64,000 bases of DNA from Mesorhizobium loti (GTDB taxonomy: Bacteria > Pseudomonadota > Alphaproteobacteria > Rhizobiales > Rhizobiaceae): NCBI GenBank assembly GCA_014189435.1, contig CP050293.1, forward strand, positions 5,895,001 through 5,959,000, written 5' to 3'. The position numbers were made by a program, and so were the translations under genes. This document shows, in pieces, positions 1-64,000 of the stretch (the stretch's first letter is position 1; every line of letters begins with the position of its first letter). The notes beneath the pieces are model-generated. The model was not told the origin of the DNA. It worked only from the letters and a program-made list of their open reading frames with translations, and ran no database searches.

Positions 1-179
1 TAGCGCTTGCCTCCTCAGGTAGAGGTCGAAGCCTTGGAATCCTGTCGGGCTCGTCGAATCAGCCGGCGTGGGCATTCACCCAGAACGGTAGTCAAGGAAC
101 TAATCGGCCCTTGTGTCCAACCTCACTCTTGATTGGAGTGAGCTTACCTCATAGAGCCAAAGGTGGGGGACATCAATTG
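1..179. other. no gene recognised; upstream of hsdR remnant
   Basis: No convincing coding region or RNA gene is visible. The stretch could be the tail of a preceding restriction-system gene cut by the window edge, but nothing supports that directly. A good ribosome-binding site (AGGTGGGGGA) lies at its right end, just before the hsdR remnant. Confidence 0.4.
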
Positions 180-839
180 ATGGACAAACGAAGCCTCACC
201 GAACGCGACATCTGCACCAAATTCATCTTACCTGCCGTCAAGCGTGCCGGATGGGATGAGATGTTACAGGTTCGGGAGGAAGTCTATTTTACCAAAGGCC
301 GGATTATCGTGCGCGGGAAGATGGTGACTCGCGGTCAAGCAAAAAAGGCCGACTTCGTTCTCTACTACAAGCCGAATATACCGATCGCGTTGATCGAAGC
401 GAAGGACAACAAACACAGCGTCGGCGATGGTATCCAGCAGGGCCTCGACTATGCCGCGACGCTGGACATCCCCTTCGTATTCTCCTCGAATGGCGACGGT
501 TTCGTCTTTCACGACCGCACCGGCCAGAGCGACACCAAGGAAGCAAGCCTCGGCCTCGATGACTTCCCGTCACCAGTTGACCTTTGGGCGCGCTATCGCA
601 CCTGGAAGAGCCTCGATCCGGAAGCGGAACAGATCGTGCTTCAAGATTATTTCGACGACGGCAGCGGCAAAGCCCCGCGTTATTATCAGGTAAACGCCGT
701 CAACGCAGCGATTGAGGCGATCGCCAAGGGCAGCGACCGCGTGCTGCTCCCCGTCACTATACGGGGAGAGGATGCCGGCAGGCAGGTGAGGGGCGGCATC
801 AACGCCCGAAAAGGGAGATGGTGCGAGTTCGAAACCTGA
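180..839 (+). pseudogene. hsdR: truncated type I restriction enzyme R subunit (HsdR), N-terminal nuclease part
   Basis: Full-length HsdR subunits are about 800-1100 residues: a PD-(D/E)xK nuclease followed by a RecA-like translocase. Only about 219 residues remain here. Seen: the nuclease core with Asp58, Glu73-Ala-Lys75 and a following Gln-rich helix (GIQQGLDYA), then the lead-in to the helicase (RYYQ near 167-170, DRVLL at 186-190). At residue 190, where family members continue into the ATP-binding Walker A loop, the frame enters a palindromic repeat (747-797) and stops at 839. The start at 180 follows a good Shine-Dalgarno; an ATG at 111 is in frame but less likely. No hsdM or hsdS is visible, so this is almost certainly a non-functional remnant. 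Confidence 0.8.
747..797. repeat. palindromic repeat, family A, single arm (A1)
   Basis: Contains CCCCGTCACTATACGGGG, a near-perfect hairpin, followed by a conserved flank (GATGCCGGCAGGCAGGTGAG). The same unit, in paired inverted arms, makes up the repeats at 4085-4260 and 5519-5693. Here one arm sits at the point where the hsdR frame loses homology. Confidence 0.85.
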
Positions 840-889
840 AGCAATTGCCCTGGCAGCCGGGTGCCCCGGCGCAAATCGCGCGGCGGCCA

Positions 890-1798
890 CTACTGCTCGG
901 CGAACATCAACCTTGTCTTGGCGCCATCCGTCGTCGGCGACAAACTCCGCTGGATCAGCGCTTCGACGTGGTCGTTGCGCTGGCGGGCGCTGTCGGCGCC
1001 CATCACCACGACGATCAGGTTGCGGCCATCGGCGTTGTAGGAGGTGACGATGTTGAAGCCCGACGCCCTGATGTAGCCGGTCTTGATGCCGTCGACGCCG
1101 CGCACGCGGCCGAGCATGTCGTTGTGGCCGCGCACCAGCCTGCCGCGGAACATGAAGTCGCTTTCGGAGAAATAGTGGAACTGCTGGGGAAAGCGCTGAT
1201 GCAGCGCCATGCCGAGCACCGCCATGTCGCGCGCCGTGGTGTGCTGGTCGTCGTCGGGCAGGCCGGACGCGTTGCGGAAGGTGGTGCTGGTCATGCCGAG
1301 CTGGCGCGCCTTGGATGTCATCATGGCGGCGAACTGCTCCTCCGAGCCGCCGAGATACTCGCCGACCGCCACCGCCACGTCGTTGGCCGATTTGACGACG
1401 ATGGCGCGGATCGCCGAATCGACGTCGATGCTCTCGCCGCGCCGGAAGCGCATCTTGGTCGGCGGCTGCGAGGCGGCGTGGTCCGACACCGGGATCTGCG
1501 TCTCCTTGGTGACGCGGCCGGACTCCAGCGCCTCGAACAGCAGATAGAGCGTCATCATCTTGGTCAGCGAGGCCGGGTAGCGCTGCGCCGTCGAGCTGAC
1601 TTCGAACAGCTGCTTGCCAGTCTTGGCGTCGACGACGATAGCGGCATATTTCTGCGCCGGCGCCGGCACGGCCAGCACGCTGTCGGGCGGCGTCGTGGCG
1701 CAGCCGGCCAGCAGCACCAGCAGGCCGAGTGCCGCAAAAACTCTCTGGATGAGCGGAAGGGGACGCAGGTTGGACAAGGGCAAGTCTGTTCGGGTCAA
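890..1798 (-). CDS. D-alanyl-D-alanine carboxypeptidase-type penicillin-binding lipoprotein
   Basis: A serine peptidase of the S11 (PBP5/DacA) family that trims pentapeptide stems of peptidoglycan in the periplasm. All three active-site motifs are visible: SLTK (Ser77-Lys80), SAN (137-139) and KTG (239-241). The N-terminus is hydrophobic and ends in a lipobox, LLAGC with Cys33, so it should be a lipoprotein. At 302 residues it lacks the long C-terminal membrane-anchoring domain of classical DacA, which fits lipid anchoring instead. The start is uncertain: the longest frame begins with TTG and no strong Shine-Dalgarno is visible. It stands alone on the minus strand. Confidence 0.85.
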   Translation of the reverse strand: MTRTDLPLSNLRPLPLIQRVFAALGLLVLLAGCATTPPDSVLAVPAPAQKYAAIVVDAKTGKQLFEVSSTAQRYPASLTKMMTLYLLFEALESGRVTKETQIPVSDHAASQPPTKMRFRRGESIDVDSAIRAIVVKSANDVAVAVGEYLGGSEEQFAAMMTSKARQLGMTSTTFRNASGLPDDDQHTTARDMAVLGMALHQRFPQQFHYFSESDFMFRGRLVRGHNDMLGRVRGVDGIKTGYIRASGFNIVTSYNADGRNLIVVVMGADSARQRNDHVEALIQRSLSPTTDGAKTRLMFAEQ

Positions 1799-1897
1799 GC
1801 TGTTGCTGAGATGAGGCGAAGCTAACGTAACGCGATTGATGCGTCCATTTGGTTAATGGCTGACAGTCCCAGGATTGTCGAGACCCTTGCAGGACTT

Positions 1898-2028
1898 GGT
1901 TCCTCGCCCCACGAAGTGGGGAGAGGTGGCTCGGCGAAGCCGAGACGGAGAGGGGCTGCGCCCTACGAAGGCCCCCTCTCCGGCCGCTTCGCTGCCACCT
2001 CTCCCCCACTGCGTGGGGGCGAGGAACC
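1898..2028. repeat. long inverted repeat, family C
   Basis: Two arms of about 33 bases (1898-1930 and 1994-2028) are near-perfect inverted copies (GGTTCCTCGCCCC... and ...GGGGCGAGGAACC), each holding its own small hairpin. It lies in the divergent region between the carboxypeptidase and the coiled-coil protein. It belongs to the same general style as the other intergenic palindromes but has a different sequence. Confidence 0.8.
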
Positions 2029-2134
2029 CAAGCTTGCCGGCCGCCCCGAAAACGCCCGTTTTCCCTGTCTTTCCTTGCCAAGGCCGCGTTTCCCGTGGGA
2101 AGGGGCGTGGTATCTGAGGGCTTGGGGGCTTGGC

Positions 2135-3950
2135 ATGACAAATATCGGGGCCGGGGGCGCAGCGCCCTCGCTTATCAAGGCATCGCTCAGCCGCACCGGC
2201 AAATGGGCCGGCAGCGTCGCTTTCATCAGCGGCGCCGTTGGCGACGTGCTCAATCCGCTGGCGCCGTTCGCCGCCTATATCGCGCTGGTCGCCGCGGTGG
2301 CTGCGGCCATCATCGCCATTGCCATCGTGCTCAGGCTGGTGCTGGCGGCCAAGGCGCTGCCTGCCTTGATCTTCGCCACAAGTGCTGCCGCGGTCGCCGG
2401 CGGCGTCTATGGCCTGCAGCAGCAGACCAACGCGCAGAACGGGGTGATCGCCAGCCTGGTGCCGGCCATCGCCGGGCTGCAGCAGTCGATGGGCATCGTC
2501 TCGGCCAAGGTGGCCAAGATCGAGCAGACCGTTACCGAGACGCAGAAGACGGTCGAGGCGGTCAAGCAGACGACCGACACGGTGGCGAAGAAGACCGATG
2601 AGATCGCTAACGCCCAGCAGCAGCAGACGCAGCAGACGGCGGAAGTGCAAAAGACCACCGAAGAGGTGAAGAAACAGACCGAGACGCTGGCCGCCGGCCA
2701 GGGCGCAGCAGCAGGCCCAGACCGAAAAGCTGCAGGCGACAACCGAACAGATCGCCGCCTCGATCGACACCATCGCCAAGGGCTTTGCCGCCTTGGCGGC
2801 ACAGGGCGGGGCGATCGCCGAGCCGAAGCGGCCGGACGAGTTCTACCACAATGCCCGCGTCTACGAGCTGTCCGGCGACATGCTCAATGCGCGGCGCTCC
2901 TATCTCGCCTTTGCCGGTTTCGATGTCGACGCCATCGACCCCTATACGCGCTTTGCCACGCTGCTTCGGGTGCAGGACGGCAAGGCCGGCGCCCGCGAAG
3001 TGTTCGGCGCGCTTGCCGACAAGGGCAAGGCGCTGTCGATCAAGCTGGTGCATATCCTGCAGTTCGACGACGCCCAGCGGCTCGACAAGCTCAACGCCTT
3101 CATCACCGCCAATGCGGACTTCGCGCCGGCCTATTTCCTATTGGCGCAGGAATTTTCGGAGGACCGGCTCGGCGCCCAGACGCTGGCCGACAAGCGCAAC
3201 GAGGCCAAGGCGCTGACCAAATTCGTATCCTATGAAAAGGATGGCGGGCTGCTCAAATATTTCGTCGACCAGACGCAGCTCGCAGACTGGCTGGACCGCA
3301 GCCGCAGCCGGCTGGCAGCCCTTGGCGACGTGCTCGACCCCGCCCGCTTCGTGCCTTCGCTGACGCCGATGCGCTCGAACCAGGGCTGGTCGATGACCAT
3401 CTCGCTGCCGGAGCCGGCGACCGCCATCTCCTGGCGCATGGGCGACAGCGGCCCGTTCACCGACACCGGTTTCCTGGCCATGAACGACCAGACCACCGGC
3501 AAGCCGATGGCCAATCCGAGCTTCGAATTGCCCGACAGCACGCAGGCCGGGACCATCGCGATCAAATATCTCGACATCAGGGGCCGCGAGACCGGCCCGT
3601 TCGACATCCGCTTCGATCCCGATACGGCGCTCCAGCAAGGCGACAAGCAGATCCTCGACCAGTTCTGGACCTCGTGGATCGCCTTCGATTCCGGCGGCAA
3701 TCACGGCCTGGTCTATTTCACCCAGATGCTGTCCTACCGCTGCGCCATCAAGGAGGCGCATTACAGCCTGAACGGTGCGGCGCTCGACAAGTCGCTGGAG
3801 ATACCGCCCTGCGACAAGAAAGACCCCTACGCCATCCCCTACGACGCCAAGGGCTATTTCAAGATCGCCGACAGCGTGAAATCGATGTCGGTGCAGGTCA
3901 CCTACACCGACGGGACAAAATCGCCGGTGCGGGAATACAAGCGGCAGTAG
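2135..3950 (+). CDS. membrane-anchored coiled-coil protein of unknown function, frameshifted
   Basis: Read as one gene of about 604 residues with a one-base frame change. The first part (from ATG 2135) has two hydrophobic segments (roughly residues 45-90) and then a Gln/Thr/Lys-rich coiled coil resembling the heptad region of chemoreceptors (repeated KVAKIEQTVTETQKTVEAVK-like units). At a GGG run (2701-2703) the frame shifts; removing one G restores the continuation AQQQAQTEKLQATTEQ. The second part (clear from 2793) has no family I recognise and ends in a Cys-containing beta-rich segment. The ATG at 2793 could be annotated separately as a 385-residue gene, but the coiled coil clearly continues upstream of it. 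The change may be a sequencing error, a mutation or a programmed shift. Confidence 0.65.
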
Positions 3951-3952
3951 AG

Positions 3953-4029
3953 GCGCTTACCCTCCCCCTTGTGGGGAGGGTCGGCGAGCGGTCGCAGCGA
4001 AGCGGAGACCGTTCGACGGGGTGGGGGCC
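3953..4029. repeat. palindromic repeat, family B (B1)
   Basis: CTTACCCTCCCCCTTGTGGG-type hairpin followed by a GGTCGGCGAGCGG flank and ending GACGGGGTGGGGG. Related to the paired repeat at 61688-61839. It starts immediately after the stop codon of the coiled-coil gene, so it may also work as a 3' end hairpin. Confidence 0.75.
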
Positions 4030-4084
4030 GACACCAGCCATGGCGATTGGCTTCGGGTCGAGATTTGCCTCGCCCAGCGTTGGC

Positions 4085-4260
4085 GCTGCCCCTCACCTGC
4101 CTGCCGGCATCCTCTCCCCGTATAGTGACGGGGAGAGGGGCGCTGTCGTCAATGGTTTCGCCAATCACCAGCGTTGCAGAAAAGGGCCGGCGTCGCGACC
4201 AGTTCCCTTCTCCCCGTCTCTATACGGGGAGAAGGTGCCGGCAGGCGGATGAGGGGCGGC
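4085..4260. repeat. paired palindromic repeat, family A (A2)
   Basis: Left arm 4085-4138 and right arm 4205-4260 are inverted copies of about 54 bases; each carries a CCCCGTATAG...GGGG hairpin. The spacer contains TTTCGCCAATCACCAGCG, shared with the copy at 5519-5693. With B1 it fills most of the 437-base gap 3951-4387, where I see no gene. Confidence 0.85.
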
Positions 4261-4387
4261 GCTGACAATCAACAGTTGGCCTCTCCACGCTGTATTCCCC
4301 TCACCCTGATGCAAAATGCCGATCGCGATGCTTGCGCAACCTTCACGGAGCAGGTTTGTTCGCACCACCAGAATCAACAGGTGCGCG

Positions 4388-5488
4388 ATGACCATCCATA
4401 CGATCAAGGCCAGAAGCATTTCGGTTTCGCTCGACCTCACGGTCGGCCACATCGCCGACATGGTCGTCGAGGGCGGTGGGCGCCAGCTGAAGCCGCTGCA
4501 TCGTGCGCCCTGGGTCGATGCGAACGAGACGCTGCCGGACAATTTGCCGGAAGGCACGGTTCGCCTGTCCGGCGATTTTCTCTGCGCGCCGTTTTCGCGC
4601 AGCGATGTGGAGGAGGCGCCGCTGCATGGCTGGCCGGCCAACAGCGGCTGGGACGTGGTCGAGAGTGCCGCGACAGAGGATGGCTGGCGCGCGGTCTACC
4701 GCTTGCGGCACAAGGTGATGGGCGCGAGCGTCGACAAGATCCTGACGCTGCGCGACGACCATCCCTTCCTCTACCAGGAGCATGTGTTTTCAGGCGGCCA
4801 TGGCGCGATCTCGGTCGCGCATCATCCGATGACGGCGATGACGGGCGGCGGCAGGCTGGCCTTTTCGCCCAAGCGGTTTGCCGCGACGCTGGACGATCCG
4901 CTGGAGCCCGATCCCGCCCGCGGCCGCTTCATGCTGGCCTATCCGGCGCGGTCCGCCGATCTCGGCCATTTTCCCGCCACTGGGGGCGGTACGCTCGATC
5001 TCACGGAATACCGCATGGACGACCGCCGCGAGGATTTCATCACCCTGGTCGAGGCCGATCATGGTGGGCCGGGTTGGACCGCGCTTGCGCGTCAGGCCGA
5101 AGAGGATCTGGTGCTGGTGCTGAAGAACCCGGCCGAGCTGCCGATCACCATGCTGTGGCTCAGCAATGGCGGGCGCGACTACGCCCCGTGGAGCGGCCGC
5201 CACCTGGGCGTGCTCGGCATCGAGGACGGCCGCGCTGCCGTCGGCCATGCCGCCTCGATCGGCGACAACTGGCTGAAGCGCGAAGGGGTGGCAACCGCCT
5301 TTGCGCTTGGCGAAGGCCAAAGCGTTTCCTTTCGCCATGTCATCGGCGCCATGCCGCTGTCCGGCGGCGAGCCACCACAGGCGGTCACGACGGCGGATGG
5401 CCGCATGCGGATGGCAGCAGGCGGCTTGTCCTGGGAAGTTCCCTTCGACAGCGATTTCCTGCGCATCGGTCGGCCTGCGGCTGGCTGA
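4388..5488 (+). CDS. conserved protein of unknown function, possibly galactose-mutarotase-like fold
   Basis: 366 residues, no signal peptide and no membrane segment. The sequence is rich in Trp, Asp, Gly and His and looks like a beta-sandwich (motifs such as HPFLYQEHVFSGGHG and LWLSNGGRDYAPW). That recalls carbohydrate-active mutarotase-like folds, but this is a guess from composition, not a family match. An upstream in-frame ATG at 4316 exists; 4388 gives the natural N-terminus MTIHTIKARSISVSLDL. The gene is bracketed by two repeats of the same family in the same orientation (4085-4260 and 5519-5693) and has no operon partner. Confidence 0.6.
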   Translation: MTIHTIKARSISVSLDLTVGHIADMVVEGGGRQLKPLHRAPWVDANETLPDNLPEGTVRLSGDFLCAPFSRSDVEEAPLHGWPANSGWDVVESAATEDGWRAVYRLRHKVMGASVDKILTLRDDHPFLYQEHVFSGGHGAISVAHHPMTAMTGGGRLAFSPKRFAATLDDPLEPDPARGRFMLAYPARSADLGHFPATGGGTLDLTEYRMDDRREDFITLVEADHGGPGWTALARQAEEDLVLVLKNPAELPITMLWLSNGGRDYAPWSGRHLGVLGIEDGRAAVGHAASIGDNWLKREGVATAFALGEGQSVSFRHVIGAMPLSGGEPPQAVTTADGRMRMAAGGLSWEVPFDSDFLRIGRPAAG

Positions 5489-5518
5489 ACGAGCTTCAAG
5501 GTTTCCATCAAAGTTGGC

Positions 5519-5693
5519 GCTGCCCCTCACCTGCCTTCCGGCATCCTCTCCCCGTATAGTGACGGGGAGAGGGGCGCTCTCATCGATGATTTCGCCAATC
5601 ACCAGCGCAAGAAGGACGCCGTCGTTGCGGCCAGCCCCTTCTCCCCGTCACTATACGGGGAGAAGTGCCCGGCAGGGCGATGAGGGGCGGCGC
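5519..5693. repeat. paired palindromic repeat, family A (A3)
   Basis: Left arm 5519-5574 and right arm 5636-5693 are inverted copies, with perfect CCCCGTATAGTGACGGGG hairpins. It has the same layout and spacer motif (TTTCGCCAATCACCAGCG) as the copy at 4085-4260, in the same orientation. It fills most of the 320-base gap 5489-5808, which contains no gene. Confidence 0.87.
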
Positions 5694-5808
5694 CGACTTC
5701 GGCAATTGACCCTTCCAATCGTGCAAATCCCGGTTTGAAATTTCCACCAACTGCCGACAAGATGCGGTGGAAATTATCGTGCCTATCATCCAGGCCAGAG
5801 AGGCTCTC

Positions 5809-6429
5809 ATGTCCGAAATCGCCCATCTCGCCGCCACCATCTTCAAGCGCGCCGGCAAGGCAAGTCGCTTCATCGTCGCCATTGCCGGGCCGCCGGGGGC
5901 GGGCAAGTCGACGCTGTCGGCGGCCCTGCATGACCTGCTGCCCGAAGGCGCCTCGGAAGTCGTGCCTATGGATGGCTTTCACTATGACGACGTCGTGCTC
6001 GAGCGGCGCGGCCTGCGCGCGCGCAAGGGAGCGCCGGAAACCTTCGACTTTGCCGGCTTTGAAACCCTGCTGAAGCGTATCCGAGCCGGCGAACCCGACA
6101 TCGCCATCCCGGTCTTCGACCGCAGCATGGAACTGTCGCGCGCCGCCGCCTCGATCGTCGCCACGGAGACCAAATTCATCCTGGTCGAGGGCAATTACCT
6201 GCTGCTCGACGAGGAGCCATGGTCGCGGCTGGCGCCGCTGTTCGATTTCTCGATCTTCGTCGACGTGCCGCGCAACGAGCTCGAGCGCCGCTTGCTGGAG
6301 CGCTGGCACGGGCACGGCCGCTCCGATGCGGATGCGCGCGCCTGGATCGCCTCCAACGACATGCCCAACATTGACCGCGTTATTGCTCGCCGCCGGGCTG
6401 CCGATCTGGTGATCGGCGATTCCGCTTGA
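5809..6429 (+). CDS. P-loop nucleoside/sugar kinase-like protein
   Basis: 206-residue ATPase of the uridine kinase/phosphoribulokinase-like group that phosphorylates small metabolites. Seen: Walker A GPPGAGKS (27-34), the DGFHYDD segment typical of this group (substrate loop), and a LVEGNYLLLDE strand corresponding to Walker B. The related rhizobial FrcK kinases sit beside fructose transporters; no sugar transporter is adjacent here, so the substrate is unknown. ATG 5809 is chosen because AGAGAGG lies just upstream and the protein then begins like its relatives; 5767 is an in-frame alternative. Confidence 0.78.
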   Translation: MSEIAHLAATIFKRAGKASRFIVAIAGPPGAGKSTLSAALHDLLPEGASEVVPMDGFHYDDVVLERRGLRARKGAPETFDFAGFETLLKRIRAGEPDIAIPVFDRSMELSRAAASIVATETKFILVEGNYLLLDEEPWSRLAPLFDFSIFVDVPRNELERRLLERWHGHGRSDADARAWIASNDMPNIDRVIARRRAADLVIGDSA

Positions 6430-6514
6430 TTCTACGGATTGCGCAAGGGGAACCTTAAGACATTCAGGCCGTTATCGCCGACAAGGCAATTCTGCCAAAC
6501 AGGGATTCCGTCCG

Positions 6515-6862
6515 ATGGCAACCAAGGCAAGAAAGCCCGCGCCCGCCAAGGGCAAGGCAACCCAATCCAAGGCAGGCGCCGGCCCGGCAATCGCTGCACG
6601 TTCGAAGGACGCCAAGCCGGCCTTCGGCAAGGCGGCGCCGAAGAAAGTGGTGCCGACAGCGGCAAAAGCTGCGCCGAAAGCCGCAAAGCCCAAAAAGCCG
6701 GCGAGCGCTGACGCCTCGATCTCGGGCAGCGCCATGCGCACGGTCAAGGCTGCGGCCAATGTGGCTGCGGGCGCGGTCGTCCTCGCCGCCAGGGGCACTG
6801 CATCGTTTGCAGCCTCCATGGCTGGCAAGGGCGGTTCGAAAGCCAAGGCGAAGGCAAAGTAG
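6515..6862 (+). CDS. small Lys/Ala/Pro-rich histone H1-like protein
   Basis: 115 residues, very basic. The N-terminal two thirds and the extreme C-terminus are runs of Ala-Lys-Pro repeats (for example KAAPKAAKPKKPA), with a short more hydrophobic helical stretch in between (VKAAANVAAGAVVLAARGTA). The composition resembles eukaryotic H1 tails and bacterial H1-like nucleoid proteins, so DNA binding is the likely role. Low sequence complexity makes a family call unsafe. It is monocistronic, downstream of the kinase gene. Confidence 0.6.
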   Translation: MATKARKPAPAKGKATQSKAGAGPAIAARSKDAKPAFGKAAPKKVVPTAAKAAPKAAKPKKPASADASISGSAMRTVKAAANVAAGAVVLAARGTASFAASMAGKGGSKAKAKAK

Positions 6863-6890
6863 CCTTCTCAAAGGATTTCGCTGGTTTGTG

Positions 6891-7595
6891 TCAGGGCTTG
6901 GCGGGTATGGTCAGGCCCTTCTGCACCGCCGGCCGCGCCAGACCGCGTTCCAGCCATGTTCCCACATTGGCGAAATCGTCGAAGCCGACGAGTTCGCGTG
7001 CTTCGTAGAAGCCGATCAGGTTGCGCACCCAGCCGAGCAGCGAGATATCGGCGATGGTGTAGTCATTGCCCATGATCCATTTGCGGCCCTTCAGCCGGCC
7101 GTCCAGCACGCCGATCAGCCGCCGCGACTCATCGCGATAGCGCTCCAGCGGGCGCTTGTCGGCTATCTCGCGGCCGGCGAATTTGTGGAAGAAGCCGACC
7201 TGGCCGAACATCGGTCCGACCGACGCCATCTGGAAGAACACCCACTGGATGGTCTCGTAGCGGCGCGCGGCGTCCACGGGCATGAGCAGGCCGGTCTTTT
7301 CAGCGAGGTAGAGCAGGATGGCGCCGGATTCGAACAGGCCGATCGGTTTGCCATCGGGACCGTTCGGATCGATGATTGCCGGTATCTTGCCGTTGGGATT
7401 GAGCGACAGGAATTCCGGCGTCCAGCTTTCGTTCTTGCCGATGTTGACCAGATGCGGCTCGTAAGGCAGGCCAAGCTCTTCCAGGGCAATCGATATCTTC
7501 ACGCCGTTCGGCGTTGTCGCCGAATAAAGCTGGATCTGGTCCGGATGCCTGGCTGGCCAGCGTGTTGCAATCGGAAAGGCGGACAGGTCAGCCAT
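6891..7595 (-). CDS. glutathione S-transferase, YfcG/YghU-like
   Basis: 234 residues from the ATG preceded by AGGAG (7595). The N-terminal thioredoxin-like domain has LYSATTPNGVKISIALEELG, the signature of the nu-class (YfcG/YghU) disulfide-bond reductase GSTs, then the NPNGKIPAI and ESGAILLYLAEK glutathione-binding segments. The C-terminal half is the all-alpha domain (NDYTIADISLLGWV). Likely role: glutathione-dependent disulfide or peroxide reduction in the cytoplasm. A longer frame to 7652 lacks a Shine-Dalgarno. Confidence 0.88.
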   Translation of the reverse strand: MADLSAFPIATRWPARHPDQIQLYSATTPNGVKISIALEELGLPYEPHLVNIGKNESWTPEFLSLNPNGKIPAIIDPNGPDGKPIGLFESGAILLYLAEKTGLLMPVDAARRYETIQWVFFQMASVGPMFGQVGFFHKFAGREIADKRPLERYRDESRRLIGVLDGRLKGRKWIMGNDYTIADISLLGWVRNLIGFYEARELVGFDDFANVGTWLERGLARPAVQKGLTIPAKP

Positions 7596-7753
7596 GGAAA
7601 ACTCCTGAATGGGGATTCGCGCCGAGCGGCGCGGTTTTGGCGGGTCCATCAAGAACTAGGCGCGCGGCCGATCCTGATCAATATGGCGGCGACAGTTTCG
7701 CCATGCACGGACAGTCAATAGAACGGGTCGTGCGGGACGCTCGACATCGCCCT

Positions 7754-7797
7754 GGGCAGGTGTAACCGCCCCGGGCAGGTGTAACCGCCCGGGCAGA
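7754..7797. repeat. short tandem repeat between GST and ketosynthase genes
   Basis: GGGCAGGTGTAACCGCCC occurs twice head to tail (from 7754 and from 7773), followed by a partial third GGGCAGA. The CGCCC/GGGC boundaries can pair. It lies just beyond the 3' end of the ketosynthase gene and may act as part of its transcript end. Confidence 0.7.
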
Positions 7798-7804
7798 TCA
7801 GGAA

Positions 7805-9013
7805 TCAGACGGCCTTGAAGGCCAGAACCGCATTGGTGCCGCCGAACGCGAAGCCGTTGCTGATGGCGGTGCGCACCTTGCGCTCGCGTGCCACGTTCGG
7901 TGTGACGTCGAGGTCGCAATCCGGGTCGGCCTCGCGAAAATTGGCCGTCGGCGGCACGATGCCTTCGCGGATCGCATTCACGCAGGCGATCATCTCCAGC
8001 GCACCCGATGCGCCGAGGCAATGGGCATGCATCGACTTGGTCGACGACACCGACAGCTTGTAGGCGTGGTCGCCGAAGACGCGCTTGATCGCCGCCGTCT
8101 CGATCTGGTCATTGGCCTTGGTGCCGGTGCCGTGGGCATTGAGATAGTCGACGTCCTCGGGATTGAACCCGGCGTCGGCCAGGCAGGCACGCATGGCGGC
8201 CGTTGGTCCGTCGATGGTCGGCGCGACGATGTCGGACGCATCGGCGGAGAGGCCGGCGCCGGCAATCTCGGCAAGGATGGTGGCGCCACGCGCCATGGCA
8301 TGCTCGTAGGTTTCCAGCACCGCCATGCCGGCGCCCTCGCCGAGCGACAGGCCCTGGCGATCGGCCGAAAATGGCCGGCAGGTGTCGGGCGCCAGCACGC
8401 GCAATGCTTCCCAGCCCTTCAGGATGCCCCAGACCAGCGGCGCATCGGTGCCGCCGGCGACCATCACGTCGGCGCGGCCGAGCCTGATCTGGTCGACAGC
8501 CGAGGCGATGGCGTGGTTGGACGACGAACAGGCCGAGGTGACGCCGAAGACCGGCCCGCGCAGGCCGAGATTCATGCTGACATGGCCGGAGGCCGCACTT
8601 GGCATCACCTTCGGCACGGTGAAGATGCCGGCGCGATTCTTGCCTTCGATCAGGATGGCCCGATAGCTTTCCTCGATCGCCTCCCAGCCGCAGACGCCGA
8701 CACCGACGATGGTGCCCATCCGATAGGTGGTGGCCTCGTTCGAAACCAGGCCGGACTGCTGCATGGCTTCCCGGGCCGCGATCGTCGCCAGCAGGCTGAA
8801 GCGGTCCATCGACACGGTCTGCTTGCGGTCGATGCCGTGATCGGGAAGCGTCTTGATTTCGCAGCCGACCTTGACCTTCAGGTCATGCAGCTGCGGACTT
8901 GTGATCTGGCCGATGGCCGAGCGGCCGGCGCGCATCTCGTTCCAGATCGCAGGCGCGCTGGTGCCGAGCCCGCAAATACCGCCCATGCCGGTGATGACGA
9001 CGCGCTGCCGCAT
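7805..9013 (-). CDS. beta-ketoacyl-ACP synthase, NodE-like
   Basis: 402-residue KAS-II-type condensing enzyme that elongates acyl chains on an acyl carrier protein. Catalytic residues are all visible: Cys162 in [10 protein letters not shown], His294 in [11 protein letters not shown] and His331 in the [11 protein letters not shown] segment, plus the C-terminal [10 protein letters not shown] loop. Length and the adjacent specialised ACP gene (5 nt upstream on the same strand) match the NodF-NodE pair that makes polyunsaturated acyl chains for Nod factors. No nodABC genes or recognisable nod box are nearby, so the pair could serve another lipid. NodE-like is an inference from sequence and layout. 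Confidence 0.8.
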
Positions 9014-9018
9014 TCAGG

Positions 9019-9273
9019 TCAGGCTTTTTTCGCGATCAGCGCGCGGACAGCTTCGACCATATCGCCGACATTCTTCAGATTGCTCCAGGCGTCGACCGTG
9101 TTCATCTCGATCTCGATGCCATACTCTTCCTCAAGGTCGAAGATGATCTCCGTCAGCTCGAGCGAATGGATACCAAGCGAGGTCAATTCGGTGGTGGTGG
9201 TGATTTCTTCGCCGCCCGGCTCGGCATGAGCCTTGATCTTCGCGATGATATCCGTTGCCAGCTGGTCGGCCAT
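9019..9273 (-). CDS. acyl carrier protein, NodF-like
   Basis: 84-residue acidic acyl carrier protein. The phosphopantetheine serine is Ser37 in LGIHSLELTEI. The usual DSL motif is altered: the Asp before Ser is His36. The C-terminal part, IEIEMNTVDAWSNLKNVGDM, closely resembles rhizobial NodF as I recall it. It is co-transcribed with the downstream ketosynthase and very likely its dedicated carrier. GGGGAAG before ATG 9273 supports the start. Confidence 0.82.
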   Translation of the reverse strand: MADQLATDIIAKIKAHAEPGGEEITTTTELTSLGIHSLELTEIIFDLEEEYGIEIEMNTVDAWSNLKNVGDMVEAVRALIAKKA

Positions 9274-9489
9274 TCGGTTTCTTCCCCACTATGTCACGTT
9301 TCCCGACGCCAACTGAGCAGCGCCCCTTTTTTCTCCTGGTATCAAGCCGCCGTCGTCGTTTTATACCCCCGCCAAGCGCTGCATGACCGTACCAAGGTGG
9401 TTCCCTCTATAGAAACCGAAACGTTGTCAAGCAACAAGCTATATCCAACTCCATGTCGACAAAGCCGCCGGAGTGCTTAACGTGCAGGC
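9274..9489. promoter_or_regulatory. divergent intergenic region between nodFE-like pair and ureD
   Basis: 216 bases from which both the minus-strand ACP-ketosynthase pair and the plus-strand urease locus must be transcribed. I see no nod box and no clear long palindrome, and I could not assign -10/-35 boxes with confidence. Confidence 0.4.
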
Positions 9490-10335
9490 ATGGATACAAG
9501 CGAACATAGAGGCGAACATGGCGGGATTTCGACGCAGCGCGTTGCCGGCGTGGCGCGGCTTTCCTGCGCGCTTGGTGAGGGTCGCACGCGCCTGCGGCGC
9601 CTCTATCAGGACGGCGCCGCCAAGATAAGGATGCCTTCTGTCTCGGCCGATCCGCTCGAAGCGGTGCTGATCAACACCGCCGGCGGGATGACCGGCGGCG
9701 ACCGTATCGCCTGGGACGTGGATGTCGGCGCGGCTGCTTCGGCTTCGATCACGACCCAGGCCTGCGAGAAGATTTATCGGGCCGCATCCGACCGTGCCGA
9801 GGTGCGGGTCAATCTGTCGGTCGGTGAAAACGGCCGCATTGCCTGGCTGCCGCAGGAAACCATCGTCTTCGACCGGGCGGCCTTTGCCCGCACGCTCGAC
9901 GTCGAGCTTGCCGTCGGCGCCGAGGCGCTGGTGCTGGAAGCCGCCGTCTTCGGCCGCCTTGCGATGGGCGAACGCGCCACGCAGGGGCATTTCCACGACC
10001 GCTGGCGTGTGCGCCAGGATGGCTCCCTTGTTCATGCCGAGGATTTCCGCATCGGACCCGATATCGCCGCCACGCTCGATCGCCCGGCGATTGCCGGTGG
10101 CGCGATCGCGATGGCGACGCTGCTTTTGGTATCGCCGCGGGCCGAAGCCCTGCTCGATCCGGTTCTGGAGATCGTCGGCGACCACGGCAGCGCCAGTGTC
10201 TGGAGCGTGAAGAAATCTGGCAAGCTTCTTGCGAGGCTCTATGCCGGGGATGGCTACCAGCTGCGCCAGCGGCTGGTTCCACTCGTCGAATTGCTCAACG
10301 GAAGGGCGGGGTTGCCCAAATTATGGTCACTGTAG
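9490..10335 (+). CDS. ureD: urease accessory protein UreD
   Basis: 281 residues. UreD (UreH) binds the urease apoprotein and, with UreF and UreG, guides nickel and carbon dioxide into the active site. Family hallmarks are visible: [29 protein letters not shown] and the FGRLAMGE segment. It is the first gene of the urease locus, followed 28 nt later by ureA, the usual rhizobial order. Confidence 0.93.
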
Positions 10336-10363
10336 GCCTGTCTCTACCAGCTTTGGAAAACGC

Positions 10364-10666
10364 ATGAACCTGACGCCGAGGGAAAAGGACAAGCTGCTGA
10401 TCGCCATGGCCGCGATCGTAGCGCGCAAACGGCTCGATCGCGGCGTCAAGCTCAATCATCCGGAGGCGATCGCGCTGATCACCGACTTCGTCGTCGAGGG
10501 CGCTCGCGACGGCCGCCCTGTCGCCGAACTGATGGAGGCCGGCGCCCATGTCGTCACCCGCGCGCAAGTCATGGAAGGCATCGCCGAGATGATCCACGAC
10601 GTGCAGGTCGAAGCGACGTTTCCCGACGGCACCAAGCTGGTGACCGTGCACGAACCGATCCGGTGA
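10364..10666 (+). CDS. ureA: urease gamma subunit
   Basis: 100 residues, the standard length. It is the small structural subunit of the urease (urea amidohydrolase) trimer. The sequence [20 protein letters not shown] and the end [14 protein letters not shown] are diagnostic. ATG 10364 gives the normal N-terminus. It is separated from ureB by two non-structural genes (DUF1272 and hupE/ureJ). Confidence 0.96.
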
Positions 10667-10676
10667 GGAGGACAAA

Positions 10677-10931
10677 ATGCTTGAGCTGCGCCCCAACTGC
10701 GAATGCTGCGACAAGGACCTGCCGCCGGAGGCAGATGATGCGCTGATCTGCACCTTCGAGTGCACCTTTTGCGCCAACTGCGTGGAACAGGTGTTGGGCG
10801 GCATCTGCCCCAATTGCGGCGGCAATTTTTCGGCGCGGCCGATCCGCCCGGCAGCGATGCTGAAGAAATACCCTGCCTCGACCAAACGCGTCCTCAAGGC
10901 CGAAGGCTGCGGACCCCGCAAGGCGGCATGA
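10677..10931 (+). CDS. DUF1272 small zinc-ribbon-like protein
   Basis: 84 residues with nine cysteines in paired knuckles (Cys8/10/11, 25/29, 32/35, 44/47), followed by a basic tail. This matches DUF1272, small presumed metal-binding proteins of unknown function. It starts 10 nt after ureA with a GAGGA Shine-Dalgarno, so it is cotranslated with urease genes. Its Cys pattern suggests zinc, possibly nickel, binding; that role is inference. Confidence 0.85.
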   Translation: MLELRPNCECCDKDLPPEADDALICTFECTFCANCVEQVLGGICPNCGGNFSARPIRPAAMLKKYPASTKRVLKAEGCGPRKAA

Positions 10932-10965
10932 ATTCCACGACCGAGACAACCGAAAGGCGAATAGA

Positions 10966-11553
10966 ATGATCCCTGCCAAACGCCTGTGCCTGTCGGCGAT
11001 CCTGCTGCTAGCCGCTGCAATGCCTGCCTATGCCCATGTCGGTATCGGCACGACTTCCTCCTTCACGGCCGGCTTCATCCACCCGCTCTCCGGCCTCGAT
11101 CACATGACGGTCATGATCGCGGTCGGACTGTGGGCGGCGCTCAAGGGCGGCAAGGCGGTTCTTGCCTGGCCGGCGGCCTTTGTCGGCGTCATGCTGGCCG
11201 GCGGCGCGCTCGGCATGCTGCATATGCCGCTGCCCTTCGTCGAACCGGGCATACTGGCCTCGGTCGTTGCGCTCGGGCTGCTGGTGGCGCTGGCGGTCGA
11301 TCTGCCGGTCTCGGCCGGCGTCGCTATCATCGGCCTGTTCGCGCTGTTCCACGGCCACGCGCATGGCACCGAGGTGCCGGAGAATGCCGGCGGGCTCGAA
11401 TACATGGCCGGCTTTGCCGCCGCCACCGCGGCTCTCCATGCCACCGGCATCGCCGCCGGTCTCGGTCTTGGCATCCGGTTCCGTGGCCTGGCCCGCGCCG
11501 CGGGTGCGGCCTGCGCTGCGGTTGGTCTCGGCCTCGTCTTCGGCGTTCTGTGA
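10966..11553 (+). CDS. ureJ: HupE/UreJ family nickel permease
   Basis: 195-residue integral membrane protein. A cleavable signal peptide (about 1-23, ending AYA) precedes His24; the HPLSGLDH motif (39-46) and a second FHGHAHGTE motif are the His-rich signatures of HupE/UreJ, thought to carry nickel. Five or six further hydrophobic segments follow. Its place between ureA and ureB is common in rhizobia and implies supply of nickel for urease. Confidence 0.9.
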
Positions 11554-11561
11554 GGGTGACG

Positions 11562-11867
11562 ATGATCCCCGGTGAAATCATAACAGTGGGCGGCGACATC
11601 GAGCTGAACAAGGGTCTGCCGACTGTCACCTTCAAAGTGGCCAACAGCGGCGACCGGCCGATCCAGGTCGGCAGCCACTATCATTTCTTCGAGACCAATG
11701 AGGGGCTGAAATTCGACCGTGAGCGCGCCAGAGGTATGCGCCTCGACATCGCCGCCGGCACGGCCATGCGCTTCGAGCCGGGACAGGAGCGCGACGTTAC
11801 GCTGGTACCGCTCGGCGGCAAGCGCGAGGTCTACGGATTTCAGCAGAAGGTGATGGGCAAGCTGTGA
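11562..11867 (+). CDS. ureB: urease beta subunit
   Basis: 101 residues, normal size. The N-terminus [18 protein letters not shown] and the [15 protein letters not shown] segment are typical of UreB, which packs between UreA and the catalytic UreC. It starts 8 nt after hupE/ureJ. Unusually it is separated from ureC by a gene on the opposite strand. Confidence 0.96.
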
Positions 11868-11900
11868 GGTCGACGGCGTCGATCGCTCTCGGCCCTTTGA

Positions 11901-11933
11901 TGCGGCGGACCGACCGGATGCCGGCCCGCCGCA
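11901..11933. terminator. hairpin between convergent ureB and secreted-protein genes
   Basis: TGCGGCGG (11901-11908) pairs with CCGCCGCA (11926-11933), with an inner CCGG-ATG-CCGG stem. There is no long T run on either side, so it is a candidate bidirectional terminator only. Confidence 0.45.
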
Positions 11934-11941
11934 TTCTATCG

Positions 11942-12337
11942 TCAGCTCGCCTTCTTGGTGATCAGGGTCAGCGCGCCATTGGGTTCCATGCTGGCGGCGA
12001 CGACTTGCGCCGAACTGAGCCCCTTGGCTTCGAGCGCCGACTTCACCTTGGGCGTGGCGTCGATCGAACTGCGCAGTTTCTTCAAACCGTCATCGCCACG
12101 CTGGGCGATCACCTGGTTGACCTGCGTCTGGGTATCCTTTGGCAGCTCGGTGATGTCGACGATGCTGACGCTCTGGATCGTCGGCACCGCCGGCTGAGCG
12201 CCGGGGGCGGGCTTGGTCGCCCCGGGGGCAGGTGCGGTCGGCGCCGGAGCGGGCTGTTGCGCGGGTTGCTGCTGGGCACTGGCGGCGCCCGCCAGCATCA
12301 GGCTGGCGGCAGCGGCAAGAACTATCGTTTTGCGCAT
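11942..12337 (-). CDS. small secreted Pro/Ala/Gln-rich protein of unknown function
   Basis: 131 residues. Signal peptide MRKTIVLAAAASLMLAGAASA is followed by a low-complexity Gln/Pro/Ala linker (about 22-50) and a folded-looking domain (IQSVSIVDITELPKDTQTQV onward). A strong Shine-Dalgarno (GGAAAGGAAA) precedes the start. It lies antiparallel between ureB and ureC, breaking the urease operon. No family recognised; periplasmic location predicted. Confidence 0.75.
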   Translation of the reverse strand: MRKTIVLAAAASLMLAGAASAQQQPAQQPAPAPTAPAPGATKPAPGAQPAVPTIQSVSIVDITELPKDTQTQVNQVIAQRGDDGLKKLRSSIDATPKVKSALEAKGLSSAQVVAASMEPNGALTLITKKAS

Positions 12338-12483
12338 GGATTTTCCTTTCCATCGTTTGGCAAACGGTCGGTTTTGGGTGACCCCCCAAGCTCAACCGCC
12401 AAATGGGATCAGAAAGTGTCGCCCAGCGGGTCATTGCGTGACCATTGGATGGCGGCAATGTGCAGCCGGACTTCATTCCAACG

Positions 12484-12528
12484 GCATTTTGGCAAACCGC
12501 ATTTTGGCAAGCCGCATTTTGGGAGCAA
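12484..12528 (+). repeat. three tandem 15-base units abutting the ureC ribosome-binding site
   Basis: GCATTTTGGCAAACC, GCATTTTGGCAAGCC and GCATTTTGGGAGCAA follow each other without gaps. In the third unit GGCAA has become GGGAG, which is the Shine-Dalgarno for ureC (ATG at 12535). The repeat could be an iterated regulator-binding site or a slippage product. Confidence 0.8.
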
Positions 12529-12534
12529 TCGCTG

Positions 12535-14247
<1,713 letters not shown>

Positions 14248-14315
14248 GCTGCCTTGGCCAGTGCCCATCTCAGGATGCCGTTTAAACTCGGCGCGCTTTA
14301 GGGCATTATACGCAC

Positions 14316-14804
14316 ATGAACAGGATCGACCGTCTCAGGGCCATGACGCCCTATGAAACAGACTACGCCCAGTGGTGCGCCGAACAGGGCGCGTTGCTGC
14401 GCGAGGGTCGCGTCTCCGATCTCGACCGCGAGAATCTTGCCGAGGAGATAGAAAGCTTGGGGAGGAGCGACCGAAGAGAAATCCGCAGCCGGATGCGGGT
14501 GCTGATTGCACATCTCCTGAAATGGGAGTTCCAGCCGGGCCATAGATGCCACAGCTGGCAGTCGTCGATTTCCGAACAGCGTGTCTGGATCGAAGGCATA
14601 GTCAAGGATAGTCCCAGTCTTCGTCGATATCCCGCTCAGATCTTTGATGAGGCCTACAAGGACGCCTTGCCTGTTGCGATACAGGAGACGGGCTTGCGGA
14701 AATCGCAATTTCCAAGCGAACCGCCGTTTACAGCCAAGCAGGTGCTCGATGGACGATTTTGGCCTGGCGGTCCGCTTTCGATGGACGATTTTCTGCGAGA
14801 CTAG
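14316..14804 (+). CDS. DUF29 family protein
   Basis: 162 residues, soluble, helical and acidic/basic mixed. The pattern YETDYAQWCAEQGALLREGR...LDRENLAEEIESLGRSDRRE, with later LLKWEFQPGHRCHSW, is the DUF29 family, common in cyanobacteria and rhizobia and of unknown function. It sits inside the urease locus, 68 nt after ureC, in the same direction. Confidence 0.85.
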   Translation: MNRIDRLRAMTPYETDYAQWCAEQGALLREGRVSDLDRENLAEEIESLGRSDRREIRSRMRVLIAHLLKWEFQPGHRCHSWQSSISEQRVWIEGIVKDSPSLRRYPAQIFDEAYKDALPVAIQETGLRKSQFPSEPPFTAKQVLDGRFWPGGPLSMDDFLRD

Positions 14805-14857
14805 CAATCTATGAATGCCGAGCGCGCGCTCCACCACCACCTTGCTTGTTGAGGCCC

Positions 14858-15451
14858 ATGGCCACCGAAATCGCCTCTCCCCACGACATCTTTCCGCATA
14901 TCCGCATCGTCATGGGCATGGTGATCGGGCTTGGCGTCGCTCGCCTGCTGTCGGGGGTGGCGCGCATCGTCCAGCATCCCGGCCAGTACCGGCTCTATCC
15001 CGTGCATCTGGCCTGGGTCGCCTCGGTGCTTTTGATGCTGGTGCATTTCTGGTGGTGGGAGTTCGGCCTCTACGCCATCGAGACCTGGACCTTCGGCAAG
15101 TACCTGTTCATCATCTTCTACGCGATCACGCTGTTCCTGCTGTGCGCACTGCTGTTTCCGGATTCGATGCTGGACTACACCAGCTACGAGGATTTCTTCT
15201 ATTCGCGCCGGGCCTGGTTCTTCGGCCTGCTGGCGGCGACCTACCTGCTCGACGTGATCGACACGCTGCTGAAAGGGCCGGAGCATTTCGCCCGCTTCGG
15301 CAACGAGTATCTGTTCCGCACGCCGGTCTTCGTCACGCTCTGCATCGTCGCGATCCTGGTGCGTGATCGCCGCTTCCACATCGCCTTTGTCACGGCGGCG
15401 CTCATCTATCAGATATCGTTCATCCTGCGGCTCTTCGACACCATCGTCTGA
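14858..15451 (+). CDS. polytopic membrane protein of unknown function
   Basis: 197 residues with about five or six hydrophobic segments (for example LAWVASVLLMLVHFWWWEFG and YLFIIFYAITLFLLCALLF). The N-terminus ATEIASPHDIFPHIRIVMGMV is conserved-looking but I do not recognise the family. It is in line with the urease genes between DUF29 and the GST. No evidence ties it to nickel or urea transport beyond position. Confidence 0.7.
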   Translation: MATEIASPHDIFPHIRIVMGMVIGLGVARLLSGVARIVQHPGQYRLYPVHLAWVASVLLMLVHFWWWEFGLYAIETWTFGKYLFIIFYAITLFLLCALLFPDSMLDYTSYEDFFYSRRAWFFGLLAATYLLDVIDTLLKGPEHFARFGNEYLFRTPVFVTLCIVAILVRDRRFHIAFVTAALIYQISFILRLFDTIV

Positions 15452-15494
15452 GCGAACGCGATGGTCTAGCTTGTTCGAGAAAGGCAGGTTTTGC

Positions 15495-16100
15495 ATGTAC
15501 AAGGCCGTTGGATCGCGCGGATCCCGGGTCAGCCGCGTTCTCTGGATGCTCGAGGAACTCGGGCAGCCCTATGAATTCGTAGAGGTCAAGCTGCGCTCAC
15601 CGGAAGCCTACGCACTCAACCCTTCGGGCAAGGTGCCGATCCTGATCGATGGCGAGCTGACGGTGACGGATTCGGCGGCGATCTGCGTCTATCTCGCCGA
15701 CAAGCACGCGGACAAGGGCATGGGCGCCAATCCGGGCGTTGCCGGCCGGGCCGAGATGGATTCCTGGATGCATTTTGCGCAGAGCGAGTTTGAAGCGCCG
15801 CTGTGGAACAAGCTGCGCCATCGATTCCTCCTACCAAAGGAAATTCGGGTCGATGTCGGCCCGGCGGCTGCCTACGATTTTGCCTCGGAACTGAAGGCGC
15901 TGGAGCGGCGGCTGGGCGACCGGCCCTTCGCGCTGGGTGACCGGTTCTCGGCTGTCGATGTGCTGCTTGGCGACATGGGTGGTTGGGCACGTGCAGGCCG
16001 GTTTCCGATCGGGTCCGAACGCGTCAACGCCTATTTCGACCGCGTGCTGGCGCGGCCGGCGCGTGCGCGGGCACAAGCTAATGGGGGATCCATGAAATGA
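15495..16100 (+). CDS. glutathione S-transferase family protein, coupled to ureE
   Basis: 201 residues. The thioredoxin-fold N-terminus has [29 protein letters not shown] and [12 protein letters not shown]; the alpha domain has [15 protein letters not shown]. Its stop codon overlaps the ureE start by four bases (ATGA at 16097-16100), so ureE is probably translationally coupled to it. The ATG at 15495 fits the normal GST start; the longer upstream frame overlaps the preceding gene. Linkage of a GST to a metallochaperone is unusual; function unknown. Confidence 0.85.
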
Positions 16101-16672
16101 AGCTCAACCTCAACACCGACTTCACCAAATTCCCGCGCGCCATCTCGGTGCTGCCTGCTGGCAGTGCGGGAGCCACAGCGCCATCCGGCCGGGCAGTGCT
16201 CGCCCATGACGAGCGGCATCTGCGCCGCCGGGCCATCGAACTTGCCGACGGCAGCAAGGTGCTGGTCGACCTTCCCGAACCCGTGGCCCTGAACGACGGC
16301 GACCGGCTGGTGCTGGAGGATGGCGGCCATATCGAGATCATCGCGGCGCCGGAAGAGGTCTATGACATCCGCGCCCGCGACGGCGTGCATCTGGCCGAAC
16401 TCGCATGGCACATCGGCAACCGTCATCTCGCGGCAAGCATCGAGGCCGGGCGCATCCTCATCCTGCGCGACCATGTCATCAAGGCGATGCTGGAGGGGCT
16501 CGGCGCCACGGTGCGTGACGTCTCCGAGCCGTTCAAGCCGGTGCGCGGCGCCTATTCCGGCGGGCATGATCACGGCCATGTGCATAGCCACGCGGAAGCG
16601 CATTCTCACTCTCACGGCGAGTCGCATTCCCATTCCCATAGTCATGCTGGCCACCATCACGACCATGACTGA
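16097..16672 (+). CDS. ureE: urease accessory protein UreE, nickel chaperone
   Basis: 191 residues. UreE delivers nickel to the UreD-F-G-urease complex. The peptide-binding N-terminal domain ([20 protein letters not shown]) and the metal-binding domain ([20 protein letters not shown]) are clear. The C-terminal 37 residues (155-191) contain 16 histidines, a nickel-storage tail. It overlaps the GST stop by 4 nt and the ureF start (16665) by 8 nt. Confidence 0.95.
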
Positions 16673-17336
16673 CCAGCCTTCGAACATCGCCCTGCTGCGG
16701 CTGATGGCGTGGCTGTCGCCGGCCTTTCCCGTCGGCGGCTTTTCCTACAGCCATGGTCTCGAACGCGTGGTGCATGACGGGCTGGTTGCCGACGGCGAGA
16801 GCCTCGTTGGCTGGCTGGAAACGCTGGTCGAGATGGGCTCGGGCTGGAACGATGCGGTGCTGTTTGCAGAAAGCTGGCGCCGGGCACGCGGCACTGGCGA
16901 TCTCCATGACATAGCCGCACTCGCCGAAGCGCTGGCCGGTTCGCGCGAACGGCACACCGAGACCATGCTGCAAGGTGTTGCCTTCCTCAAAGCGGTGGCG
17001 GCCTGGCCCAACCCGGTGCTGGAGCGCCTGCCTGCCGAATGCGCCTATTGCGTCGCCGTCGGTGCCATTGCCGGCGGCAATTCAATTGCGCTTCAGGATG
17101 CGCTGTCCGCCTTCCTGCAGACCTTCTTCTCCAACCTCGCCCAGGCGGCGATCCGCCTTGGCATCGTTGGCCAGAGCGGCGCCACCGTGTTGTTAGCCGG
17201 CTTCGAGCCGCTGGCCCTGGCGACCGCAGCCCGCGCCGCGCGCTCGACACTGGATGATCTCGGTGGCTGCGCCTTTGTTTCCGATGTCATGGCGATGAAA
17301 CACGAAACCCAGTATTCGCGATTGTTCCGCTCATGA
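16665..17336 (+). CDS. ureF: urease accessory protein UreF
   Basis: 223 residues. UreF regulates UreG GTPase and opens the urease active site for nickel loading. Diagnostic start: [24 protein letters not shown]; the end [15 protein letters not shown] is also typical. ATG 16665 overlaps the ureE stop; the 3' end overlaps the DUF3995 gene by four bases. Confidence 0.94.
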
Positions 17337-17773
17337 TCCTTCTCGCCTTCGCGCTATCCCTTGTCCTGCTTCTGATCACCGCGCTGCATGTCTATTGGGG
17401 AATTGGCGGCATCTGGCCGGGCAAGGATGCGGCATCCTGCGCCCGCGCCGTGGTCGGCTTTCGCGGCGTCGACGAGATGCCGACGCCGTTCGCCAGTTTC
17501 GCCGTTGCCGCGTGCCTGTGCCTGGCGACGCTCTGGCCGCTGGCGCTCGAAGGCGTCTTTGCCTCGCCCTTTCCCAGGGAGGGTCTCGCCGCCACGTCGT
17601 TGCTCATCGGGCTGGTGTTCCTGGGGCGCGGCATTGCCGGCTTCACGCCATGGTGGCGGCGGCTGGCGCCGGAACAGCCTTTCGCGCGGCTCGACCTGCG
17701 CTACTATTCGCCGCTCTGCCTGTTGATCGGGCTCGGCTTTGCTATCCTCGCCATCACGGAGTTTCCCGCATGA
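17333..17773 (+). CDS. DUF3995 membrane protein embedded between ureF and ureG
   Basis: 146 residues with four hydrophobic segments; [15 protein letters not shown] and the [20 protein letters not shown]...[13 protein letters not shown] pattern match DUF3995, of unknown function. It overlaps ureF by 4 nt at its start and ureG by 4 nt at its end, so it is locked into the urease accessory translation unit. A link to nickel or urea movement is possible but only positional. Confidence 0.85.
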
Positions 17774-18414
17774 CACAGACAAATGGCCCGCTGCGCGTCG
17801 GCATTGGCGGTCCGGTCGGCTCGGGCAAGACGACGCTGACCGAAAAGCTTTGCAAGGCGCTGCGCGACGAATTCTCGATCGCCGTCGTCACCAACGACAT
17901 CTACACCAAGGAAGACGCCATGATGCTGGCGCGGCTGCAAGCGCTGCCCGAGGACCGCATCATGGGTGTCGAGACCGGCGGCTGCCCGCACACCGCGATC
18001 CGCGAGGACGCCTCGATCAATCTGCAGGCGATCGCCGAGATGAACAGAAAATTCCCCGATCTCGACATTGTCTTCATCGAATCCGGCGGCGACAACCTCG
18101 CCGCCACCTTCTCGCCTGATCTCGCCGACCTAACGCTCTATGTCATCTCGGTCTGCCAGGGCGAAGAAATCCCCCGCAAGGGCGGACCCGCGATCACCCG
18201 CTCCGACTTCCTCATCATCAACAAGAGCGACCTCGCTCCTTACGTGAACGTCAATCTCGATGTGATGGAGAGTGATGCCGGTCGCATGCGCGGCAAGCGG
18301 CCGTTCGGCTTCACCGACCTGTCGCGCGGCAAGGGACTGCAGGAGGTGATCGATTTCATCGTCGAGCATGGTGGCTTGCGAGCCGGCACTGCTGCCGCCA
18401 GCACGGCAGCCTGA
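17770..18414 (+). CDS. ureG: urease accessory GTPase UreG
   Basis: 214 residues. SIMIBI-class GTPase whose nucleotide hydrolysis drives nickel transfer to urease. Seen: Walker [11 protein letters not shown] (13-22), the nickel-binding Cys72-Pro73-His74 motif in [28 protein letters not shown], and the base-recognition NKSD (151-154). It is the last urease gene; an aldolase gene follows after 81 nt. Confidence 0.96.
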
Positions 18415-18495
18415 GATAGCCGTCCCTGCACCAACCAAAACCGGTTGCGGGCATGGGCTGGTCACGGCATTCTTGCCGAAACCGGAGGATTTTCG

Positions 18496-19263
18496 ATGAG
18501 CATTGCCCGCCTGCAAAAGGAAACGCTGACCAACCTGCCCTTCTATGAGGAGCGCGTCGATCTCGCCTGTGCCTTTCGCTGGACGGCGCGGCTCAACATG
18601 CACGAGGCGGTGGCCAATCATTTTTCGCTGGCCGTCAACGATGACGGCACGCAGTTCCTGATGAACCCCAACCAGGTGCATTTCTCGCGCATCAAGGCGA
18701 GCGACCTTTTGATGATCGACGCCAACGATCCCGACACGCTCTCAGGCCCCAACGCGCCGGACCCGACGGCGTGGGGCCTGCACGGGGCCATCCATCGCAA
18801 TGTGCGCCATGCGCGCTGCGTCATGCATGTGCATTCGATCCACGCCACGGTGCTGGCGTCGCTCGCGGACTCGACATTGCCGCCGATCGACCAGAATTCG
18901 GCGATGTTCTTCAACCGCCATGTCGTCGACGCGCATTATGGCGGGCTGGCTTTCGAGGAAGAGGGCGAGCGCTGCTCGCAGCTTCTCGTCGATCCCAAGG
19001 TCAAGGTGATGGTGATGGGCAATCACGGCGTGCTGGTCATCGGCGATACGGTCGCCGATGCCTTCAACCGCATGTTCTATTTCGAGCGCGCCGCCGAGAC
19101 CTACATCAAGGCGCTGTGGACCGGCCGGCCACTGCGGACGCTGTCGGATGCTATCGCCGAGAAGGCGGCAAGCGAGATGGACGACTATCCCGGCCAGGCC
19201 GAACGCCATCTCAGCGAACTGAAGGCGATCCTCGACGAGCAGGAGCCGGTTTACCGGAATTAA
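18496..19263 (+). CDS. class II aldolase/adducin family protein
   Basis: 255 residues of the L-fuculose-phosphate aldolase/adducin fold. The zinc-binding histidines are seen in MHVHSIHATVL (His111, His113) and GNHGVLVIG (His177). The catalytic Glu of true FucA enzymes, normally just before the WxxH segment, is replaced (DPTAWGLH), as in many adducin-like members whose substrates are unknown. GGAGGA precedes ATG 18496. Its stop codon overlaps that of the convergent HAD gene. Confidence 0.85.
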   Translation: MSIARLQKETLTNLPFYEERVDLACAFRWTARLNMHEAVANHFSLAVNDDGTQFLMNPNQVHFSRIKASDLLMIDANDPDTLSGPNAPDPTAWGLHGAIHRNVRHARCVMHVHSIHATVLASLADSTLPPIDQNSAMFFNRHVVDAHYGGLAFEEEGERCSQLLVDPKVKVMVMGNHGVLVIGDTVADAFNRMFYFERAAETYIKALWTGRPLRTLSDAIAEKAASEMDDYPGQAERHLSELKAILDEQEPVYRN

Positions 19264-19892
19264 AGACCGAGTTCGGCGCGCAATTCCTCGGCGCTGTTGA
19301 CGACGATAGCACCGGGTGGTCCTTCCATCGGCTTCTCCGGCCAGAAGATCGTCTTCATGCCCGCCGCCAACCCAGCCATGGCGCCCGGCCAGCTGTCGTC
19401 GATCGCCACCGCCTGCGCGGGGTCGACATCGGCCAGATACGCGGCGCGCAGGAAGGGCTCGGCGTGCGGCTTGCCTTCGCGCACGTCGTTGCGGCTGATC
19501 GTCTTCATGCCGGGGTAGGTCAGGCCGACCATGCTCAGATTGGCGTCGACGATCATCCGGTCCGAATTCGACACCACCGCTTGCGCAACGCCTCTCGCCC
19601 GCAACTCGTTGAAGATCTCGATCGCGCCGGGACGCGGCTGCAAGCGCTCGACCAGCGGCAGATAGTGCTCGTATTTGCGCACGATCCAGTCGTCGAAAGG
19701 CAGATCCAGGCCGAATTCGTCGCGCATCATCTCGTAGACCGGCCAGGCCGCGACGCCGAGCACGCGCTCATGCAGATCATCGGGCGGCACGAGGCCGACA
19801 TTGCGCATCGCGGCCACCAGGGCTGCCTCGTGCAGCGGTTCGCTGTCGACCAGCGTGCCGTCCATATCCCAGAAAACCGCTTTCGGTGTCAT
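19260..19892 (-). CDS. HAD-superfamily hydrolase (phosphatase/phosphoglycolate-type)
   Basis: 210 residues. HAD motif I is DMDGTLVDSE (nucleophile Asp9, acid Asp11), then motif II (VSNS) and motif IV (AIDDSWPGAMAGLAAGM). The helical cap between motifs I and II places it with subfamily I phosphatases (Gph/beta-PGM type). It likely dephosphorylates a small sugar phosphate. It converges on the aldolase gene with overlapping stops, so the two are antisense at their ends. Confidence 0.85.
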   Translation of the reverse strand: MTPKAVFWDMDGTLVDSEPLHEAALVAAMRNVGLVPPDDLHERVLGVAAWPVYEMMRDEFGLDLPFDDWIVRKYEHYLPLVERLQPRPGAIEIFNELRARGVAQAVVSNSDRMIVDANLSMVGLTYPGMKTISRNDVREGKPHAEPFLRAAYLADVDPAQAVAIDDSWPGAMAGLAAGMKTIFWPEKPMEGPPGAIVVNSAEELRAELGL

Positions 19893-20053
19893 GCAGCGCT
19901 CCTTTTTGCGATCCCTTAAAGGGTTTGCGCCGGGAGATAAACCTTCGGGACCGAAGAACGTGCCGCCTGTCGGGACCGCAACCGCGCTTCTTTACCTGAC
20001 ACCGACATCGTGGGAGAAGAAAACTTGGCCCCGCTTGCGCCGGCGGGTGCAAG

Positions 20054-20078
20054 CAATTGCCCTGGAGATTGACAATTG
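20054..20078. promoter_or_regulatory. paired CAATTG sites upstream of the SorC-type regulator
   Basis: GCAATTGC (20053-20060) and CAATTGCG (20073-20080) are palindromic cores about two helical turns apart, 44-68 bases before the regulator start. The first shares AATTGCCC with the region upstream of the polyol binding-protein gene (near 22542). They are candidate autoregulatory operators; no direct evidence. Confidence 0.35.
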
Positions 20079-20121
20079 CGCAGCGGGCCGTTCCCTGCGA
20101 AAGTGAGCGTGGGCCGCTCTC

Positions 20122-21108
20122 ATGACCGGCGGTTTCGGGAGGCAGCACGTGAATACCCGGCAGGATGGTGGCAGCAACAGGCTGGACGACGCGGCGCGCG
20201 CCGGCTGGCTTTATTATGTTGCCGGCAACACACAGGACCAGATTGCCGCCACGCTCGGCATCTCCCGGCAGACGGCGCAGCGGCTGGTGTCGCTGGCGGT
20301 GTCCGAGGGCTTGATCAAGGTTCGCGTCGATCATCCGATCGCCAACTGCCTTGATCTGGCGGCGCGGCTGAAATCGCGCTTCGCGCTTGATCTGGTCGAG
20401 GTGGTGCCGAGCGATCCCAATTCGTCCTCCACAACCATCGGCATCGCCGAGGCGGCTGCCGCCGAGATCGAGCGGCGGCTGCGGTCGCCGACCCCGATCG
20501 TCATGGCGATCGGTACCGGGCGCACGCTGAAGGCGGCGATCGAACAGTTGCCGCCGATGGAATGCCCGCAACACAAGGTGGTGTCGTTGACCGGCAACAT
20601 CTCGCCGGACGGCTCGGCCGCCTTCTACAACGTCATCTTCACCATGGCCGACAGGGTCAAGGCGCGGTCCTTCCCGATGCCGCTGCCGGTCATCGCCTCT
20701 TCGCCGGAGGAGCGTGAGATGCTGCTCAACCAGCCGATGATCCAGCCGACGCTGGCGCTGGCGGCGGAGGCCGATGTCACCTTCATCGGCATTGGCGATC
20801 TCGGCCCGAAGGCGCCGCTCTACGAGGACGGCTTCATTTCGGAAAGCGAACTGAAGGCTTTGCAGAAGGCCGGCGGCATCGCCGAGATTGTCGGCTGGGT
20901 GTTCGACCGCGAAGGCCGCATGATCGAGGGCATCACCAACGACCGGGTGTCGTCGGCTTCGCTGCCGTCGCGCGAAAAATCGCTGGTCATCGCATTGGCG
21001 ATGGGCGAACGAAAGCTGCCGGGCATACTGGCGGCCGCCAACCGGCGGCTGATCAATGGTCTCATCACCGATGAACGGACCGCCACCGCCCTGCTGGCCA
21101 GCATCTGA
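20122..21108 (+). CDS. smoC: SorC/DeoR-type sugar-responsive transcriptional regulator
   Basis: 328 residues. An N-terminal helix-turn-helix (about 36-57, NTQDQIAATLGISRQTAQRL) is followed by a SorC-type phosphosugar-binding domain (GTGRTLKAAIEQLPP, IGIGDLGPKAPLYEDGF). Such proteins control polyol and sugar operons and sense a phosphorylated or free sugar. It precedes the polyol ABC/dehydrogenase operon in the same direction and is its most likely regulator, although a DUF1127 gene and a LysR gene lie between. The symbol follows the Rhodobacter smo naming and is tentative. A start a few codons later (GTG 20149) is possible. Confidence 0.8.
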   Translation: MTGGFGRQHVNTRQDGGSNRLDDAARAGWLYYVAGNTQDQIAATLGISRQTAQRLVSLAVSEGLIKVRVDHPIANCLDLAARLKSRFALDLVEVVPSDPNSSSTTIGIAEAAAAEIERRLRSPTPIVMAIGTGRTLKAAIEQLPPMECPQHKVVSLTGNISPDGSAAFYNVIFTMADRVKARSFPMPLPVIASSPEEREMLLNQPMIQPTLALAAEADVTFIGIGDLGPKAPLYEDGFISESELKALQKAGGIAEIVGWVFDREGRMIEGITNDRVSSASLPSREKSLVIALAMGERKLPGILAAANRRLINGLITDERTATALLASI

Positions 21109-21163
21109 CCTGGAACTTGTGGATTTGCGATAAAGGTCAACTGGGCTGATAACATCGGACGGG

Positions 21164-21349
21164 CTATTCGTGCCGCCCGAATGGGTCGTTGCCATCGAGG
21201 AAGCCGAGATCGCGCTGCAGATGCGGCGACAGGTCCCTGACGTCCAGATGTGCCCTCCTTTTTATTGCGAACCAGCCAAATCCGTCCGTCAGCCACGAAA
21301 TCCAGCGATGATCCGGGGTTGGAGTGCATTTTTGCTGCGCCATGGTCAT
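21164..21349 (-). CDS. DUF1127 small protein
   Basis: About 61 residues from ATG 21349, which has GGAGG nine bases upstream. The C-terminal motif RAHLDVRDLSPHLQRDLGFLDG is the DUF1127 signature: short Arg-rich proteins of alphaproteobacteria, some linked to phosphate or C-N metabolism and RNA turnover. It is divergent from the LysR gene at 21460, which may control it. Confidence 0.75.
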   Translation of the reverse strand: MTMAQQKCTPTPDHRWISWLTDGFGWFAIKRRAHLDVRDLSPHLQRDLGFLDGNDPFGRHE

Positions 21350-21459
21350 GATCGTCAACCTCCGCTATCCTGAACCCGAATGATGGGCTGATGCTGTATG
21401 TCGGTCTTGCCGGCCGCCTTCGCCAATCGAACATCTGTTATGACCCATAAGGAGGCCTT

Positions 21460-22365
21460 ATGCCGGACCTCAGCTCGCGACAGGTTTCGCAACTCCCGCC
21501 GCTGCAGGCGATCAGGGTGTTCGACGCTGTGGCGCGGCATCTTTCCTTCACCAAGGCCGCCGGCGAACTCGCCATGACGCAGGCGGCGGTCAGCTATCAG
21601 ATCAAGGTGCTGGAAGAGCGTGTCGGCGCACCGCTGTTCCTGCGCCGGCCGCGCCAGATCGTGTTGACCGAGGCCGGGCAGCGTCTGGCGCCCGCTGTCG
21701 GCGAGGCCTTTGCCATTCTTGGCCAGGCCTATGCCGCGGTGCGTGGCGGCGCCGACGGCTTGCTGTGTGTCACCACGGTGCTGACCTTTGCCTCGAACTG
21801 GCTGGCACACCGGCTGGGATCGTTCCAGATCGCCCATCCCGCACTTGCCGTGCGGCTCGAGACGTCGAGCCGCCTGACAGACTTTGCCCGCGAGGATACC
21901 GACATCGCCATCCGCTCGGGCGGCGGCAAATGGCCGGGCCTGGAAGCGTACAAGCTGCTCGATGCCGACTTCACGCCGATGCTGAGCCCGAAGCTCGCGG
22001 CAAGCATCGGCGGCGTCAACGAACCGGCCGATCTCTTGCGGCTGCCGATCCTCGATCCCGGCGACATCTGGTGGACGGAGTGGTTCTCGGCGGCCGGCGT
22101 GCACTCGCACGATCTTGCCAGACGACCCGGCAGCAGCATGGGCGCGCAGGCCTATGAGGCCAATGCGGCAATCGCCGGCCATGGCGTGGCGATCCTGACC
22201 AGGGCGCTGTTCAAGGCGGAGCTCGCCGACGGCCGCCTGGTGCAGCCTTTCGATCTGGTCGGCGACGACGGCCACGCCTATTGGCTGGTCTATCCCCAGG
22301 CGCGCCGCACCGTGCCGAAGATCCGCGCCTTCCGTGACTGGCTGCTGGCCGAGATCGCCTGCTGA
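21460..22365 (+). CDS. LysR-family transcriptional regulator, GcvA-like
   Basis: 301 residues. Winged HTH at about 14-73 (LPPLQAIRVFDAVARHLSFT, LAMTQAAVSYQIKVLEERVG), then a periplasmic-binding-type effector domain. The opening resembles the GcvA subgroup. AAGGAGG precedes ATG 21460. It stands divergent to the DUF1127 gene and upstream of, but probably separate from, the polyol operon. Confidence 0.88.
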   Translation: MPDLSSRQVSQLPPLQAIRVFDAVARHLSFTKAAGELAMTQAAVSYQIKVLEERVGAPLFLRRPRQIVLTEAGQRLAPAVGEAFAILGQAYAAVRGGADGLLCVTTVLTFASNWLAHRLGSFQIAHPALAVRLETSSRLTDFAREDTDIAIRSGGGKWPGLEAYKLLDADFTPMLSPKLAASIGGVNEPADLLRLPILDPGDIWWTEWFSAAGVHSHDLARRPGSSMGAQAYEANAAIAGHGVAILTRALFKAELADGRLVQPFDLVGDDGHAYWLVYPQARRTVPKIRAFRDWLLAEIAC

Positions 22366-22515
22366 CGGCAAGCCGTCCAGCAACCGCATTCGATACCGCA
22401 AGCCCCCTGTCCTCTCGCCTGGATATCCGGCGACGGGCGAGGCTGGTCTTCGCAATCTCCACATGCCCGTTGTCCATCAGCGTTGCCGAGTGCTGCGCTG
22501 CAGCATCGAATCCGA

Positions 22516-22581
22516 CTTGACATAATTCAAGCCAAGTGAGTAATTGCCCAAAGCCAAGGCAAATGCTCATCTTGGTTCAAG
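22516..22581 (+). promoter_or_regulatory. candidate promoter and operators of the polyol operon
   Basis: TTGACA (22517-22522) is a perfect -35 box; TAATTG 18 bases downstream could be a weak -10. CTTGACATAATTCAAG (22516-22531) is an inverted repeat overlapping the -35, and a similar CTTGGTTCAAG lies at 22571-22581 just before the Shine-Dalgarno. These may be operators for the SorC-type regulator. Assigned by eye only. Confidence 0.4.
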
Positions 22582-22592
22582 GGAGGAATTTG

Positions 22593-23903
22593 ATGAAACT
22601 TCGCACGCTCACCCTGGGCTTGTTGTCGGCCAGCGCGCTTGCGTTCGCCGCTCATGCCGAATCCATCACCATCGCCACCGTCAACAATGCCGATATGGTC
22701 CGCATGCAGACGCTGACGGAGGACTTCACCAAGGCGAACCCCGACATCACGCTCAACTGGGTCACGCTCGAAGAGAACGTGCTGCGCGAGCGCGTCACCA
22801 CCGACATCGCCACCAAGGGCGGCCAGTATGACGTGATGACCATCGGCACCTATGAAGTTCCGATCTGGGCCAAGCAGAGCTGGCTGCTGCCGCTCGACAA
22901 GCTCGGCGACGATTACGACGCCAAGGACATCCTGCCGGCCATCGCAGGCGGCCTTTCGGTCGACGGCAAGCTCTATGCCGCGCCCTTCTACGGCGAGAGC
23001 TCCTTCGTCATGTACCGCAAGGACCTGATGGACAAGGCCGGGCTGAAGATGCCCGATGCGCCGACCTGGGACTTCATCAAGCAGGCCGCCGACAAGATGA
23101 CCGACCGCGCCAATGGCGTGAACGGTGTCTGCCTGCGCGGCAAGGCCGGCTGGGGTGAAAACATGGCCTTCCTCACCGCCATGTCGAACTCCTTCGGCGC
23201 CCGCTGGTTCGATGAGAACTGGAAGCCGCAGTTCGACCAGCCCGAATGGAAGAGCACGCTGCAGTTCTATGTCGACCTGATGAAGGCCGACGGCCCCGAG
23301 GGCGCCTCGTCCAACGGCTTCAACGAAAACCTGGCGCTGTTCCAGCAGGGCAAGTGCGGCATGTGGATCGATGCCACGGTCGCCGCATCCATGGTCTCCG
23401 ACCCGAAGAGCTCGAAGGTTGCCGACAAGGTTGGCTATGCGCTGGCGCCTGACAACGGTCTCGGCAAGCGCGGCAACTGGCTGTGGGCATGGTCGCTGGC
23501 CATTCCGGCCGGTACGCAGAAGACCGACGCGGCCGAGAAGTTCGTCGCCTGGGCAACCAGCAAGCATTACTCCGAGCTCGTCGCTTCCAAGCTAGGCTGG
23601 GCCAGCGCTCCTCCGGGAACGCGCACCTCGCTCTATGCCAATGCCGAGTACCAGAAGGCGGCTCCGTTCGCCAAGATGACGCTCGACTCCATCAATGCCG
23701 CCGATCCGACGCATCCGACCGTCAAGCCGGTGCCCTATGTCGGCGTCCAGTTCGTCGCCATCCCTGAATTCCAGGGCCTTGGCACCACCGTCGGCCAGCT
23801 CTTCTCGGCGGCTCTTGCCGGCCAGTCGAGCGTCGACGATGCCCTGAAGCAGGCCCAGGACGCTGCCACCGCGGCAATGACCGAAGGCGGATACATCAAG
23901 TAA
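22593..23903 (+). CDS. smoE: polyol ABC transporter substrate-binding protein
   Basis: 436 residues, family 1 extracellular solute-binding protein. Signal peptide about 1-22 (ending AHA). The body resembles sorbitol/mannitol-binding SmoE of Rhodobacter (FYGESSFVMYRKDLMDKAGL, GKCGMWIDATVAASMV). It captures polyols in the periplasm for the SmoFGK importer. ATG 22593 has GGGAGGAA upstream. A strong hairpin (23949-23977) separates it from the permease genes. The context (SDR and mannitol dehydrogenases) supports sorbitol, mannitol or arabitol as substrates. Confidence 0.87.
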   Translation: MKLRTLTLGLLSASALAFAAHAESITIATVNNADMVRMQTLTEDFTKANPDITLNWVTLEENVLRERVTTDIATKGGQYDVMTIGTYEVPIWAKQSWLLPLDKLGDDYDAKDILPAIAGGLSVDGKLYAAPFYGESSFVMYRKDLMDKAGLKMPDAPTWDFIKQAADKMTDRANGVNGVCLRGKAGWGENMAFLTAMSNSFGARWFDENWKPQFDQPEWKSTLQFYVDLMKADGPEGASSNGFNENLALFQQGKCGMWIDATVAASMVSDPKSSKVADKVGYALAPDNGLGKRGNWLWAWSLAIPAGTQKTDAAEKFVAWATSKHYSELVASKLGWASAPPGTRTSLYANAEYQKAAPFAKMTLDSINAADPTHPTVKPVPYVGVQFVAIPEFQGLGTTVGQLFSAALAGQSSVDDALKQAQDAATAAMTEGGYIK

Positions 23904-23948
23904 GGCTCCTCCCGGTGCCGAATGCCGGTCGCCTCCTTGACCGGCAAC

Positions 23949-23983
23949 GGCCGCCCGAGTTCCCAGTTCGGGCGGCCGCTTTT
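23949..23983 (+). terminator. stem-loop with T tract between smoE and smoF
   Basis: GGCCGCCCGA (23949-23958) and TCGGGCGGCC (23968-23977) form a perfect 10-bp stem, followed by GCTTTT. It looks like an intrinsic terminator placed inside the operon, which would reduce permease relative to binding-protein transcript. Confidence 0.75.
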
Positions 23984-24027
23984 AACGCCTTTTGAAAATT
24001 CAGTCTGACCATTGAAGGGTGACCGTC

Positions 24028-24900
24028 ATGGCTACTCAGCAGACCCGTTCGCTTGCCCGCTTCATGATGGCACCATCTGTCGTGCTGCTGTTCGTCTGGA
24101 TGATTGTGCCGCTGGTCATCACCATCTGGTTCTCCTTCCAGCAGTACAATCCGCTCAATCCGATCCGAGACGGCTTCGTCGGCTTCTCGAACTACGCGCT
24201 GTTCTATTCCAACCCGGCCTTCCTGCAATCGATCCTCAACACGCTCACCTTGGTGGTCAGCGTGCTTCTGATCACGGTGATCGGCGGCATCATGCTGGCG
24301 CTTCTGATCGATCAGCCGATGTGGGGCCAGGGGATCGTGCGCATCCTCGTCATCTCACCGTTCTTCGTCATGCCGCCGGTGGCAGCATTGGTCTGGAAGA
24401 ACATGATCATGCACCCGCAATACGGAGTATTTGCCGACATAGCGCGCTTCTTCGGGGCCCAGCCGATCGACTGGTTCGGGCAGCACCCGATGATGGCGAT
24501 CATCATCATCGTCGCCTGGCAATGGCTGCCTTTCGCCACGCTCATCCTCTTGACCGCGCTGCAGTCGCTCGACGGTGAGCAGAAGGAGGCCGCCGAGATG
24601 GACGGCGCCGGCTTCGTCAGCCGCTTCATCTATCTGACGCTGCCGCACATGTCGCGCGCCATCACCGTCGTCATCCTGATCCAGACGATCTTCCTTTTGT
24701 CGGTCTATGCCGAGATCCTCGTCACCACCAATGGCGGTCCGGGATACGCCTCCACCAACCTGCCCTTCCTCGTCTACCAGAAGGCCTTGCTGGAGTTCAA
24801 AATCGGCCAGGCATCCGCCGGCGGCGTCATCGCTGTCATTCTCGCCAACATCGTTGCCTTCTTCGCCATGCGCGCCGTCGGCAAGAACCTGGACAAGTAA
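24028..24900 (+). CDS. smoF: polyol ABC transporter permease (MalF type)
   Basis: 290 residues with six predicted transmembrane helices. The EAA loop that contacts the ATPase is at DGEQKEAAEMDGAGFVSRFI. It forms the inner-membrane channel with SmoG. ATG 24028 is preceded by AAGGGTGA; a GTG at 24019 in the same frame is an alternative. It follows smoE after the internal hairpin. Confidence 0.88.
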   Translation: MATQQTRSLARFMMAPSVVLLFVWMIVPLVITIWFSFQQYNPLNPIRDGFVGFSNYALFYSNPAFLQSILNTLTLVVSVLLITVIGGIMLALLIDQPMWGQGIVRILVISPFFVMPPVAALVWKNMIMHPQYGVFADIARFFGAQPIDWFGQHPMMAIIIIVAWQWLPFATLILLTALQSLDGEQKEAAEMDGAGFVSRFIYLTLPHMSRAITVVILIQTIFLLSVYAEILVTTNGGPGYASTNLPFLVYQKALLEFKIGQASAGGVIAVILANIVAFFAMRAVGKNLDK

Positions 24901-24911
24901 GGGAGGATACG

Positions 24912-25736
24912 ATGGCACGTGCAGTCACCACCCAGCACAAGACAATCGCGACCGTTGCCGCCTGGATCGTCGCGCTGCTGATCTTCTTCCCGATCTTCTA
25001 TACGATCATCACCTCGTTCAAGTCGGAGCAGGAGGCCATCCAGGGCTTCAACCTGATCCCGTCGGGGACGTTTGAGAGCTATACCGAGGTTCAGGCGCAG
25101 AGCGGCTATTTCAAGTTCTTCTTCAACTCGGTGCTGCTCTCGGTCGGCTCGACCATCCTGGCCCTGCTGGTCGCCATACCGGCTGCATGGTCGATGGCGT
25201 TCGCGCCGACCAAGAGGACCAAGGACATATTGATGTGGATGCTGTCCACCAAGATGATGCCAGCGGTCGCCGTGCTGTTCCCGATCTACCTGATCTTCCG
25301 CGACCTTGGACTGCTCGACAGCCGCATCGGCCTGATGGTCATGCTGATGCTGATCAATCTGCCGATCGTGGTGTGGATGCTCTACACCTACTTCCGCGAA
25401 ATACCGGGCGAGATTCTGGAAGCGGCGCGCATGGACGGTGCTTCGCTGTGGAACGAGATCGTCTATGTGCTGACGCCCATGGCGGTGCCGGGCATCGCCT
25501 CGACGATGCTGCTCAACATCATCCTGGCCTGGAACGAGGCGTTCTGGACGATCCGGCTGACGACCACGGAAGCAGCACCCTTGACCGCCTTCATCAGCTC
25601 GTTCTCCAGCCCGCAAGGCCTGTTCTGGGCCAAGCTTTCGGCCGCCTCGACACTGGCCATCGGGCCGATCCTGATCATGGGCTGGTTCAGCCAGAAGCAG
25701 CTGGTGCGCGGCCTGACATTCGGTGCGGTGAAGTAA
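24912..25736 (+). CDS. smoG: polyol ABC transporter permease (MalG type)
   Basis: 274 residues, six transmembrane helices; the EAA motif is EIPGEILEAARMDGASLWNE. The MalG-type C-terminus is present. It starts 11 nt after smoF with GGGAGG. It pairs with SmoF for polyol uptake. Confidence 0.88.
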   Translation: MARAVTTQHKTIATVAAWIVALLIFFPIFYTIITSFKSEQEAIQGFNLIPSGTFESYTEVQAQSGYFKFFFNSVLLSVGSTILALLVAIPAAWSMAFAPTKRTKDILMWMLSTKMMPAVAVLFPIYLIFRDLGLLDSRIGLMVMLMLINLPIVVWMLYTYFREIPGEILEAARMDGASLWNEIVYVLTPMAVPGIASTMLLNIILAWNEAFWTIRLTTTEAAPLTAFISSFSSPQGLFWAKLSAASTLAIGPILIMGWFSQKQLVRGLTFGAVK

Positions 25737-25786
25737 GACCCCCGCAAGCAACAGACGCCGGACAATAACCCCTCGGGGAGGAAACC

Positions 25787-26785
25787 ATGGGAAACATCAC
25801 GCTCAAGAACGTCTCCAAATCCTTCGGAACGACGTCCATTATCCCCGGCCTCGACCTGGTGATCGAGAATGGCGAGTTCGTCGTCTTTGTCGGCCCGTCG
25901 GGTTGCGGCAAGTCGACATTGCTGCGGCTGATCGCCGGCCTGGAGGACACCAGCGGCGGCACCATCAACATCGATGGCCGCGACGTCACCGGCGAGGCGC
26001 CGGCCAAGCGCAAGCTGGCCATGGTGTTCCAGTCTTACGCGCTCTATCCGCACATGACGGTTGGAAAGAACATCGCCTTCCCGCTCAAGATGGCGGGCGA
26101 GGACCAGGCCACCATCGACAGGAAGGTCAAGGATGCGGCGCGCATCCTCAATCTGACCAACTACCTCGAACGCAAGCCCGGCCAGCTCTCCGGCGGCCAG
26201 CGCCAACGCGTCGCCATCGGCCGCGCCATCGTGCGCCAGCCCTCGGCCTTCCTGTTCGACGAGCCGCTGTCCAATCTCGACGCGGCACTGCGCGGCACCA
26301 TGCGGCTGGAAATCAGCGAGCTGCACCATCAGCTCAAGACGACCATGATCTATGTCACCCACGACCAGGTCGAAGCCATGACCATGGCCGACAAGATCGT
26401 CGTGCTGAATGCCGGCAACATCGAGCAGGTCGGCTCGCCGATGGAACTCTACAAGACGCCGAAGAACCTGTTCGTCGCCGGCTTCATCGGCTCGCCGAAG
26501 ATGAACCTGATCGAAGGCGCGCCGGCTGCCAAATACGGCGCCAAGACCATCGGCATCCGCCCCGAGCACCTGGAGATCTCGACCACGGCGGGCGAATGGA
26601 AGGCCACCGTCGGCGTCGCCGAGCATCTCGGCTCCGACACCTTCCTGCATGTCCAGGCCGATGGCGTCGGTCCGCTGACGGTGCGTGCCGACGGCGAACT
26701 CGCCGTCCGTCACGGCGACACCATCTATCTGACGCCCGACAAGGCCAAGCTGCATCGCTTCGGCGCCGACGGGAAGGCGATGTGA
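25787..26785 (+). CDS. smoK: polyol ABC transporter ATPase (MalK/UgpC type)
   Basis: 332 residues. Walker [10 protein letters not shown] (36-44), signature LSGGQ (134-138), Walker B LFDEP (156-160), followed by a C-terminal OB-type regulatory domain (from about 240) as in MalK. It energises SmoFG. The Shine-Dalgarno GGGGAGGAAACC is strong. The downstream SDR gene starts 2 nt after its stop. Confidence 0.9.
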
Positions 26786-26787
26786 GC

Positions 26788-27558
26788 ATGCGACTGGCCG
26801 GCAAATCCGCGCTGATCACGGGTTCGGCCCGTGGCATCGGCAGGGCCTTCGCCGAAGCCTATGCCGGCGAAGGCGCCACCGTCGCCATCGCCGACATCAA
26901 TCTCGAGGCGGCGCAGAAGACGGCCGCCGAGATCGGCGGTAAGGCCTATGCGGTCAAACTCGACGTCACCGACCTCGCCTCGATCGAGGCGGCGGTGAAA
27001 GCCGTGGAGGCGAAGACCGGCGGTCTGGATGTCCTGATCAACAACGCCGCTCTGTTCGACCTGGCACCGATCGTCGAGATCACCAAGGCAAGCTACGACA
27101 AATTGTTTTCCGTCAATGTCGCCGGCACGCTGTTCATGCTGCAGGCAGCCGCCCGCTCGATGATCGCCGCTGGCCGGGGCGGCCGGATCATCAACATGGC
27201 GAGCCAGGCCGGGCGGCGCGGCGAGGCGCTGGTCGGCGTCTATTGCGCCACCAAGGCTGCCGTCATCTCGCTGACCCAGTCGGCTGGGCTCGACCTGATC
27301 AAGCACCGTATCAACGTCAACGCGATTGCGCCTGGCGTCGTCGACGGCGAGCACTGGGATCATGTCGACGCACTGTTCGCCAAATATGAAAACCGGCCGA
27401 AGGGCGAGAAGAAGAGACTGGTTGGCGAGGCGGTGCCCTATGGCCGCATGGGTACGGCGCACGATCTGACCGGCATGGCGGTTTTTCTGGCCAGCAGCGA
27501 CGCCGAATACATCGTCGCCCAGACCTACAATGTCGATGGCGGCCAGTGGATGAGTTGA
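26788..27558 (+). CDS. smoS: sorbitol (polyol) dehydrogenase, SDR family
   Basis: 256 residues. NAD-binding TGSARGIG (11-18), NNAA, and the catalytic triad Ser139-Tyr152-Lys156 (MASQAGRRG...YCATK) are visible. In Rhodobacter the equivalent SmoS oxidises D-sorbitol to D-fructose (also galactitol and L-iditol). Position directly after the ATPase gene, and the mannitol dehydrogenase that follows, support that role. ATG 26788 is taken; an in-frame GTG two codons earlier overlaps the smoK end. Confidence 0.87.
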   Translation: MRLAGKSALITGSARGIGRAFAEAYAGEGATVAIADINLEAAQKTAAEIGGKAYAVKLDVTDLASIEAAVKAVEAKTGGLDVLINNAALFDLAPIVEITKASYDKLFSVNVAGTLFMLQAAARSMIAAGRGGRIINMASQAGRRGEALVGVYCATKAAVISLTQSAGLDLIKHRINVNAIAPGVVDGEHWDHVDALFAKYENRPKGEKKRLVGEAVPYGRMGTAHDLTGMAVFLASSDAEYIVAQTYNVDGGQWMS

Positions 27559-27570
27559 GGGCGGGGGACG

Positions 27571-27655
27571 GCCTCTGCTCCTCGTACCTTCGCGGGGAGC
27601 AGAGGCCGACATCAGAGGCCCCTTATCCTCTCCGCGTGAAGACGGGGAGAGGGCG
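27571..27655. repeat. degenerate palindromic repeat between smoS and mtlK
   Basis: GCCTCTGCTCC (27571-27581) and GGAGCAGAGGC (27596-27606) form an 11-bp inverted repeat; the following CTTATCCTCTCCGCG-GAAGACGGGGAGAGG piece resembles a decayed family A arm. It lies inside the operon. Confidence 0.6.
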
Positions 27656-27691
27656 TAACGAAGGCCGAAGCCCGGCCAAAGGGTAAAACAG

Positions 27692-29170
<1,479 letters not shown>

Positions 29171-29185
29171 GAGCCATTCGCCGCC

Positions 29186-29869
29186 ATGACGCCTGAACTG
29201 GTCATCTTCGACTGCGATGGCGTCCTGGTCGACAGCGAGGCACTGTCCGTCTCGGCGCTGCTCGGCATGATCAAGCTCGCCGGCGGCAGCGTCAGTGAGG
29301 ATGCCGCCTACGAGCATTTCCTCGGCAAGAGCATGAAAAGCGTGCGCGAGATGCTCGGCCGCGACTTCGGACTTGAGATCACCGACCAGCACCTGACTGC
29401 GATGCGCGTCGAACTGATGCGCAGATTCCGCGAGGAACTGAAGCCGATCACCGGCGTCAAGGAGATGCTGCCGAGACTGGCACTGCCGTTCTGCGTCGCG
29501 TCCTCGGGCACGCTCGACCGCATCCGTTACGCGCTCGACGTCACCGGATTGCTCGGGCTGATGGAGCCGCATCTGTTCAGCGCCGCCATGGTGCCGCGCG
29601 GCAAGCCGGCGCCCGACCTGTTCCTGCACGCCGCCGCCAGCATGCGGGCCCATCCGCGCAAATGCCTCGTCGTCGAGGACAGCCCGGCCGGCATCATTGC
29701 GGCGCGGGCGGCGGGCATGCGCGTGTTTGCCTTCACCGGCGGCTCGCATGCCGGCAATCCCACATTGAAAGCGCGGCTTGCGTCGAGTGAACCGGACTTT
29801 ATATTCGCTGACATGCTGCAATTGCCCGATCTGATTGCAGGCCTGGGAGCGAGAGTTAGAGCATCTTGA
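29186..29869 (+). CDS. HAD-superfamily phosphatase/phosphoglucomutase-like
   Basis: 227 residues. Motif I DCDGVLVDSE (Asp9, Asp11), motif II ASSG, and EDSPAGIIAARAAGM for motif III/IV. It belongs to the beta-phosphoglucomutase/sugar-phosphatase subgroup. It starts 15 nt after mtlK and its stop overlaps the TTG start of the kinase gene, so it is part of the polyol operon, perhaps clearing a toxic sugar phosphate (inference). Confidence 0.85.
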   Translation: MTPELVIFDCDGVLVDSEALSVSALLGMIKLAGGSVSEDAAYEHFLGKSMKSVREMLGRDFGLEITDQHLTAMRVELMRRFREELKPITGVKEMLPRLALPFCVASSGTLDRIRYALDVTGLLGLMEPHLFSAAMVPRGKPAPDLFLHAAASMRAHPRKCLVVEDSPAGIIAARAAGMRVFAFTGGSHAGNPTLKARLASSEPDFIFADMLQLPDLIAGLGARVRAS

Positions 29870-31452
29870 CGAAACAGTTCGTTTGCGCGGTCGATGTCGG
29901 CACCGGGAGCGCTCGCGCGGGCATTCTCGACACCAGTGGCACCTTGCTCGGCCGCGCCGAGCGGCCGATCCTCATGAACCAGCCGAAGCCCGATCACGCC
30001 GAGCATGATTCGCGCGATATCTGGTCGGCCGTCTGCGCCGCCGTGCGCACTGCCCGCGAAAAGGCCGGCGTCGAGCCCGAGGATATTGTCGGCATTTCCT
30101 TCGACGCCACGTGTTCGCTGGTGGTGCGGGGTGTGGATGGCGGCCAGCTCAGCGTCTCGGTCACGGGCGACAGGCGCTGGGACACCATCGTCTGGCTCGA
30201 CCACCGCGCCATTGCCGAGGCCGACGAATGCACGGCAAGCGGCCACGCCGTGCTGAATTACATCGGCGGCGTCATGTCGCCGGAAATGGCAACGCCGAAG
30301 CTGATGTGGCTGAAGCGCAACCTGCCCAAGACGTGGGCGCAGGCCGGCACTTTATTCGACCTCACCGATTTCCTGACCTGGCAAGCGACGGGCTCGCTGG
30401 CCCGTTCGCAATGCACGCTGACCGCCAAATGGACCTATCTGGCGCATGAAGAGACCGGCTGGCGCCGTGACTTCTTCGAGCTCGTCGGTCTCGACGATCT
30501 TTTCGAGCATGGCAATCTGCCCGAGAGGGCCAGCCCGGTCGGAACCGATATCGGCCGCCTGACGGCGCAAGCGGCGGCGGAGCTTGGCCTGAGCGAAAAA
30601 TGCCGGGTCGGCGCCGGCGTCATCGATGCCTATGCTGGCGCGCTTGGCGTGCTTGGCGGTTTTGCCGGCGACGAACAGGACATCGGCCGGCATCTGGCGC
30701 TGATCGCCGGCACGTCGAGCTGCGTCATGGCGATGTCGCCCGACCCGCAGCCTTTCGCCGGTGTCTGGGGTCCTTACTACGGCGCGGCGCTGCCGAAGCT
30801 GTGGCTGTCGGAAGGCGGCCAGTCGGCAACCGGCGCCCTGCTCGACCACATCATCCGCTGGCACGGCGCCGGCGGCGAGCCGGATGCCGCCATGCATGCA
30901 AAGATCGCCAGGCGTGTCGCCGAGCTGCGCGCTGCCGAGGGTGAGAGCCTTGCCGCGAGGCTGCATGTGCTGCCGGATTTCCATGGCAACCGTTCGCCGC
31001 TCGCCGATCCGCACGCGGTCGGCGTCGTCAGCGGGCTGACGCTGGACTCCTCCTTCGACAGCCTGTGCAAGCTCTACTGGCGCACCGCCGTCGGCATCGC
31101 GCTCGGCGTGCGCCACGTGCTGGAGGCGCTGAACGAGAACGGCTATTTGATCGATACGCTGCATGTCACCGGCGGCCACACCAAGAACCCGCTGCTGATG
31201 GAGCTCTATGCCGACGCCACTGGCTGCACGGTGATCGAGCCGCTGGCCGACGAGGCGGTGCTGCTCGGCACCGGCATGGTCGCGGCAACCGCGGCCGGGC
31301 TGTTTCCCGATCTCACTGCGGCCTGTCTTGCCATGCAGCAAGGCGGCAGGACGCGCGCGTCGAACCCGAAATCATCCGGACGTTTCGACCGCGACTACAG
31401 GGTCTTCCTCGAGATGCACCGCCAACGGCAGATGCTGGACGCCATAAAGTAG
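29866..31452 (+). CDS. FGGY-family pentulose kinase (ribulokinase-like)
   Basis: 528 residues. The FGGY fold is shown by DVGTGSARAGILD (from residue 10), GISFDATCSLVV, the catalytic-base segment GAGVIDAYAG and the ATP-binding TGGHTKNPLLMEL. Length and the FDATCSLV pattern fit the D-ribulose/pentulose kinase branch rather than short xylulokinases. TTG start at 29866 overlaps the preceding stop by 4 nt. It would phosphorylate the ketose made by the dehydrogenases, for example D-ribulose or D-xylulose from arabitol. Its stop is only 2 nt from the stop of the convergent ABC ATPase gene. Confidence 0.87.
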   Translation: MTKQFVCAVDVGTGSARAGILDTSGTLLGRAERPILMNQPKPDHAEHDSRDIWSAVCAAVRTAREKAGVEPEDIVGISFDATCSLVVRGVDGGQLSVSVTGDRRWDTIVWLDHRAIAEADECTASGHAVLNYIGGVMSPEMATPKLMWLKRNLPKTWAQAGTLFDLTDFLTWQATGSLARSQCTLTAKWTYLAHEETGWRRDFFELVGLDDLFEHGNLPERASPVGTDIGRLTAQAAAELGLSEKCRVGAGVIDAYAGALGVLGGFAGDEQDIGRHLALIAGTSSCVMAMSPDPQPFAGVWGPYYGAALPKLWLSEGGQSATGALLDHIIRWHGAGGEPDAAMHAKIARRVAELRAAEGESLAARLHVLPDFHGNRSPLADPHAVGVVSGLTLDSSFDSLCKLYWRTAVGIALGVRHVLEALNENGYLIDTLHVTGGHTKNPLLMELYADATGCTVIEPLADEAVLLGTGMVAATAAGLFPDLTAACLAMQQGGRTRASNPKSSGRFDRDYRVFLEMHRQRQMLDAIK

Positions 31453-31454
31453 AG

Positions 31455-32540
31455 CTACTGTCTCAGCAGGGATGCACCCGACTTGGCATCGAACAGATGC
31501 ATGCTCTGTTCGTCGACCGTGTAGCGGACATGGCTGTTGACGGTAGGGCATTCGCGGGTTGGCACCAGCGCGCTGATTTCCTTGCCGCCGGAACCGAAGA
31601 TCACCAGCGCGTCATTGCCATGAAACTCGATGAGATCGGCCGTGCCCTCCAGAAGACTGTCGGCATTGGCGCCGGCGGTCTTCAGGTCCGGAGGCCGGAT
31701 ACCAAGCACCGCACGCTCGCCGTGTTGAAGTTTGAAGCGTGAGCCATCGATGGTGAAGACGGTTCCGGCACTGGTCAGTGTCCAACCGTTGCCTTTGCGG
31801 CCGACAGTGACTTCGATGAAATTCATGTTCGGCGTCCCGATGAACCCGGCAACGAACAGATTGCCCGGCCGCTCGTAGATTTCCGCCGGCGAGCCGATCT
31901 GTTCGATCCTGCCGTCGCGCAACAGCACGATGCGGTCGGCGAGCGTCATCGCCTCCAGCTGGTCGTGGGTGACATAAACGGTGGTGGTCTTCAACGACTG
32001 GTGCAGCCGGGCGATCTCGATGCGCATGTGGTTGCGCAGCTTGGCATCCAGATTGGACAGCGGCTCGTCGAACAGGAACACTTTCGGTGTCTTGATCATG
32101 GCGCGGGCAATGGCGACACGCTGCTGCTGACCACCTGACAGTTCGGCCGGCTTGCGGCCGAGATAGGGATCCAGACCCAGCGTCTTCGAAACCGCCTCGA
32201 CGCGCTTTTGTATCTCGGCCTTCGCCACTTTCTGCCGCTTCAGGCCGAAGGCGATGTTGTCGAAGATCGTCATGTGCGGATAGAGCGCGTAGTTCTGGAA
32301 CACCATGGCAATGCCGCGGTCGCCCGGGTCGAGGTCGTTGACCACCTTGCCGCCGATCGAGACCTCACCGCCGCTGATGTCCTCCAACCCCGCCAGCATG
32401 CGCAGCAAGGTCGACTTGCCGCATCCGGAAGGGCCAAGGAAGACGACGAATTCATGTTCCTCGATGGCGAGGTTCAGGTCGCGGATGACAGTCGTGGCGC
32501 CATAGGATTTCTCGACATGGGAGCAGGTAATCGCGGACAT
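31455..32540 (-). CDS. sugar ABC transporter ATPase (MalK/UgpC type)
   Basis: 361 residues. Walker [10 protein letters not shown], signature LSGGQQQR, Walker B LFDEP, H-loop [14 protein letters not shown] and a C-terminal TOBE/OB domain. It is the last gene of the second sugar operon and powers the two permeases encoded upstream. Convergent with the FGGY kinase gene; the two stops are 2 nt apart. Confidence 0.9.
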
Positions 32541-32547
32541 GGTTGGG

Positions 32548-33594
<1,047 letters not shown>

Positions 33595-33609
33595 CGTGTC
33601 GTCCTCACT

Positions 33610-34437
33610 TCAAGTCTTTTTCTGCCGGAAAACGGAATTCAGGAAACCGCTGAGCACGCCGAGAAACAAAAGGGGTGGCAGCGACAAAAGCACGACCGAG
33701 GCATTCAGGATGCCCCACGGCACGTTCATGCCTTGCTGGGACAGTTCCGAAGCGACGATCGGCAAGGTCTTGGCGTTGGAGCTGGACAGCATCAGCGCGA
33801 TCAGGAACTCGTTCCAGACCAGCACGAAGCTGAAGGCAACCGCACCGATCAGCGAGCGCGCCGCGACCGGCAGCGCGATGCGCCAAAACACCGAATAGGC
33901 GCCGTAGCCATCGACGAAGGCGGCTTCCTCGACCTCCTTCGGCACGGCCTGGAAGGCGGGGATGGCCAGCCACATGATCACCGAGATGGTGAGCAGCGAA
34001 TAGGTGACGATCAGCGCCGCCAGCGTGTCGTAGAGCCCGAGCTGCAGCCAGATCACCATCAGCGGGATGGCCACCGCCACCGGCGGCAGGAAACGCAGCG
34101 ACAGCACGAAGAACTGGATGTCGCCGGCCCAGCGGTTGGGATAACGCGCCACCGCATAAGCCGCAGGCAGGCCAAGCACAACGCCGATCAAAACCGCGAC
34201 CCCGCAGGCGATCACCGAGTTGTAGAGGCCGGTCATGACGCTGTCGCGGCCGATGATGTAGCTGATGTTGGCCAGCGTCGGCGTGAACACCACGCGCGGA
34301 ACGCGGGTGATGATGTCGACATTGTTCTTCAGCGAATTGAGCGCCGTCCACAGCAGCGGAAACACCGCCATGAAGCCGGCAAACGCCAGCACGGCCTTGC
34401 CGATCAGGCGGCCCAGTTTCATGCGAGATGGTCTCAT
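33610..34437 (-). CDS. sugar ABC transporter permease (MalG type)
   Basis: 275 residues, six hydrophobic helices; EAA loop AVPKEVEEAAFVDGYGAYSVF. The start ATG 34437 overlaps the stop of the upstream permease by four bases; an internal ATG at 34422 is also possible. Partner of the MalF-type permease at 34434-35300. Confidence 0.87.
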   Translation of the reverse strand: MRPSRMKLGRLIGKAVLAFAGFMAVFPLLWTALNSLKNNVDIITRVPRVVFTPTLANISYIIGRDSVMTGLYNSVIACGVAVLIGVVLGLPAAYAVARYPNRWAGDIQFFVLSLRFLPPVAVAIPLMVIWLQLGLYDTLAALIVTYSLLTISVIMWLAIPAFQAVPKEVEEAAFVDGYGAYSVFWRIALPVAARSLIGAVAFSFVLVWNEFLIALMLSSSNAKTLPIVASELSQQGMNVPWGILNASVVLLSLPPLLFLGVLSGFLNSVFRQKKT

Positions 34438-35300
34438 GCCTGCACCCGCTTCCACAGCATGGTGAAGGTGATGACGGTGGCGATCATCATCAGCACGGCC
34501 ATCGCCGAGGCGTAGGACACCTTGCCGGACTCGATGAAGCCTTGCGAGAACGCGTACATGTCGAGCGTTTCGGTCGCCACGCCCGGTCCGCCGCGGGTCA
34601 TCACATAGATCAGGTCGAAGGAGCGCAGCGACTCGATCATCTTGACGAACATCAGGCTGATCAGCGGCGCCTTCAGCATCGGCAAGGTGACATAGGCGTG
34701 GATCTGCCAGCGCCTGGCGTGGTCGAGCCGTGCGGCCTCGATCGGCTGCGGCGGCAAGGTCTCCAGCAGCTTCAGCACGATGACGGCGAAGAACAGGCCC
34801 CATTGCCAGACATCGACCGATGCGACGGCAAACAATGCCGTCGCTGGCTTGGACAGCGGATCGAAGATCAGCCCGCCGGTCAGCAGCCGATAGGGGTAAG
34901 TGGCGATGCCGTAGAGCGGGTGGTAGGCGAACTTCCAGACGAAGGCTGCCGAGACACGCGGCAGCAGGACCGGGATGATGAACAGCAGGCAGTAGATGTT
35001 GCGCAGGCGCGGCGACGCCACCTCGAACATCAGCACGCCCAGTCCGATCGCCACGGCCATGGTCGCGACAACGGTGACGACCTCCCATTTCACCGACACC
35101 CAGACGGCGTTGAGAAAGCGGCGGTCGAAGAACAGGTCGACGAAATTCGAGAACCAGACATAGGAATAGGCCGTCGAGGACAGCTCGCGGTTCTGCAGGG
35201 CGATGACGATCGCGTAGAGCGTCGGCACCATCGACAGGATCAGAAGAATGACCAGCGTCGGCACGACGAAGGTGACCGGCAAGGATGAGCGTCGCGGCAT
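34434..35300 (-). CDS. sugar ABC transporter permease (MalF type)
   Basis: 288 residues from MPRRSSLPVTF; six transmembrane helices; EAA-like loop LPPQPIEAARLDHARRWQIH. The longer frame up to 35420 would read through the intergenic hairpin and is unlikely. It is the second gene of the operon after the binding protein, separated by a 160-base region holding a large stem-loop. Confidence 0.86.
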   Translation of the reverse strand: MPRRSSLPVTFVVPTLVILLILSMVPTLYAIVIALQNRELSSTAYSYVWFSNFVDLFFDRRFLNAVWVSVKWEVVTVVATMAVAIGLGVLMFEVASPRLRNIYCLLFIIPVLLPRVSAAFVWKFAYHPLYGIATYPYRLLTGGLIFDPLSKPATALFAVASVDVWQWGLFFAVIVLKLLETLPPQPIEAARLDHARRWQIHAYVTLPMLKAPLISLMFVKMIESLRSFDLIYVMTRGGPGVATETLDMYAFSQGFIESGKVSYASAMAVLMMIATVITFTMLWKRVQA

Positions 35301-35395
35301 CTGTCTATCCCTGGCTGCGTCTCGAGCGATTGAACATGGCTGGACCTCTTCGCGCGATGTCCAGCTCGAACGGCGGTGGTGAGAAAGGGAGACCC

Positions 35396-35445
35396 GCGGC
35401 GCACAGGTCCCGGCATTCACAGGAATGCCGCGGACCGCGCGCCGC
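35396..35445 (-). terminator. large stem-loop between binding-protein and permease genes
   Basis: Nested inverted repeats: GCGGCGC/GCGCCGC outside, GGTCC/GGACC in the middle and GGCATTC/GAATGCC around an ACAG loop. No T tract follows on the minus strand, so it is more likely an mRNA-stabilising or attenuating hairpin than a strong terminator. Confidence 0.7.
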
Positions 35446-35460
35446 AGGGGGGAGGATGGC

Positions 35461-36732
35461 TTATTTCTTCACCAGCTCGTTGGCATAGGCTTCGAGCTCG
35501 TTGAGGCCGCCCTTGACGTCGGTGCGGGTGCCGGTGACCAGTTCCTCGAGGATGATGCCCCAGCGGTCGCCAAGATCCGGCCAGCGCGGATCCTGCCAGA
35601 AGTTGACCGCCGTGACCTTGCCTGTCTCGGCCAGCGCCTGGCCGAGATCGGCGCCGTAAATGTCGGCGAATTCCTTGCTGGACAGGATGCTGGTGCGGTT
35701 CAGCTCACCGAACTGGTGGGCGTCGAGCCGGCGCTTCTCGTTTTCCTTCGATGTCGCCCACGCGATGAACAGGCCGGCGCATTTCTTCGAGGCATCGTCG
35801 GCATTGGCCTTTGCCGCGATGGCGAGGCCATGGCCATAGCCACCGCCGGTGAGCGGCGCCGGCGGCGGCAGGAAGCCGATCTTGCCGACCACCTGCGAGG
35901 TCTTCGGATCGACCGCCATGCCCGACAGAGGCGTCGATTCAACGAGGATGGCGACCTGGCCCGACAGGAAGGCGCCGGTCGATTCATCCCAACTGCCGGT
36001 CTGCGTGCCGGGCGCGGAATCCTTGAACAGCTTCAGGTAGGTTTCGGTCGCCTTGACGGCGGCATCCGAGTTGAAGGCCGGCTTGTCGCCATCGAACCAC
36101 TGGCCGCCATAGGCCTTGAAGAACGGCATCCAGCGCCAGACATTGGCGCCCGAACCGCGTGCGCCGCGCAGCGCGATGCCGTAGATGCCCTTGTCCGGAT
36201 TGGTCAGCTTCGGCACGTCGGCGATCAGTTCGTCCAGCGTCTTCGGCGGTTGGATGCCGGCTGCCTCCAGAATATCCTTGCGGTAGACCATCAGGTCGCC
36301 GCCGCCGGTCAGCGGCGCGAACCAGACCTTGCCGTCATAGGTGGCGACCTTCTGGCGGCCCGGATCGAAATCGGCATAGTCGTAGTCCGCCGGATAGTAG
36401 TCGGTGAGCGGCACGATCCATTTCGACGAGGCAAACAGCGCCACGTTGGCTTCATCGACATAGTAGACGTTGTAGTTGCCGACGGTGGACGCATCGGCGC
36501 GCGATTTCGCCCGGCGGTCGTTCTCATTGAGATAATCGATCTGAAAACTGGCGCCGGAGAGCTTCTGGAACTCGGCCTTGGAGTCCTCCAGAAGCGTCAG
36601 GCCGTCGCGTGGCTGCGCCAGCACCTTGACCGGCGCCGAGCAGACCGGCGCCTGCGCCAGGGCGATGGTGGAAACGGTAGCGGAAAGCATAAAAGCTGCG
36701 CCAAGGCTGGCAGCAAGCCGAATTGGTTTCAT
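35461..36732 (-). CDS. sugar ABC transporter substrate-binding protein
   Basis: 423 residues, family 1 solute-binding protein. Signal peptide about 1-26 (STIALA end). The segments GGGDLMVYRKDILEAAGIQPP and FLSGQVAILVESTPLSGMAV are typical of polyol/sugar binders. GGAGGAGAAAG precedes ATG 36732. First gene of the operon; the AraC regulator gene lies just upstream in the same direction. The neighbouring dehydrogenase suggests a sugar alcohol ligand. Confidence 0.87.
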   Translation of the reverse strand: MKPIRLAASLGAAFMLSATVSTIALAQAPVCSAPVKVLAQPRDGLTLLEDSKAEFQKLSGASFQIDYLNENDRRAKSRADASTVGNYNVYYVDEANVALFASSKWIVPLTDYYPADYDYADFDPGRQKVATYDGKVWFAPLTGGGDLMVYRKDILEAAGIQPPKTLDELIADVPKLTNPDKGIYGIALRGARGSGANVWRWMPFFKAYGGQWFDGDKPAFNSDAAVKATETYLKLFKDSAPGTQTGSWDESTGAFLSGQVAILVESTPLSGMAVDPKTSQVVGKIGFLPPPAPLTGGGYGHGLAIAAKANADDASKKCAGLFIAWATSKENEKRRLDAHQFGELNRTSILSSKEFADIYGADLGQALAETGKVTAVNFWQDPRWPDLGDRWGIILEELVTGTRTDVKGGLNELEAYANELVKK

Positions 36733-36972
36733 GATCTTTCTCCTCCAGGAACATTTCGCAGAAAGCGGAAGTCCTCGGGTTACGCGATCCTCACCATCGC
36801 CCGAGTGACGTGCCACCCATCGCCAAGATGCGGAGTTGCAGCGGGCCACGCTAGAAGCCCCGTTGCAGCAGACCTGTACTTTTATGCATTGTGCAGCGCA
36901 AAAACCGGCGCTCGAATACAGCGCCCGTCACGTGAGTATCGATCGAGCTTGAAACGGTGGTTTAGGACACGC

Positions 36973-37890
36973 CTATGCGCGCAATGTCAGCCGCTGTCGC
37001 GACAGCCGCCGATAGGACGATGGCGTCATCCGATGCTTGCGCATGAAGGCACGGTTGAAGTTCGAGATGTTCATGTAGCCGACCTGAAAACAGATGTCGG
37101 TGATCGGAACGTCGGTGTCCGCCAAGAGCTTGCAGGCTTGCCAGAGCCTGAGCTTGGCAAGGTGGTCGCTAAAGCTGTTGCCGGTGTTCTTCCGGAAGAA
37201 CCGCGAAAACGTGCTCTCCGTCATGCCGGCCAGTTCCGCCACTTCAGGCAGTTTCAGATCCTCAGCGAAATGCTGGAACAAATAGGTCAGCGTGCGCTGG
37301 ATGATGTCGAGCGAAGCGGCATCGAGAACCGGCGAGAAATCCGGTGACGACAGTAATTCATATTCGTCGGTCCTGGCGAGAAGATCGACGAGGTTCAGGA
37401 ACAGGCAGAACCTGCTTAGCCCGCTAACTTCACCCATCCGCTCCATCAGCTCGGCGCCTTCCAGCGCGGCCTGGCCGTGAAAGACCATGCCGCGCAGCGA
37501 GCGTTCGAGGAACGGTTCCAGTTCGCGCAATTCCGGCAGCAGGCCCGCCGACCCCCGCAGCCTCTGCGCATCGAACTGCAGGACGATGTCGCGGCCTTCG
37601 ATCAGCTCTCCTGACTGTACCGCGGTCACCCAATCATGCGGCAGACCGCCACCGACGATGGTCAGATAGCCCGGTCCGAACTCGCCGATGTGATCGCCGA
37701 CCAGCACCACACCGGAGGATTTTCGCAGCAGATGGATCTCGTATTCCGGATGAAAGTTCCAGACATTGCGCTCCCACGGGTAGTCGTCGAGCCGCCACAG
37801 GAAACTGTCGCTCGCTTCGGTGACGATGTGCTCGAAGGACGGCGCTGTCCGCGGGATCGCGGCCGTGTTCTTTCTGCGCCTGAACTGCAT
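36973..37890 (-). CDS. AraC-family transcriptional regulator
   Basis: 305 residues from the ATG with AGGAGG four bases upstream (37890). An N-terminal cupin-like effector domain (NFHPEYEIHLLRKSSGVVLVGDHIGEF) is followed by two helix-turn-helix motifs near the C-terminus (LPEVAELAGMTESTFSRFFR and ITDICFQVGYMNISNFNRAF). Likely activates the adjacent sugar ABC operon, from which it is separated by 240 bases. That gap holds no gene but contains TGCATTGTGCA (36885-36895), a possible site. Confidence 0.88.
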   Translation of the reverse strand: MQFRRRKNTAAIPRTAPSFEHIVTEASDSFLWRLDDYPWERNVWNFHPEYEIHLLRKSSGVVLVGDHIGEFGPGYLTIVGGGLPHDWVTAVQSGELIEGRDIVLQFDAQRLRGSAGLLPELRELEPFLERSLRGMVFHGQAALEGAELMERMGEVSGLSRFCLFLNLVDLLARTDEYELLSSPDFSPVLDAASLDIIQRTLTYLFQHFAEDLKLPEVAELAGMTESTFSRFFRKNTGNSFSDHLAKLRLWQACKLLADTDVPITDICFQVGYMNISNFNRAFMRKHRMTPSSYRRLSRQRLTLRA

Positions 37891-38162
37891 CCTGCCTCCT
37901 GGAAAATCCGGGATCTGTCGTCGCACCTCGTCGTTCATGCAATCCGTAGCAGCCCATCGCCCGCATGTGAAATGGACCTCGGCGGCGCGCATTGATGGCC
38001 GGCTGTTCCGGCTGGCTCAATCTGTTCCCGCCCCTCCTCTCTTGCCTTCATGTCGCGTTTCGTACAAAAGCTGGCGCAAACGCCGCGAAGCCGAAGGTTT
38101 TGCCGTTTGACATGCGGATTCCGGCTCCTTGCCGACGCGCCGCAACTGGAAAGAGCAGGAAA
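37891..38162. other. divergent gap between AraC and MATE genes, no gene seen
   Basis: 272 bases with no coding frame on either strand that I believe in. It must hold promoters for both genes; none could be assigned by eye. Confidence 0.4.
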
Positions 38163-39566
38163 ATGTCTGCGATCGAAGCCGGCGCTCGCGCGCCGGAAAA
38201 TCTTTGGCGTCAGGAAATCCGGGCAACGCTGGCGCTCGCCTGGCCGATGGTGCTGACCAATCTCGGCCAGACCGCGATGACGGCGACCGACGTCATGATG
38301 ATGGGTCGGCTGGGGCCCGATACGCTGGCCAGTGGCGCGCTTGGCGCCAACCTCTATTTCATGCCGCTGATCTTCGGCCTCGGCCTGATGCTGGCGACCT
38401 CGCCGATGATCGCGACCGAGCTCGGCCGCCGCCGCTATTCGGTGCGCGACCTGCGCCGCACCGTGCGCCAGGGCCTGTGGCTGGCGATCCTGATCTCGCT
38501 CCCGATCTGGCTCGTGCTTTGGCACGGTGAAGCCATTCTATTGGCCATGGGCCAGGACCCGGTGCTGGCCCATCAGGCCGGCATCTATCTGCGCTGGCTC
38601 GAATGGGCGGTGCTGCCCTTCTACGGCTATATCGTGCTGCGCTCGTTCATCTCGGCGCTGGAGCGGCCGGGCTGGGCGCTGGTCATCGTCTTCGTCGCCG
38701 TCGCCTGCAACGTCTTCTTCAACTGGGTGTTCATGTTCGGCAATCTCGGCGTCGCCCCGATGGGCATTGCCGGCTCAGGCCTTGCCACCTCGCTGTCCTC
38801 AACGCTGATGTTCATCGGCCTGGCTGTTGTGGTGATGCTAGAGAAGAAGTTCCGGCGTTACCGTCTGTTCGGCCGTTTCTGGCGCGCCGACTGGCCGCGC
38901 TTCAAGGGTCTGTTGCGGCTCGGCCTGCCGATCGCCGGCATTTTGGCCTTCGAGGTAACGATCTTCAATGCGGCAGCGCTGCTGATGGGCCTGATCGATG
39001 CGGATTCGCTGGCCGCGCATGCCATCGCCATCCAGATCGCCTCGATCTCCTTCATGGTGCCGCTTGGCCTCAACCAGGCGGTGACGGTGCGCGTCGGCCT
39101 TGCGCACGGCGCCGGCAATCCGGAAGGCGTTTCGCGCGCCGGCTGGACCGCCTTTGTCATCGGCGTTTCGTTCATGGCGCTGATGGGACTGGTGATGATC
39201 CTGTGGCCGCATCCGCTGATCAGCGCCTTCATCGATCTGAGCAACCCGGCCAATGCCAGGGTGATCGCGCTTGCCGTGTCGTTCCTGGCCTTTGCCGCGC
39301 TGTTCCAGGTCTTCGACGGCGCGCAGGCGGTTGCCGCCGGCATGCTGCGCGGCCTGCACGACACCAAGGTGCCGATGATCTATGCCGCGATCGGCTATTG
39401 GGGCGTCGGCCTGCCGCTCGGCGTGCTGCTCGCCTTCCATTTTGGCCTGCACGGCGTCGGCATTTGGATCGGCCTGTCATCGGGGCTGGCCGTGGTGGCG
39501 GCGCTGCTTCTCGGGCGCTGGCTGCGGCGGGATCGATTGGCGCCGTCGGTTGCTTTTGGTCACTGA
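38163..39566 (+). CDS. norM: MATE-family multidrug/cation antiporter (NorM-like)
   Basis: 467 residues and 12 hydrophobic helices in two homologous halves. MATE hallmarks: ALAWPMVLTNLGQTAMTATD near the N-terminus, MMGRLG, and QAVTVRVGLAHGAGNPEG in the second half. It exports cationic drugs or metabolites in exchange for sodium or protons. ATG 38163 follows AGCAGGAAA. The symbol is by similarity only. Confidence 0.88.
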   Translation: MSAIEAGARAPENLWRQEIRATLALAWPMVLTNLGQTAMTATDVMMMGRLGPDTLASGALGANLYFMPLIFGLGLMLATSPMIATELGRRRYSVRDLRRTVRQGLWLAILISLPIWLVLWHGEAILLAMGQDPVLAHQAGIYLRWLEWAVLPFYGYIVLRSFISALERPGWALVIVFVAVACNVFFNWVFMFGNLGVAPMGIAGSGLATSLSSTLMFIGLAVVVMLEKKFRRYRLFGRFWRADWPRFKGLLRLGLPIAGILAFEVTIFNAAALLMGLIDADSLAAHAIAIQIASISFMVPLGLNQAVTVRVGLAHGAGNPEGVSRAGWTAFVIGVSFMALMGLVMILWPHPLISAFIDLSNPANARVIALAVSFLAFAALFQVFDGAQAVAAGMLRGLHDTKVPMIYAAIGYWGVGLPLGVLLAFHFGLHGVGIWIGLSSGLAVVAALLLGRWLRRDRLAPSVAFGH

Positions 39567-39661
39567 ACCAGACGGTTGCCAGGTGCCCGGCGGCCGTTGT
39601 CCTATGGACATCGGCTCATTGAACGACGCCTCCAGAACGCCCGGCGCCGCGATGCAGGCGG

Positions 39662-40243
39662 TCAGAATGTCGGCGGCGTGTTGACCCAGAGGATACGGAC
39701 CGTGGTCGAACCGATATTGCGGTAGCCGTGGCCGAGTTCGGAGTTGAAATAGAACGCGTCGCCGGCATCGAGCGCCACCACGTTCGCCTCGACCAGCAAC
39801 TCGACAGAACCTTCGAGCACGTAGCCGAATTCCTGCCCCTTATGGCTGATCAACTCGAGGCTGCCGCCACCGGCCTCGATCACGTGGATGTTGATCTGCA
39901 GCAGATATTCCGGGCCGGATGGCACCAATTGCTCGAGCACGACATGGTTGCCCGAACGCCGGTGTCCCGTCTCCATGTGCTGACGCTCGTTTTGTCGCAA
40001 CACGAACACTTCCGAGGCATTGTGCTGTAGCGTGCCGAACATCGCGTTCATGTTGATGCCCAGCGCCTGCACCAGCCGGTGCAGAGCCGCCATCGAGGGC
40101 GTCGCGCGGTCGTTCTCAATCTTCGAGAGATAACCTTCTGTTAGCCCGATGCGGGCGCCGAGCTCCTCCAGACTGAGGCCAAGCACTTGTCTGGCATGGC
40201 GCAGCTTGACGCCGATCCTCGGGGTTCCGTTTCTATCGCGCAT
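39662..40243 (-). CDS. XRE-cupin transcriptional regulator
   Basis: 193 residues. HTH_3 domain at about 10-66 (LRHARQVLGLSLEELGARIG, YLSKIENDRATPSM) and a C-terminal cupin (about 115-190, GQEFGYVLEGSVELLVEANV, LDAGDAFYFNSELGHGYRN). Such regulators usually control a neighbouring catabolic operon and sense a small ligand in the cupin. It starts 1 nt after the stop of the PLP-enzyme gene, so it is the last gene of the eight-gene unit that begins at livG. Confidence 0.88.
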   Translation of the reverse strand: MRDRNGTPRIGVKLRHARQVLGLSLEELGARIGLTEGYLSKIENDRATPSMAALHRLVQALGINMNAMFGTLQHNASEVFVLRQNERQHMETGHRRSGNHVVLEQLVPSGPEYLLQINIHVIEAGGGSLELISHKGQEFGYVLEGSVELLVEANVVALDAGDAFYFNSELGHGYRNIGSTTVRILWVNTPPTF

Positions 40244-40244
40244 G

Positions 40245-41501
40245 TCAGATCCGCATCTTCATCCAGTCCGCCAGCTTCGCCAACAGGAAATCGACTTCCG
40301 CCTCGGTATTATAATGGGCCAACCCTATGCGCACGACGCCGTTGCGGTCCGCAAGCCCCAGCCGCTTGATTGGCTCCAAACCGTAATTGTGGCCGTGCCA
40401 GAGATAGATGCCTTCTTTTGCCATTGCCTTGGCGATGTCGGCGGGATCGGTCCCGTCGACGGTGATCGACACGGTCGGAACCCGGCGCGCCTGCGCCGCC
40501 GCATCGGTTATACCCTGGATGACGACGCCATCAATTCTGGACAGTCCGGCAATCAGCCGTGCTGTCAGGACGCGCTCATAACGGTCAGCGACTTCAATGC
40601 CGGCGACGATGCGCTCACGCCGCGTCGCCTGCGGGTGGATATTGCCGAAGGACTGTCCGAGCCAGGCATAGTGCTCGACCGCGCCAAGCACCCCGGCAAG
40701 CGCCTCGCGGCTAGTCGTCCCCGTCTCGAATTTTCCAGGTGGCGTGTTCGAAGCCGCGCGCACCTTATAGGCGGTCAGCGCCTGCAGCAGATCGAACCGG
40801 CCCCACAACACCCCGTGATGCGGTCCGAAAAATTTGTAGGCCGAGCAGACCAGGAAATCACAGCCAATCTCCTGGACGTCGATCACCCCATGCGGCGCGA
40901 ACTGCACCGCGTCGATATAGCTCAGCGCCCCGACCGCGCGTGCGCGCTGCGCGATCCGCTTCACATCGTTGATCGTGCCGGTAACGTTGCTGGCATACCC
41001 GACAGCGACCAGCTTGACCTCCTCGTCGATAGTCGCCTCCAGCGTCGACAGGTTGAGTTCGAACGTTTTTGGATCAAGGTCGATCCAGCGCACTTCAAGC
41101 CCCCGGTCCTCCGCCAGCATCAGCCAGGGTGCGACGTTGGCGTCATGATCCATGCGCGTCAGCACGATGGCGTCGCCGGCGTTCAGATCGCGGCCGATGG
41201 CGCGCGAGACGGCGAAAGTCAGAGTCGTCATGTTCTGGCCGAACACCACCTCACGCCGGTCCGCGGCATTGAAGAAATCGGCCATCGCTTGATGCGCGTC
41301 GTCGACCATCGCCTGGGCCGCAAGTGAGGTTTCGAAATAGCCACCGAGATTGGCGTTGGTCTCGATCATGGCACGCGTCATACGCTCGATCGATCGGCTC
41401 GCCATCTGGGTTCCCGCGGGATTGTCAAAGAAAATCCGCTGCTTCGGCGCGGCACCTCTCGCCATCGCCGGAAAAGCATCGCGGACTGTGTCTATATCCA
41501 T
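40245..41501 (-). CDS. class V PLP-dependent enzyme, cysteine-desulfurase-like but lacking the catalytic Cys
   Basis: 418 residues, fold type I. Seen: Asp197-Ala-Val-Gln200, His204 and the PLP lysine Lys223 in CSAYKFFGPHHG. The position of the persulfide-forming cysteine loop of NifS/SufS (RTGHHC) reads LWHGHNYGLEPIKRLGL, with no Cys, and the only cysteines are 214 and 219. It matches the VC1184-type group often labelled cysteine desulfurase-like. It is more likely an aminotransferase or beta-lyase for an unknown amino compound. Embedded with an amino-acid-type ABC importer and a cyclase-family hydrolase. Confidence 0.83.
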   Translation of the reverse strand: MDIDTVRDAFPAMARGAAPKQRIFFDNPAGTQMASRSIERMTRAMIETNANLGGYFETSLAAQAMVDDAHQAMADFFNAADRREVVFGQNMTTLTFAVSRAIGRDLNAGDAIVLTRMDHDANVAPWLMLAEDRGLEVRWIDLDPKTFELNLSTLEATIDEEVKLVAVGYASNVTGTINDVKRIAQRARAVGALSYIDAVQFAPHGVIDVQEIGCDFLVCSAYKFFGPHHGVLWGRFDLLQALTAYKVRAASNTPPGKFETGTTSREALAGVLGAVEHYAWLGQSFGNIHPQATRRERIVAGIEVADRYERVLTARLIAGLSRIDGVVIQGITDAAAQARRVPTVSITVDGTDPADIAKAMAKEGIYLWHGHNYGLEPIKRLGLADRNGVVRIGLAHYNTEAEVDFLLAKLADWMKMRI

Positions 41502-41530
41502 GTCTGAATTCCGTGTCTGATGATCGTTGT

Positions 41531-41552
41531 GCGGCGGTCCCTAGACCGCCGC
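41531..41552 (-). promoter_or_regulatory. perfect hairpin between cyclase and PLP-enzyme genes
   Basis: GCGGCGGTC-CCTA-GACCGCCGC: a 9-bp perfect stem with a four-base loop, inside the operon, without a T tract. Candidate attenuator or mRNA-processing site. Confidence 0.6.
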
Positions 41553-41571
41553 CAGCTGCGGTTTCAGGCGT

Positions 41572-42336
41572 TCAGCTGGCCGCTTCATGGATCGCGACAG
41601 CGCGGGCTGGAAAGCCGGACCCGGCCTTTGGCTTTGGCCAGCTTGCCATTATCAACGCTCCGGCTTCGGGCACCTTGTCGAGATTGGCCAAGAGCTCGAT
41701 CTGCCAGCAGTCGCGGGACAGCACATAGTATTCCAGGCTTGCATCGCCTGCCGAAGTGGCGCGGCCGGGATCGGTGTCCATGCCCTCGTGCCCGATCGCA
41801 GTGACGCCGCGGCGTTCCAAAAGCTCCTCCAGCACCGGCTTCGACCAGCCCGGTGCATGCGAGATACCGTCGGGCGACTTGTTCTGAAACGTCTCGGGGT
41901 CTGGCCAGCGCGGCCACCACCCGGTGCGAAGCGCGACAAAACACTTCTCCGGGATACGGCCGTTCCGGGTCTCCCAGGCGGAAATGTCGTCCAGCGTCGG
42001 CGTCGCGTCGGGATCGGCGGCGACCCTGTCGCTGATGTCGAGGATGACTAGCGGCAGAAGCATCTCCGACACCGGCAGTTGGTCGATCGAGCGGCCGCCG
42101 TCAATGAAATGCACCGGCGGGTCGACATGGGTGCCCCATTGCCCGACGAAGGCGTAGTGGTGGACCTGGAAGGCGTCGCCCTTCGAAAAATCGAGCAACG
42201 CACCACGCTCCTCGTCCGGGAAGGCCGGGAAATGCGGCTGGCCCGGATGAAAGGCATGCGTCAGGTCGGTGAAGGTCGCGGCGGAGAGCCGCGACCTGTA
42301 GATGTCCCAAAGCGAACCCGGAATGGACAAGATCAC
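41572..42336 (-). CDS. cyclase-family metal-dependent hydrolase (kynurenine formamidase-like)
   Basis: 254 residues of the cyclase/KynB/isatin-hydrolase fold, metal enzymes that hydrolyse amides or lactams of small cyclic or aryl compounds. The metal motif reads GQWGTHVDPPVHF: the Gly-Thr-His-x-Asp core and the downstream His are kept, but the first His of the usual HxGTHxD is Gln. Further motifs: VALRTGWW and GHEGMDTDPG. It overlaps the binding-protein gene by 4 nt, so import and hydrolysis of the same compound are likely coupled. Substrate unknown. Confidence 0.83.
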   Translation of the reverse strand: MILSIPGSLWDIYRSRLSAATFTDLTHAFHPGQPHFPAFPDEERGALLDFSKGDAFQVHHYAFVGQWGTHVDPPVHFIDGGRSIDQLPVSEMLLPLVILDISDRVAADPDATPTLDDISAWETRNGRIPEKCFVALRTGWWPRWPDPETFQNKSPDGISHAPGWSKPVLEELLERRGVTAIGHEGMDTDPGRATSAGDASLEYYVLSRDCWQIELLANLDKVPEAGALIMASWPKPKAGSGFPARAVAIHEAAS

Positions 42337-43511
42337 GGCTCGGCGACGAAGGTCGGTGCCGCTTCACTTGCCAGGACAAGCTTGCCGTCCTTGACACTGA
42401 TGACCGAGACCGACTTGTCCGGCACAGAAATGCCCGGACGGTAGGTGATCGTGCCGGTCACGCCGTCGAGCCCGGACGTGGCGGCCAGCGCGTCGCGGAT
42501 CTTGGCCGGATCCGGCGCGCCGGCGCGCTTGATTGCGTCGGCCATCAGCTTGACCGAGTCGTAGCCGAGCGCAGCGAAGGCGTTCTCCGGGGCATTGCCG
42601 ACCGACTTGGTGTAGGCGTCGATGAAGGCCTGCACCTTCGGGGTGGCGCCCTCACCGATATAGGCGTGGGTGGTGAAGTAGGTGTCCTTGGCCGCGTCGC
42701 CGCCGACCTGGATCAGCAAGGGCGTGTCGTAGCCGTCGCCGCCGACCACCGGCAGGTTGATGCCGGCCTGGCGCATCTGCTTCAAGATCAGGCCGATTTC
42801 CTCGGCATTCGACGAGGCATAGACGAAGTCAGGCTGCGGCGACAGCGCCTTCAGTTTGGCGATCTGGGCGGTAAAGGTCTTGTCGCCGATCTTGTAAGTG
42901 TCGCGCTCCAAAATCTTGCCCCCGCCATGCTCGTAGGCGGTGACGAAGTAGTCCGACAGCAGCGTTGTGTATTCGGTGCCGATGTCGGTCAGCAGGTAGG
43001 CCGTCTTGCCGTTCAGCTTGTTCAGCGCAAATTCCGCGCCAACCGCAGCCTGAACGTTGTCGCCGAAAGCGGCGAGGAAGATCTCGTTACCGAGCTGGCT
43101 CGGCAATTTCGGCGAGGTCGCGCCGGGCGTGATGAATGGTATCTGCGCCTTCTGGACCTGCGGTCCGATGGCCAGCACCGAGTCGGAATCGGCGAAGCCG
43201 ATGATGCCGACGACCTTGTCGCTGTCGATCAACTGGCTGGCGACGGTCGAGATCGTCGTCGAATCGCTCTTGGAGTCGTAGACTACCAGTTCTATCTGCT
43301 GGCCGAGCACGCCGCCGGCGGCGTTGATTTGGCTTGCTGCCAGCTTGGCGCCATTCAGCATCGGACCGTCGAGCGAGGCCTGAATGCCGGTCAGGTTTGC
43401 CGGATAGCCAATCTTGATCGTGTCGGCAGCAAGTGCCGTGCTGGCCGAGGCAAGCGCGAAGAATGCGCCCAGTCCCAGGCCGATGGTGCCGCGTCGAGTG
43501 AGTTTGATCAT
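42333..43511 (-). CDS. branched-chain-amino-acid-type ABC transporter substrate-binding protein
   Basis: 392 residues, LivK/type I periplasmic binding fold. Signal peptide about 1-28, with TRRGTIGLG near the start, a possible Tat motif. Typical segments: GPMLNGAKLAASQINAAGGVLGQQIEL, ITPGATSPKLPSQ and FAALGYDSVKLMADAIKRAG. These proteins bind amino acids, amides or aromatic acids. It overlaps livM and the cyclase gene by four bases each. Confidence 0.88.
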   Translation of the reverse strand: MIKLTRRGTIGLGLGAFFALASASTALAADTIKIGYPANLTGIQASLDGPMLNGAKLAASQINAAGGVLGQQIELVVYDSKSDSTTISTVASQLIDSDKVVGIIGFADSDSVLAIGPQVQKAQIPFITPGATSPKLPSQLGNEIFLAAFGDNVQAAVGAEFALNKLNGKTAYLLTDIGTEYTTLLSDYFVTAYEHGGGKILERDTYKIGDKTFTAQIAKLKALSPQPDFVYASSNAEEIGLILKQMRQAGINLPVVGGDGYDTPLLIQVGGDAAKDTYFTTHAYIGEGATPKVQAFIDAYTKSVGNAPENAFAALGYDSVKLMADAIKRAGAPDPAKIRDALAATSGLDGVTGTITYRPGISVPDKSVSVISVKDGKLVLASEAAPTFVAEP

Positions 43512-44557
43512 CGTTTTCGTTCCTCTGTCTGGTTCACCTTTGCCGATCCTTGGGTTAATCCGAACGTAAGCTCCCGGTCCCCCATGATCCCCTTCGGCCG
43601 GAAGATCATGATTAGAATGAAGATGAAGCCGAGCACGATCTGGCTGGCGCCAAACAGGGCTGGCACAGCGAAATCGCCGATCGTGAAGCCGCGTTCGACC
43701 GAGCGCAAAACCTCCGACAACAGCGAAACGCAGATGACGCCGACCAGCGCGCCGGTCAGGGAGCCCATGCCGCCCAGCACCAGCATGGTGATCAGGCTCA
43801 TCGTCAGCGCGAAGTAAAAGGTGTTTGGCGAAAACGAGCCGAGATAATGCGCGTAGAGCGACCCGCCGACCCCTGAGAAGAAAGCACCGATGACGAAGGC
43901 GATCAGCCTGGTCCGCAGCACGCCGATACCGACGGCGCTGGCCGCGATGGTGTCGTCGCGCACCGCCTTCATGGCGCGTCCGAAAGGCGAATAGACCAGG
44001 CGCGCCAGCACGAACAGCGTGATGGCCAGCCAACCCATCACCCAGGGCAACGTCGTCTCCAGCGGCACGCCGGTGAAAGTGCGGGCGCCTCGGGTGAAAT
44101 CCGACGCATTGATCAGCACCACGTTGACGATAATCAAGAATCCCATCGTCGCCACCGAAACGAAATAGCCCGACAGGCGCATCAAGGGATAACCGACGAC
44201 CACCGCAAGCAGCGCGGTCAGAAGACCTGCCACCAGCGTCGCCGGCAGGAAGGGGAGGCTGAAAGCATGCAGAAACGTCGGCAGATGCGGCAGCAATGCC
44301 ATCTTCTGCTGCACCGGGATCGACAGGATCCCCGAAATATACGCGCCGGCGCCGATGAATCCGACATGACCGAGCGAAAACACGCCCGTAAAACCGTTGC
44401 TCAGCGACAGCGCCAGCACCAGGATCGCATTCAGCGCGATCAGCAGGATAATCCGGACGAAATAGTCGCTCAGCACGTGCGGCGCACCGAAAGCGACGAC
44501 TGCTCCCGCCACCAGGGCGACGAAGACCAGGAGTGTGATCCGCGCTTCCCGGCTCAC
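43508..44557 (-). CDS. livM: branched-chain-type ABC transporter permease LivM-like
   Basis: 349 residues with about 8-10 hydrophobic helices; the FSLGHVGFIGAGAY and RDDTIAASAVGIGVLRTRLIAF segments are LivM hallmarks. GTG start at 44557 overlaps the livH stop (GTGA). The operon symbol is structural; the substrate may not be a branched-chain amino acid. Confidence 0.87.
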   Translation of the reverse strand: MSREARITLLVFVALVAGAVVAFGAPHVLSDYFVRIILLIALNAILVLALSLSNGFTGVFSLGHVGFIGAGAYISGILSIPVQQKMALLPHLPTFLHAFSLPFLPATLVAGLLTALLAVVVGYPLMRLSGYFVSVATMGFLIIVNVVLINASDFTRGARTFTGVPLETTLPWVMGWLAITLFVLARLVYSPFGRAMKAVRDDTIAASAVGIGVLRTRLIAFVIGAFFSGVGGSLYAHYLGSFSPNTFYFALTMSLITMLVLGGMGSLTGALVGVICVSLLSEVLRSVERGFTIGDFAVPALFGASQIVLGFIFILIMIFRPKGIMGDRELTFGLTQGSAKVNQTEERKR

Positions 44558-45456
44558 AGCTTTATCTCCCGGTTTGGCTGGAGCAGCCCGCCCGGGCGCA
44601 CCAGTAGAAAGGCGATCAGCACGGCGAAGACGATTGCGTCGCGATAGGACGAGACGCTGCTCGGCAGGAATGCGACGATGAAGATCTCCAGCGCGCCCAA
44701 TATGTAACCGCCGACCAGGGCGCCCGCGATCGACCCGAAGCCGCCGATGATCGCCGCCACGAAAGCCTTCAGGAGCGGCGTGAAGCCCATCTGCGGCTGC
44801 ACCACGCCGGCCTGTGCCGCCCACAGAATGCCGGCGAGGCCGGCATAGGCGGATGCGACGATGAAGGCGACGATGATCAGCCGGTTGACGTTGAGTCCGA
44901 CAAGATGTGCCGCCGACATGTCCTCGGCTGCGGCGCGCATGCCGAGCCCAGTCGTGGTGCGCGTGATGAACCAGCCGAGGAGCAGCAGCGACACGAAGGT
45001 CAGCGCGATGGTCAGGAGATTGATGCTGGTGAAGGTGATGGCGCCGTTCGACACTTCCCAGGAGGTGTTGAGAATATCGGGGAGTGGAAAATTGCGCGGC
45101 GAGGAGGTGAACACCAGGATGCCGACGTTCTCGATGATGTAGGTGACGGCCAGGCTTGTCAGCAGTCGCGCGACGTCGGGCGCGTCGCGGATCGGACGAT
45201 AGGCGATGCGTTCGATGAGGAAGCCCGCGATGGCGGCCGCAGCGATGCCGCAGATCACGGCGACCGGGAACGGAACACCGATGCCGACCAGCAAGGCAAC
45301 CCCGAAGGCGCCTACCATCATGACGTCGCCATGCGCGAAATTGGTCAGCTTGAGGACGCCGAAGACGATCGACAGACCGACCGCCACCAGTGCGTAGAGG
45401 CTGCCTAGGCTCACCGCGTTGACGATCTGCTGCAGGATATAGTCCAGCTTGGTCAT
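44554..45456 (-). CDS. livH: branched-chain-type ABC transporter permease LivH-like
   Basis: 300 residues, about eight hydrophobic helices; LVAVGLSIVFGVLKLTNFAHGD and GFGSIAGALVGGYILGALEI are LivH signatures. It overlaps livF and livM by four bases each, so translation of the set is coupled. Confidence 0.88.
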   Translation of the reverse strand: MTKLDYILQQIVNAVSLGSLYALVAVGLSIVFGVLKLTNFAHGDVMMVGAFGVALLVGIGVPFPVAVICGIAAAAIAGFLIERIAYRPIRDAPDVARLLTSLAVTYIIENVGILVFTSSPRNFPLPDILNTSWEVSNGAITFTSINLLTIALTFVSLLLLGWFITRTTTGLGMRAAAEDMSAAHLVGLNVNRLIIVAFIVASAYAGLAGILWAAQAGVVQPQMGFTPLLKAFVAAIIGGFGSIAGALVGGYILGALEIFIVAFLPSSVSSYRDAIVFAVLIAFLLVRPGGLLQPNREIKL

Positions 45457-46184
45457 GTTGCCGCCCCGAGATATGCCTGCGCCACGCGTTCGCTGTCGCG
45501 CAGTTCCGCGGACCGGCCCGAAAGCGCCACCTGACCCGTGCGCAGCACATAGGCGCGGTCGGCGAGATCCAGGGCAAGCGTGATGTTCTGTTCCACCAGC
45601 AGCATCGTCATGCCCTGGCGCTTGAGTTCGGCAAGCGCGCTGAAGATGTGGCGTACCAGCAGCGGCGCAACGCCGAGCGAAGGCTCGTCGAGCAGCAGCA
45701 GGCGCGGCGCCGCCATCAGCGCACGCGCCAGGGCAAGCTGCTGCTGTTCGCCGCCCGACAGCGTGCCGGCCAGCTGCTTCAGCCTTTGCTTGAGAATCGG
45801 GAACAGCGTGAACATGCGCTCGCTGTCTCTAGCGACGGCCTCCTTGTCGGTGCGGGTGCAGGCGCCGAGTCGCAGATTGTCGGCTACCGTCAGGCCGCCG
45901 AACAGGCGCCTGCCCTCCGGGCTCTGCGCGATGCCCAGACCTACGATCCGCGACGGGGCGATACCTCCAATCGGCTTGCCATCGAAGATGATCTTGCCGC
46001 TGCGCGGCCGCGACAGACCGGAAATGGTGCGCAAGGTCGTGCTCTTGCCGGCGCCGTTGGCCCCCACCAGTGCCACCACCTCGCCGGCATGGACGTCGAG
46101 CGAAATGCCCTTCAGCGCACGCACCGCGCCGAAATTGACCTCGAGGTTCTCGACGCTGAGCAAAACGGGGCTAGGCGTGGCCAA
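45453..46184 (-). CDS. livF: branched-chain-type ABC transporter ATPase LivF-like
   Basis: 243 residues. Walker A GANGAGKST, signature LSGGEQQQL, Walker B LLLLDEPSLGVAP. The APLLV motif after Walker B is typical of LivF. Starts with TTG (46184) and overlaps livG by 14 nt. Confidence 0.9.
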   Translation of the reverse strand: MATPSPVLLSVENLEVNFGAVRALKGISLDVHAGEVVALVGANGAGKSTTLRTISGLSRPRSGKIIFDGKPIGGIAPSRIVGLGIAQSPEGRRLFGGLTVADNLRLGACTRTDKEAVARDSERMFTLFPILKQRLKQLAGTLSGGEQQQLALARALMAAPRLLLLDEPSLGVAPLLVRHIFSALAELKRQGMTMLLVEQNITLALDLADRAYVLRTGQVALSGRSAELRDSERVAQAYLGAAT

Positions 46185-47004
46185 GATACGCCTCCCGCAC
46201 TTTCGGGTGTTCGCGTACCTGCTCCGGTGTTCCGACGCAGATCACCTCGCCAGTCGCCAGCACCTGGATGCGTTCGCACAGCGCCATGATCAGGTCCATG
46301 TCGTGCTCGACAACGACCACGGTTACGCCGTAGCGGTCACGGATCGTCCGGATCAGCGTTGCCAACACCTTGGTCTCGTTGGAATCAAGCCCGGCTGCGG
46401 GCTCGTCGAGCAGCAGCAGCTGCGGGCCGGTCGCGAGCGCTCGCGCAATCTCCAGCCGCCGCTGATCGCCGTAAGGAAGATCCGCGGCGGTCCTGCCGGC
46501 CTGCGCTGTCAGGCCCATGAGGTCGAGGAGTTCGTCGGCCTTCCGCTGCGTCGCGGCCACCCGCTCGCGATAGCGCTGACCGCGCAGCACGGTATCGGCG
46601 GGGCCGACAGGATGGCGCAGCTGCGCCGCCGTCAGCACGTTCTGTGCGACGCTGAGGCTGCCGAACAGGCGAGAACCCTGGAAGGTGCGGGCGATGCCCA
46701 TCGCGACGATCTGCGATGTGCGCAGGCCGACGATCGAACGGCCCTTCATCTCGATGCTACCGGAATTCGGCTGGGAGAAGCCGGTGATCAGGTTGAAAAG
46801 CGTGCTCTTGCCCGAGCCATTCGGGCCGATCACCCCAACGATTTCACCTTCGTGGAGCTCGATGGAATGATCCCGCAGGGCAACCAGCCCTCGGAAGGCT
46901 TTTGTCAGCCCAACCGTCCTCAACAGCACTCGACTCGACTGTCTATCCACGCGCCGGTTTGCCCCCTGTCCGCCCTCGCCGCCCCGTTCGGCCCGGTCAA
47001 GCAA
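46171..47004 (-). CDS. livG: branched-chain-type ABC transporter ATPase LivG-like
   Basis: Up to 277 residues. Walker A GPNGSGKST, Q-loop GIARTFQGSRLFG, degenerate signature LPYGDQRRL, Walker B LLLLDEPAAGLD, all typical of LivG. The true start is uncertain: the TTG at 47004 has no clear Shine-Dalgarno, and the conserved part begins at about residue 26 (GTG 46929). First gene of the eight-gene unit. Confidence 0.87.
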   Translation of the reverse strand: MLDRAERGGEGGQGANRRVDRQSSRVLLRTVGLTKAFRGLVALRDHSIELHEGEIVGVIGPNGSGKSTLFNLITGFSQPNSGSIEMKGRSIVGLRTSQIVAMGIARTFQGSRLFGSLSVAQNVLTAAQLRHPVGPADTVLRGQRYRERVAATQRKADELLDLMGLTAQAGRTAADLPYGDQRRLEIARALATGPQLLLLDEPAAGLDSNETKVLATLIRTIRDRYGVTVVVVEHDMDLIMALCERIQVLATGEVICVGTPEQVREHPKVREAYLGHA

Positions 47005-47294
47005 CGAATGGACAATTCGAACGGCAAGATGTCAAGGCCTATTCCCAACAGGAAAGCTATATGCCTACCTCGGCTCGACCGTTGCCGCGACAGCACCGGC
47101 ATCGATGCAGCGCCACGCCCCAAACCGACTTCACGATCGCGCCGGAGATCGATGCAATGAGCCGTGTCCCGAGATTGGCTTCAAGTTCGGCGACGTTCTT
47201 GCTGATCGCGAAAGCAGAGAGACCGAGCCGTTGTCTGGTTGCATTGGTTTAGCTCCGCCATGTAAGGAACTCGGAAGCCGGAGGCCGCACGCTA
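47005..47294. other. divergent gap between livG and the methyltransferase gene
   Basis: 290 bases with no gene I believe in. Promoters for livG (minus) and the methyltransferase (plus) must lie here. GGAGG sits about ten bases before ATG 47295. Confidence 0.4.
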
Positions 47295-47942
47295 ATGTTG
47301 GACAACTACGAGCTGGACCGGCTTGGCGTGATCCACCAGATCGACTTCACCCCGATCCAGTACGACAAGAAGTACATTTCCTACTACGAGGACCTGAGTG
47401 ACCGGACCATCAAGCTCGGATATCAGCGACTTGGCTGGGTGCTGGGAATAACCGGCGAGATTCCTCGGTCCGTGCTGGAGATTGGATATGGCACGGGCAC
47501 ATTCATCGAAGCCGCGAAAATAGCCGGGGTCGCCGACTGCGCCGGCTGCGACATAACCAGATTTCCGCTGCCCAAGAACGTCCGCTTTGTCGAGTGGGAT
47601 GAGGCGCTCTCCAGCTCGTGGGATCTCGTCGCCATGTTCGACGTGCTTGAGCACATCCCGGATCTGGGTTTTCTCACCGGTCTTCAGACCCGCTACCTGG
47701 CCATCGCCGTCCCTTATTGCCGCTGGCGCGAGCTCGGCACGGAAGGTGACGCGTGGTTCCGGACGTGGCGTATGCGTCTTCCCAACGAGCACCTGCACCA
47801 CTTCGATCGTGATTCGCTGGTGGCACTCCTCGCACATGCCGGCTTCGAGTGCCTGACGCTGAACTGCTTCGAGGATGGGATCAGACTGCGGCCCGGCGAA
47901 GTGGGTCCGAATATTCTGTCCGGATTCTTTAGAAAACTATAG
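47295..47942 (+). CDS. class I SAM-dependent methyltransferase
   Basis: 215 residues. SAM-binding motif I VLEIGYGTGTFIEAA (about 60-74), the acidic motif GCDITRF, and LVAMFDVLEHIPD, where family members read YDAVxxxDVLEH. A late HLHHFDRDSLVALLAHAGF segment is typical of Methyltransf_23-type small-molecule or polysaccharide methyltransferases. Substrate unknown; monocistronic or paired with the lipoprotein gene downstream. Confidence 0.82.
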   Translation: MLDNYELDRLGVIHQIDFTPIQYDKKYISYYEDLSDRTIKLGYQRLGWVLGITGEIPRSVLEIGYGTGTFIEAAKIAGVADCAGCDITRFPLPKNVRFVEWDEALSSSWDLVAMFDVLEHIPDLGFLTGLQTRYLAIAVPYCRWRELGTEGDAWFRTWRMRLPNEHLHHFDRDSLVALLAHAGFECLTLNCFEDGIRLRPGEVGPNILSGFFRKL

Positions 47943-48033
47943 ATCTCGATCAAATTCATGCGACTGCTTGGACCTGGGGCATCGCGACAATCGCCCTGTC
48001 GGAACGGGTGAGCACAGCTTTGGGCAAATCGTG

Positions 48034-49092
48034 ATGCGCGCATTCTTTCGATTGGTTGCCGTTGTGATCGTGGTGTCCGGCATGGCCGGTTGCACCAGCA
48101 TTTCCTACTACGCGCAATCCGTGGAGGGTCATCTGCAGATCATGACGACACGCAAGGATGTCGCAAAACTGATCGAGGATCCTTCGACGCCGAAGGCATT
48201 GCGCGCCCGAATGGCATCGGCGAGCGCCATACGACAGTTCGCAACAGATGAACTGGCGCTGCCCGACAACAACAGCTACCGCAGCTACGTTGATATCGGT
48301 CGGGACTCGGTGACATGGGCCGTCTTCGCCGCGCCGGAATTCTCGCTGACGCCGCGAACATGGTGTTTTCCCGTTTTCGGCTGCGTTCCCTACCGGGGAT
48401 ATTTCTCCAGGAAGTCCGCGACTGAAACCGCTGTCGAACTTCAAGGACAGGGCATGGACGTCTATGTGACGGGCATCACTGCTTATTCCACGCTTGGCTG
48501 GTCAAGTGATCCGCTGCTAAGCACGATGTTCGGCGAGGATGAAACCTATCTTGCAGGGTTGGTTTTTCATGAACTCGCCCACCAGCGCGTCTACGTGAAC
48601 GGCGATTCCGCATTCAATGAGGCGTTCGCTGTCGCCGTCGAAACAACCGGTGTGAGAAAATGGCTGCGCGCGGCTGGCGATACCGCCGCATTGCGCCGTT
48701 ACGAAGCCGCCCGGAGGCGCAAAGCTGAATTTCTTGCGCTTGTCTCCCAGACCCGGAACGAGTTGACGCAAGTCTATTCCAACTCCGGTAACTCGGAGCA
48801 AAAGCTGGCCGCAAAGACGGCTGCGATTGAACGGCTGCGGATGCGCTACCGACAGATGCGCGACAGACGTTGGGGTCGATACCGGGGATACGATGCCTGG
48901 TTCGCTTCCCCAATCAACAACGCAAAGCTCGCCGCGACTGCAGTGTACGGTGAACAGGTTCCGGCGTTTCTGCACTTGTTCGATTTGTGTTCGGGCAACT
49001 ATGTCAGGTTCTATACATCGGTCCGACGGATTGGCGCGCTGGACGAAGCTCACCGTGCCGAAGCACTTGCGGCGGCGGATAGCTGTTATTGA
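48034..49092 (+). CDS. predicted lipoprotein aminopeptidase (zinc metallopeptidase)
   Basis: 352 residues. Signal sequence with lipobox SGMAGC (Cys20), so membrane-anchored. Zinc motif HELAH (His179, Glu180, His183) and the downstream NEAFA (Glu196) form a gluzincin-like site. Layout and the YSTLGWSSDPLLSTMFGEDE segment match the putative-aminopeptidase family (PF10023 type). ATG 48034 gives a proper signal peptide; the longer frame from 47875 does not. Confidence 0.83.
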   Translation: MRAFFRLVAVVIVVSGMAGCTSISYYAQSVEGHLQIMTTRKDVAKLIEDPSTPKALRARMASASAIRQFATDELALPDNNSYRSYVDIGRDSVTWAVFAAPEFSLTPRTWCFPVFGCVPYRGYFSRKSATETAVELQGQGMDVYVTGITAYSTLGWSSDPLLSTMFGEDETYLAGLVFHELAHQRVYVNGDSAFNEAFAVAVETTGVRKWLRAAGDTAALRRYEAARRRKAEFLALVSQTRNELTQVYSNSGNSEQKLAAKTAAIERLRMRYRQMRDRRWGRYRGYDAWFASPINNAKLAATAVYGEQVPAFLHLFDLCSGNYVRFYTSVRRIGALDEAHRAEALAAADSCY

Positions 49093-49121
49093 GCCGGTCA
49101 GATGTGAAGGTCCGAACCGTC

Positions 49122-50108
49122 TCAGCCTGTGAGGCGCGCACGAAACAAGGTGCAGCCGTCCGTCAGGCGTGACCTGGAGATATCCCGGAATCCAGCCTCG
49201 GTCATCCACGCGCGATACTGACCTTCAGTGTACGATTCGCCGTGGCGATAGAGGTTCAAGAAGGTGAGATTCAAAAAGACACCCTCGGGCGGGCCGAGGC
49301 GGTCGTCATCCACGACACCCCACCCAGCAATTGCAATCTCGCCTCCTTGTGTGAGGCAACGCGCCGCGTTCAGGATCGAACTGCGCGCCTTGTCAGGCGG
49401 AAGGACCTGGACGACGGCCTTCAGGATCGCCAGATCGTGCCGACCGACCGATGGCGCGACAGTTATGTCCCCCACTTCGACAACCACGTCGTCGGCACCG
49501 TATTCCGACAGGATAGCTGGCGCGACCGCTGCGACCGTAGGGAGTTCCATCAGCGTCGCCGCAATCCGCGGCCGCTGCTCGCGAAGTCCGACCAGAATGG
49601 TCCCGGCGCCCCCGCCGATGTCGATCACCGAACCGACCGCCGAGAGGTCTATCTCCCGGGCCAGATTTCGGCCGAAAATCACCCCGCCCGGTGCGAGCAT
49701 ACGGCTGAAGGCCGCCGCGGACTCAGGTCCCGCTTCGGAAAAGTCGTGCAGCGCAGCCGGCCGGTTCTGTCGCAGCGAGTCTGCGGTCAAAAGGTCGGCT
49801 CCCCAGAGCTCGCGCAGGAGCGCATGATCGCCGCCGCGATAGCTCGGCTTGGACGCGTCGAGGAAGGCGGACGCTTCGGCTCCGTTTCGAAATTGACCAT
49901 CCTCGACTTCGAGAAGACCGATGCTGGCGAGCGCGTAGAGGAGCCGCGACAGACGATCGGGCTCGACTTTGAGCGCGGCCCCAAGGCTGCCGGCAGTCGC
50001 GGCATCGCCACCGAGCCGGGTGAAGATGCCAAGGTCCAACCCGGCGCGAAGCGCCAAGGCGGTGGGCACCGCTGCGATCAGCTTGTCGATCCGATCAGAA
50101 TCCACCAT
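49122..50108 (-). CDS. O-methyltransferase-family protein with altered catalytic motif
   Basis: 328 residues of the caffeate/hydroxyneurosporene OMT type. The N-terminal dimerisation/winged-helix domain (LIAAVPTALALRAGLDLGIF) and SAM motif SVIDIGGGAGTILVGL (about 158-173) are clear. Where active members have LKxVxHDW, this protein reads LKAVVQVLPPD, without the catalytic His. It may methylate by another mechanism or bind SAM without catalysis. Isolated on the minus strand. Confidence 0.8.
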   Translation of the reverse strand: MVDSDRIDKLIAAVPTALALRAGLDLGIFTRLGGDAATAGSLGAALKVEPDRLSRLLYALASIGLLEVEDGQFRNGAEASAFLDASKPSYRGGDHALLRELWGADLLTADSLRQNRPAALHDFSEAGPESAAAFSRMLAPGGVIFGRNLAREIDLSAVGSVIDIGGGAGTILVGLREQRPRIAATLMELPTVAAVAPAILSEYGADDVVVEVGDITVAPSVGRHDLAILKAVVQVLPPDKARSSILNAARCLTQGGEIAIAGWGVVDDDRLGPPEGVFLNLTFLNLYRHGESYTEGQYRAWMTEAGFRDISRSRLTDGCTLFRARLTG

Positions 50109-50251
50109 GTCACATCCCCCTCCGCGATCCAGGACAAGTCATTATTTCGAGCGACCGACACGATGACGTAACGGATATTCCTGGCAAAGTTGAACGAACC
50201 TCGGCCGTGAAAGAAGGGCTACGGCTACCCGCCCGGCCCCTGCGTGCCACC

Positions 50252-51694
50252 TTATCCGAGTTTCGCCAGCTTTGCGGCCTGACGAATGGCCTCGACGGCA
50301 TCTGGGTTGGTCACGGGGTAGCCGGCGATGAAGCGTTCGACCGAAAACTCCGGGAACTCGGTCTGCAACCGGGCCGCTAACCCGGCCGCCTCCAAGGCCT
50401 CGCCAACCGCCGCATGCGCCAGCGCCAGGAACATGATCACATTGGGAGAATCCAGCGCTCCCCTGCGTAGCGATGCGATGGCCTCACGATGCCTGCCGGC
50501 GGCGAACTGGATGCGGCCCTGCATGCGGAAATACCAAGACGGCGCCAGCGGATTCAGGAGCATGGCGCGCTCGATGAGCGGCATCGCTTCGGCCGGATCG
50601 CCAGCAACCAGCGCCTTGCTGCCGGCCAGCAGCGCCAGCGTGTCGGCGTGATTGGAGCCATATTCGAAGGCGCGGCGATACGCGCGCTCCGCTCCTTCGA
50701 AGTCGCCGAGACATCCCCTGAGATCACCAAGGCAATTGCAGGCAGCACTGTCCATCGGATCAAGCAACATCGCGTTTTCAACCGATGCCCGCCACTTCTC
50801 GATCGAGCCCTGCGCATCGTCGCTGAAGCCCTGGCAGGCCTCCATCGAATAGGCATAGGCAAGCTGGGTCCAGGCCCTGACCAAGGTGGGGTCAAGCTCC
50901 AGCGCGCGTGAAAACAGGCGAATCGCTTCGGCAATGCCGGCGCGGCTAAAGGTGTCTTGCCGTTCAACACCAAGCAGATAAAGATCATAGGCGCGCAGAC
51001 TAGCGGGCGGCTTGCGGCGGATCGCATTGCGGCCGACCGTGGCGAGCGCTCCGTGGCTGCCGGCGATCACGTTGATGACGCTCTCGGTCAGACTATCCTG
51101 CAGCGTGAAAATGTCCTCGACGGGGCGGTCATAGCGCTCGCTCCACAGGCTGACGCCGTTGCCTGCGTCGGCAAGCTCGATCGTTAGCCTGACCCGCCGG
51201 TCGTCGGCGCGCAGCTGGCCCGAGACGATATACGTGGCGCCCAGCGCCTTGCCATCGGCAACGAAATCGGCGGGTGCGCTGCCGAGCGACTTCATGGTGT
51301 GGAAGGCGATGACCGGCAGATCGGCATAGCGCGCGAGATCGATGCTGATGTCCGACGACAGGCCGTCGGCGAAGCGGCGCCAGCGTTCCTCGCCGCTCAG
51401 GCATTCGATCGGAAACATGGCGAGCACCGGCGAGGCATCGGCCAGCGAGGGTGCCAGCACGGCGCGTGCGGCGCCATTGATGTGCGAGGCAAGCGCGATC
51501 TTGTTGTTGACGCCGAGCTTCTCGTAAATCGCGGCGAGATGGGTGCGGACGGTCGACGGCGCGATGAACAGCGCCTCGCCGATCTCGCGATAGGTCAGGC
51601 CCGAGGCAAATCTTTCCGCCACCGCGCGCTCGCGGCCCGATAGCGCGTCAGCCGGTGAAGACGTCGCGGGGCGGTCCATAAAGGTCCCTGTCAT
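50252..51694 (-). CDS. regulator with N-terminal LuxR-type HTH and C-terminal TPR region
   Basis: 480 residues. HTH at about 18-75 (LSGRERAVAERFASGLTYRE, IAPSTVRTHLAAIYEKLGVN), then a TolB-like/adenylate-cyclase-associated alpha-beta domain (about 90-210, GLSSDISIDLARYADLPVIA, YIVSGQLRADDRRVRLTIEL) and several TPR-like helical repeats (about 225-440). LuxR helix-turn-helix domains are normally C-terminal, so this order is unusual. Effector unknown. Divergent to the DUF1127 gene at 51847. Confidence 0.83.
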   Translation of the reverse strand: MTGTFMDRPATSSPADALSGRERAVAERFASGLTYREIGEALFIAPSTVRTHLAAIYEKLGVNNKIALASHINGAARAVLAPSLADASPVLAMFPIECLSGEERWRRFADGLSSDISIDLARYADLPVIAFHTMKSLGSAPADFVADGKALGATYIVSGQLRADDRRVRLTIELADAGNGVSLWSERYDRPVEDIFTLQDSLTESVINVIAGSHGALATVGRNAIRRKPPASLRAYDLYLLGVERQDTFSRAGIAEAIRLFSRALELDPTLVRAWTQLAYAYSMEACQGFSDDAQGSIEKWRASVENAMLLDPMDSAACNCLGDLRGCLGDFEGAERAYRRAFEYGSNHADTLALLAGSKALVAGDPAEAMPLIERAMLLNPLAPSWYFRMQGRIQFAAGRHREAIASLRRGALDSPNVIMFLALAHAAVGEALEAAGLAARLQTEFPEFSVERFIAGYPVTNPDAVEAIRQAAKLAKLG

Positions 51695-51738
51695 CGGATC
51701 GGCATGGTTTCAACTGCTACCACAGCAAAATACTACAA

Positions 51739-51761
51739 ATGCAGGACGCGAAACACTGCAT
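51739..51761. promoter_or_regulatory. inverted repeat in LuxR-TPR/DUF1127 divergent region
   Basis: ATGCAG (51739-51744) and CTGCAT (51756-51761) separated by 11 bases, 45 bases from the regulator start and about 85 from the DUF1127 start. A possible operator for the divergent regulator. Confidence 0.35.
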
Positions 51762-51846
51762 CTGACCGATGGCGCGTTCCCTCGCCGAGGCTCACGTTCC
51801 CAGCATACCCCCGCAGACCGGGCCATTGATATCGAGGATCGCACCC

Positions 51847-52104
51847 ATGAGAACGATTCTAACCAACCTATCCGATGTCTACGGCGCGATGCGCCTCAAC
51901 CCCAGCGAACGGCAATCGAAGGCGGCCGGACACACGCAGAACCGGCCCAGTTTGAAAGGCCTGATCAAGGCGTGGCGCGGTCGTGCCTACTTCCGGCACG
52001 AGCTGGCACGTATGGCGATGGATCTGCCGGAGCTCATCGACGACATCGGGCTGACCATGAAACAGGTGGAAGCCGAGATCGCGAAGCCGTTCTGGCGGGA
52101 ATGA
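51847..52104 (+). CDS. DUF1127-like small protein
   Basis: 85 residues from ATG 51847. The C-terminal half, RAYFRHELARMAMDLPELIDDIGLT, matches the longer DUF1127-type proteins of rhizobia. No signal peptide. Likely under control of the divergent LuxR-TPR regulator (positional inference). An in-frame ATG at 51769 would give a longer, less typical N-terminus. Confidence 0.7.
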   Translation: MRTILTNLSDVYGAMRLNPSERQSKAAGHTQNRPSLKGLIKAWRGRAYFRHELARMAMDLPELIDDIGLTMKQVEAEIAKPFWRE

Positions 52105-52205
52105 TTTTTGGCGCGCACGCGCCTCACCGTCAGTACCCCTTCAGGCCGAACTGCGCAGCATCAGACCGTCAGTGCACAGCGCCCGTCGCGAAAGCGAACC
52201 GTTCC

Positions 52206-52589
52206 TTATGGGGCTTCGTAGAGTTCCAGCGGCAATCCATCTGGGTCTCTGAAAAAGGTAAACCGTTGGTCTGTATATGGGTCGATCCGGATTGGCTCAA
52301 CGGCAACGCCTGCGGCTTCCAGGCGCATAATTACGGGATCAAGATTCGCCACGGCAAATGCCAGATGTCTCAGGCCTGTCGCCTCTGGATGGGACGGCCG
52401 CATCGCTGGGTCGGGAAAGGAGAATAATTCCAACTGGGCGAAGCCGATCCGCAGGTCGGCCTTCCATGACTGCCGCTCCTCCCGAAAGACCTCCCGGATC
52501 AGATCGAGACCGAGGAGTTCGACATAGAACCGTCGCGACCGGTCGTAGTCTGTACAGATGAGCGCTACGTGGTGAATGGCATTCAGCAT
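52206..52589 (-). CDS. VOC-family (glyoxalase/dioxygenase fold) protein, YaeR-like
   Basis: 127 residues, one vicinal-oxygen-chelate module pair. Metal-ligand-like positions are seen: IHHVALIC near the start, QLELFSF, LRHLAFAV and the final LPLELYEAP Glu. The RIDPYTDQRFTFFRDPDG segment matches the SMU1112c/YaeR group. Likely a small metalloenzyme; substrate unknown. ATG 52589 is preferred over 52625 because it gives the family start MLNAIHHVA. Confidence 0.82.
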   Translation of the reverse strand: MLNAIHHVALICTDYDRSRRFYVELLGLDLIREVFREERQSWKADLRIGFAQLELFSFPDPAMRPSHPEATGLRHLAFAVANLDPVIMRLEAAGVAVEPIRIDPYTDQRFTFFRDPDGLPLELYEAP

Positions 52590-52711
52590 GCTTGGAACTC
52601 TAGCCAAGCCGGGCTTTCGGACCAAGGTTCACGTTCGGGTGCCGGGATATTTTATCATATCGCCGTTCGCGCAACATCTGCCGAAGGTGAAAGTATGGCA
52701 GCTTCCAGGAC

Positions 52712-53359
52712 TCAGCGCGCCGGCACCCGCTTCTCAAGCCTCCGCGCGTATTGCGTCAGCGGAAAGCACATGACGAAGAAGATCAGCGCCACCAGGCCAT
52801 AGACCTTGAACGGTTCGAAGGTCGCGTTGTTGATGGCGTTGGAGGTCCTGACCAGTTCCTCGAAGCCGATGATCGAGGTCAGCGCCGTCGACTTGATCAG
52901 CTGGACCAGGAAGCCGACCGTCGGCGCACGGGTGATCGAAAACGCCTGCGGCAGGATGATCAGCCTCAGTTCCTGCAGATAATGCAGGCCGAGGCTGGCG
53001 CCGGCGTCCCATTGGCCCAATGGCAGCGCGGCGACGCCGGAGCGCCAGATTTCGGCGAGATAGGCGCTGGCGAAGAAGGTGAGGCCGAGCACCGCCGCCG
53101 TCCATGGCTCGATGCGCAGGCCGAGCATCGGCAGGCCGAAGAACATCAGGAACAGCTGCATCAGAAGCGGCGTCCCCTGGAACAGGGCGATGTAGCCGGA
53201 GGCGATGCGCCGGCTCCATTTGTTTTTGGCGATCCTGAAGAACAACACGATCAGCCCGACGATGCCGCCGCCAACGAAGGCGGCAAGCGATAGCAGCACC
53301 GTCCAGCGGGCGGCGAGCAGCAGGTTGCGCACGATGTCCCAAAAGGTGAATTCGATCAT
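52712..53359 (-). CDS. amino-acid-type ABC transporter permease (HisM/GlnP type)
   Basis: 215 residues, about five hydrophobic helices. The permease motifs SGYIALFQGTPLLMQLFLMF and YLAEIWRSGVAALPLGQWDAG are typical of the polar-amino-acid (HAAT) family. It overlaps the companion permease by four bases. No ATPase gene is present in this operon. Confidence 0.88.
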   Translation of the reverse strand: MIEFTFWDIVRNLLLAARWTVLLSLAAFVGGGIVGLIVLFFRIAKNKWSRRIASGYIALFQGTPLLMQLFLMFFGLPMLGLRIEPWTAAVLGLTFFASAYLAEIWRSGVAALPLGQWDAGASLGLHYLQELRLIILPQAFSITRAPTVGFLVQLIKSTALTSIIGFEELVRTSNAINNATFEPFKVYGLVALIFFVMCFPLTQYARRLEKRVPAR

Positions 53360-54012
53360 GACACGCCAGCCCCGAGCGCACGGCGCCCGCCCGTGACCAA
53401 CAGCCGGCGCAAGGCCATCGACAGGACGAGATAGACCAGCGTCACGACGAAATAGGTCTCGAAGGAGCGGAAGGTGCGCGCCTGCAGCATGTCGGCCTCA
53501 TAGGTCAGTTCGCGCACCGCGATCTGCGACACCACGGCCGACTCCAGCATCATGATGACGATCTGGCTGGTCAGCGCCGGAAAGATCACCTTGAGCGCCT
53601 GCGGCAGCACGATCTTGATGAACACCTGGCGTGGCCTCAAGCCTAGTGCCAGGGCTGCTTCCGTCTGTCCGCCGGGCACGGCGTCAAGCCCGGCGCCGAC
53701 GATCTCGATGGTGTAGGCCGCCATATTGAGCGTCATCGCCAGCATGGCGGCCAGCACCGGATCGAGCCGGATGCCGAGGCTGGGCAGCCCGAAGAAGATG
53801 AAGAACAGCTGCACCAGAAACGGCGTGTTGCGGATGATTTCGACATACCAGGCGATTGCCCGCTTGAGCAGCACCGGGCCATTTCGGCCTCCGGCGGCGC
53901 CCAGGATGCTGAGGAACGTTCCCGCGAGCGTGGTCACGGCGATCAACAGAATCGTCGTGAGTGCTCCGCGCGCGATGTCGCCGACAGCACCTGGAAGCCA
54001 GGCAAAGGCCAC
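53356..54012 (-). CDS. amino-acid-type ABC transporter permease (HisQ/GlnP type)
   Basis: 218 residues; YVEIIRNTPFLVQLFFIFFG and AAYTIEIVGAGLDAVPGGQTE are HAAT permease motifs. GTG start, 6 nt after the binding-protein stop. It forms a heterodimer with the next permease; an ATPase must come from elsewhere in the genome. Confidence 0.87.
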   Translation of the reverse strand: MAFAWLPGAVGDIARGALTTILLIAVTTLAGTFLSILGAAGGRNGPVLLKRAIAWYVEIIRNTPFLVQLFFIFFGLPSLGIRLDPVLAAMLAMTLNMAAYTIEIVGAGLDAVPGGQTEAALALGLRPRQVFIKIVLPQALKVIFPALTSQIVIMMLESAVVSQIAVRELTYEADMLQARTFRSFETYFVVTLVYLVLSMALRRLLVTGGRRALGAGVS

Positions 54013-54018
54013 GGAAAC

Positions 54019-54825
54019 TCAATCCTTGAGGTTGTCGGGGTTGAGCGGCGTCTTCAGCCAGGCTTTGGAGCTTTCGTCCAGCTTGCCGTCGGCCAGCATC
54101 TTGGCGACGGCATCGTTGACCGCCTTCTTCAGGCTGTCCTCGTTCTTGTTGAGGCCGATATGCGAAGGCGAGGTCAGAAGCTGAAACTTCTGCTCCGGCT
54201 TCAGCGCGTCCTGCTTGGCCAGCACCTGCGCGCCGACATCGTTGCCGACGACCATCAATTGCGTCTGGCCTGAGATGAAGGCCTGGATCACCGAATTGTA
54301 GTTGTCGAAGCGCTTGATATCGGCCGACGCGGGTGACGCCTCGGTGAGCGAGGTGTCTTCGAGCGTGCCGCGGTTGACGGCGATCGACTTGTCGGCAAGG
54401 TCTTCCTTGCCCTTGACCGCAAGTGCTGCCGGACCGATCACGGCGATGTAGTAGGGCGCGTAGGCGGCGGCGAAGTCGATGACCTGCTCGCGTTCCTTCG
54501 AATAGCCGACGCTCATGAGGATGTCGACGCGGTGGTCGTTCAAATACGGGATGCGGTTCTGGCCGGTGACGGCGACGGGATTGAGCTTCACCTTGAGCGT
54601 ATCGGCAATGTATTGCGCGACATCCATGTCATAGCCCTTGAGGCTCATGTCGGCGCTGGCCGAGGAGAAGGGCGGGAAGTCGGCGAAGACGCCGACATTG
54701 ATGGCGCCGGCCTTGGTGATGTCTGCCAGCGCATCGGCGCTGGCGGCCTGAATTGAAAGGCCGAAACCGGCTGTGCCAAGCATCAGCACGGCAGCGATGG
54801 ATGTGAATGTCCTGCGGATCGTCAT
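54019..54825 (-). CDS. amino-acid-type ABC transporter substrate-binding protein (family 3)
   Basis: 268 residues. Signal peptide about 1-30 (ending ASA). Type II fold: INVGVFADFPPFSSASADMSLKGYDMDVAQY and LADKSIAVNRGTLEDTSL motifs of the lysine/arginine/glutamine-binder group. The upstream ureohydrolase suggests that the ligand may be a guanidino or similar nitrogen compound (inference). Confidence 0.87.
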   Translation of the reverse strand: MTIRRTFTSIAAVLMLGTAGFGLSIQAASADALADITKAGAINVGVFADFPPFSSASADMSLKGYDMDVAQYIADTLKVKLNPVAVTGQNRIPYLNDHRVDILMSVGYSKEREQVIDFAAAYAPYYIAVIGPAALAVKGKEDLADKSIAVNRGTLEDTSLTEASPASADIKRFDNYNSVIQAFISGQTQLMVVGNDVGAQVLAKQDALKPEQKFQLLTSPSHIGLNKNEDSLKKAVNDAVAKMLADGKLDESSKAWLKTPLNPDNLKD

Positions 54826-54862
54826 TGTTATTCCCCTGTCTGGAAGCTTTGTTTGTTTGATA

Positions 54863-54889
54863 CGGCCGCCGGCTCCAGCGCGGCGGCCG
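54863..54889 (-). promoter_or_regulatory. perfect inverted repeat between ureohydrolase and binding-protein genes
   Basis: CGGCCGCCG (54863-54871) and CGGCGGCCG (54881-54889) form a 9-bp stem with a nine-base loop. No T tract. Candidate intra-operon attenuator or mRNA stability element. Confidence 0.6.
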
Positions 54890-54908
54890 CCTTTGCTTCT
54901 GAAGTCCG

Positions 54909-55970
54909 TCAGGCTCCCTTGCCTGTTATCGCCGGGCTGAACACCATCAGGCTCAGGATCTCGAACAGCACCTGTGCGGCGGCATGGGCCGTGTTGGTGG
55001 TCGCGTCGTATTGCGGCGCCACCTCGACGACGTCGCCGCCGACGATGTTGAGACCTTTGAGGCCGCGCAGCAGTTCGAGCACTTCGCGCGTCGTCAGCCC
55101 GCCGACTTCCGGCGTACCGGTGCCGGGCGCGAAGGCCGGATCGACGCTGTCGATGTCGAAGGAGACATAGGTCGGGCCGTCGCCGACTATTCTGCGCGCC
55201 TTCTCGATGATGGCAGGAATGCCGAGACCGGTCACCTCCTCGGCATGGACCACGGTCATGCCGGACTCGTAGGTGAACTCCCACAGATACTCGGCCGAGC
55301 CGCGGATGCCGATCTGGATGGTGCGCGTCGGATCGAGCACGCCGTCGAGCACCGCGTTGCGGAACGGCCCGCCATGGTGGAATTTGGTCATGTCGAACAG
55401 GCCGCTGGTGTCGCAATGGGCGTCGATATGGATCAACCCGACCGGCGCCTTCTTGCCGACGGCCTTCAGGATCGGATGGCTGATCGAATGATCGCCACCG
55501 ATCGACAGCGGGATGACGCCGGCATCGACGATCTGGTTGGTGCGGCGCTCGATATCCTCATGGCTGATCTCCAGCCGGTAGCGGCTGCGGAACGGCGTAT
55601 CGCCGATGTCGGCGACCCTGAGCTCATGCGTCGGCGCGCATTCCAGCACGTGATTGTAGGGGCCGATGCGCTCGATGGCGCGCAGCGCCCTTGGCCCGAA
55701 ACGCGAGCCCGGCCGGTTGGTGACACCGAGGTCCATCGGCACGCCGATCATCGCCACCTGAAGGTCGCCGAAATCCGGATTGTCAGCCGCTATTTCGCGG
55801 TAGGGCGCGGCAAGGAAGGTCGGGATGCCGGAATAGGGCGCGAGCCGCGTGCCGGTCTTGGAAAAGATCTTGTCGGCGACCTTGCAGAACTTCGGGTCGA
55901 ACATCTCGCCGCCATGGCTCTCGCCATATTTGCGACGCAACGCGTCGAGCTTGCCGCGATCGTAACCCAT
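54909..55970 (-). CDS. agmatinase/guanidino-hydrolase of the ureohydrolase family
   Basis: 353 residues. Dinuclear metal ligands: His161 (GGDHS), Asp183/His185/Asp187 (DAHCD), Asp272/Asp274 (SFDIDSVDPAFAPGTGTPEVG). It is longer at the N-terminus than SpeB-type agmatinases, as in guanidinobutyrase, guanidinopropionase and guanidinase-like members. It would hydrolyse a guanidino compound and release urea. It is the first gene of the transporter unit and divergent from the LysR gene. The exact substrate cannot be told from sequence. Confidence 0.85.
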   Translation of the reverse strand: MGYDRGKLDALRRKYGESHGGEMFDPKFCKVADKIFSKTGTRLAPYSGIPTFLAAPYREIAADNPDFGDLQVAMIGVPMDLGVTNRPGSRFGPRALRAIERIGPYNHVLECAPTHELRVADIGDTPFRSRYRLEISHEDIERRTNQIVDAGVIPLSIGGDHSISHPILKAVGKKAPVGLIHIDAHCDTSGLFDMTKFHHGGPFRNAVLDGVLDPTRTIQIGIRGSAEYLWEFTYESGMTVVHAEEVTGLGIPAIIEKARRIVGDGPTYVSFDIDSVDPAFAPGTGTPEVGGLTTREVLELLRGLKGLNIVGGDVVEVAPQYDATTNTAHAAAQVLFEILSLMVFSPAITGKGA

Positions 55971-56143
55971 ATCCGCTCCTCCTGGGCTGATGCAGTGCCG
56001 CCGGTGACGCCAGCGAACCGACCGTCATCCGGCCGGGCCGCTGTCCCGCTGGCTGCCTGCAGATTTCACGTCTTGATGCTGTTCCGGGCTCAAGTGTCTG
56101 GCAGCGGCATTGAAAAATCAATTGATATTGTTAGGGTGTTTCC

Positions 56144-56160
56144 TGTGAGAAAATCTCACA
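56144..56160. promoter_or_regulatory. perfect TGTGAGA-AAA-TCTCACA operator candidate
   Basis: A 7+7 perfect inverted repeat with 3-base spacer, 15 bases before the LysR start, in the region shared with the divergent ureohydrolase gene. The size and T-rich/A-rich ends fit a LysR-type binding site. Confidence 0.55.
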
Positions 56161-56175
56161 ACAAAGTTGATACCC

Positions 56176-57150
56176 ATGGCCAAACGCCTGCCTCCGCTGA
56201 ATCCGCTGCGCGCCTTCGAGGCGACGGCCCGGCATGGCTCGCTGACCAAGGCGGCGAGTGAGCTGAACGTCACGCATGGCGCCATCAGCCACCAGATCAA
56301 GGCTCTCGAGCAGTCGCTCAGTGTCAAGCTGTTCGAGCGTGTCGGCCAGCGGGTCAAACTGACACCGCATGGCGCCGAACTTCTGCCGGCGGTATCGAGC
56401 GCCTTCGACAGCATCGCCGCCGCCACCCAGCGCATGACAAGGCCGGCGAGCAGCGGCACGCTTTCGGTCTCCTGCGTGCCGGCGCTGCTGTTGCTGTGGA
56501 TGACCCCGCGGCTCGGCAGTTTCATGGCGCAATATCCCGACATAAGGCTGACGCTTATCCCCTCCAACGACCCCAAGGATTTGCGGGCGCCGCATATCGA
56601 TGTCTGCGTGCATTATGGCGACGGCAGCTGGACCGATTGCTGGATGCGCAAATGGTCGGGCCTCGAACTGTTTCCCGTAGTCAGCCCGACCTTGATCAAC
56701 AACCGCCCGATCCGCAGCGTGCGCGACCTCGCCGATCACGTCTTCCTGCATGGCGACGACGGCCGCGAATGGCACACCTGGCTGGCGGCCGCCGATGCGC
56801 TGGACCTGGAGAGGGGCCGCCGCCATCATCTCGGCGATGCGCGCATGGCGACCGAGGCGGCAGTGCATGGCCATGGCGTGGCGTTGGGCGATTCGGTGAC
56901 GGCAAGCGCGCTGCTGGCCAGGGGCATGCTGGTGGCGCCGTTCAGCCTGTCGGTGCCGGCGGTCGACGATTTCTATGTCGTCTGCCGCAACGAGATGAGA
57001 GCGACGCCGATCGTGCAGGTGTTCATCGACTGGCTGTTCGCCGAGAAGGCGCAGGACGACGGCCGCGCCGACGCCCCGGTGGCGGGCCGCATCGTCAGCC
57101 GCCGAAAGCGTCCGGCGCTCAGGGTCATCGGCGCCAAAACCGGGAGCTGA
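56176..57150 (+). CDS. LysR-family transcriptional regulator, GcvA-like
   Basis: 324 residues. Winged HTH (about 8-66, LPPLNPLRAFEATARHGSLT, NVTHGAISHQIKALEQSL), then effector-binding domain (YGDGSWTDCW, HGHGVALGDSV). The C-terminus carries an extra basic tail (SRRKRPALRVIGAKTG). Divergent from the ureohydrolase-transporter unit, which it most likely regulates. ATG 56176 preferred; an in-frame TTG lies three codons upstream. Confidence 0.88.
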   Translation: MAKRLPPLNPLRAFEATARHGSLTKAASELNVTHGAISHQIKALEQSLSVKLFERVGQRVKLTPHGAELLPAVSSAFDSIAAATQRMTRPASSGTLSVSCVPALLLLWMTPRLGSFMAQYPDIRLTLIPSNDPKDLRAPHIDVCVHYGDGSWTDCWMRKWSGLELFPVVSPTLINNRPIRSVRDLADHVFLHGDDGREWHTWLAAADALDLERGRRHHLGDARMATEAAVHGHGVALGDSVTASALLARGMLVAPFSLSVPAVDDFYVVCRNEMRATPIVQVFIDWLFAEKAQDDGRADAPVAGRIVSRRKRPALRVIGAKTGS

Positions 57151-57311
57151 CACCGGGCCTTCGGCTTGCGGCCGCCGTCAGTGGTCTTTCCGTCGCATGC
57201 AGGGTTTTCTTTTTGTCGGGCCAGCCTGAAACCGGGCAGCGTTTTGGCCAATTCGATGCTATGAGGCCTGTCGCGGTTGTGGATAGCAGGCAGCGAAGGC
57301 GGTGTTGAAAC

Positions 57312-58616
57312 ATGGCTAAGACCGATATTGCGCGGCGGGTCTACAACCACACCTGGAAGCTCGATCCGATCGTGCGCAGCCTGCTCGACACGGATTTCTA
57401 CAAGCTTTTGATGCTGCAGATGATCTGGGGCATGTATCCCAAGGTCGACACCACCTTCTCGCTGATCAACCGCACAACTTCGGTGCGGCTTGCCGATGAG
57501 ATCGATGAAGGCGAACTGCGCGAGCAGCTCGACCATGCCCGCACGCTGCGGTTCTCCAAGAAGGAGATGATCTGGCTCGGCGGTAACAATTTCTACGGCC
57601 GCAAGCAGATCTTCGAACCGGAATTCCTCGCCTGGCTGGAAGGCTTCCGGCTGCCCGAATACGAGCTGTCCAAGCGCGACGGCCAGTATGAACTGACCTT
57701 CAGCGGGCCGTGGATGTACACGACGCTGTGGGAGATCCCGGCGCTGGCGATCATCAACGAACTCCGATCTCGCGCCGCCATGCGGGCGTTCGGACCGTTC
57801 GCGCTCGACGTGCTCTATGCCCGCGCCAAGGCCAAGATGTGGGCCAAGACCGAGCGGCTGAAGGCATTGCCCGGCATCCGCATCTCGGACTTCGGCACGC
57901 GCCGGCGGCATTCCTTCCTGTGGCAGCGCTGGTGCGTCGAAGCGCTGAAGGAAGGCATCGGCGAGGCGTTCACCGGCACCTCCAACGTGCTTCTGGCCAT
58001 GGACAACGACCTCGAAGCGCTCGGCACCAACGCACATGAACTGCCGATGGTGTTTGCCGCCCTCGCCAATTCGGAAAAAGAGCTGAAACAATCGCCCTAC
58101 AAAGTGCTGCAGGACTGGCAGCGCTACTATGGCGGCAATCTGCTGATCGTGCTGCCCGATGCCTTCGGCACGGCGTCCTTCCTGCGCGATGCGCCGGACT
58201 GGGTGGCCGACTGGACGGGTTTTCGGCCCGACAGCGCGCCGCCGATCGAAGGCGGCGAAAAAATCCTGTCCTGGTGGCGCGACAAGGGCAAGGATCCCAA
58301 GCAGAAATTGCTGATCTTCTCCGACGGGCTCGAGGTCGAAACCATCGAGGAGACCTACCGCCATTTCAAGGGCAAGGTGCGCATGTCCTTCGGCTGGGGC
58401 ACCAACCTCACCAACGACTTCGAAGGCTGCGCGCCGACGGAGACCAACAGCCTGGACGCCATATCGCTGGTCTGCAAGGTCACCGAGGCCAATGGCAGGC
58501 CGGCGGTGAAGCTCTCCGACAACCCGGCCAAGGCGACGGGCGACGAGAAAGAGATCGAGCGGTATATCAGGATTTTCGGGGAAAAGGACCGCGTGGAGCA
58601 ACTGGTCAAGGTGTGA
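57312..58616 (+). CDS. pncB: nicotinate phosphoribosyltransferase
   Basis: 434 residues. It makes nicotinate mononucleotide from nicotinate, PRPP and ATP in the Preiss-Handler NAD salvage route. Hallmarks: [16 protein letters not shown] at the start, [39 protein letters not shown] (with the phosphorylatable His) and [10 protein letters not shown]. Standard length. Monocistronic; a repeat begins about 50 bases after the stop. Confidence 0.95.
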
Positions 58617-58667
58617 GAGGTGACCACGCCAGCCAAGATGGCAATCTTGGATAGGATGAGTTCCTTC

Positions 58668-58829
58668 GCGCCCCCCTCTGTCCTGCCGGACATCTCCCCC
58701 ACAAGGGGGGAGATTGGATTTCATCCTCACTTTCGCCAATTTTCAACGTCGCAAGAAGGGCGCCAATCGCGCGAACTGCCAATCTCCCCACCTGTGGGGG
58801 AGATGTCCGGCAGGACAGAGGGGGGCGCC
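58668..58829. repeat. long inverted repeat, family D, overlapping a gene start
   Basis: Left arm 58668-58717 and right arm 58779-58829 are near-perfect inverted copies of about 50 bases (GGCGCCCCCCTCTGTCCTGC type ends and a CTCCCCCAC...GGGGGAG hairpin). The right arm contains the ATG (58803) of the following membrane-protein gene. Confidence 0.85.
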
Positions 58830-60230
58830 GTAGGGTGCCGTCGTCAAGGGTTAGCTCTCGCCATTGCTGCATCTGCCCTCCTCCCCACCCCCGCCTTCGC
58901 CCACGCCTCCGACCGAGGCCACGTCCTGCTCCTGCCGACCGGCTACTATCTGATCGGCGGCGCCTTCGCCGTTGCCGTCAGCTTCCTCGTCCTGGCGCTG
59001 TTGCCGGCGGATTCGCTCGATCGCTTCTGGCGCCGCCGCCTGCCGTTATTCGCTCTCGGCGACGCCGCCCACACCACCATCAGCCTGATATCCTTTGCCG
59101 GCTTTGCAATCCTCATTACCGCGGGCCTTTTCGGCAGCCGCGACCCACTCTCCAACCCACTGCCTTTGGTGATCTGGACCCTGCTGTGGGCCGGCGTCAC
59201 CTTGCTGCAAGGTGTCTTCGGCGACCTCTGGTCATGGCTGAACCCTTGGGTTGGCCCGTGGCGTCTCGTCTCGCGCCTGTTCGGTGAAGGAAGATGGCGT
59301 CTGCCGCGATGGATCGGCTGCTGGCCGGCTGTCCTCTTGTTCTTCGCCTTTGCCTGGTTCGAACTCATCGATCCGGCGCCCGACGACCCGGCGCGGCTGG
59401 CCTTGGCCGCCGGCCTCTACTGGCTGTTCACTTTCCTGGCCATGCTAGCGTTCGGCTATCGCGCCTGGAGCCGCTGCGGCGAATTCCTGACGGTCTTCTT
59501 TTCGATGGTGGCGCGTTTCGCCGTCGTCGAGCGCAACGAAGACGGCCGGCTTGCACTTTGCTGGCCGGGCGCCAAACTGCTCGCTGCGGAGCCGCTACCA
59601 ACCAGCGGCATCGCCTTCCTGCTGCTGGCCCTGTCGTCGGTGTCCTTCGACGGCCTGTCGAAAACCTTCTTCTGGCTCGGCCTGTTCGGCATCAACCCGC
59701 TCGAATTCCCTGGCCGCAGCGCGGTGATCGGCAGCGGCACGCTCGGGCTCGTCCTGACATTCGTGCTGCTGGCGGCGGTGTTCCTGCTCGCCGTCTGGCT
59801 TGGCCAGCGTCTTGCCAGCAGCGATCACGCCCTCGGCCAGGCCTCCGGCCTGCTGGTGTGGTCGATCGTGCCGATCGCACTCGCCTATCATGTCGCGCAT
59901 TACCTGACGGCGCTGCTCGTCGACGGCCAATATGCGCTTGCTGCACTGTCCGACCCGTTCGCGCTGGGCTGGAACCTGTTCGGCACCGCCGACATGCAGG
60001 TCGAGGCCGGCATCGTTGCCGGGGCGGACTCGGCGTGGTGGCTGTGGAATGTCCAGGCCGGCGCCATCATATCAGGCCATGTGCTGGCCGTCCTCGTCGC
60101 CCACGGCTTCGCTTGGCGCCTGCACCCGCAGCCTTCCCGAGCGGCACTCAGCCAGTTCCCGCTTACCTTGCTGATGATCGCCTACACCGTCTTCGGCCTC
60201 TGGTTGCTTGCCACGCCGACCGGCGGATGA
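58803..60230 (+). CDS. polytopic membrane protein of unknown function
   Basis: 475 residues. N-terminal signal-like segment (to about residue 33, PTPAFA|HASD) followed by about ten hydrophobic helices; Trp-rich loops (GVFGDLWSWLNPWVGPWRLV) and GLSKTFFWLGLFGINPLEFPG. No family recognised. Only the ATG at 58803 gives an intact signal peptide among nearby starts, and that ATG lies inside the repeat arm, so the first nine or so residues are repeat-encoded. The same frame stays open upstream to 58620. Confidence 0.7.
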   Translation: MSGRTEGGAVGCRRQGLALAIAASALLPTPAFAHASDRGHVLLLPTGYYLIGGAFAVAVSFLVLALLPADSLDRFWRRRLPLFALGDAAHTTISLISFAGFAILITAGLFGSRDPLSNPLPLVIWTLLWAGVTLLQGVFGDLWSWLNPWVGPWRLVSRLFGEGRWRLPRWIGCWPAVLLFFAFAWFELIDPAPDDPARLALAAGLYWLFTFLAMLAFGYRAWSRCGEFLTVFFSMVARFAVVERNEDGRLALCWPGAKLLAAEPLPTSGIAFLLLALSSVSFDGLSKTFFWLGLFGINPLEFPGRSAVIGSGTLGLVLTFVLLAAVFLLAVWLGQRLASSDHALGQASGLLVWSIVPIALAYHVAHYLTALLVDGQYALAALSDPFALGWNLFGTADMQVEAGIVAGADSAWWLWNVQAGAIISGHVLAVLVAHGFAWRLHPQPSRAALSQFPLTLLMIAYTVFGLWLLATPTGG

Positions 60231-60382
60231 GAAAAGAGCGGCCTCGATATCCTTGGGGAAGCTCGCTTGCCACACCAAGGCTTTGGTGATTTAGTTTGTA
60301 CACATGCAATTTTTTGCCTCCTCCGAGCGAGGATGCCGAAGCCGCCTTATCGTTGGTCAAAACTGAAAACAGGGGAACGAAC

Positions 60383-61687
60383 ATGGCTGACAAGAACGGA
60401 TTTTTCGACCTCTCCAAGACTGGTCTCACCCGCCGCACGGCGCTGAAGGGTCTGGCCGCGGGCGCCGGCCTCGGCCTTGCGCCCGGCTTCGTCCGCTATT
60501 CCCAGGCGCAGATCTCGGCGCCGATCAAGATCGGCTTCCAGTCGCACCGCACCGGCATCGGCGCTGCCTATGGCCGGTGGTACGAGAAGACCACTGCTGC
60601 CGCGGTCAAGGCGATCAATGCCGCCGGCGGCATCAATGGCCGTCAGGTCGAAGTGATCATCGAGGATGACGGCACCGATCCCGGCCGTGGCGCCGAAGTT
60701 GTCGGCAAGTTCGCCACCCAGCACAAGACCGACATCGTCTTCGGCACGCTGTTCTCGCATGTCGTCATCGGCTCGGCGCCCGCCGCTGGCGAAAACAAGA
60801 TGCCCTATTTCGTCGTCAGCGAAGGCCACCACGTCGCCTCGACCAAGCTGAACCGTTATGTCTTCCAGCCCGGCATCACCGACGTGAAAAGCCAGATCCA
60901 GTCGATGGCGCCGTGGATCGCGGCCAATGCCGGCAAGAAGGTGACGCAGATCTTCCCCGATTTCGCCTTCGGCTACGACCACCGCGACTACCTGCCGCCG
61001 GCGCTGAAGGCGCAGGGCGCCGAGGTCATCGCGCAGATCGCCATCCCGCCGACGGAATCGTCCTTCACCAAGTATTTCCCGCAGATCCCGGCCGAGACCG
61101 AGGTGATCTACCACGTCATGGTCGGCCCGGCCGTGCTCACCTTCGTCAAGGAGCTCGGCGAGTTCTACGGCTCGAACCGGCCGCAACTGTTCGGCTTCAT
61201 CGATTCGCTCGAAGCCACCGACATCAACAGCCCCGGCCTCGAATTCCTCGACGGCAGCCACTTCTGGGAAGGCTCGCCACGCTACGCTCAGGCCGATGAT
61301 TCCGAGGCGCAGAAGGCCTATCGCGCCGCTGTCGGCATCGACGACAATGGCGCCGCCGTCGGCGATCCCAAGGACGTCTCCACCGCGGCCCACATGTTCG
61401 GCTGCTGGGAAACGCTCTATGTCGTCAAGAAGGCGATGGAAGACGCCGGCTACAAGGGCCCGGAAGACCGCGCCAAGCTGGTCGAGGCGACCGAGGCGCT
61501 GACTGCATTCGCCGAAGGTCCGGAGCATCCGCAGGGACCGAAAACCTTCAACGGCAAGATCCACCAGTGCTTTGGCATCCAGAATATCTCCAAGGTCGAG
61601 GGCGGCAAACTCAAGGTCGTGCACAAGACCAAGATCGAGGACGGGCTTTACGAGGCCGAGGGGGATTATACGACGCAGGCGCTGTGA
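60383..61687 (+). CDS. branched-chain-type ABC transporter substrate-binding protein, Tat-exported
   Basis: 434 residues. Twin-arginine motif TRRTALK (16-22) followed by a hydrophobic stretch, so export should be by the Tat route in folded form. Type I periplasmic-binding fold (GGINGRQVEVIIEDDGTDPG, ITDVKSQIQSMAPWIA). Such proteins bind amino acids, amides or urea; the ligand is not clear here. First gene of an operon continuing off the window; followed directly by a palindromic repeat. Confidence 0.87.
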   Translation: MADKNGFFDLSKTGLTRRTALKGLAAGAGLGLAPGFVRYSQAQISAPIKIGFQSHRTGIGAAYGRWYEKTTAAAVKAINAAGGINGRQVEVIIEDDGTDPGRGAEVVGKFATQHKTDIVFGTLFSHVVIGSAPAAGENKMPYFVVSEGHHVASTKLNRYVFQPGITDVKSQIQSMAPWIAANAGKKVTQIFPDFAFGYDHRDYLPPALKAQGAEVIAQIAIPPTESSFTKYFPQIPAETEVIYHVMVGPAVLTFVKELGEFYGSNRPQLFGFIDSLEATDINSPGLEFLDGSHFWEGSPRYAQADDSEAQKAYRAAVGIDDNGAAVGDPKDVSTAAHMFGCWETLYVVKKAMEDAGYKGPEDRAKLVEATEALTAFAEGPEHPQGPKTFNGKIHQCFGIQNISKVEGGKLKVVHKTKIEDGLYEAEGDYTTQAL

Positions 61688-61839
61688 GGCGCCTTACCCC
61701 CCTTGTGGGGAGGGTCGGCGAACAGGCTTCGCATTTGCGAAGCTTGTGAGACGGGGTGGGGGCTGCGACGGCCCATGCCCCACCCCCCACCCGACCGCTT
61801 CGCGGTCACCCTCCCCACGAGGGGGAGGGTAAGGGCGCC
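61688..61839. repeat. paired palindromic repeat, family B (B2), filling an operon gap
   Basis: Inverted arms bounded by GGCGCC at both ends (61688-61693 and 61834-61839); each arm has a CTCCCC...GGGGAG hairpin. It starts at the base after the binding-protein stop codon and ends five bases before the permease start codon, so the repeat is the whole intergenic region. Confidence 0.88.
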
Positions 61840-61844
61840 CCTGA

Positions 61845-62726
61845 ATGCACTTCGGTCCTCACCTCCTCCTCGCCGCCCTCGAAGGCCTCGTCACCTCAGC
61901 GGTGCTGGCGCTGACGGCGCTTGGGCTGTCGCTGGTGTTCGGCGTCATGCGGGTGGTCAATGTCGCGCATGGCGAGTTCTTCATGCTGGGCGCCGTGCTC
62001 GCCTGGGCGATCACCACGGCCATCGGCGGCCATCCTGCGCTCGGCTTCCTGGCGGCGCTGGTGATCGCGCCGCTGATCGTCGGCGCCATCGCGCTGGTCG
62101 CCGAACGGCTGGTGCTGCGCCGGCTCAACTACAATCCTGAAGCCACCATCGTTGCCACCATCGGCATGCTCTACATCATCCAGCAGCTGGCGCTGACCTT
62201 CTATGGTCCCGAGGCGCGGCCGGTGGAGCCGCCGTTCAGCTACCGCATCCTTTTGCCGTGGTTCGGCTACTCCGGCTACAAATTGTCTGTTATCGCCACT
62301 TCGGCGCTGCTGCTGATCGCGACGTGGCTGGTGCTGACGCGAACCAGGATCGGCCTCGTCATGCGCTCGACGCAGTATGACAGCGAGACAGCGCAGGCCT
62401 TCGGCATCCCCGTCGGCCGCGTCTATGCCGGCGTCTTCGCGCTTGGCGCCATGCTGGCGGCCATCGCCGCGGTGCTGATCGTGCCGATCAGCCAGGCGCA
62501 TTATCTGATGGGGCAGGATCCGCTGCTGCTGTCGTTCATCGTCGTCATCATCGGCGGCCTCGGTTCGCTGCGCGGCACCGTCGTCGCCGCCGTGCTGATC
62601 GGAATGTCCGACGGCATCATCTCGATGTTCTTCTCGCCGACTTTGGCCAAGATCATCGCCACGCTGCTGGTCGCCATGGTGCTGGTGTTCCGGCCGCAAG
62701 GCCTGTTCGGGACGGCATCGCGATGA
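61845..62726 (+). CDS. branched-chain-type ABC transporter permease LivH-like
   Basis: 293 residues, about eight hydrophobic helices; LTALGLSLVFGVMRVVNVAH-GEF and GGLGSLRGTVVAAVLIG are LivH signatures. The Shine-Dalgarno candidate (AAGGG) lies in the flanking palindromic repeat. It overlaps the next permease by four bases. Confidence 0.88.
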   Translation: MHFGPHLLLAALEGLVTSAVLALTALGLSLVFGVMRVVNVAHGEFFMLGAVLAWAITTAIGGHPALGFLAALVIAPLIVGAIALVAERLVLRRLNYNPEATIVATIGMLYIIQQLALTFYGPEARPVEPPFSYRILLPWFGYSGYKLSVIATSALLLIATWLVLTRTRIGLVMRSTQYDSETAQAFGIPVGRVYAGVFALGAMLAAIAAVLIVPISQAHYLMGQDPLLLSFIVVIIGGLGSLRGTVVAAVLIGMSDGIISMFFSPTLAKIIATLLVAMVLVFRPQGLFGTASR

Positions 62727-63685
62727 GCGAAGCTTCGCCGGCAAAGGCCTACGGCCTGCATCTCGGCGTCATCGCGCTGCTCTTCGTGCTGAGCTTCCTG
62801 CTGCCGGAGTATTATCACGGCCTGCTCGCCCGCATCATGGTGCTGGCGGTGTTCGCCACGGGCTACAACATGCTGTTCGGCTATGTCGGCCTGCTCAGCC
62901 TTGGCCATGCGATGTTCTTTGCCGCCGGGCTTTACGGCGCCGGCCTTGCCGTCATCCATCTCGGCTGGAACGTGCCGGCGGCCTTCGCCGCTGGAATTGC
63001 CTGCGGCGCCGTTCTTTCGCTGGCCATTGGTCTGCTGGCCCTGCGCACCACGGGCGTTGCCTTCATGATCGTCACCATGATGTTCGCGCAGGTGTCTTAC
63101 CTGATCATCCTCTATTTCGCGACGTGGACCGGCGGCGACCAGGGCATGGTCGTGCCGCAGCCGGCGCGTATCCTCACCTTCGGTGCGACATCGCTCGATC
63201 TCACCAACCCGACCGTGCGCTACATGACGGCGCTGGCGCTGTTTTCGATCGTGCTGCTCGTCACGCTTGCTATAGTCCGCTCCAGATATGGCCGCGTTCT
63301 GGTCGCTATCCGCGAGAACGAGGAGCGGACGAAGATGCTGGGCTACGACACGTTTTCGAACAAGCTCGCCGCCGTCGTCGTCTCCGGCACCATCTGCGCG
63401 GCGTCGGGTGCTGCCTACGCGCTGCTGTTCGGCTATGTCGGATCGAGCTTCGCCTCGGTGCAATACTCGATCCTGCCGCTGCTGTGGGTGCTGCTCGGCG
63501 GCGCCGCCACCACGCTCGGGCCGCTGATCGGCACGCTGTTCATGTACTATGTCATCGACGTTAGCAGTGGCTACACATCAGCCTATCTGCTGATCGTCGG
63601 CGTTGCCCTGATCCTGCTGGTGCTGTTTTTCCCAAAAGGCATTTTGGGCAGCATTCGCCAGCGCTGGCTCGAGTGGCTGCCATGA
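62723..63685 (+). CDS. branched-chain-type ABC transporter permease LivM-like
   Basis: 320 residues, about nine hydrophobic helices; YVGLLSLGHAMFFAAGLYGA and RENEERTKMLGYDTF are LivM motifs. It overlaps the LivG gene by four bases (ATGA). Confidence 0.87.
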   Translation: MSEASPAKAYGLHLGVIALLFVLSFLLPEYYHGLLARIMVLAVFATGYNMLFGYVGLLSLGHAMFFAAGLYGAGLAVIHLGWNVPAAFAAGIACGAVLSLAIGLLALRTTGVAFMIVTMMFAQVSYLIILYFATWTGGDQGMVVPQPARILTFGATSLDLTNPTVRYMTALALFSIVLLVTLAIVRSRYGRVLVAIRENEERTKMLGYDTFSNKLAAVVVSGTICAASGAAYALLFGYVGSSFASVQYSILPLLWVLLGGAATTLGPLIGTLFMYYVIDVSSGYTSAYLLIVGVALILLVLFFPKGILGSIRQRWLEWLP

Positions 63686-64000
63686 CGCCGCTTTTGACCA
63701 CCAAGGGCCTGTCGCGCAATTTCGGCGGCCTGCGGGCCGTCGACAATGTCGACTTTACCTTGATGCCGGGCGAGATCCGCGCCGTCATCGGCCCCAACGG
63801 CGCCGGGAAGACCACCTTCGTCAGCATGGTCAGCGGCCGCATCCAGCCCTCTTCGGGAGCCATCATCTTCGACGGCGCCGACATCACCAACCTGCCGACC
63901 TATGTCAGGGTGCGCCAGGGCATCGCCTACACGTTCCAGATCACCAGCATCTATGCCAACCTGTCCGTTTACGCCAACGTCGCGCTGCCCGTGCAACTGA
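63682..64000 (+). CDS. branched-chain-type ABC transporter ATPase LivG-like, cut by window end
   Basis: First 106 residues only. Walker A GPNGAGKTT and the Q-loop YTFQITSIYANLSVY are visible; the rest lies beyond the window. Fourth gene of the operon, overlapping the permease stop. Confidence 0.87.
   Translation, partial: MTPLLTTKGLSRNFGGLRAVDNVDFTLMPGEIRAVIGPNGAGKTTFVSMVSGRIQPSSGAIIFDGADITNLPTYVRVRQGIAYTFQITSIYANLSVYANVALPVQL

Follow-up and report, generated by a model that had tools for sequence, protein, structure and literature searches.

The cyclase fold (PF04199) is known from kynurenine formamidase KynB, with the signature His50, His54, Asp56, His60, His161 and Glu173, and from isatin hydrolase, described with the GLQC/GLAS motif, His69/His73/Asp75 and His207 (PMC6117287, PMC4243253). 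A modified motif has been reported for MGS0169, a metal-stimulated esterase with Gln at the first motif His, and is shared by trans-dienelactone hydrolase (PMC5341072). Among PLP enzymes, the Cbeta-Cgamma lyase Fgm3, which participates in fusaoctaxin biosynthesis in Fusarium, cuts the Cbeta-Cgamma bond of 4-hydroxy-arginine, giving L-Ala, and its pathway also involves a metal-dependent hydrolase, Fgm2 (PMC10967133). Soil Arthrobacter and Burkholderia have been reported to grow on homoserine lactone as a source of carbon and nitrogen, with no gene named for this growth in the relevant passages of the account (Yang et al. 2006, PMC5474475).

Here we consider a locus in a 64,000-nucleotide stretch of Mesorhizobium loti DNA (the window; all positions refer to it), where a Liv-type importer is followed by a cyclase-fold hydrolase, a PLP enzyme and an XRE-cupin regulator. 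All eight reading frames are open, lie on the minus strand and belong to the expected Pfam families: a livG-like ATPase (46171..46950; PF00005/PF12399), a livF-like ATPase (45453..46184; PF00005), the livH-like (44554..45456) and livM-like (43508..44557) permeases (both PF02653), a Liv/HAAT-type periplasmic binding protein (42333..43511; PF13458), the cyclase-fold metal hydrolase (41572..42336; PF04199), the class V PLP enzyme (40245..41501) and the XRE-cupin gene (39662..40243; HTH_31/HTH_3 and Cupin_2). The initial annotation had read these genes as one coupled unit, and the junctions agree with that: four of the seven (livF/livH, livH/livM, livM/binding protein and binding protein/cyclase) are 4-nt overlaps, and only 1 nt separates the PLP gene from the XRE-cupin gene. 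The livG/livF overlap is 14 nt, provided that livF starts at TTG 46184, and the gap between the cyclase and the PLP gene is 70 nt. The start of livG had been placed at TTG 47004. However, a G run just upstream of GTG 46950 has five G in the window and four in two related strains (L009 and L120), and as this one-base length difference breaks the longer frame, comparison of the strains indicates that livG probably starts at GTG 46950. Elsewhere in the window, the antisense open reading frame 35425-37347 has no Pfam match and is spurious.

The unit is real and conserved. The full cassette is intact in four Mesorhizobium genomes (copies in L009, L010 and L120, 95-99%), and the importer, cyclase, PLP and XRE genes recur together in Rhizobium CB3060 and twice in Rhizobium etli Mim1, where one of the two copies resides on the symbiosis plasmid. 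The R. etli clusters have two divergent arms and, in addition, genes for an aldehyde dehydrogenase (ALDH) and an M20 hydrolase. Among 297 genomes of the order, all seven cyclase carriers have the cyclase adjoining this type of binding protein; conversely, the binding protein occurs in eight genomes and is adjacent to the cyclase in seven. In locus L049 a cyclase could not be seen, because the contig ends right after the binding protein, and another contig (L115) ends 1.6 kb past the cyclase. The only hit in the window's own family (cyclase, E<=1e-60, 247 genomes) and in the class sample (binding protein, E<=1e-110, 337 genomes) is that of the window itself. The counts of locus context rest on our own Python gene caller and were repeated after retraining; two cyclases (L134, L135) and the livF gene of L136 escape this caller but are seen in the annotation and by tblastn.

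The initial annotation had suggested a search for co-occurrence of the cyclase, PLP and XRE-cupin genes across genomes. All three occur together in Mesorhizobium and Rhizobium, and the cyclase and PLP genes also in Kaistia (four of the five carriers, without XRE), but Labrys (4/4), Deinococcus and Meiothermus have the importer and the cyclase without PLP or XRE genes; at E<=1e-140 none of the four Labrys genomes with the cyclase has a PLP gene at any location. Among 80 loci that contain a relative of the PLP gene, only five have a further cassette gene at cassette-level identity, and the other 75, many of them on short contigs, have no such partner. The importer and the cyclase, adjacent in all seven carriers, form the stable core. 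Since Labrys, Deinococcus and Meiothermus lack both the PLP and the XRE gene and partners are seen in so few PLP loci, these two genes count as accessory. A single clade of cassette PLP proteins is rejected (AU test, p=3e-69), and on this phylogenetic ground the PLP gene probably joined the cassette more than once. In Kaistia and Labrys the importer is preceded by genes for a glutamine-synthetase (GS)-like protein, a formylglutamase (FGase) and an isochorismatase, and in the Deinococcus and Meiothermus versions the additional genes are GS and an amidohydrolase. Literature searches on VC1184, TIGR01976 and this combination of genes returned nothing to the point.

The composition of the importer is that of the Liv/HAAT class, with two ATPases, two PF02653 permeases and one PF13458 binder. 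Aligned to leucine-binding protein, the binding protein has Ser109, Thr132 and the acidic Asp259 at the positions where the leucine binder contacts its ligand, and Asn235 at another such position, where the latter has Tyr. The imported molecule may be one whose alpha-amino group is free.

The cyclase shares with isatin hydrolase A and KynB the fold and the GTHxDxxxH core, and its AlphaFold2 model (pLDDT 81.8) is nearest to 8f9x and isatin hydrolase A. However, its metal site reads Gln66-His70-Asp72-His76 ... Glu202 ... Glu214: the first metal His is Gln66 and the general-base or second-site His is Glu202 (KynB His50 and His161, respectively, mapped through isatin hydrolase A), and the GLQC/GLAS motif is missing, with QIEL in the window. 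Both His replacements and the loss of the motif hold in 121/121 sequences (the window and its best 120 relatives). Actinobacterial orthologues are 62-68% identical and keep all site residues in the 15 loci checked; the motif used to locate the cyclases already included Gln66, His70 and Asp72, and all 33 loci matched it. On these residues, the cyclase is neither a kynurenine formamidase nor an isatin hydrolase and belongs to a distinct subfamily. MGS0169 and trans-dienelactone hydrolase resemble it in having Gln for the first motif His, but at the position of His70 in the window cyclase MGS0169 shows a second Gln, and its sequence is distant: the 5ibz structures, which we take to be MGS0169, match at 14-15% identity.

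The PLP protein belongs to the TIGR01976 cysteine desulfurase-like (VC1184) family (483.5 bits, above the curated cut-off of 352.35) and falls below the SufS cut-off (223.8 against 475.1 bits). As had been noticed from the sequence, it lacks the desulfurase Cys. Its only Cys residues, Cys214 and Cys219, stand just before the Schiff-base Lys223, and there is none after residue 219, including the C-terminal stretch IYLWHGHNYGLEP, in which desulfurases have their catalytic Cys. The best solved relative is Fgm3 (sequence match, E 2.4e-52), whose Schiff-base Lys and PLP-stacking His align with those of the window, in line with the earlier suggestion that the enzyme cleaves or transaminates the product of the cyclase, as far as cleavage is concerned; the proposed base Tyr of Fgm3, mapped by alignment only, is Phe225 in the window and Tyr in Kaistia. 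Fgm3, however, is fungal and biosynthetic, without an importer or regulator of the window kind. In L144, a PLP relative (46%) has an arginase-family gene and a gene for a creatininase as neighbours. A specific substrate such as gamma-hydroxy-arginine or -citrulline would fit both Fgm3 and this locus, but was rejected as unsupported in the cassette itself.

Upstream of the importer we observe a 16-nt operator-like site, CTTTCCTGTTGGGAAT (47041..47056, minus strand), a TTCC-N5-GGAA dyad common to the importer promoters of related clusters, and near it a candidate -35 box of the operon, TTGACA (47030..47035, minus strand), read from the sequence and kept in L009 and L120. The pattern CTWTCCT-N5-GAAT is present at the importer promoters of L009, L010 and L120. 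L134, L135, L136 and L049 each have it twice, as inverted copies (one copy in L135 has G at position 4), and it was not found in L121 or L141-L143. The shared site supports the proposed self-regulation, with the XRE-cupin protein as the candidate that would bind it. XRE-cupin orthologues of the Rhizobium clusters are 62-63% identical, and relatives at 46-55% identity occur in other contexts. Related clusters recall the Puu/Pau gamma-glutamyl polyamine pathway by a PuuR-like XRE-cupin protein, a PuuC-like ALDH (L049) and a PuuA-like GS (Labrys), but each scores below its curated cut-off (78.7 against 211 bits for the window XRE-cupin protein and PuuR model NF007408), and some 11 kb separate the only annotated PuuD-family gene from the cluster of CB3060.

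The first candidate for the substrate is homoserine lactone, because of the neighbours of the actinobacterial cyclases. In the family of genome G894 (144 genomes), all six carriers of the cyclase have genes for homoserine dehydrogenase, ALDH and an S-methylmethionine-permease-like protein within about 9.6 kb, and four of the six have aspartate ammonia-lyase as well, in differing gene orders. In the genus of G909, probably Streptomyces, homoserine dehydrogenase, permease and ALDH neighbours are seen in only one of seven carriers. The neighbour references were taken from L164 (one of the six carriers) and L140; the final counts were tallied over whole loci, the 9.6-kb distances coming from a separate context run. 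Homoserine dehydrogenase was verified in L164, L140 and L177 (452, 441 and 442 bits; NCBIfam cut-off 373), and none was seen beside the rhizobial cyclases in the loci examined. An Arthrobacter plasmid (L145) and its relatives also carry the cyclase, from which we infer a link to the growth of Arthrobacter on homoserine lactone. A literature search on combinations of homoserine lactone, homoserine dehydrogenase and the cyclase gave only matches judged unrelated.

We tentatively propose, at somewhat less than even probability, that the operon regulates itself and serves to scavenge an amino compound of the homoserine type. The imported molecule would be opened by the cyclase at a gamma-lactone or ester, giving homoserine or another gamma-hydroxy-alpha-amino acid; the PLP enzyme, given its relationship to Fgm3, would cut the Cbeta-Cgamma bond by retro-aldol cleavage to alanine and an aldehyde, which in the case of homoserine would be formaldehyde; and the XRE-cupin protein would sense the ligand or a product and control the operon via 47041-47056. 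In favor of this are the conservation of the cassette with the cyclase next to the binding protein in all carriers, the actinobacterial neighbours, Fgm3, the operator-like site, the failure of the cassette PLP proteins to group as one clade and the precedent of the esterase MGS0169 for Gln at the first motif His. Against it are the occurrence of these neighbours in just one of the seven G909-genus carriers and the fact that no homoserine dehydrogenase was seen beside the rhizobial cyclases; the GS-like, FGase and isochorismatase genes (Kaistia, Labrys) and the GS and amidohydrolase genes (Deinococcus, Meiothermus), which have no role in the scheme; the resemblance of the M20 hydrolase to N-carbamoyl hydrolases; Phe225 for the Fgm3 Tyr; the permease score (598-615 bits against the S-methylmethionine-permease cut-off of 716); the other contexts of XRE relatives; and the four loci without the operator-like site.

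In a rival scheme, the cyclase would open the ring of a hydantoin- or dihydropyrimidine-like amino compound, leaving an N-carbamoyl compound; a decarbamoylase (M20 in Rhizobium, isochorismatase in Kaistia and Labrys) would then free the amine, to be glutamylated by the GS-like protein or passed to the PLP enzyme. Beside the same importer and cyclase lie members of two unrelated families, for both of which the nearest named models are enzymes of N-carbamoyl or ureido substrates: the M20 protein of L049, 93% identical to the R. etli copy, scores 417.8 against the hydantoinase/carbamoylase cut-off of 204 (TIGR01879), and the Labrys isochorismatase is nearest to the BiuH and RutB models, although it reaches neither cut-off (71 and 60 bits); its solved matches include biuret hydrolase and N-carbamoylsarcosine amidohydrolase. 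With such genes close by, hydantoin, one of the compounds named initially, stays a candidate. The actinobacterial neighbourhood, however, speaks for homoserine and would be left unaccounted for; moreover, the Mesorhizobium operon has no decarbamoylase, and the isochorismatase/GS/FGase set also occurs without the cyclase (L139, L154). Allantoin or cyclic-ureide degradation is less favoured than the homoserine scheme, and we consider it unlikely.

Alternatively, the importer could take up plant S-methylmethionine, and the cyclase could act on it, or on homoserine lactone formed from it, yielding homoserine and dimethyl sulfide. In the four copies tested, the actinobacterial permease matches the model of the S-methylmethionine permease best, with a margin of more than 200 bits, though below the equivalog cut-off. 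Lactic-acid-bacterial plasmids, several from kimchi or sauerkraut, encode a 42-43% cyclase relative, whose neighbours in the one plasmid opened (L146) are an amino-acid permease and a MetE-like methyltransferase; that enzyme, however, shows just 43% identity, and with 50 bits the permease next to it does not resemble the one for S-methylmethionine. Moreover, the reactions known for this fold are hydrolyses of acyl C-N/C-O bonds. This route appears quite improbable, and the literature matches listed did not mention an S-methylmethionine hydrolase. Mimosine catabolism, hinted at by the Mimosa and Leucaena sources of two Rhizobium carriers, was not adopted, because mid/pyd genes are reported as not found in Mim1 (PMC4125696) and the core is also present in Kaistia, Labrys, Deinococcus and Meiothermus.

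The initial proposal of import, opening and cleavage of an amino compound stands as far as the hydrolase beside the importer and the kinship of the PLP enzyme to a C-C-cleaving lyase are concerned, but kynurenine, formyl-kynurenine and isatin are disfavoured, as the cyclase lacks the signatures of both KynB and isatin hydrolase. Hydrolysis of N-formyl-kynurenine or isatin followed by kynureninase-like cleavage would fit the fold, the weak arylformamidase match (TIGR03035, 21.4 bits against 223) and the name kynurenine formamidase that JGI gives to many relatives, but with the replaced residues invariant in all sequences compared, such chemistry was rejected, and we regard the route as very improbable. 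Finally, a simple leucine-type importer with unrelated enzymes as neighbours has hardly any probability, since the binding protein, albeit of the branched-chain family, scores 135.1 against the LivJ/LivK cut-off of 477 (NF011933) and the cyclase accompanies it in most carriers of the order and accompanies the importer in Deinococcota too.

Returning to homoserine, a more specific and doubtful possibility is that the cyclase subfamily comprises homoserine-lactone hydrolases of soil and root bacteria, the rhizobial operons serving lactone scavenging by lactone opening, deacylation by M20 (in R. etli), PLP cleavage to alanine and formaldehyde, and aldehyde oxidation. The conserved cyclase, which has a distinctive metal site and lies near homoserine dehydrogenase, is a direct candidate for the breakdown of homoserine lactone, and the PLP enzyme added in the rhizobial version may be a homoserine-cleaving lyase of a new kind. 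This would correct the automatic label "kynurenine formamidase" on many cyclase relatives and, if true, would mean recycling of quorum-signal carbon and nitrogen on a symbiosis plasmid.

In the Mesorhizobium loti genome that holds the window (8.33 Mb, three contigs), eight genes form an operon on the minus strand, running from about 46950 to 39662 in the order livG, livF, livH, livM, binding protein, cyclase-fold hydrolase (further referred to as the cyclase), class V PLP enzyme and XRE-cupin regulator. Four of the seven gene junctions are 4-nt overlaps, while the gap between the cyclase and PLP genes is 70 nt and that between the PLP and XRE genes is 1 nt. The start codon of livG is most likely the GTG at 46950, since a length difference in sister strains breaks the longer frame. 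Past the end of the XRE-cupin gene, a MatE transporter gene is convergent to the cassette. Elsewhere in the window, a 640-aa open frame without a Pfam match (35425-37347), lying on the strand opposite to the minus-strand gene of a sugar-type binding protein (35461-36690), is probably spurious, and at 50252-51694 a regulator of the LuxR type (GerE) with fused TPR repeats adjoins an O-methyltransferase gene.

The cassette is conserved, all eight genes being present at 95-99% identity in three further Mesorhizobium genomes (loci L009, L010, L120). Rhizobium etli Mim1 has two copies of the set, one on pRetMim1c and one on the symbiosis plasmid pRetMim1e (plasmid roles according to PMC4125696), and Rhizobium CB3060 has one. 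In these Rhizobium loci the importer, the binding protein and the cyclase form one arm, and an aldehyde dehydrogenase (ALDH), an M20 hydrolase, the XRE-cupin regulator and the PLP enzyme form a divergent arm; R. altiplani (L049) has the same layout as far as the contig end. The four Rhizobium loci represent three strains. The recorded sources of Mim1 and CB3060 are Mimosa affinis and Leucaena; the carriers of L134, L135 and L136 come from mimosoid legumes wherever the source is recorded, in a small sample. An XRE relative of 55% identity, in another gene context, is carried by a plasmid from an Acaciella isolate.

A candidate promoter site is common to the clusters. The pattern CTWTCCT-N5-GAAT occupies 47041-47056, with a TTGACA box five bases downstream. 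It is also found at the importer promoter of L009, L010 and L120, and two inverted copies, one per arm, are present in L134, L135, L136 and L049, one L135 copy having G at position 4. With that G permitted, 2.37 Mb of the compared loci yield 15 matches, 11 of them at these promoters and four elsewhere (L067, L074, L078, L158). Ten RpiR-type loci (L011, L114-L118, L155-L158) gave no match except the one in L158, distant from the promoter, and none was found in L121 or in three loci whose XRE relatives are more remote (L141-L143). When the 170-nt upstream region was resampled under a Markov-1 model, 10 of 200000 sequences contained the strict pattern, which is a guide and not a clean test, as the pattern was first spotted by comparing the window with R. 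etli. The site at 47041-47056 may serve as an operator.

Beyond the genus, the stable core is the importer plus the cyclase. Of 297 genomes of the order, seven have the cyclase (E<=1e-50) and eight have the binding protein (E<=1e-110); the two adjoin in seven genomes, in three of which the PLP gene adjoins the cyclase. An 81-82% binding protein occurs in Kaistia (5 of the 28 genomes of its family), and four of five Labrys genomes bear the operon. Its order in both is RpiR regulator, glutamine synthetase (GS)-like gene, formylglutamase (FGase), isochorismatase, importer, binding protein and cyclase, followed by the PLP gene in 4/5 Kaistia and 0/4 Labrys genomes (L155, the same contig as L011, was counted once). 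On plasmids of Deinococcus and Meiothermus, GS-like and amidohydrolase genes accompany the importer, the binding protein and the cyclase. Importer relatives without the cyclase were found at two loci, L139 and L154.

In the PLP protein, which exceeds the TIGR01976 cut-off and lacks the desulfurase Cys, Lys223, His119 and Arg391 are retained; Arg391 stands at the position that binds the substrate carboxylate in desulfurases. Its best match among solved structures is Fgm3, a fungal Cbeta-Cgamma lyase. The PLP family at large is independent of the cassette, cassette partners being present at 5 of 80 loci with a PLP relative (L009-L012, L049). In a quick LG+G4 tree (45 sequences picked from 143) the Rhizobium cassette PLPs fall in another clade than those of Mesorhizobium and Kaistia, and a tree that forces together 12 rows (10 cassette rows and the near relatives P0002 and P0004, grouped by gene context) is worse by 130 log units (AU p 3.3e-69). 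As drawn, the tree would also set the copies of Mesorhizobium apart from those of Kaistia, among open forks. Thus, the cassette PLPs belong to more than one clade, although a single ancient association with the cassette, followed by losses and transfers, could also have produced this picture. That the same importer and cyclase are repeatedly joined by a PLP enzyme argues for functional coupling. In genome G061 (L121) the PLP, ALDH, M20 and XRE genes accompany another importer without the cyclase, hence these four form a separate module. The window's own genome has a 54% PLP paralogue beside an aldo-keto reductase (L124, G000:C1:3051318-3052526), similar 51-54% copies in Mesorhizobium making up 18 of the 80 loci. 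In Rhizobium CIAT894 (L144, 5879-9233) a 46% relative adjoins an arginase-family gene and a creatininase, neighbours that recall the guanidino chemistry of Fgm3.

As judged by alignment with isatin hydrolase A (residues from PMC6117287), the cyclase keeps the metal ligands His73 and Asp75 (His70, Asp72), the shuttle His79 (His76) and Asp193 (Asp189), whereas His69, His207 and Gln219 are changed to Gln66, Glu202 and Glu214; the pairing of His207 with Glu202 comes from an ungapped count, and a larger alignment sets Glu202 one column off. Gln66, His70, Asp72, His76, Glu202 and Glu214 are identical in 121/121 sequences (the window and the best 120 of 3278 matches), and Asp189 is kept in 120. The same six are present in 33/33 locus cyclases, located by a motif already containing Gln66, His70 and Asp72. 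Both His residues described as specific to kynurenine formamidase (KynB) in PMC4243253 are replaced, as Gln66 and Glu202 stand at the aligned positions. The top matches of the cyclase model (pLDDT 81.8, but below 50 at residues 34-48 and 53-65) are 8f9x and isatin hydrolase A, with KynB ranking later. A related PF04199 esterase with Gln at the Gln66 position is Mn-stimulated, according to PMC5341072. On a Staphylococcus epidermidis plasmid (L147) an IS257 transposase is found near a cyclase relative of 44% identity, with tet(K) in the wider surroundings, hence the subfamily travels on mobile DNA. On a Lactiplantibacillus plantarum plasmid (L146, 1-10696) a 43% relative comes after genes for a MetE-like methyltransferase and an amino-acid permease; 23 plasmid records of lactic acid bacteria, several of them originating in kimchi or sauerkraut, include such a relative.

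Actinobacterial cyclase orthologues (E<=1e-75) were found in 3/198 genomes across the phylum, 6/144 of the G894 family and 7/140 of the G909 genus (the samples overlap), and on two plasmids. In the G894 family a homoserine neighbourhood is observed: an S-methylmethionine-permease-like gene, homoserine dehydrogenase and ALDH are near the cyclase in all six carriers, with aspartate ammonia-lyase too in four, in at least three gene arrangements. In the G909 genus one of seven carriers has the permease-like, dehydrogenase and ALDH set, three have regulators only (two of these also p150), and in three every gene searched for is missing. All four genes are present on the Streptomyces plasmid L140; of these, the Arthrobacter plasmid L145 has the permease only. 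The p150 protein (~150 aa) is encoded near the cyclase in 11 loci (L140, L145, L162-L164, L175-L180); tested members belong to no Pfam or NCBIfam family, and one member gave no meaningful PDB match. The neighbours read as a route from homoserine via aspartate semialdehyde and aspartate to fumarate, in which case homoserine would be the expected product of the hydrolase. Growth on homoserine lactone has been described for soil Arthrobacter and Burkholderia, without a gene in the available text of PMC5474475.

By alignment, Ser109, Thr132 and Asp259 of the binding protein stand at Ser79, Thr102 and Glu226 of the leucine-binding protein, whereas its Tyr202 is matched by Asn235. We take these to be ligand-site positions, and the combination fits an amino-acid-like ligand. 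A cyclic-ureide pathway is a serious alternative to a homoserine-based one. The latter does not account for the GS-FGase-isochorismatase trio and the M20 family, nor for the rhizobial cyclases and G909-genus loci that lack a nearby homoserine dehydrogenase. The homoserine-based reading is the one that we favour, as a hypothesis on the specific substrate: the importer would take up an amino-acid-like compound, the cyclase would free a homoserine-type amino acid by lactone or ester hydrolysis, and the PLP enzyme would cleave the latter by a retro-aldol reaction to alanine and an aldehyde.
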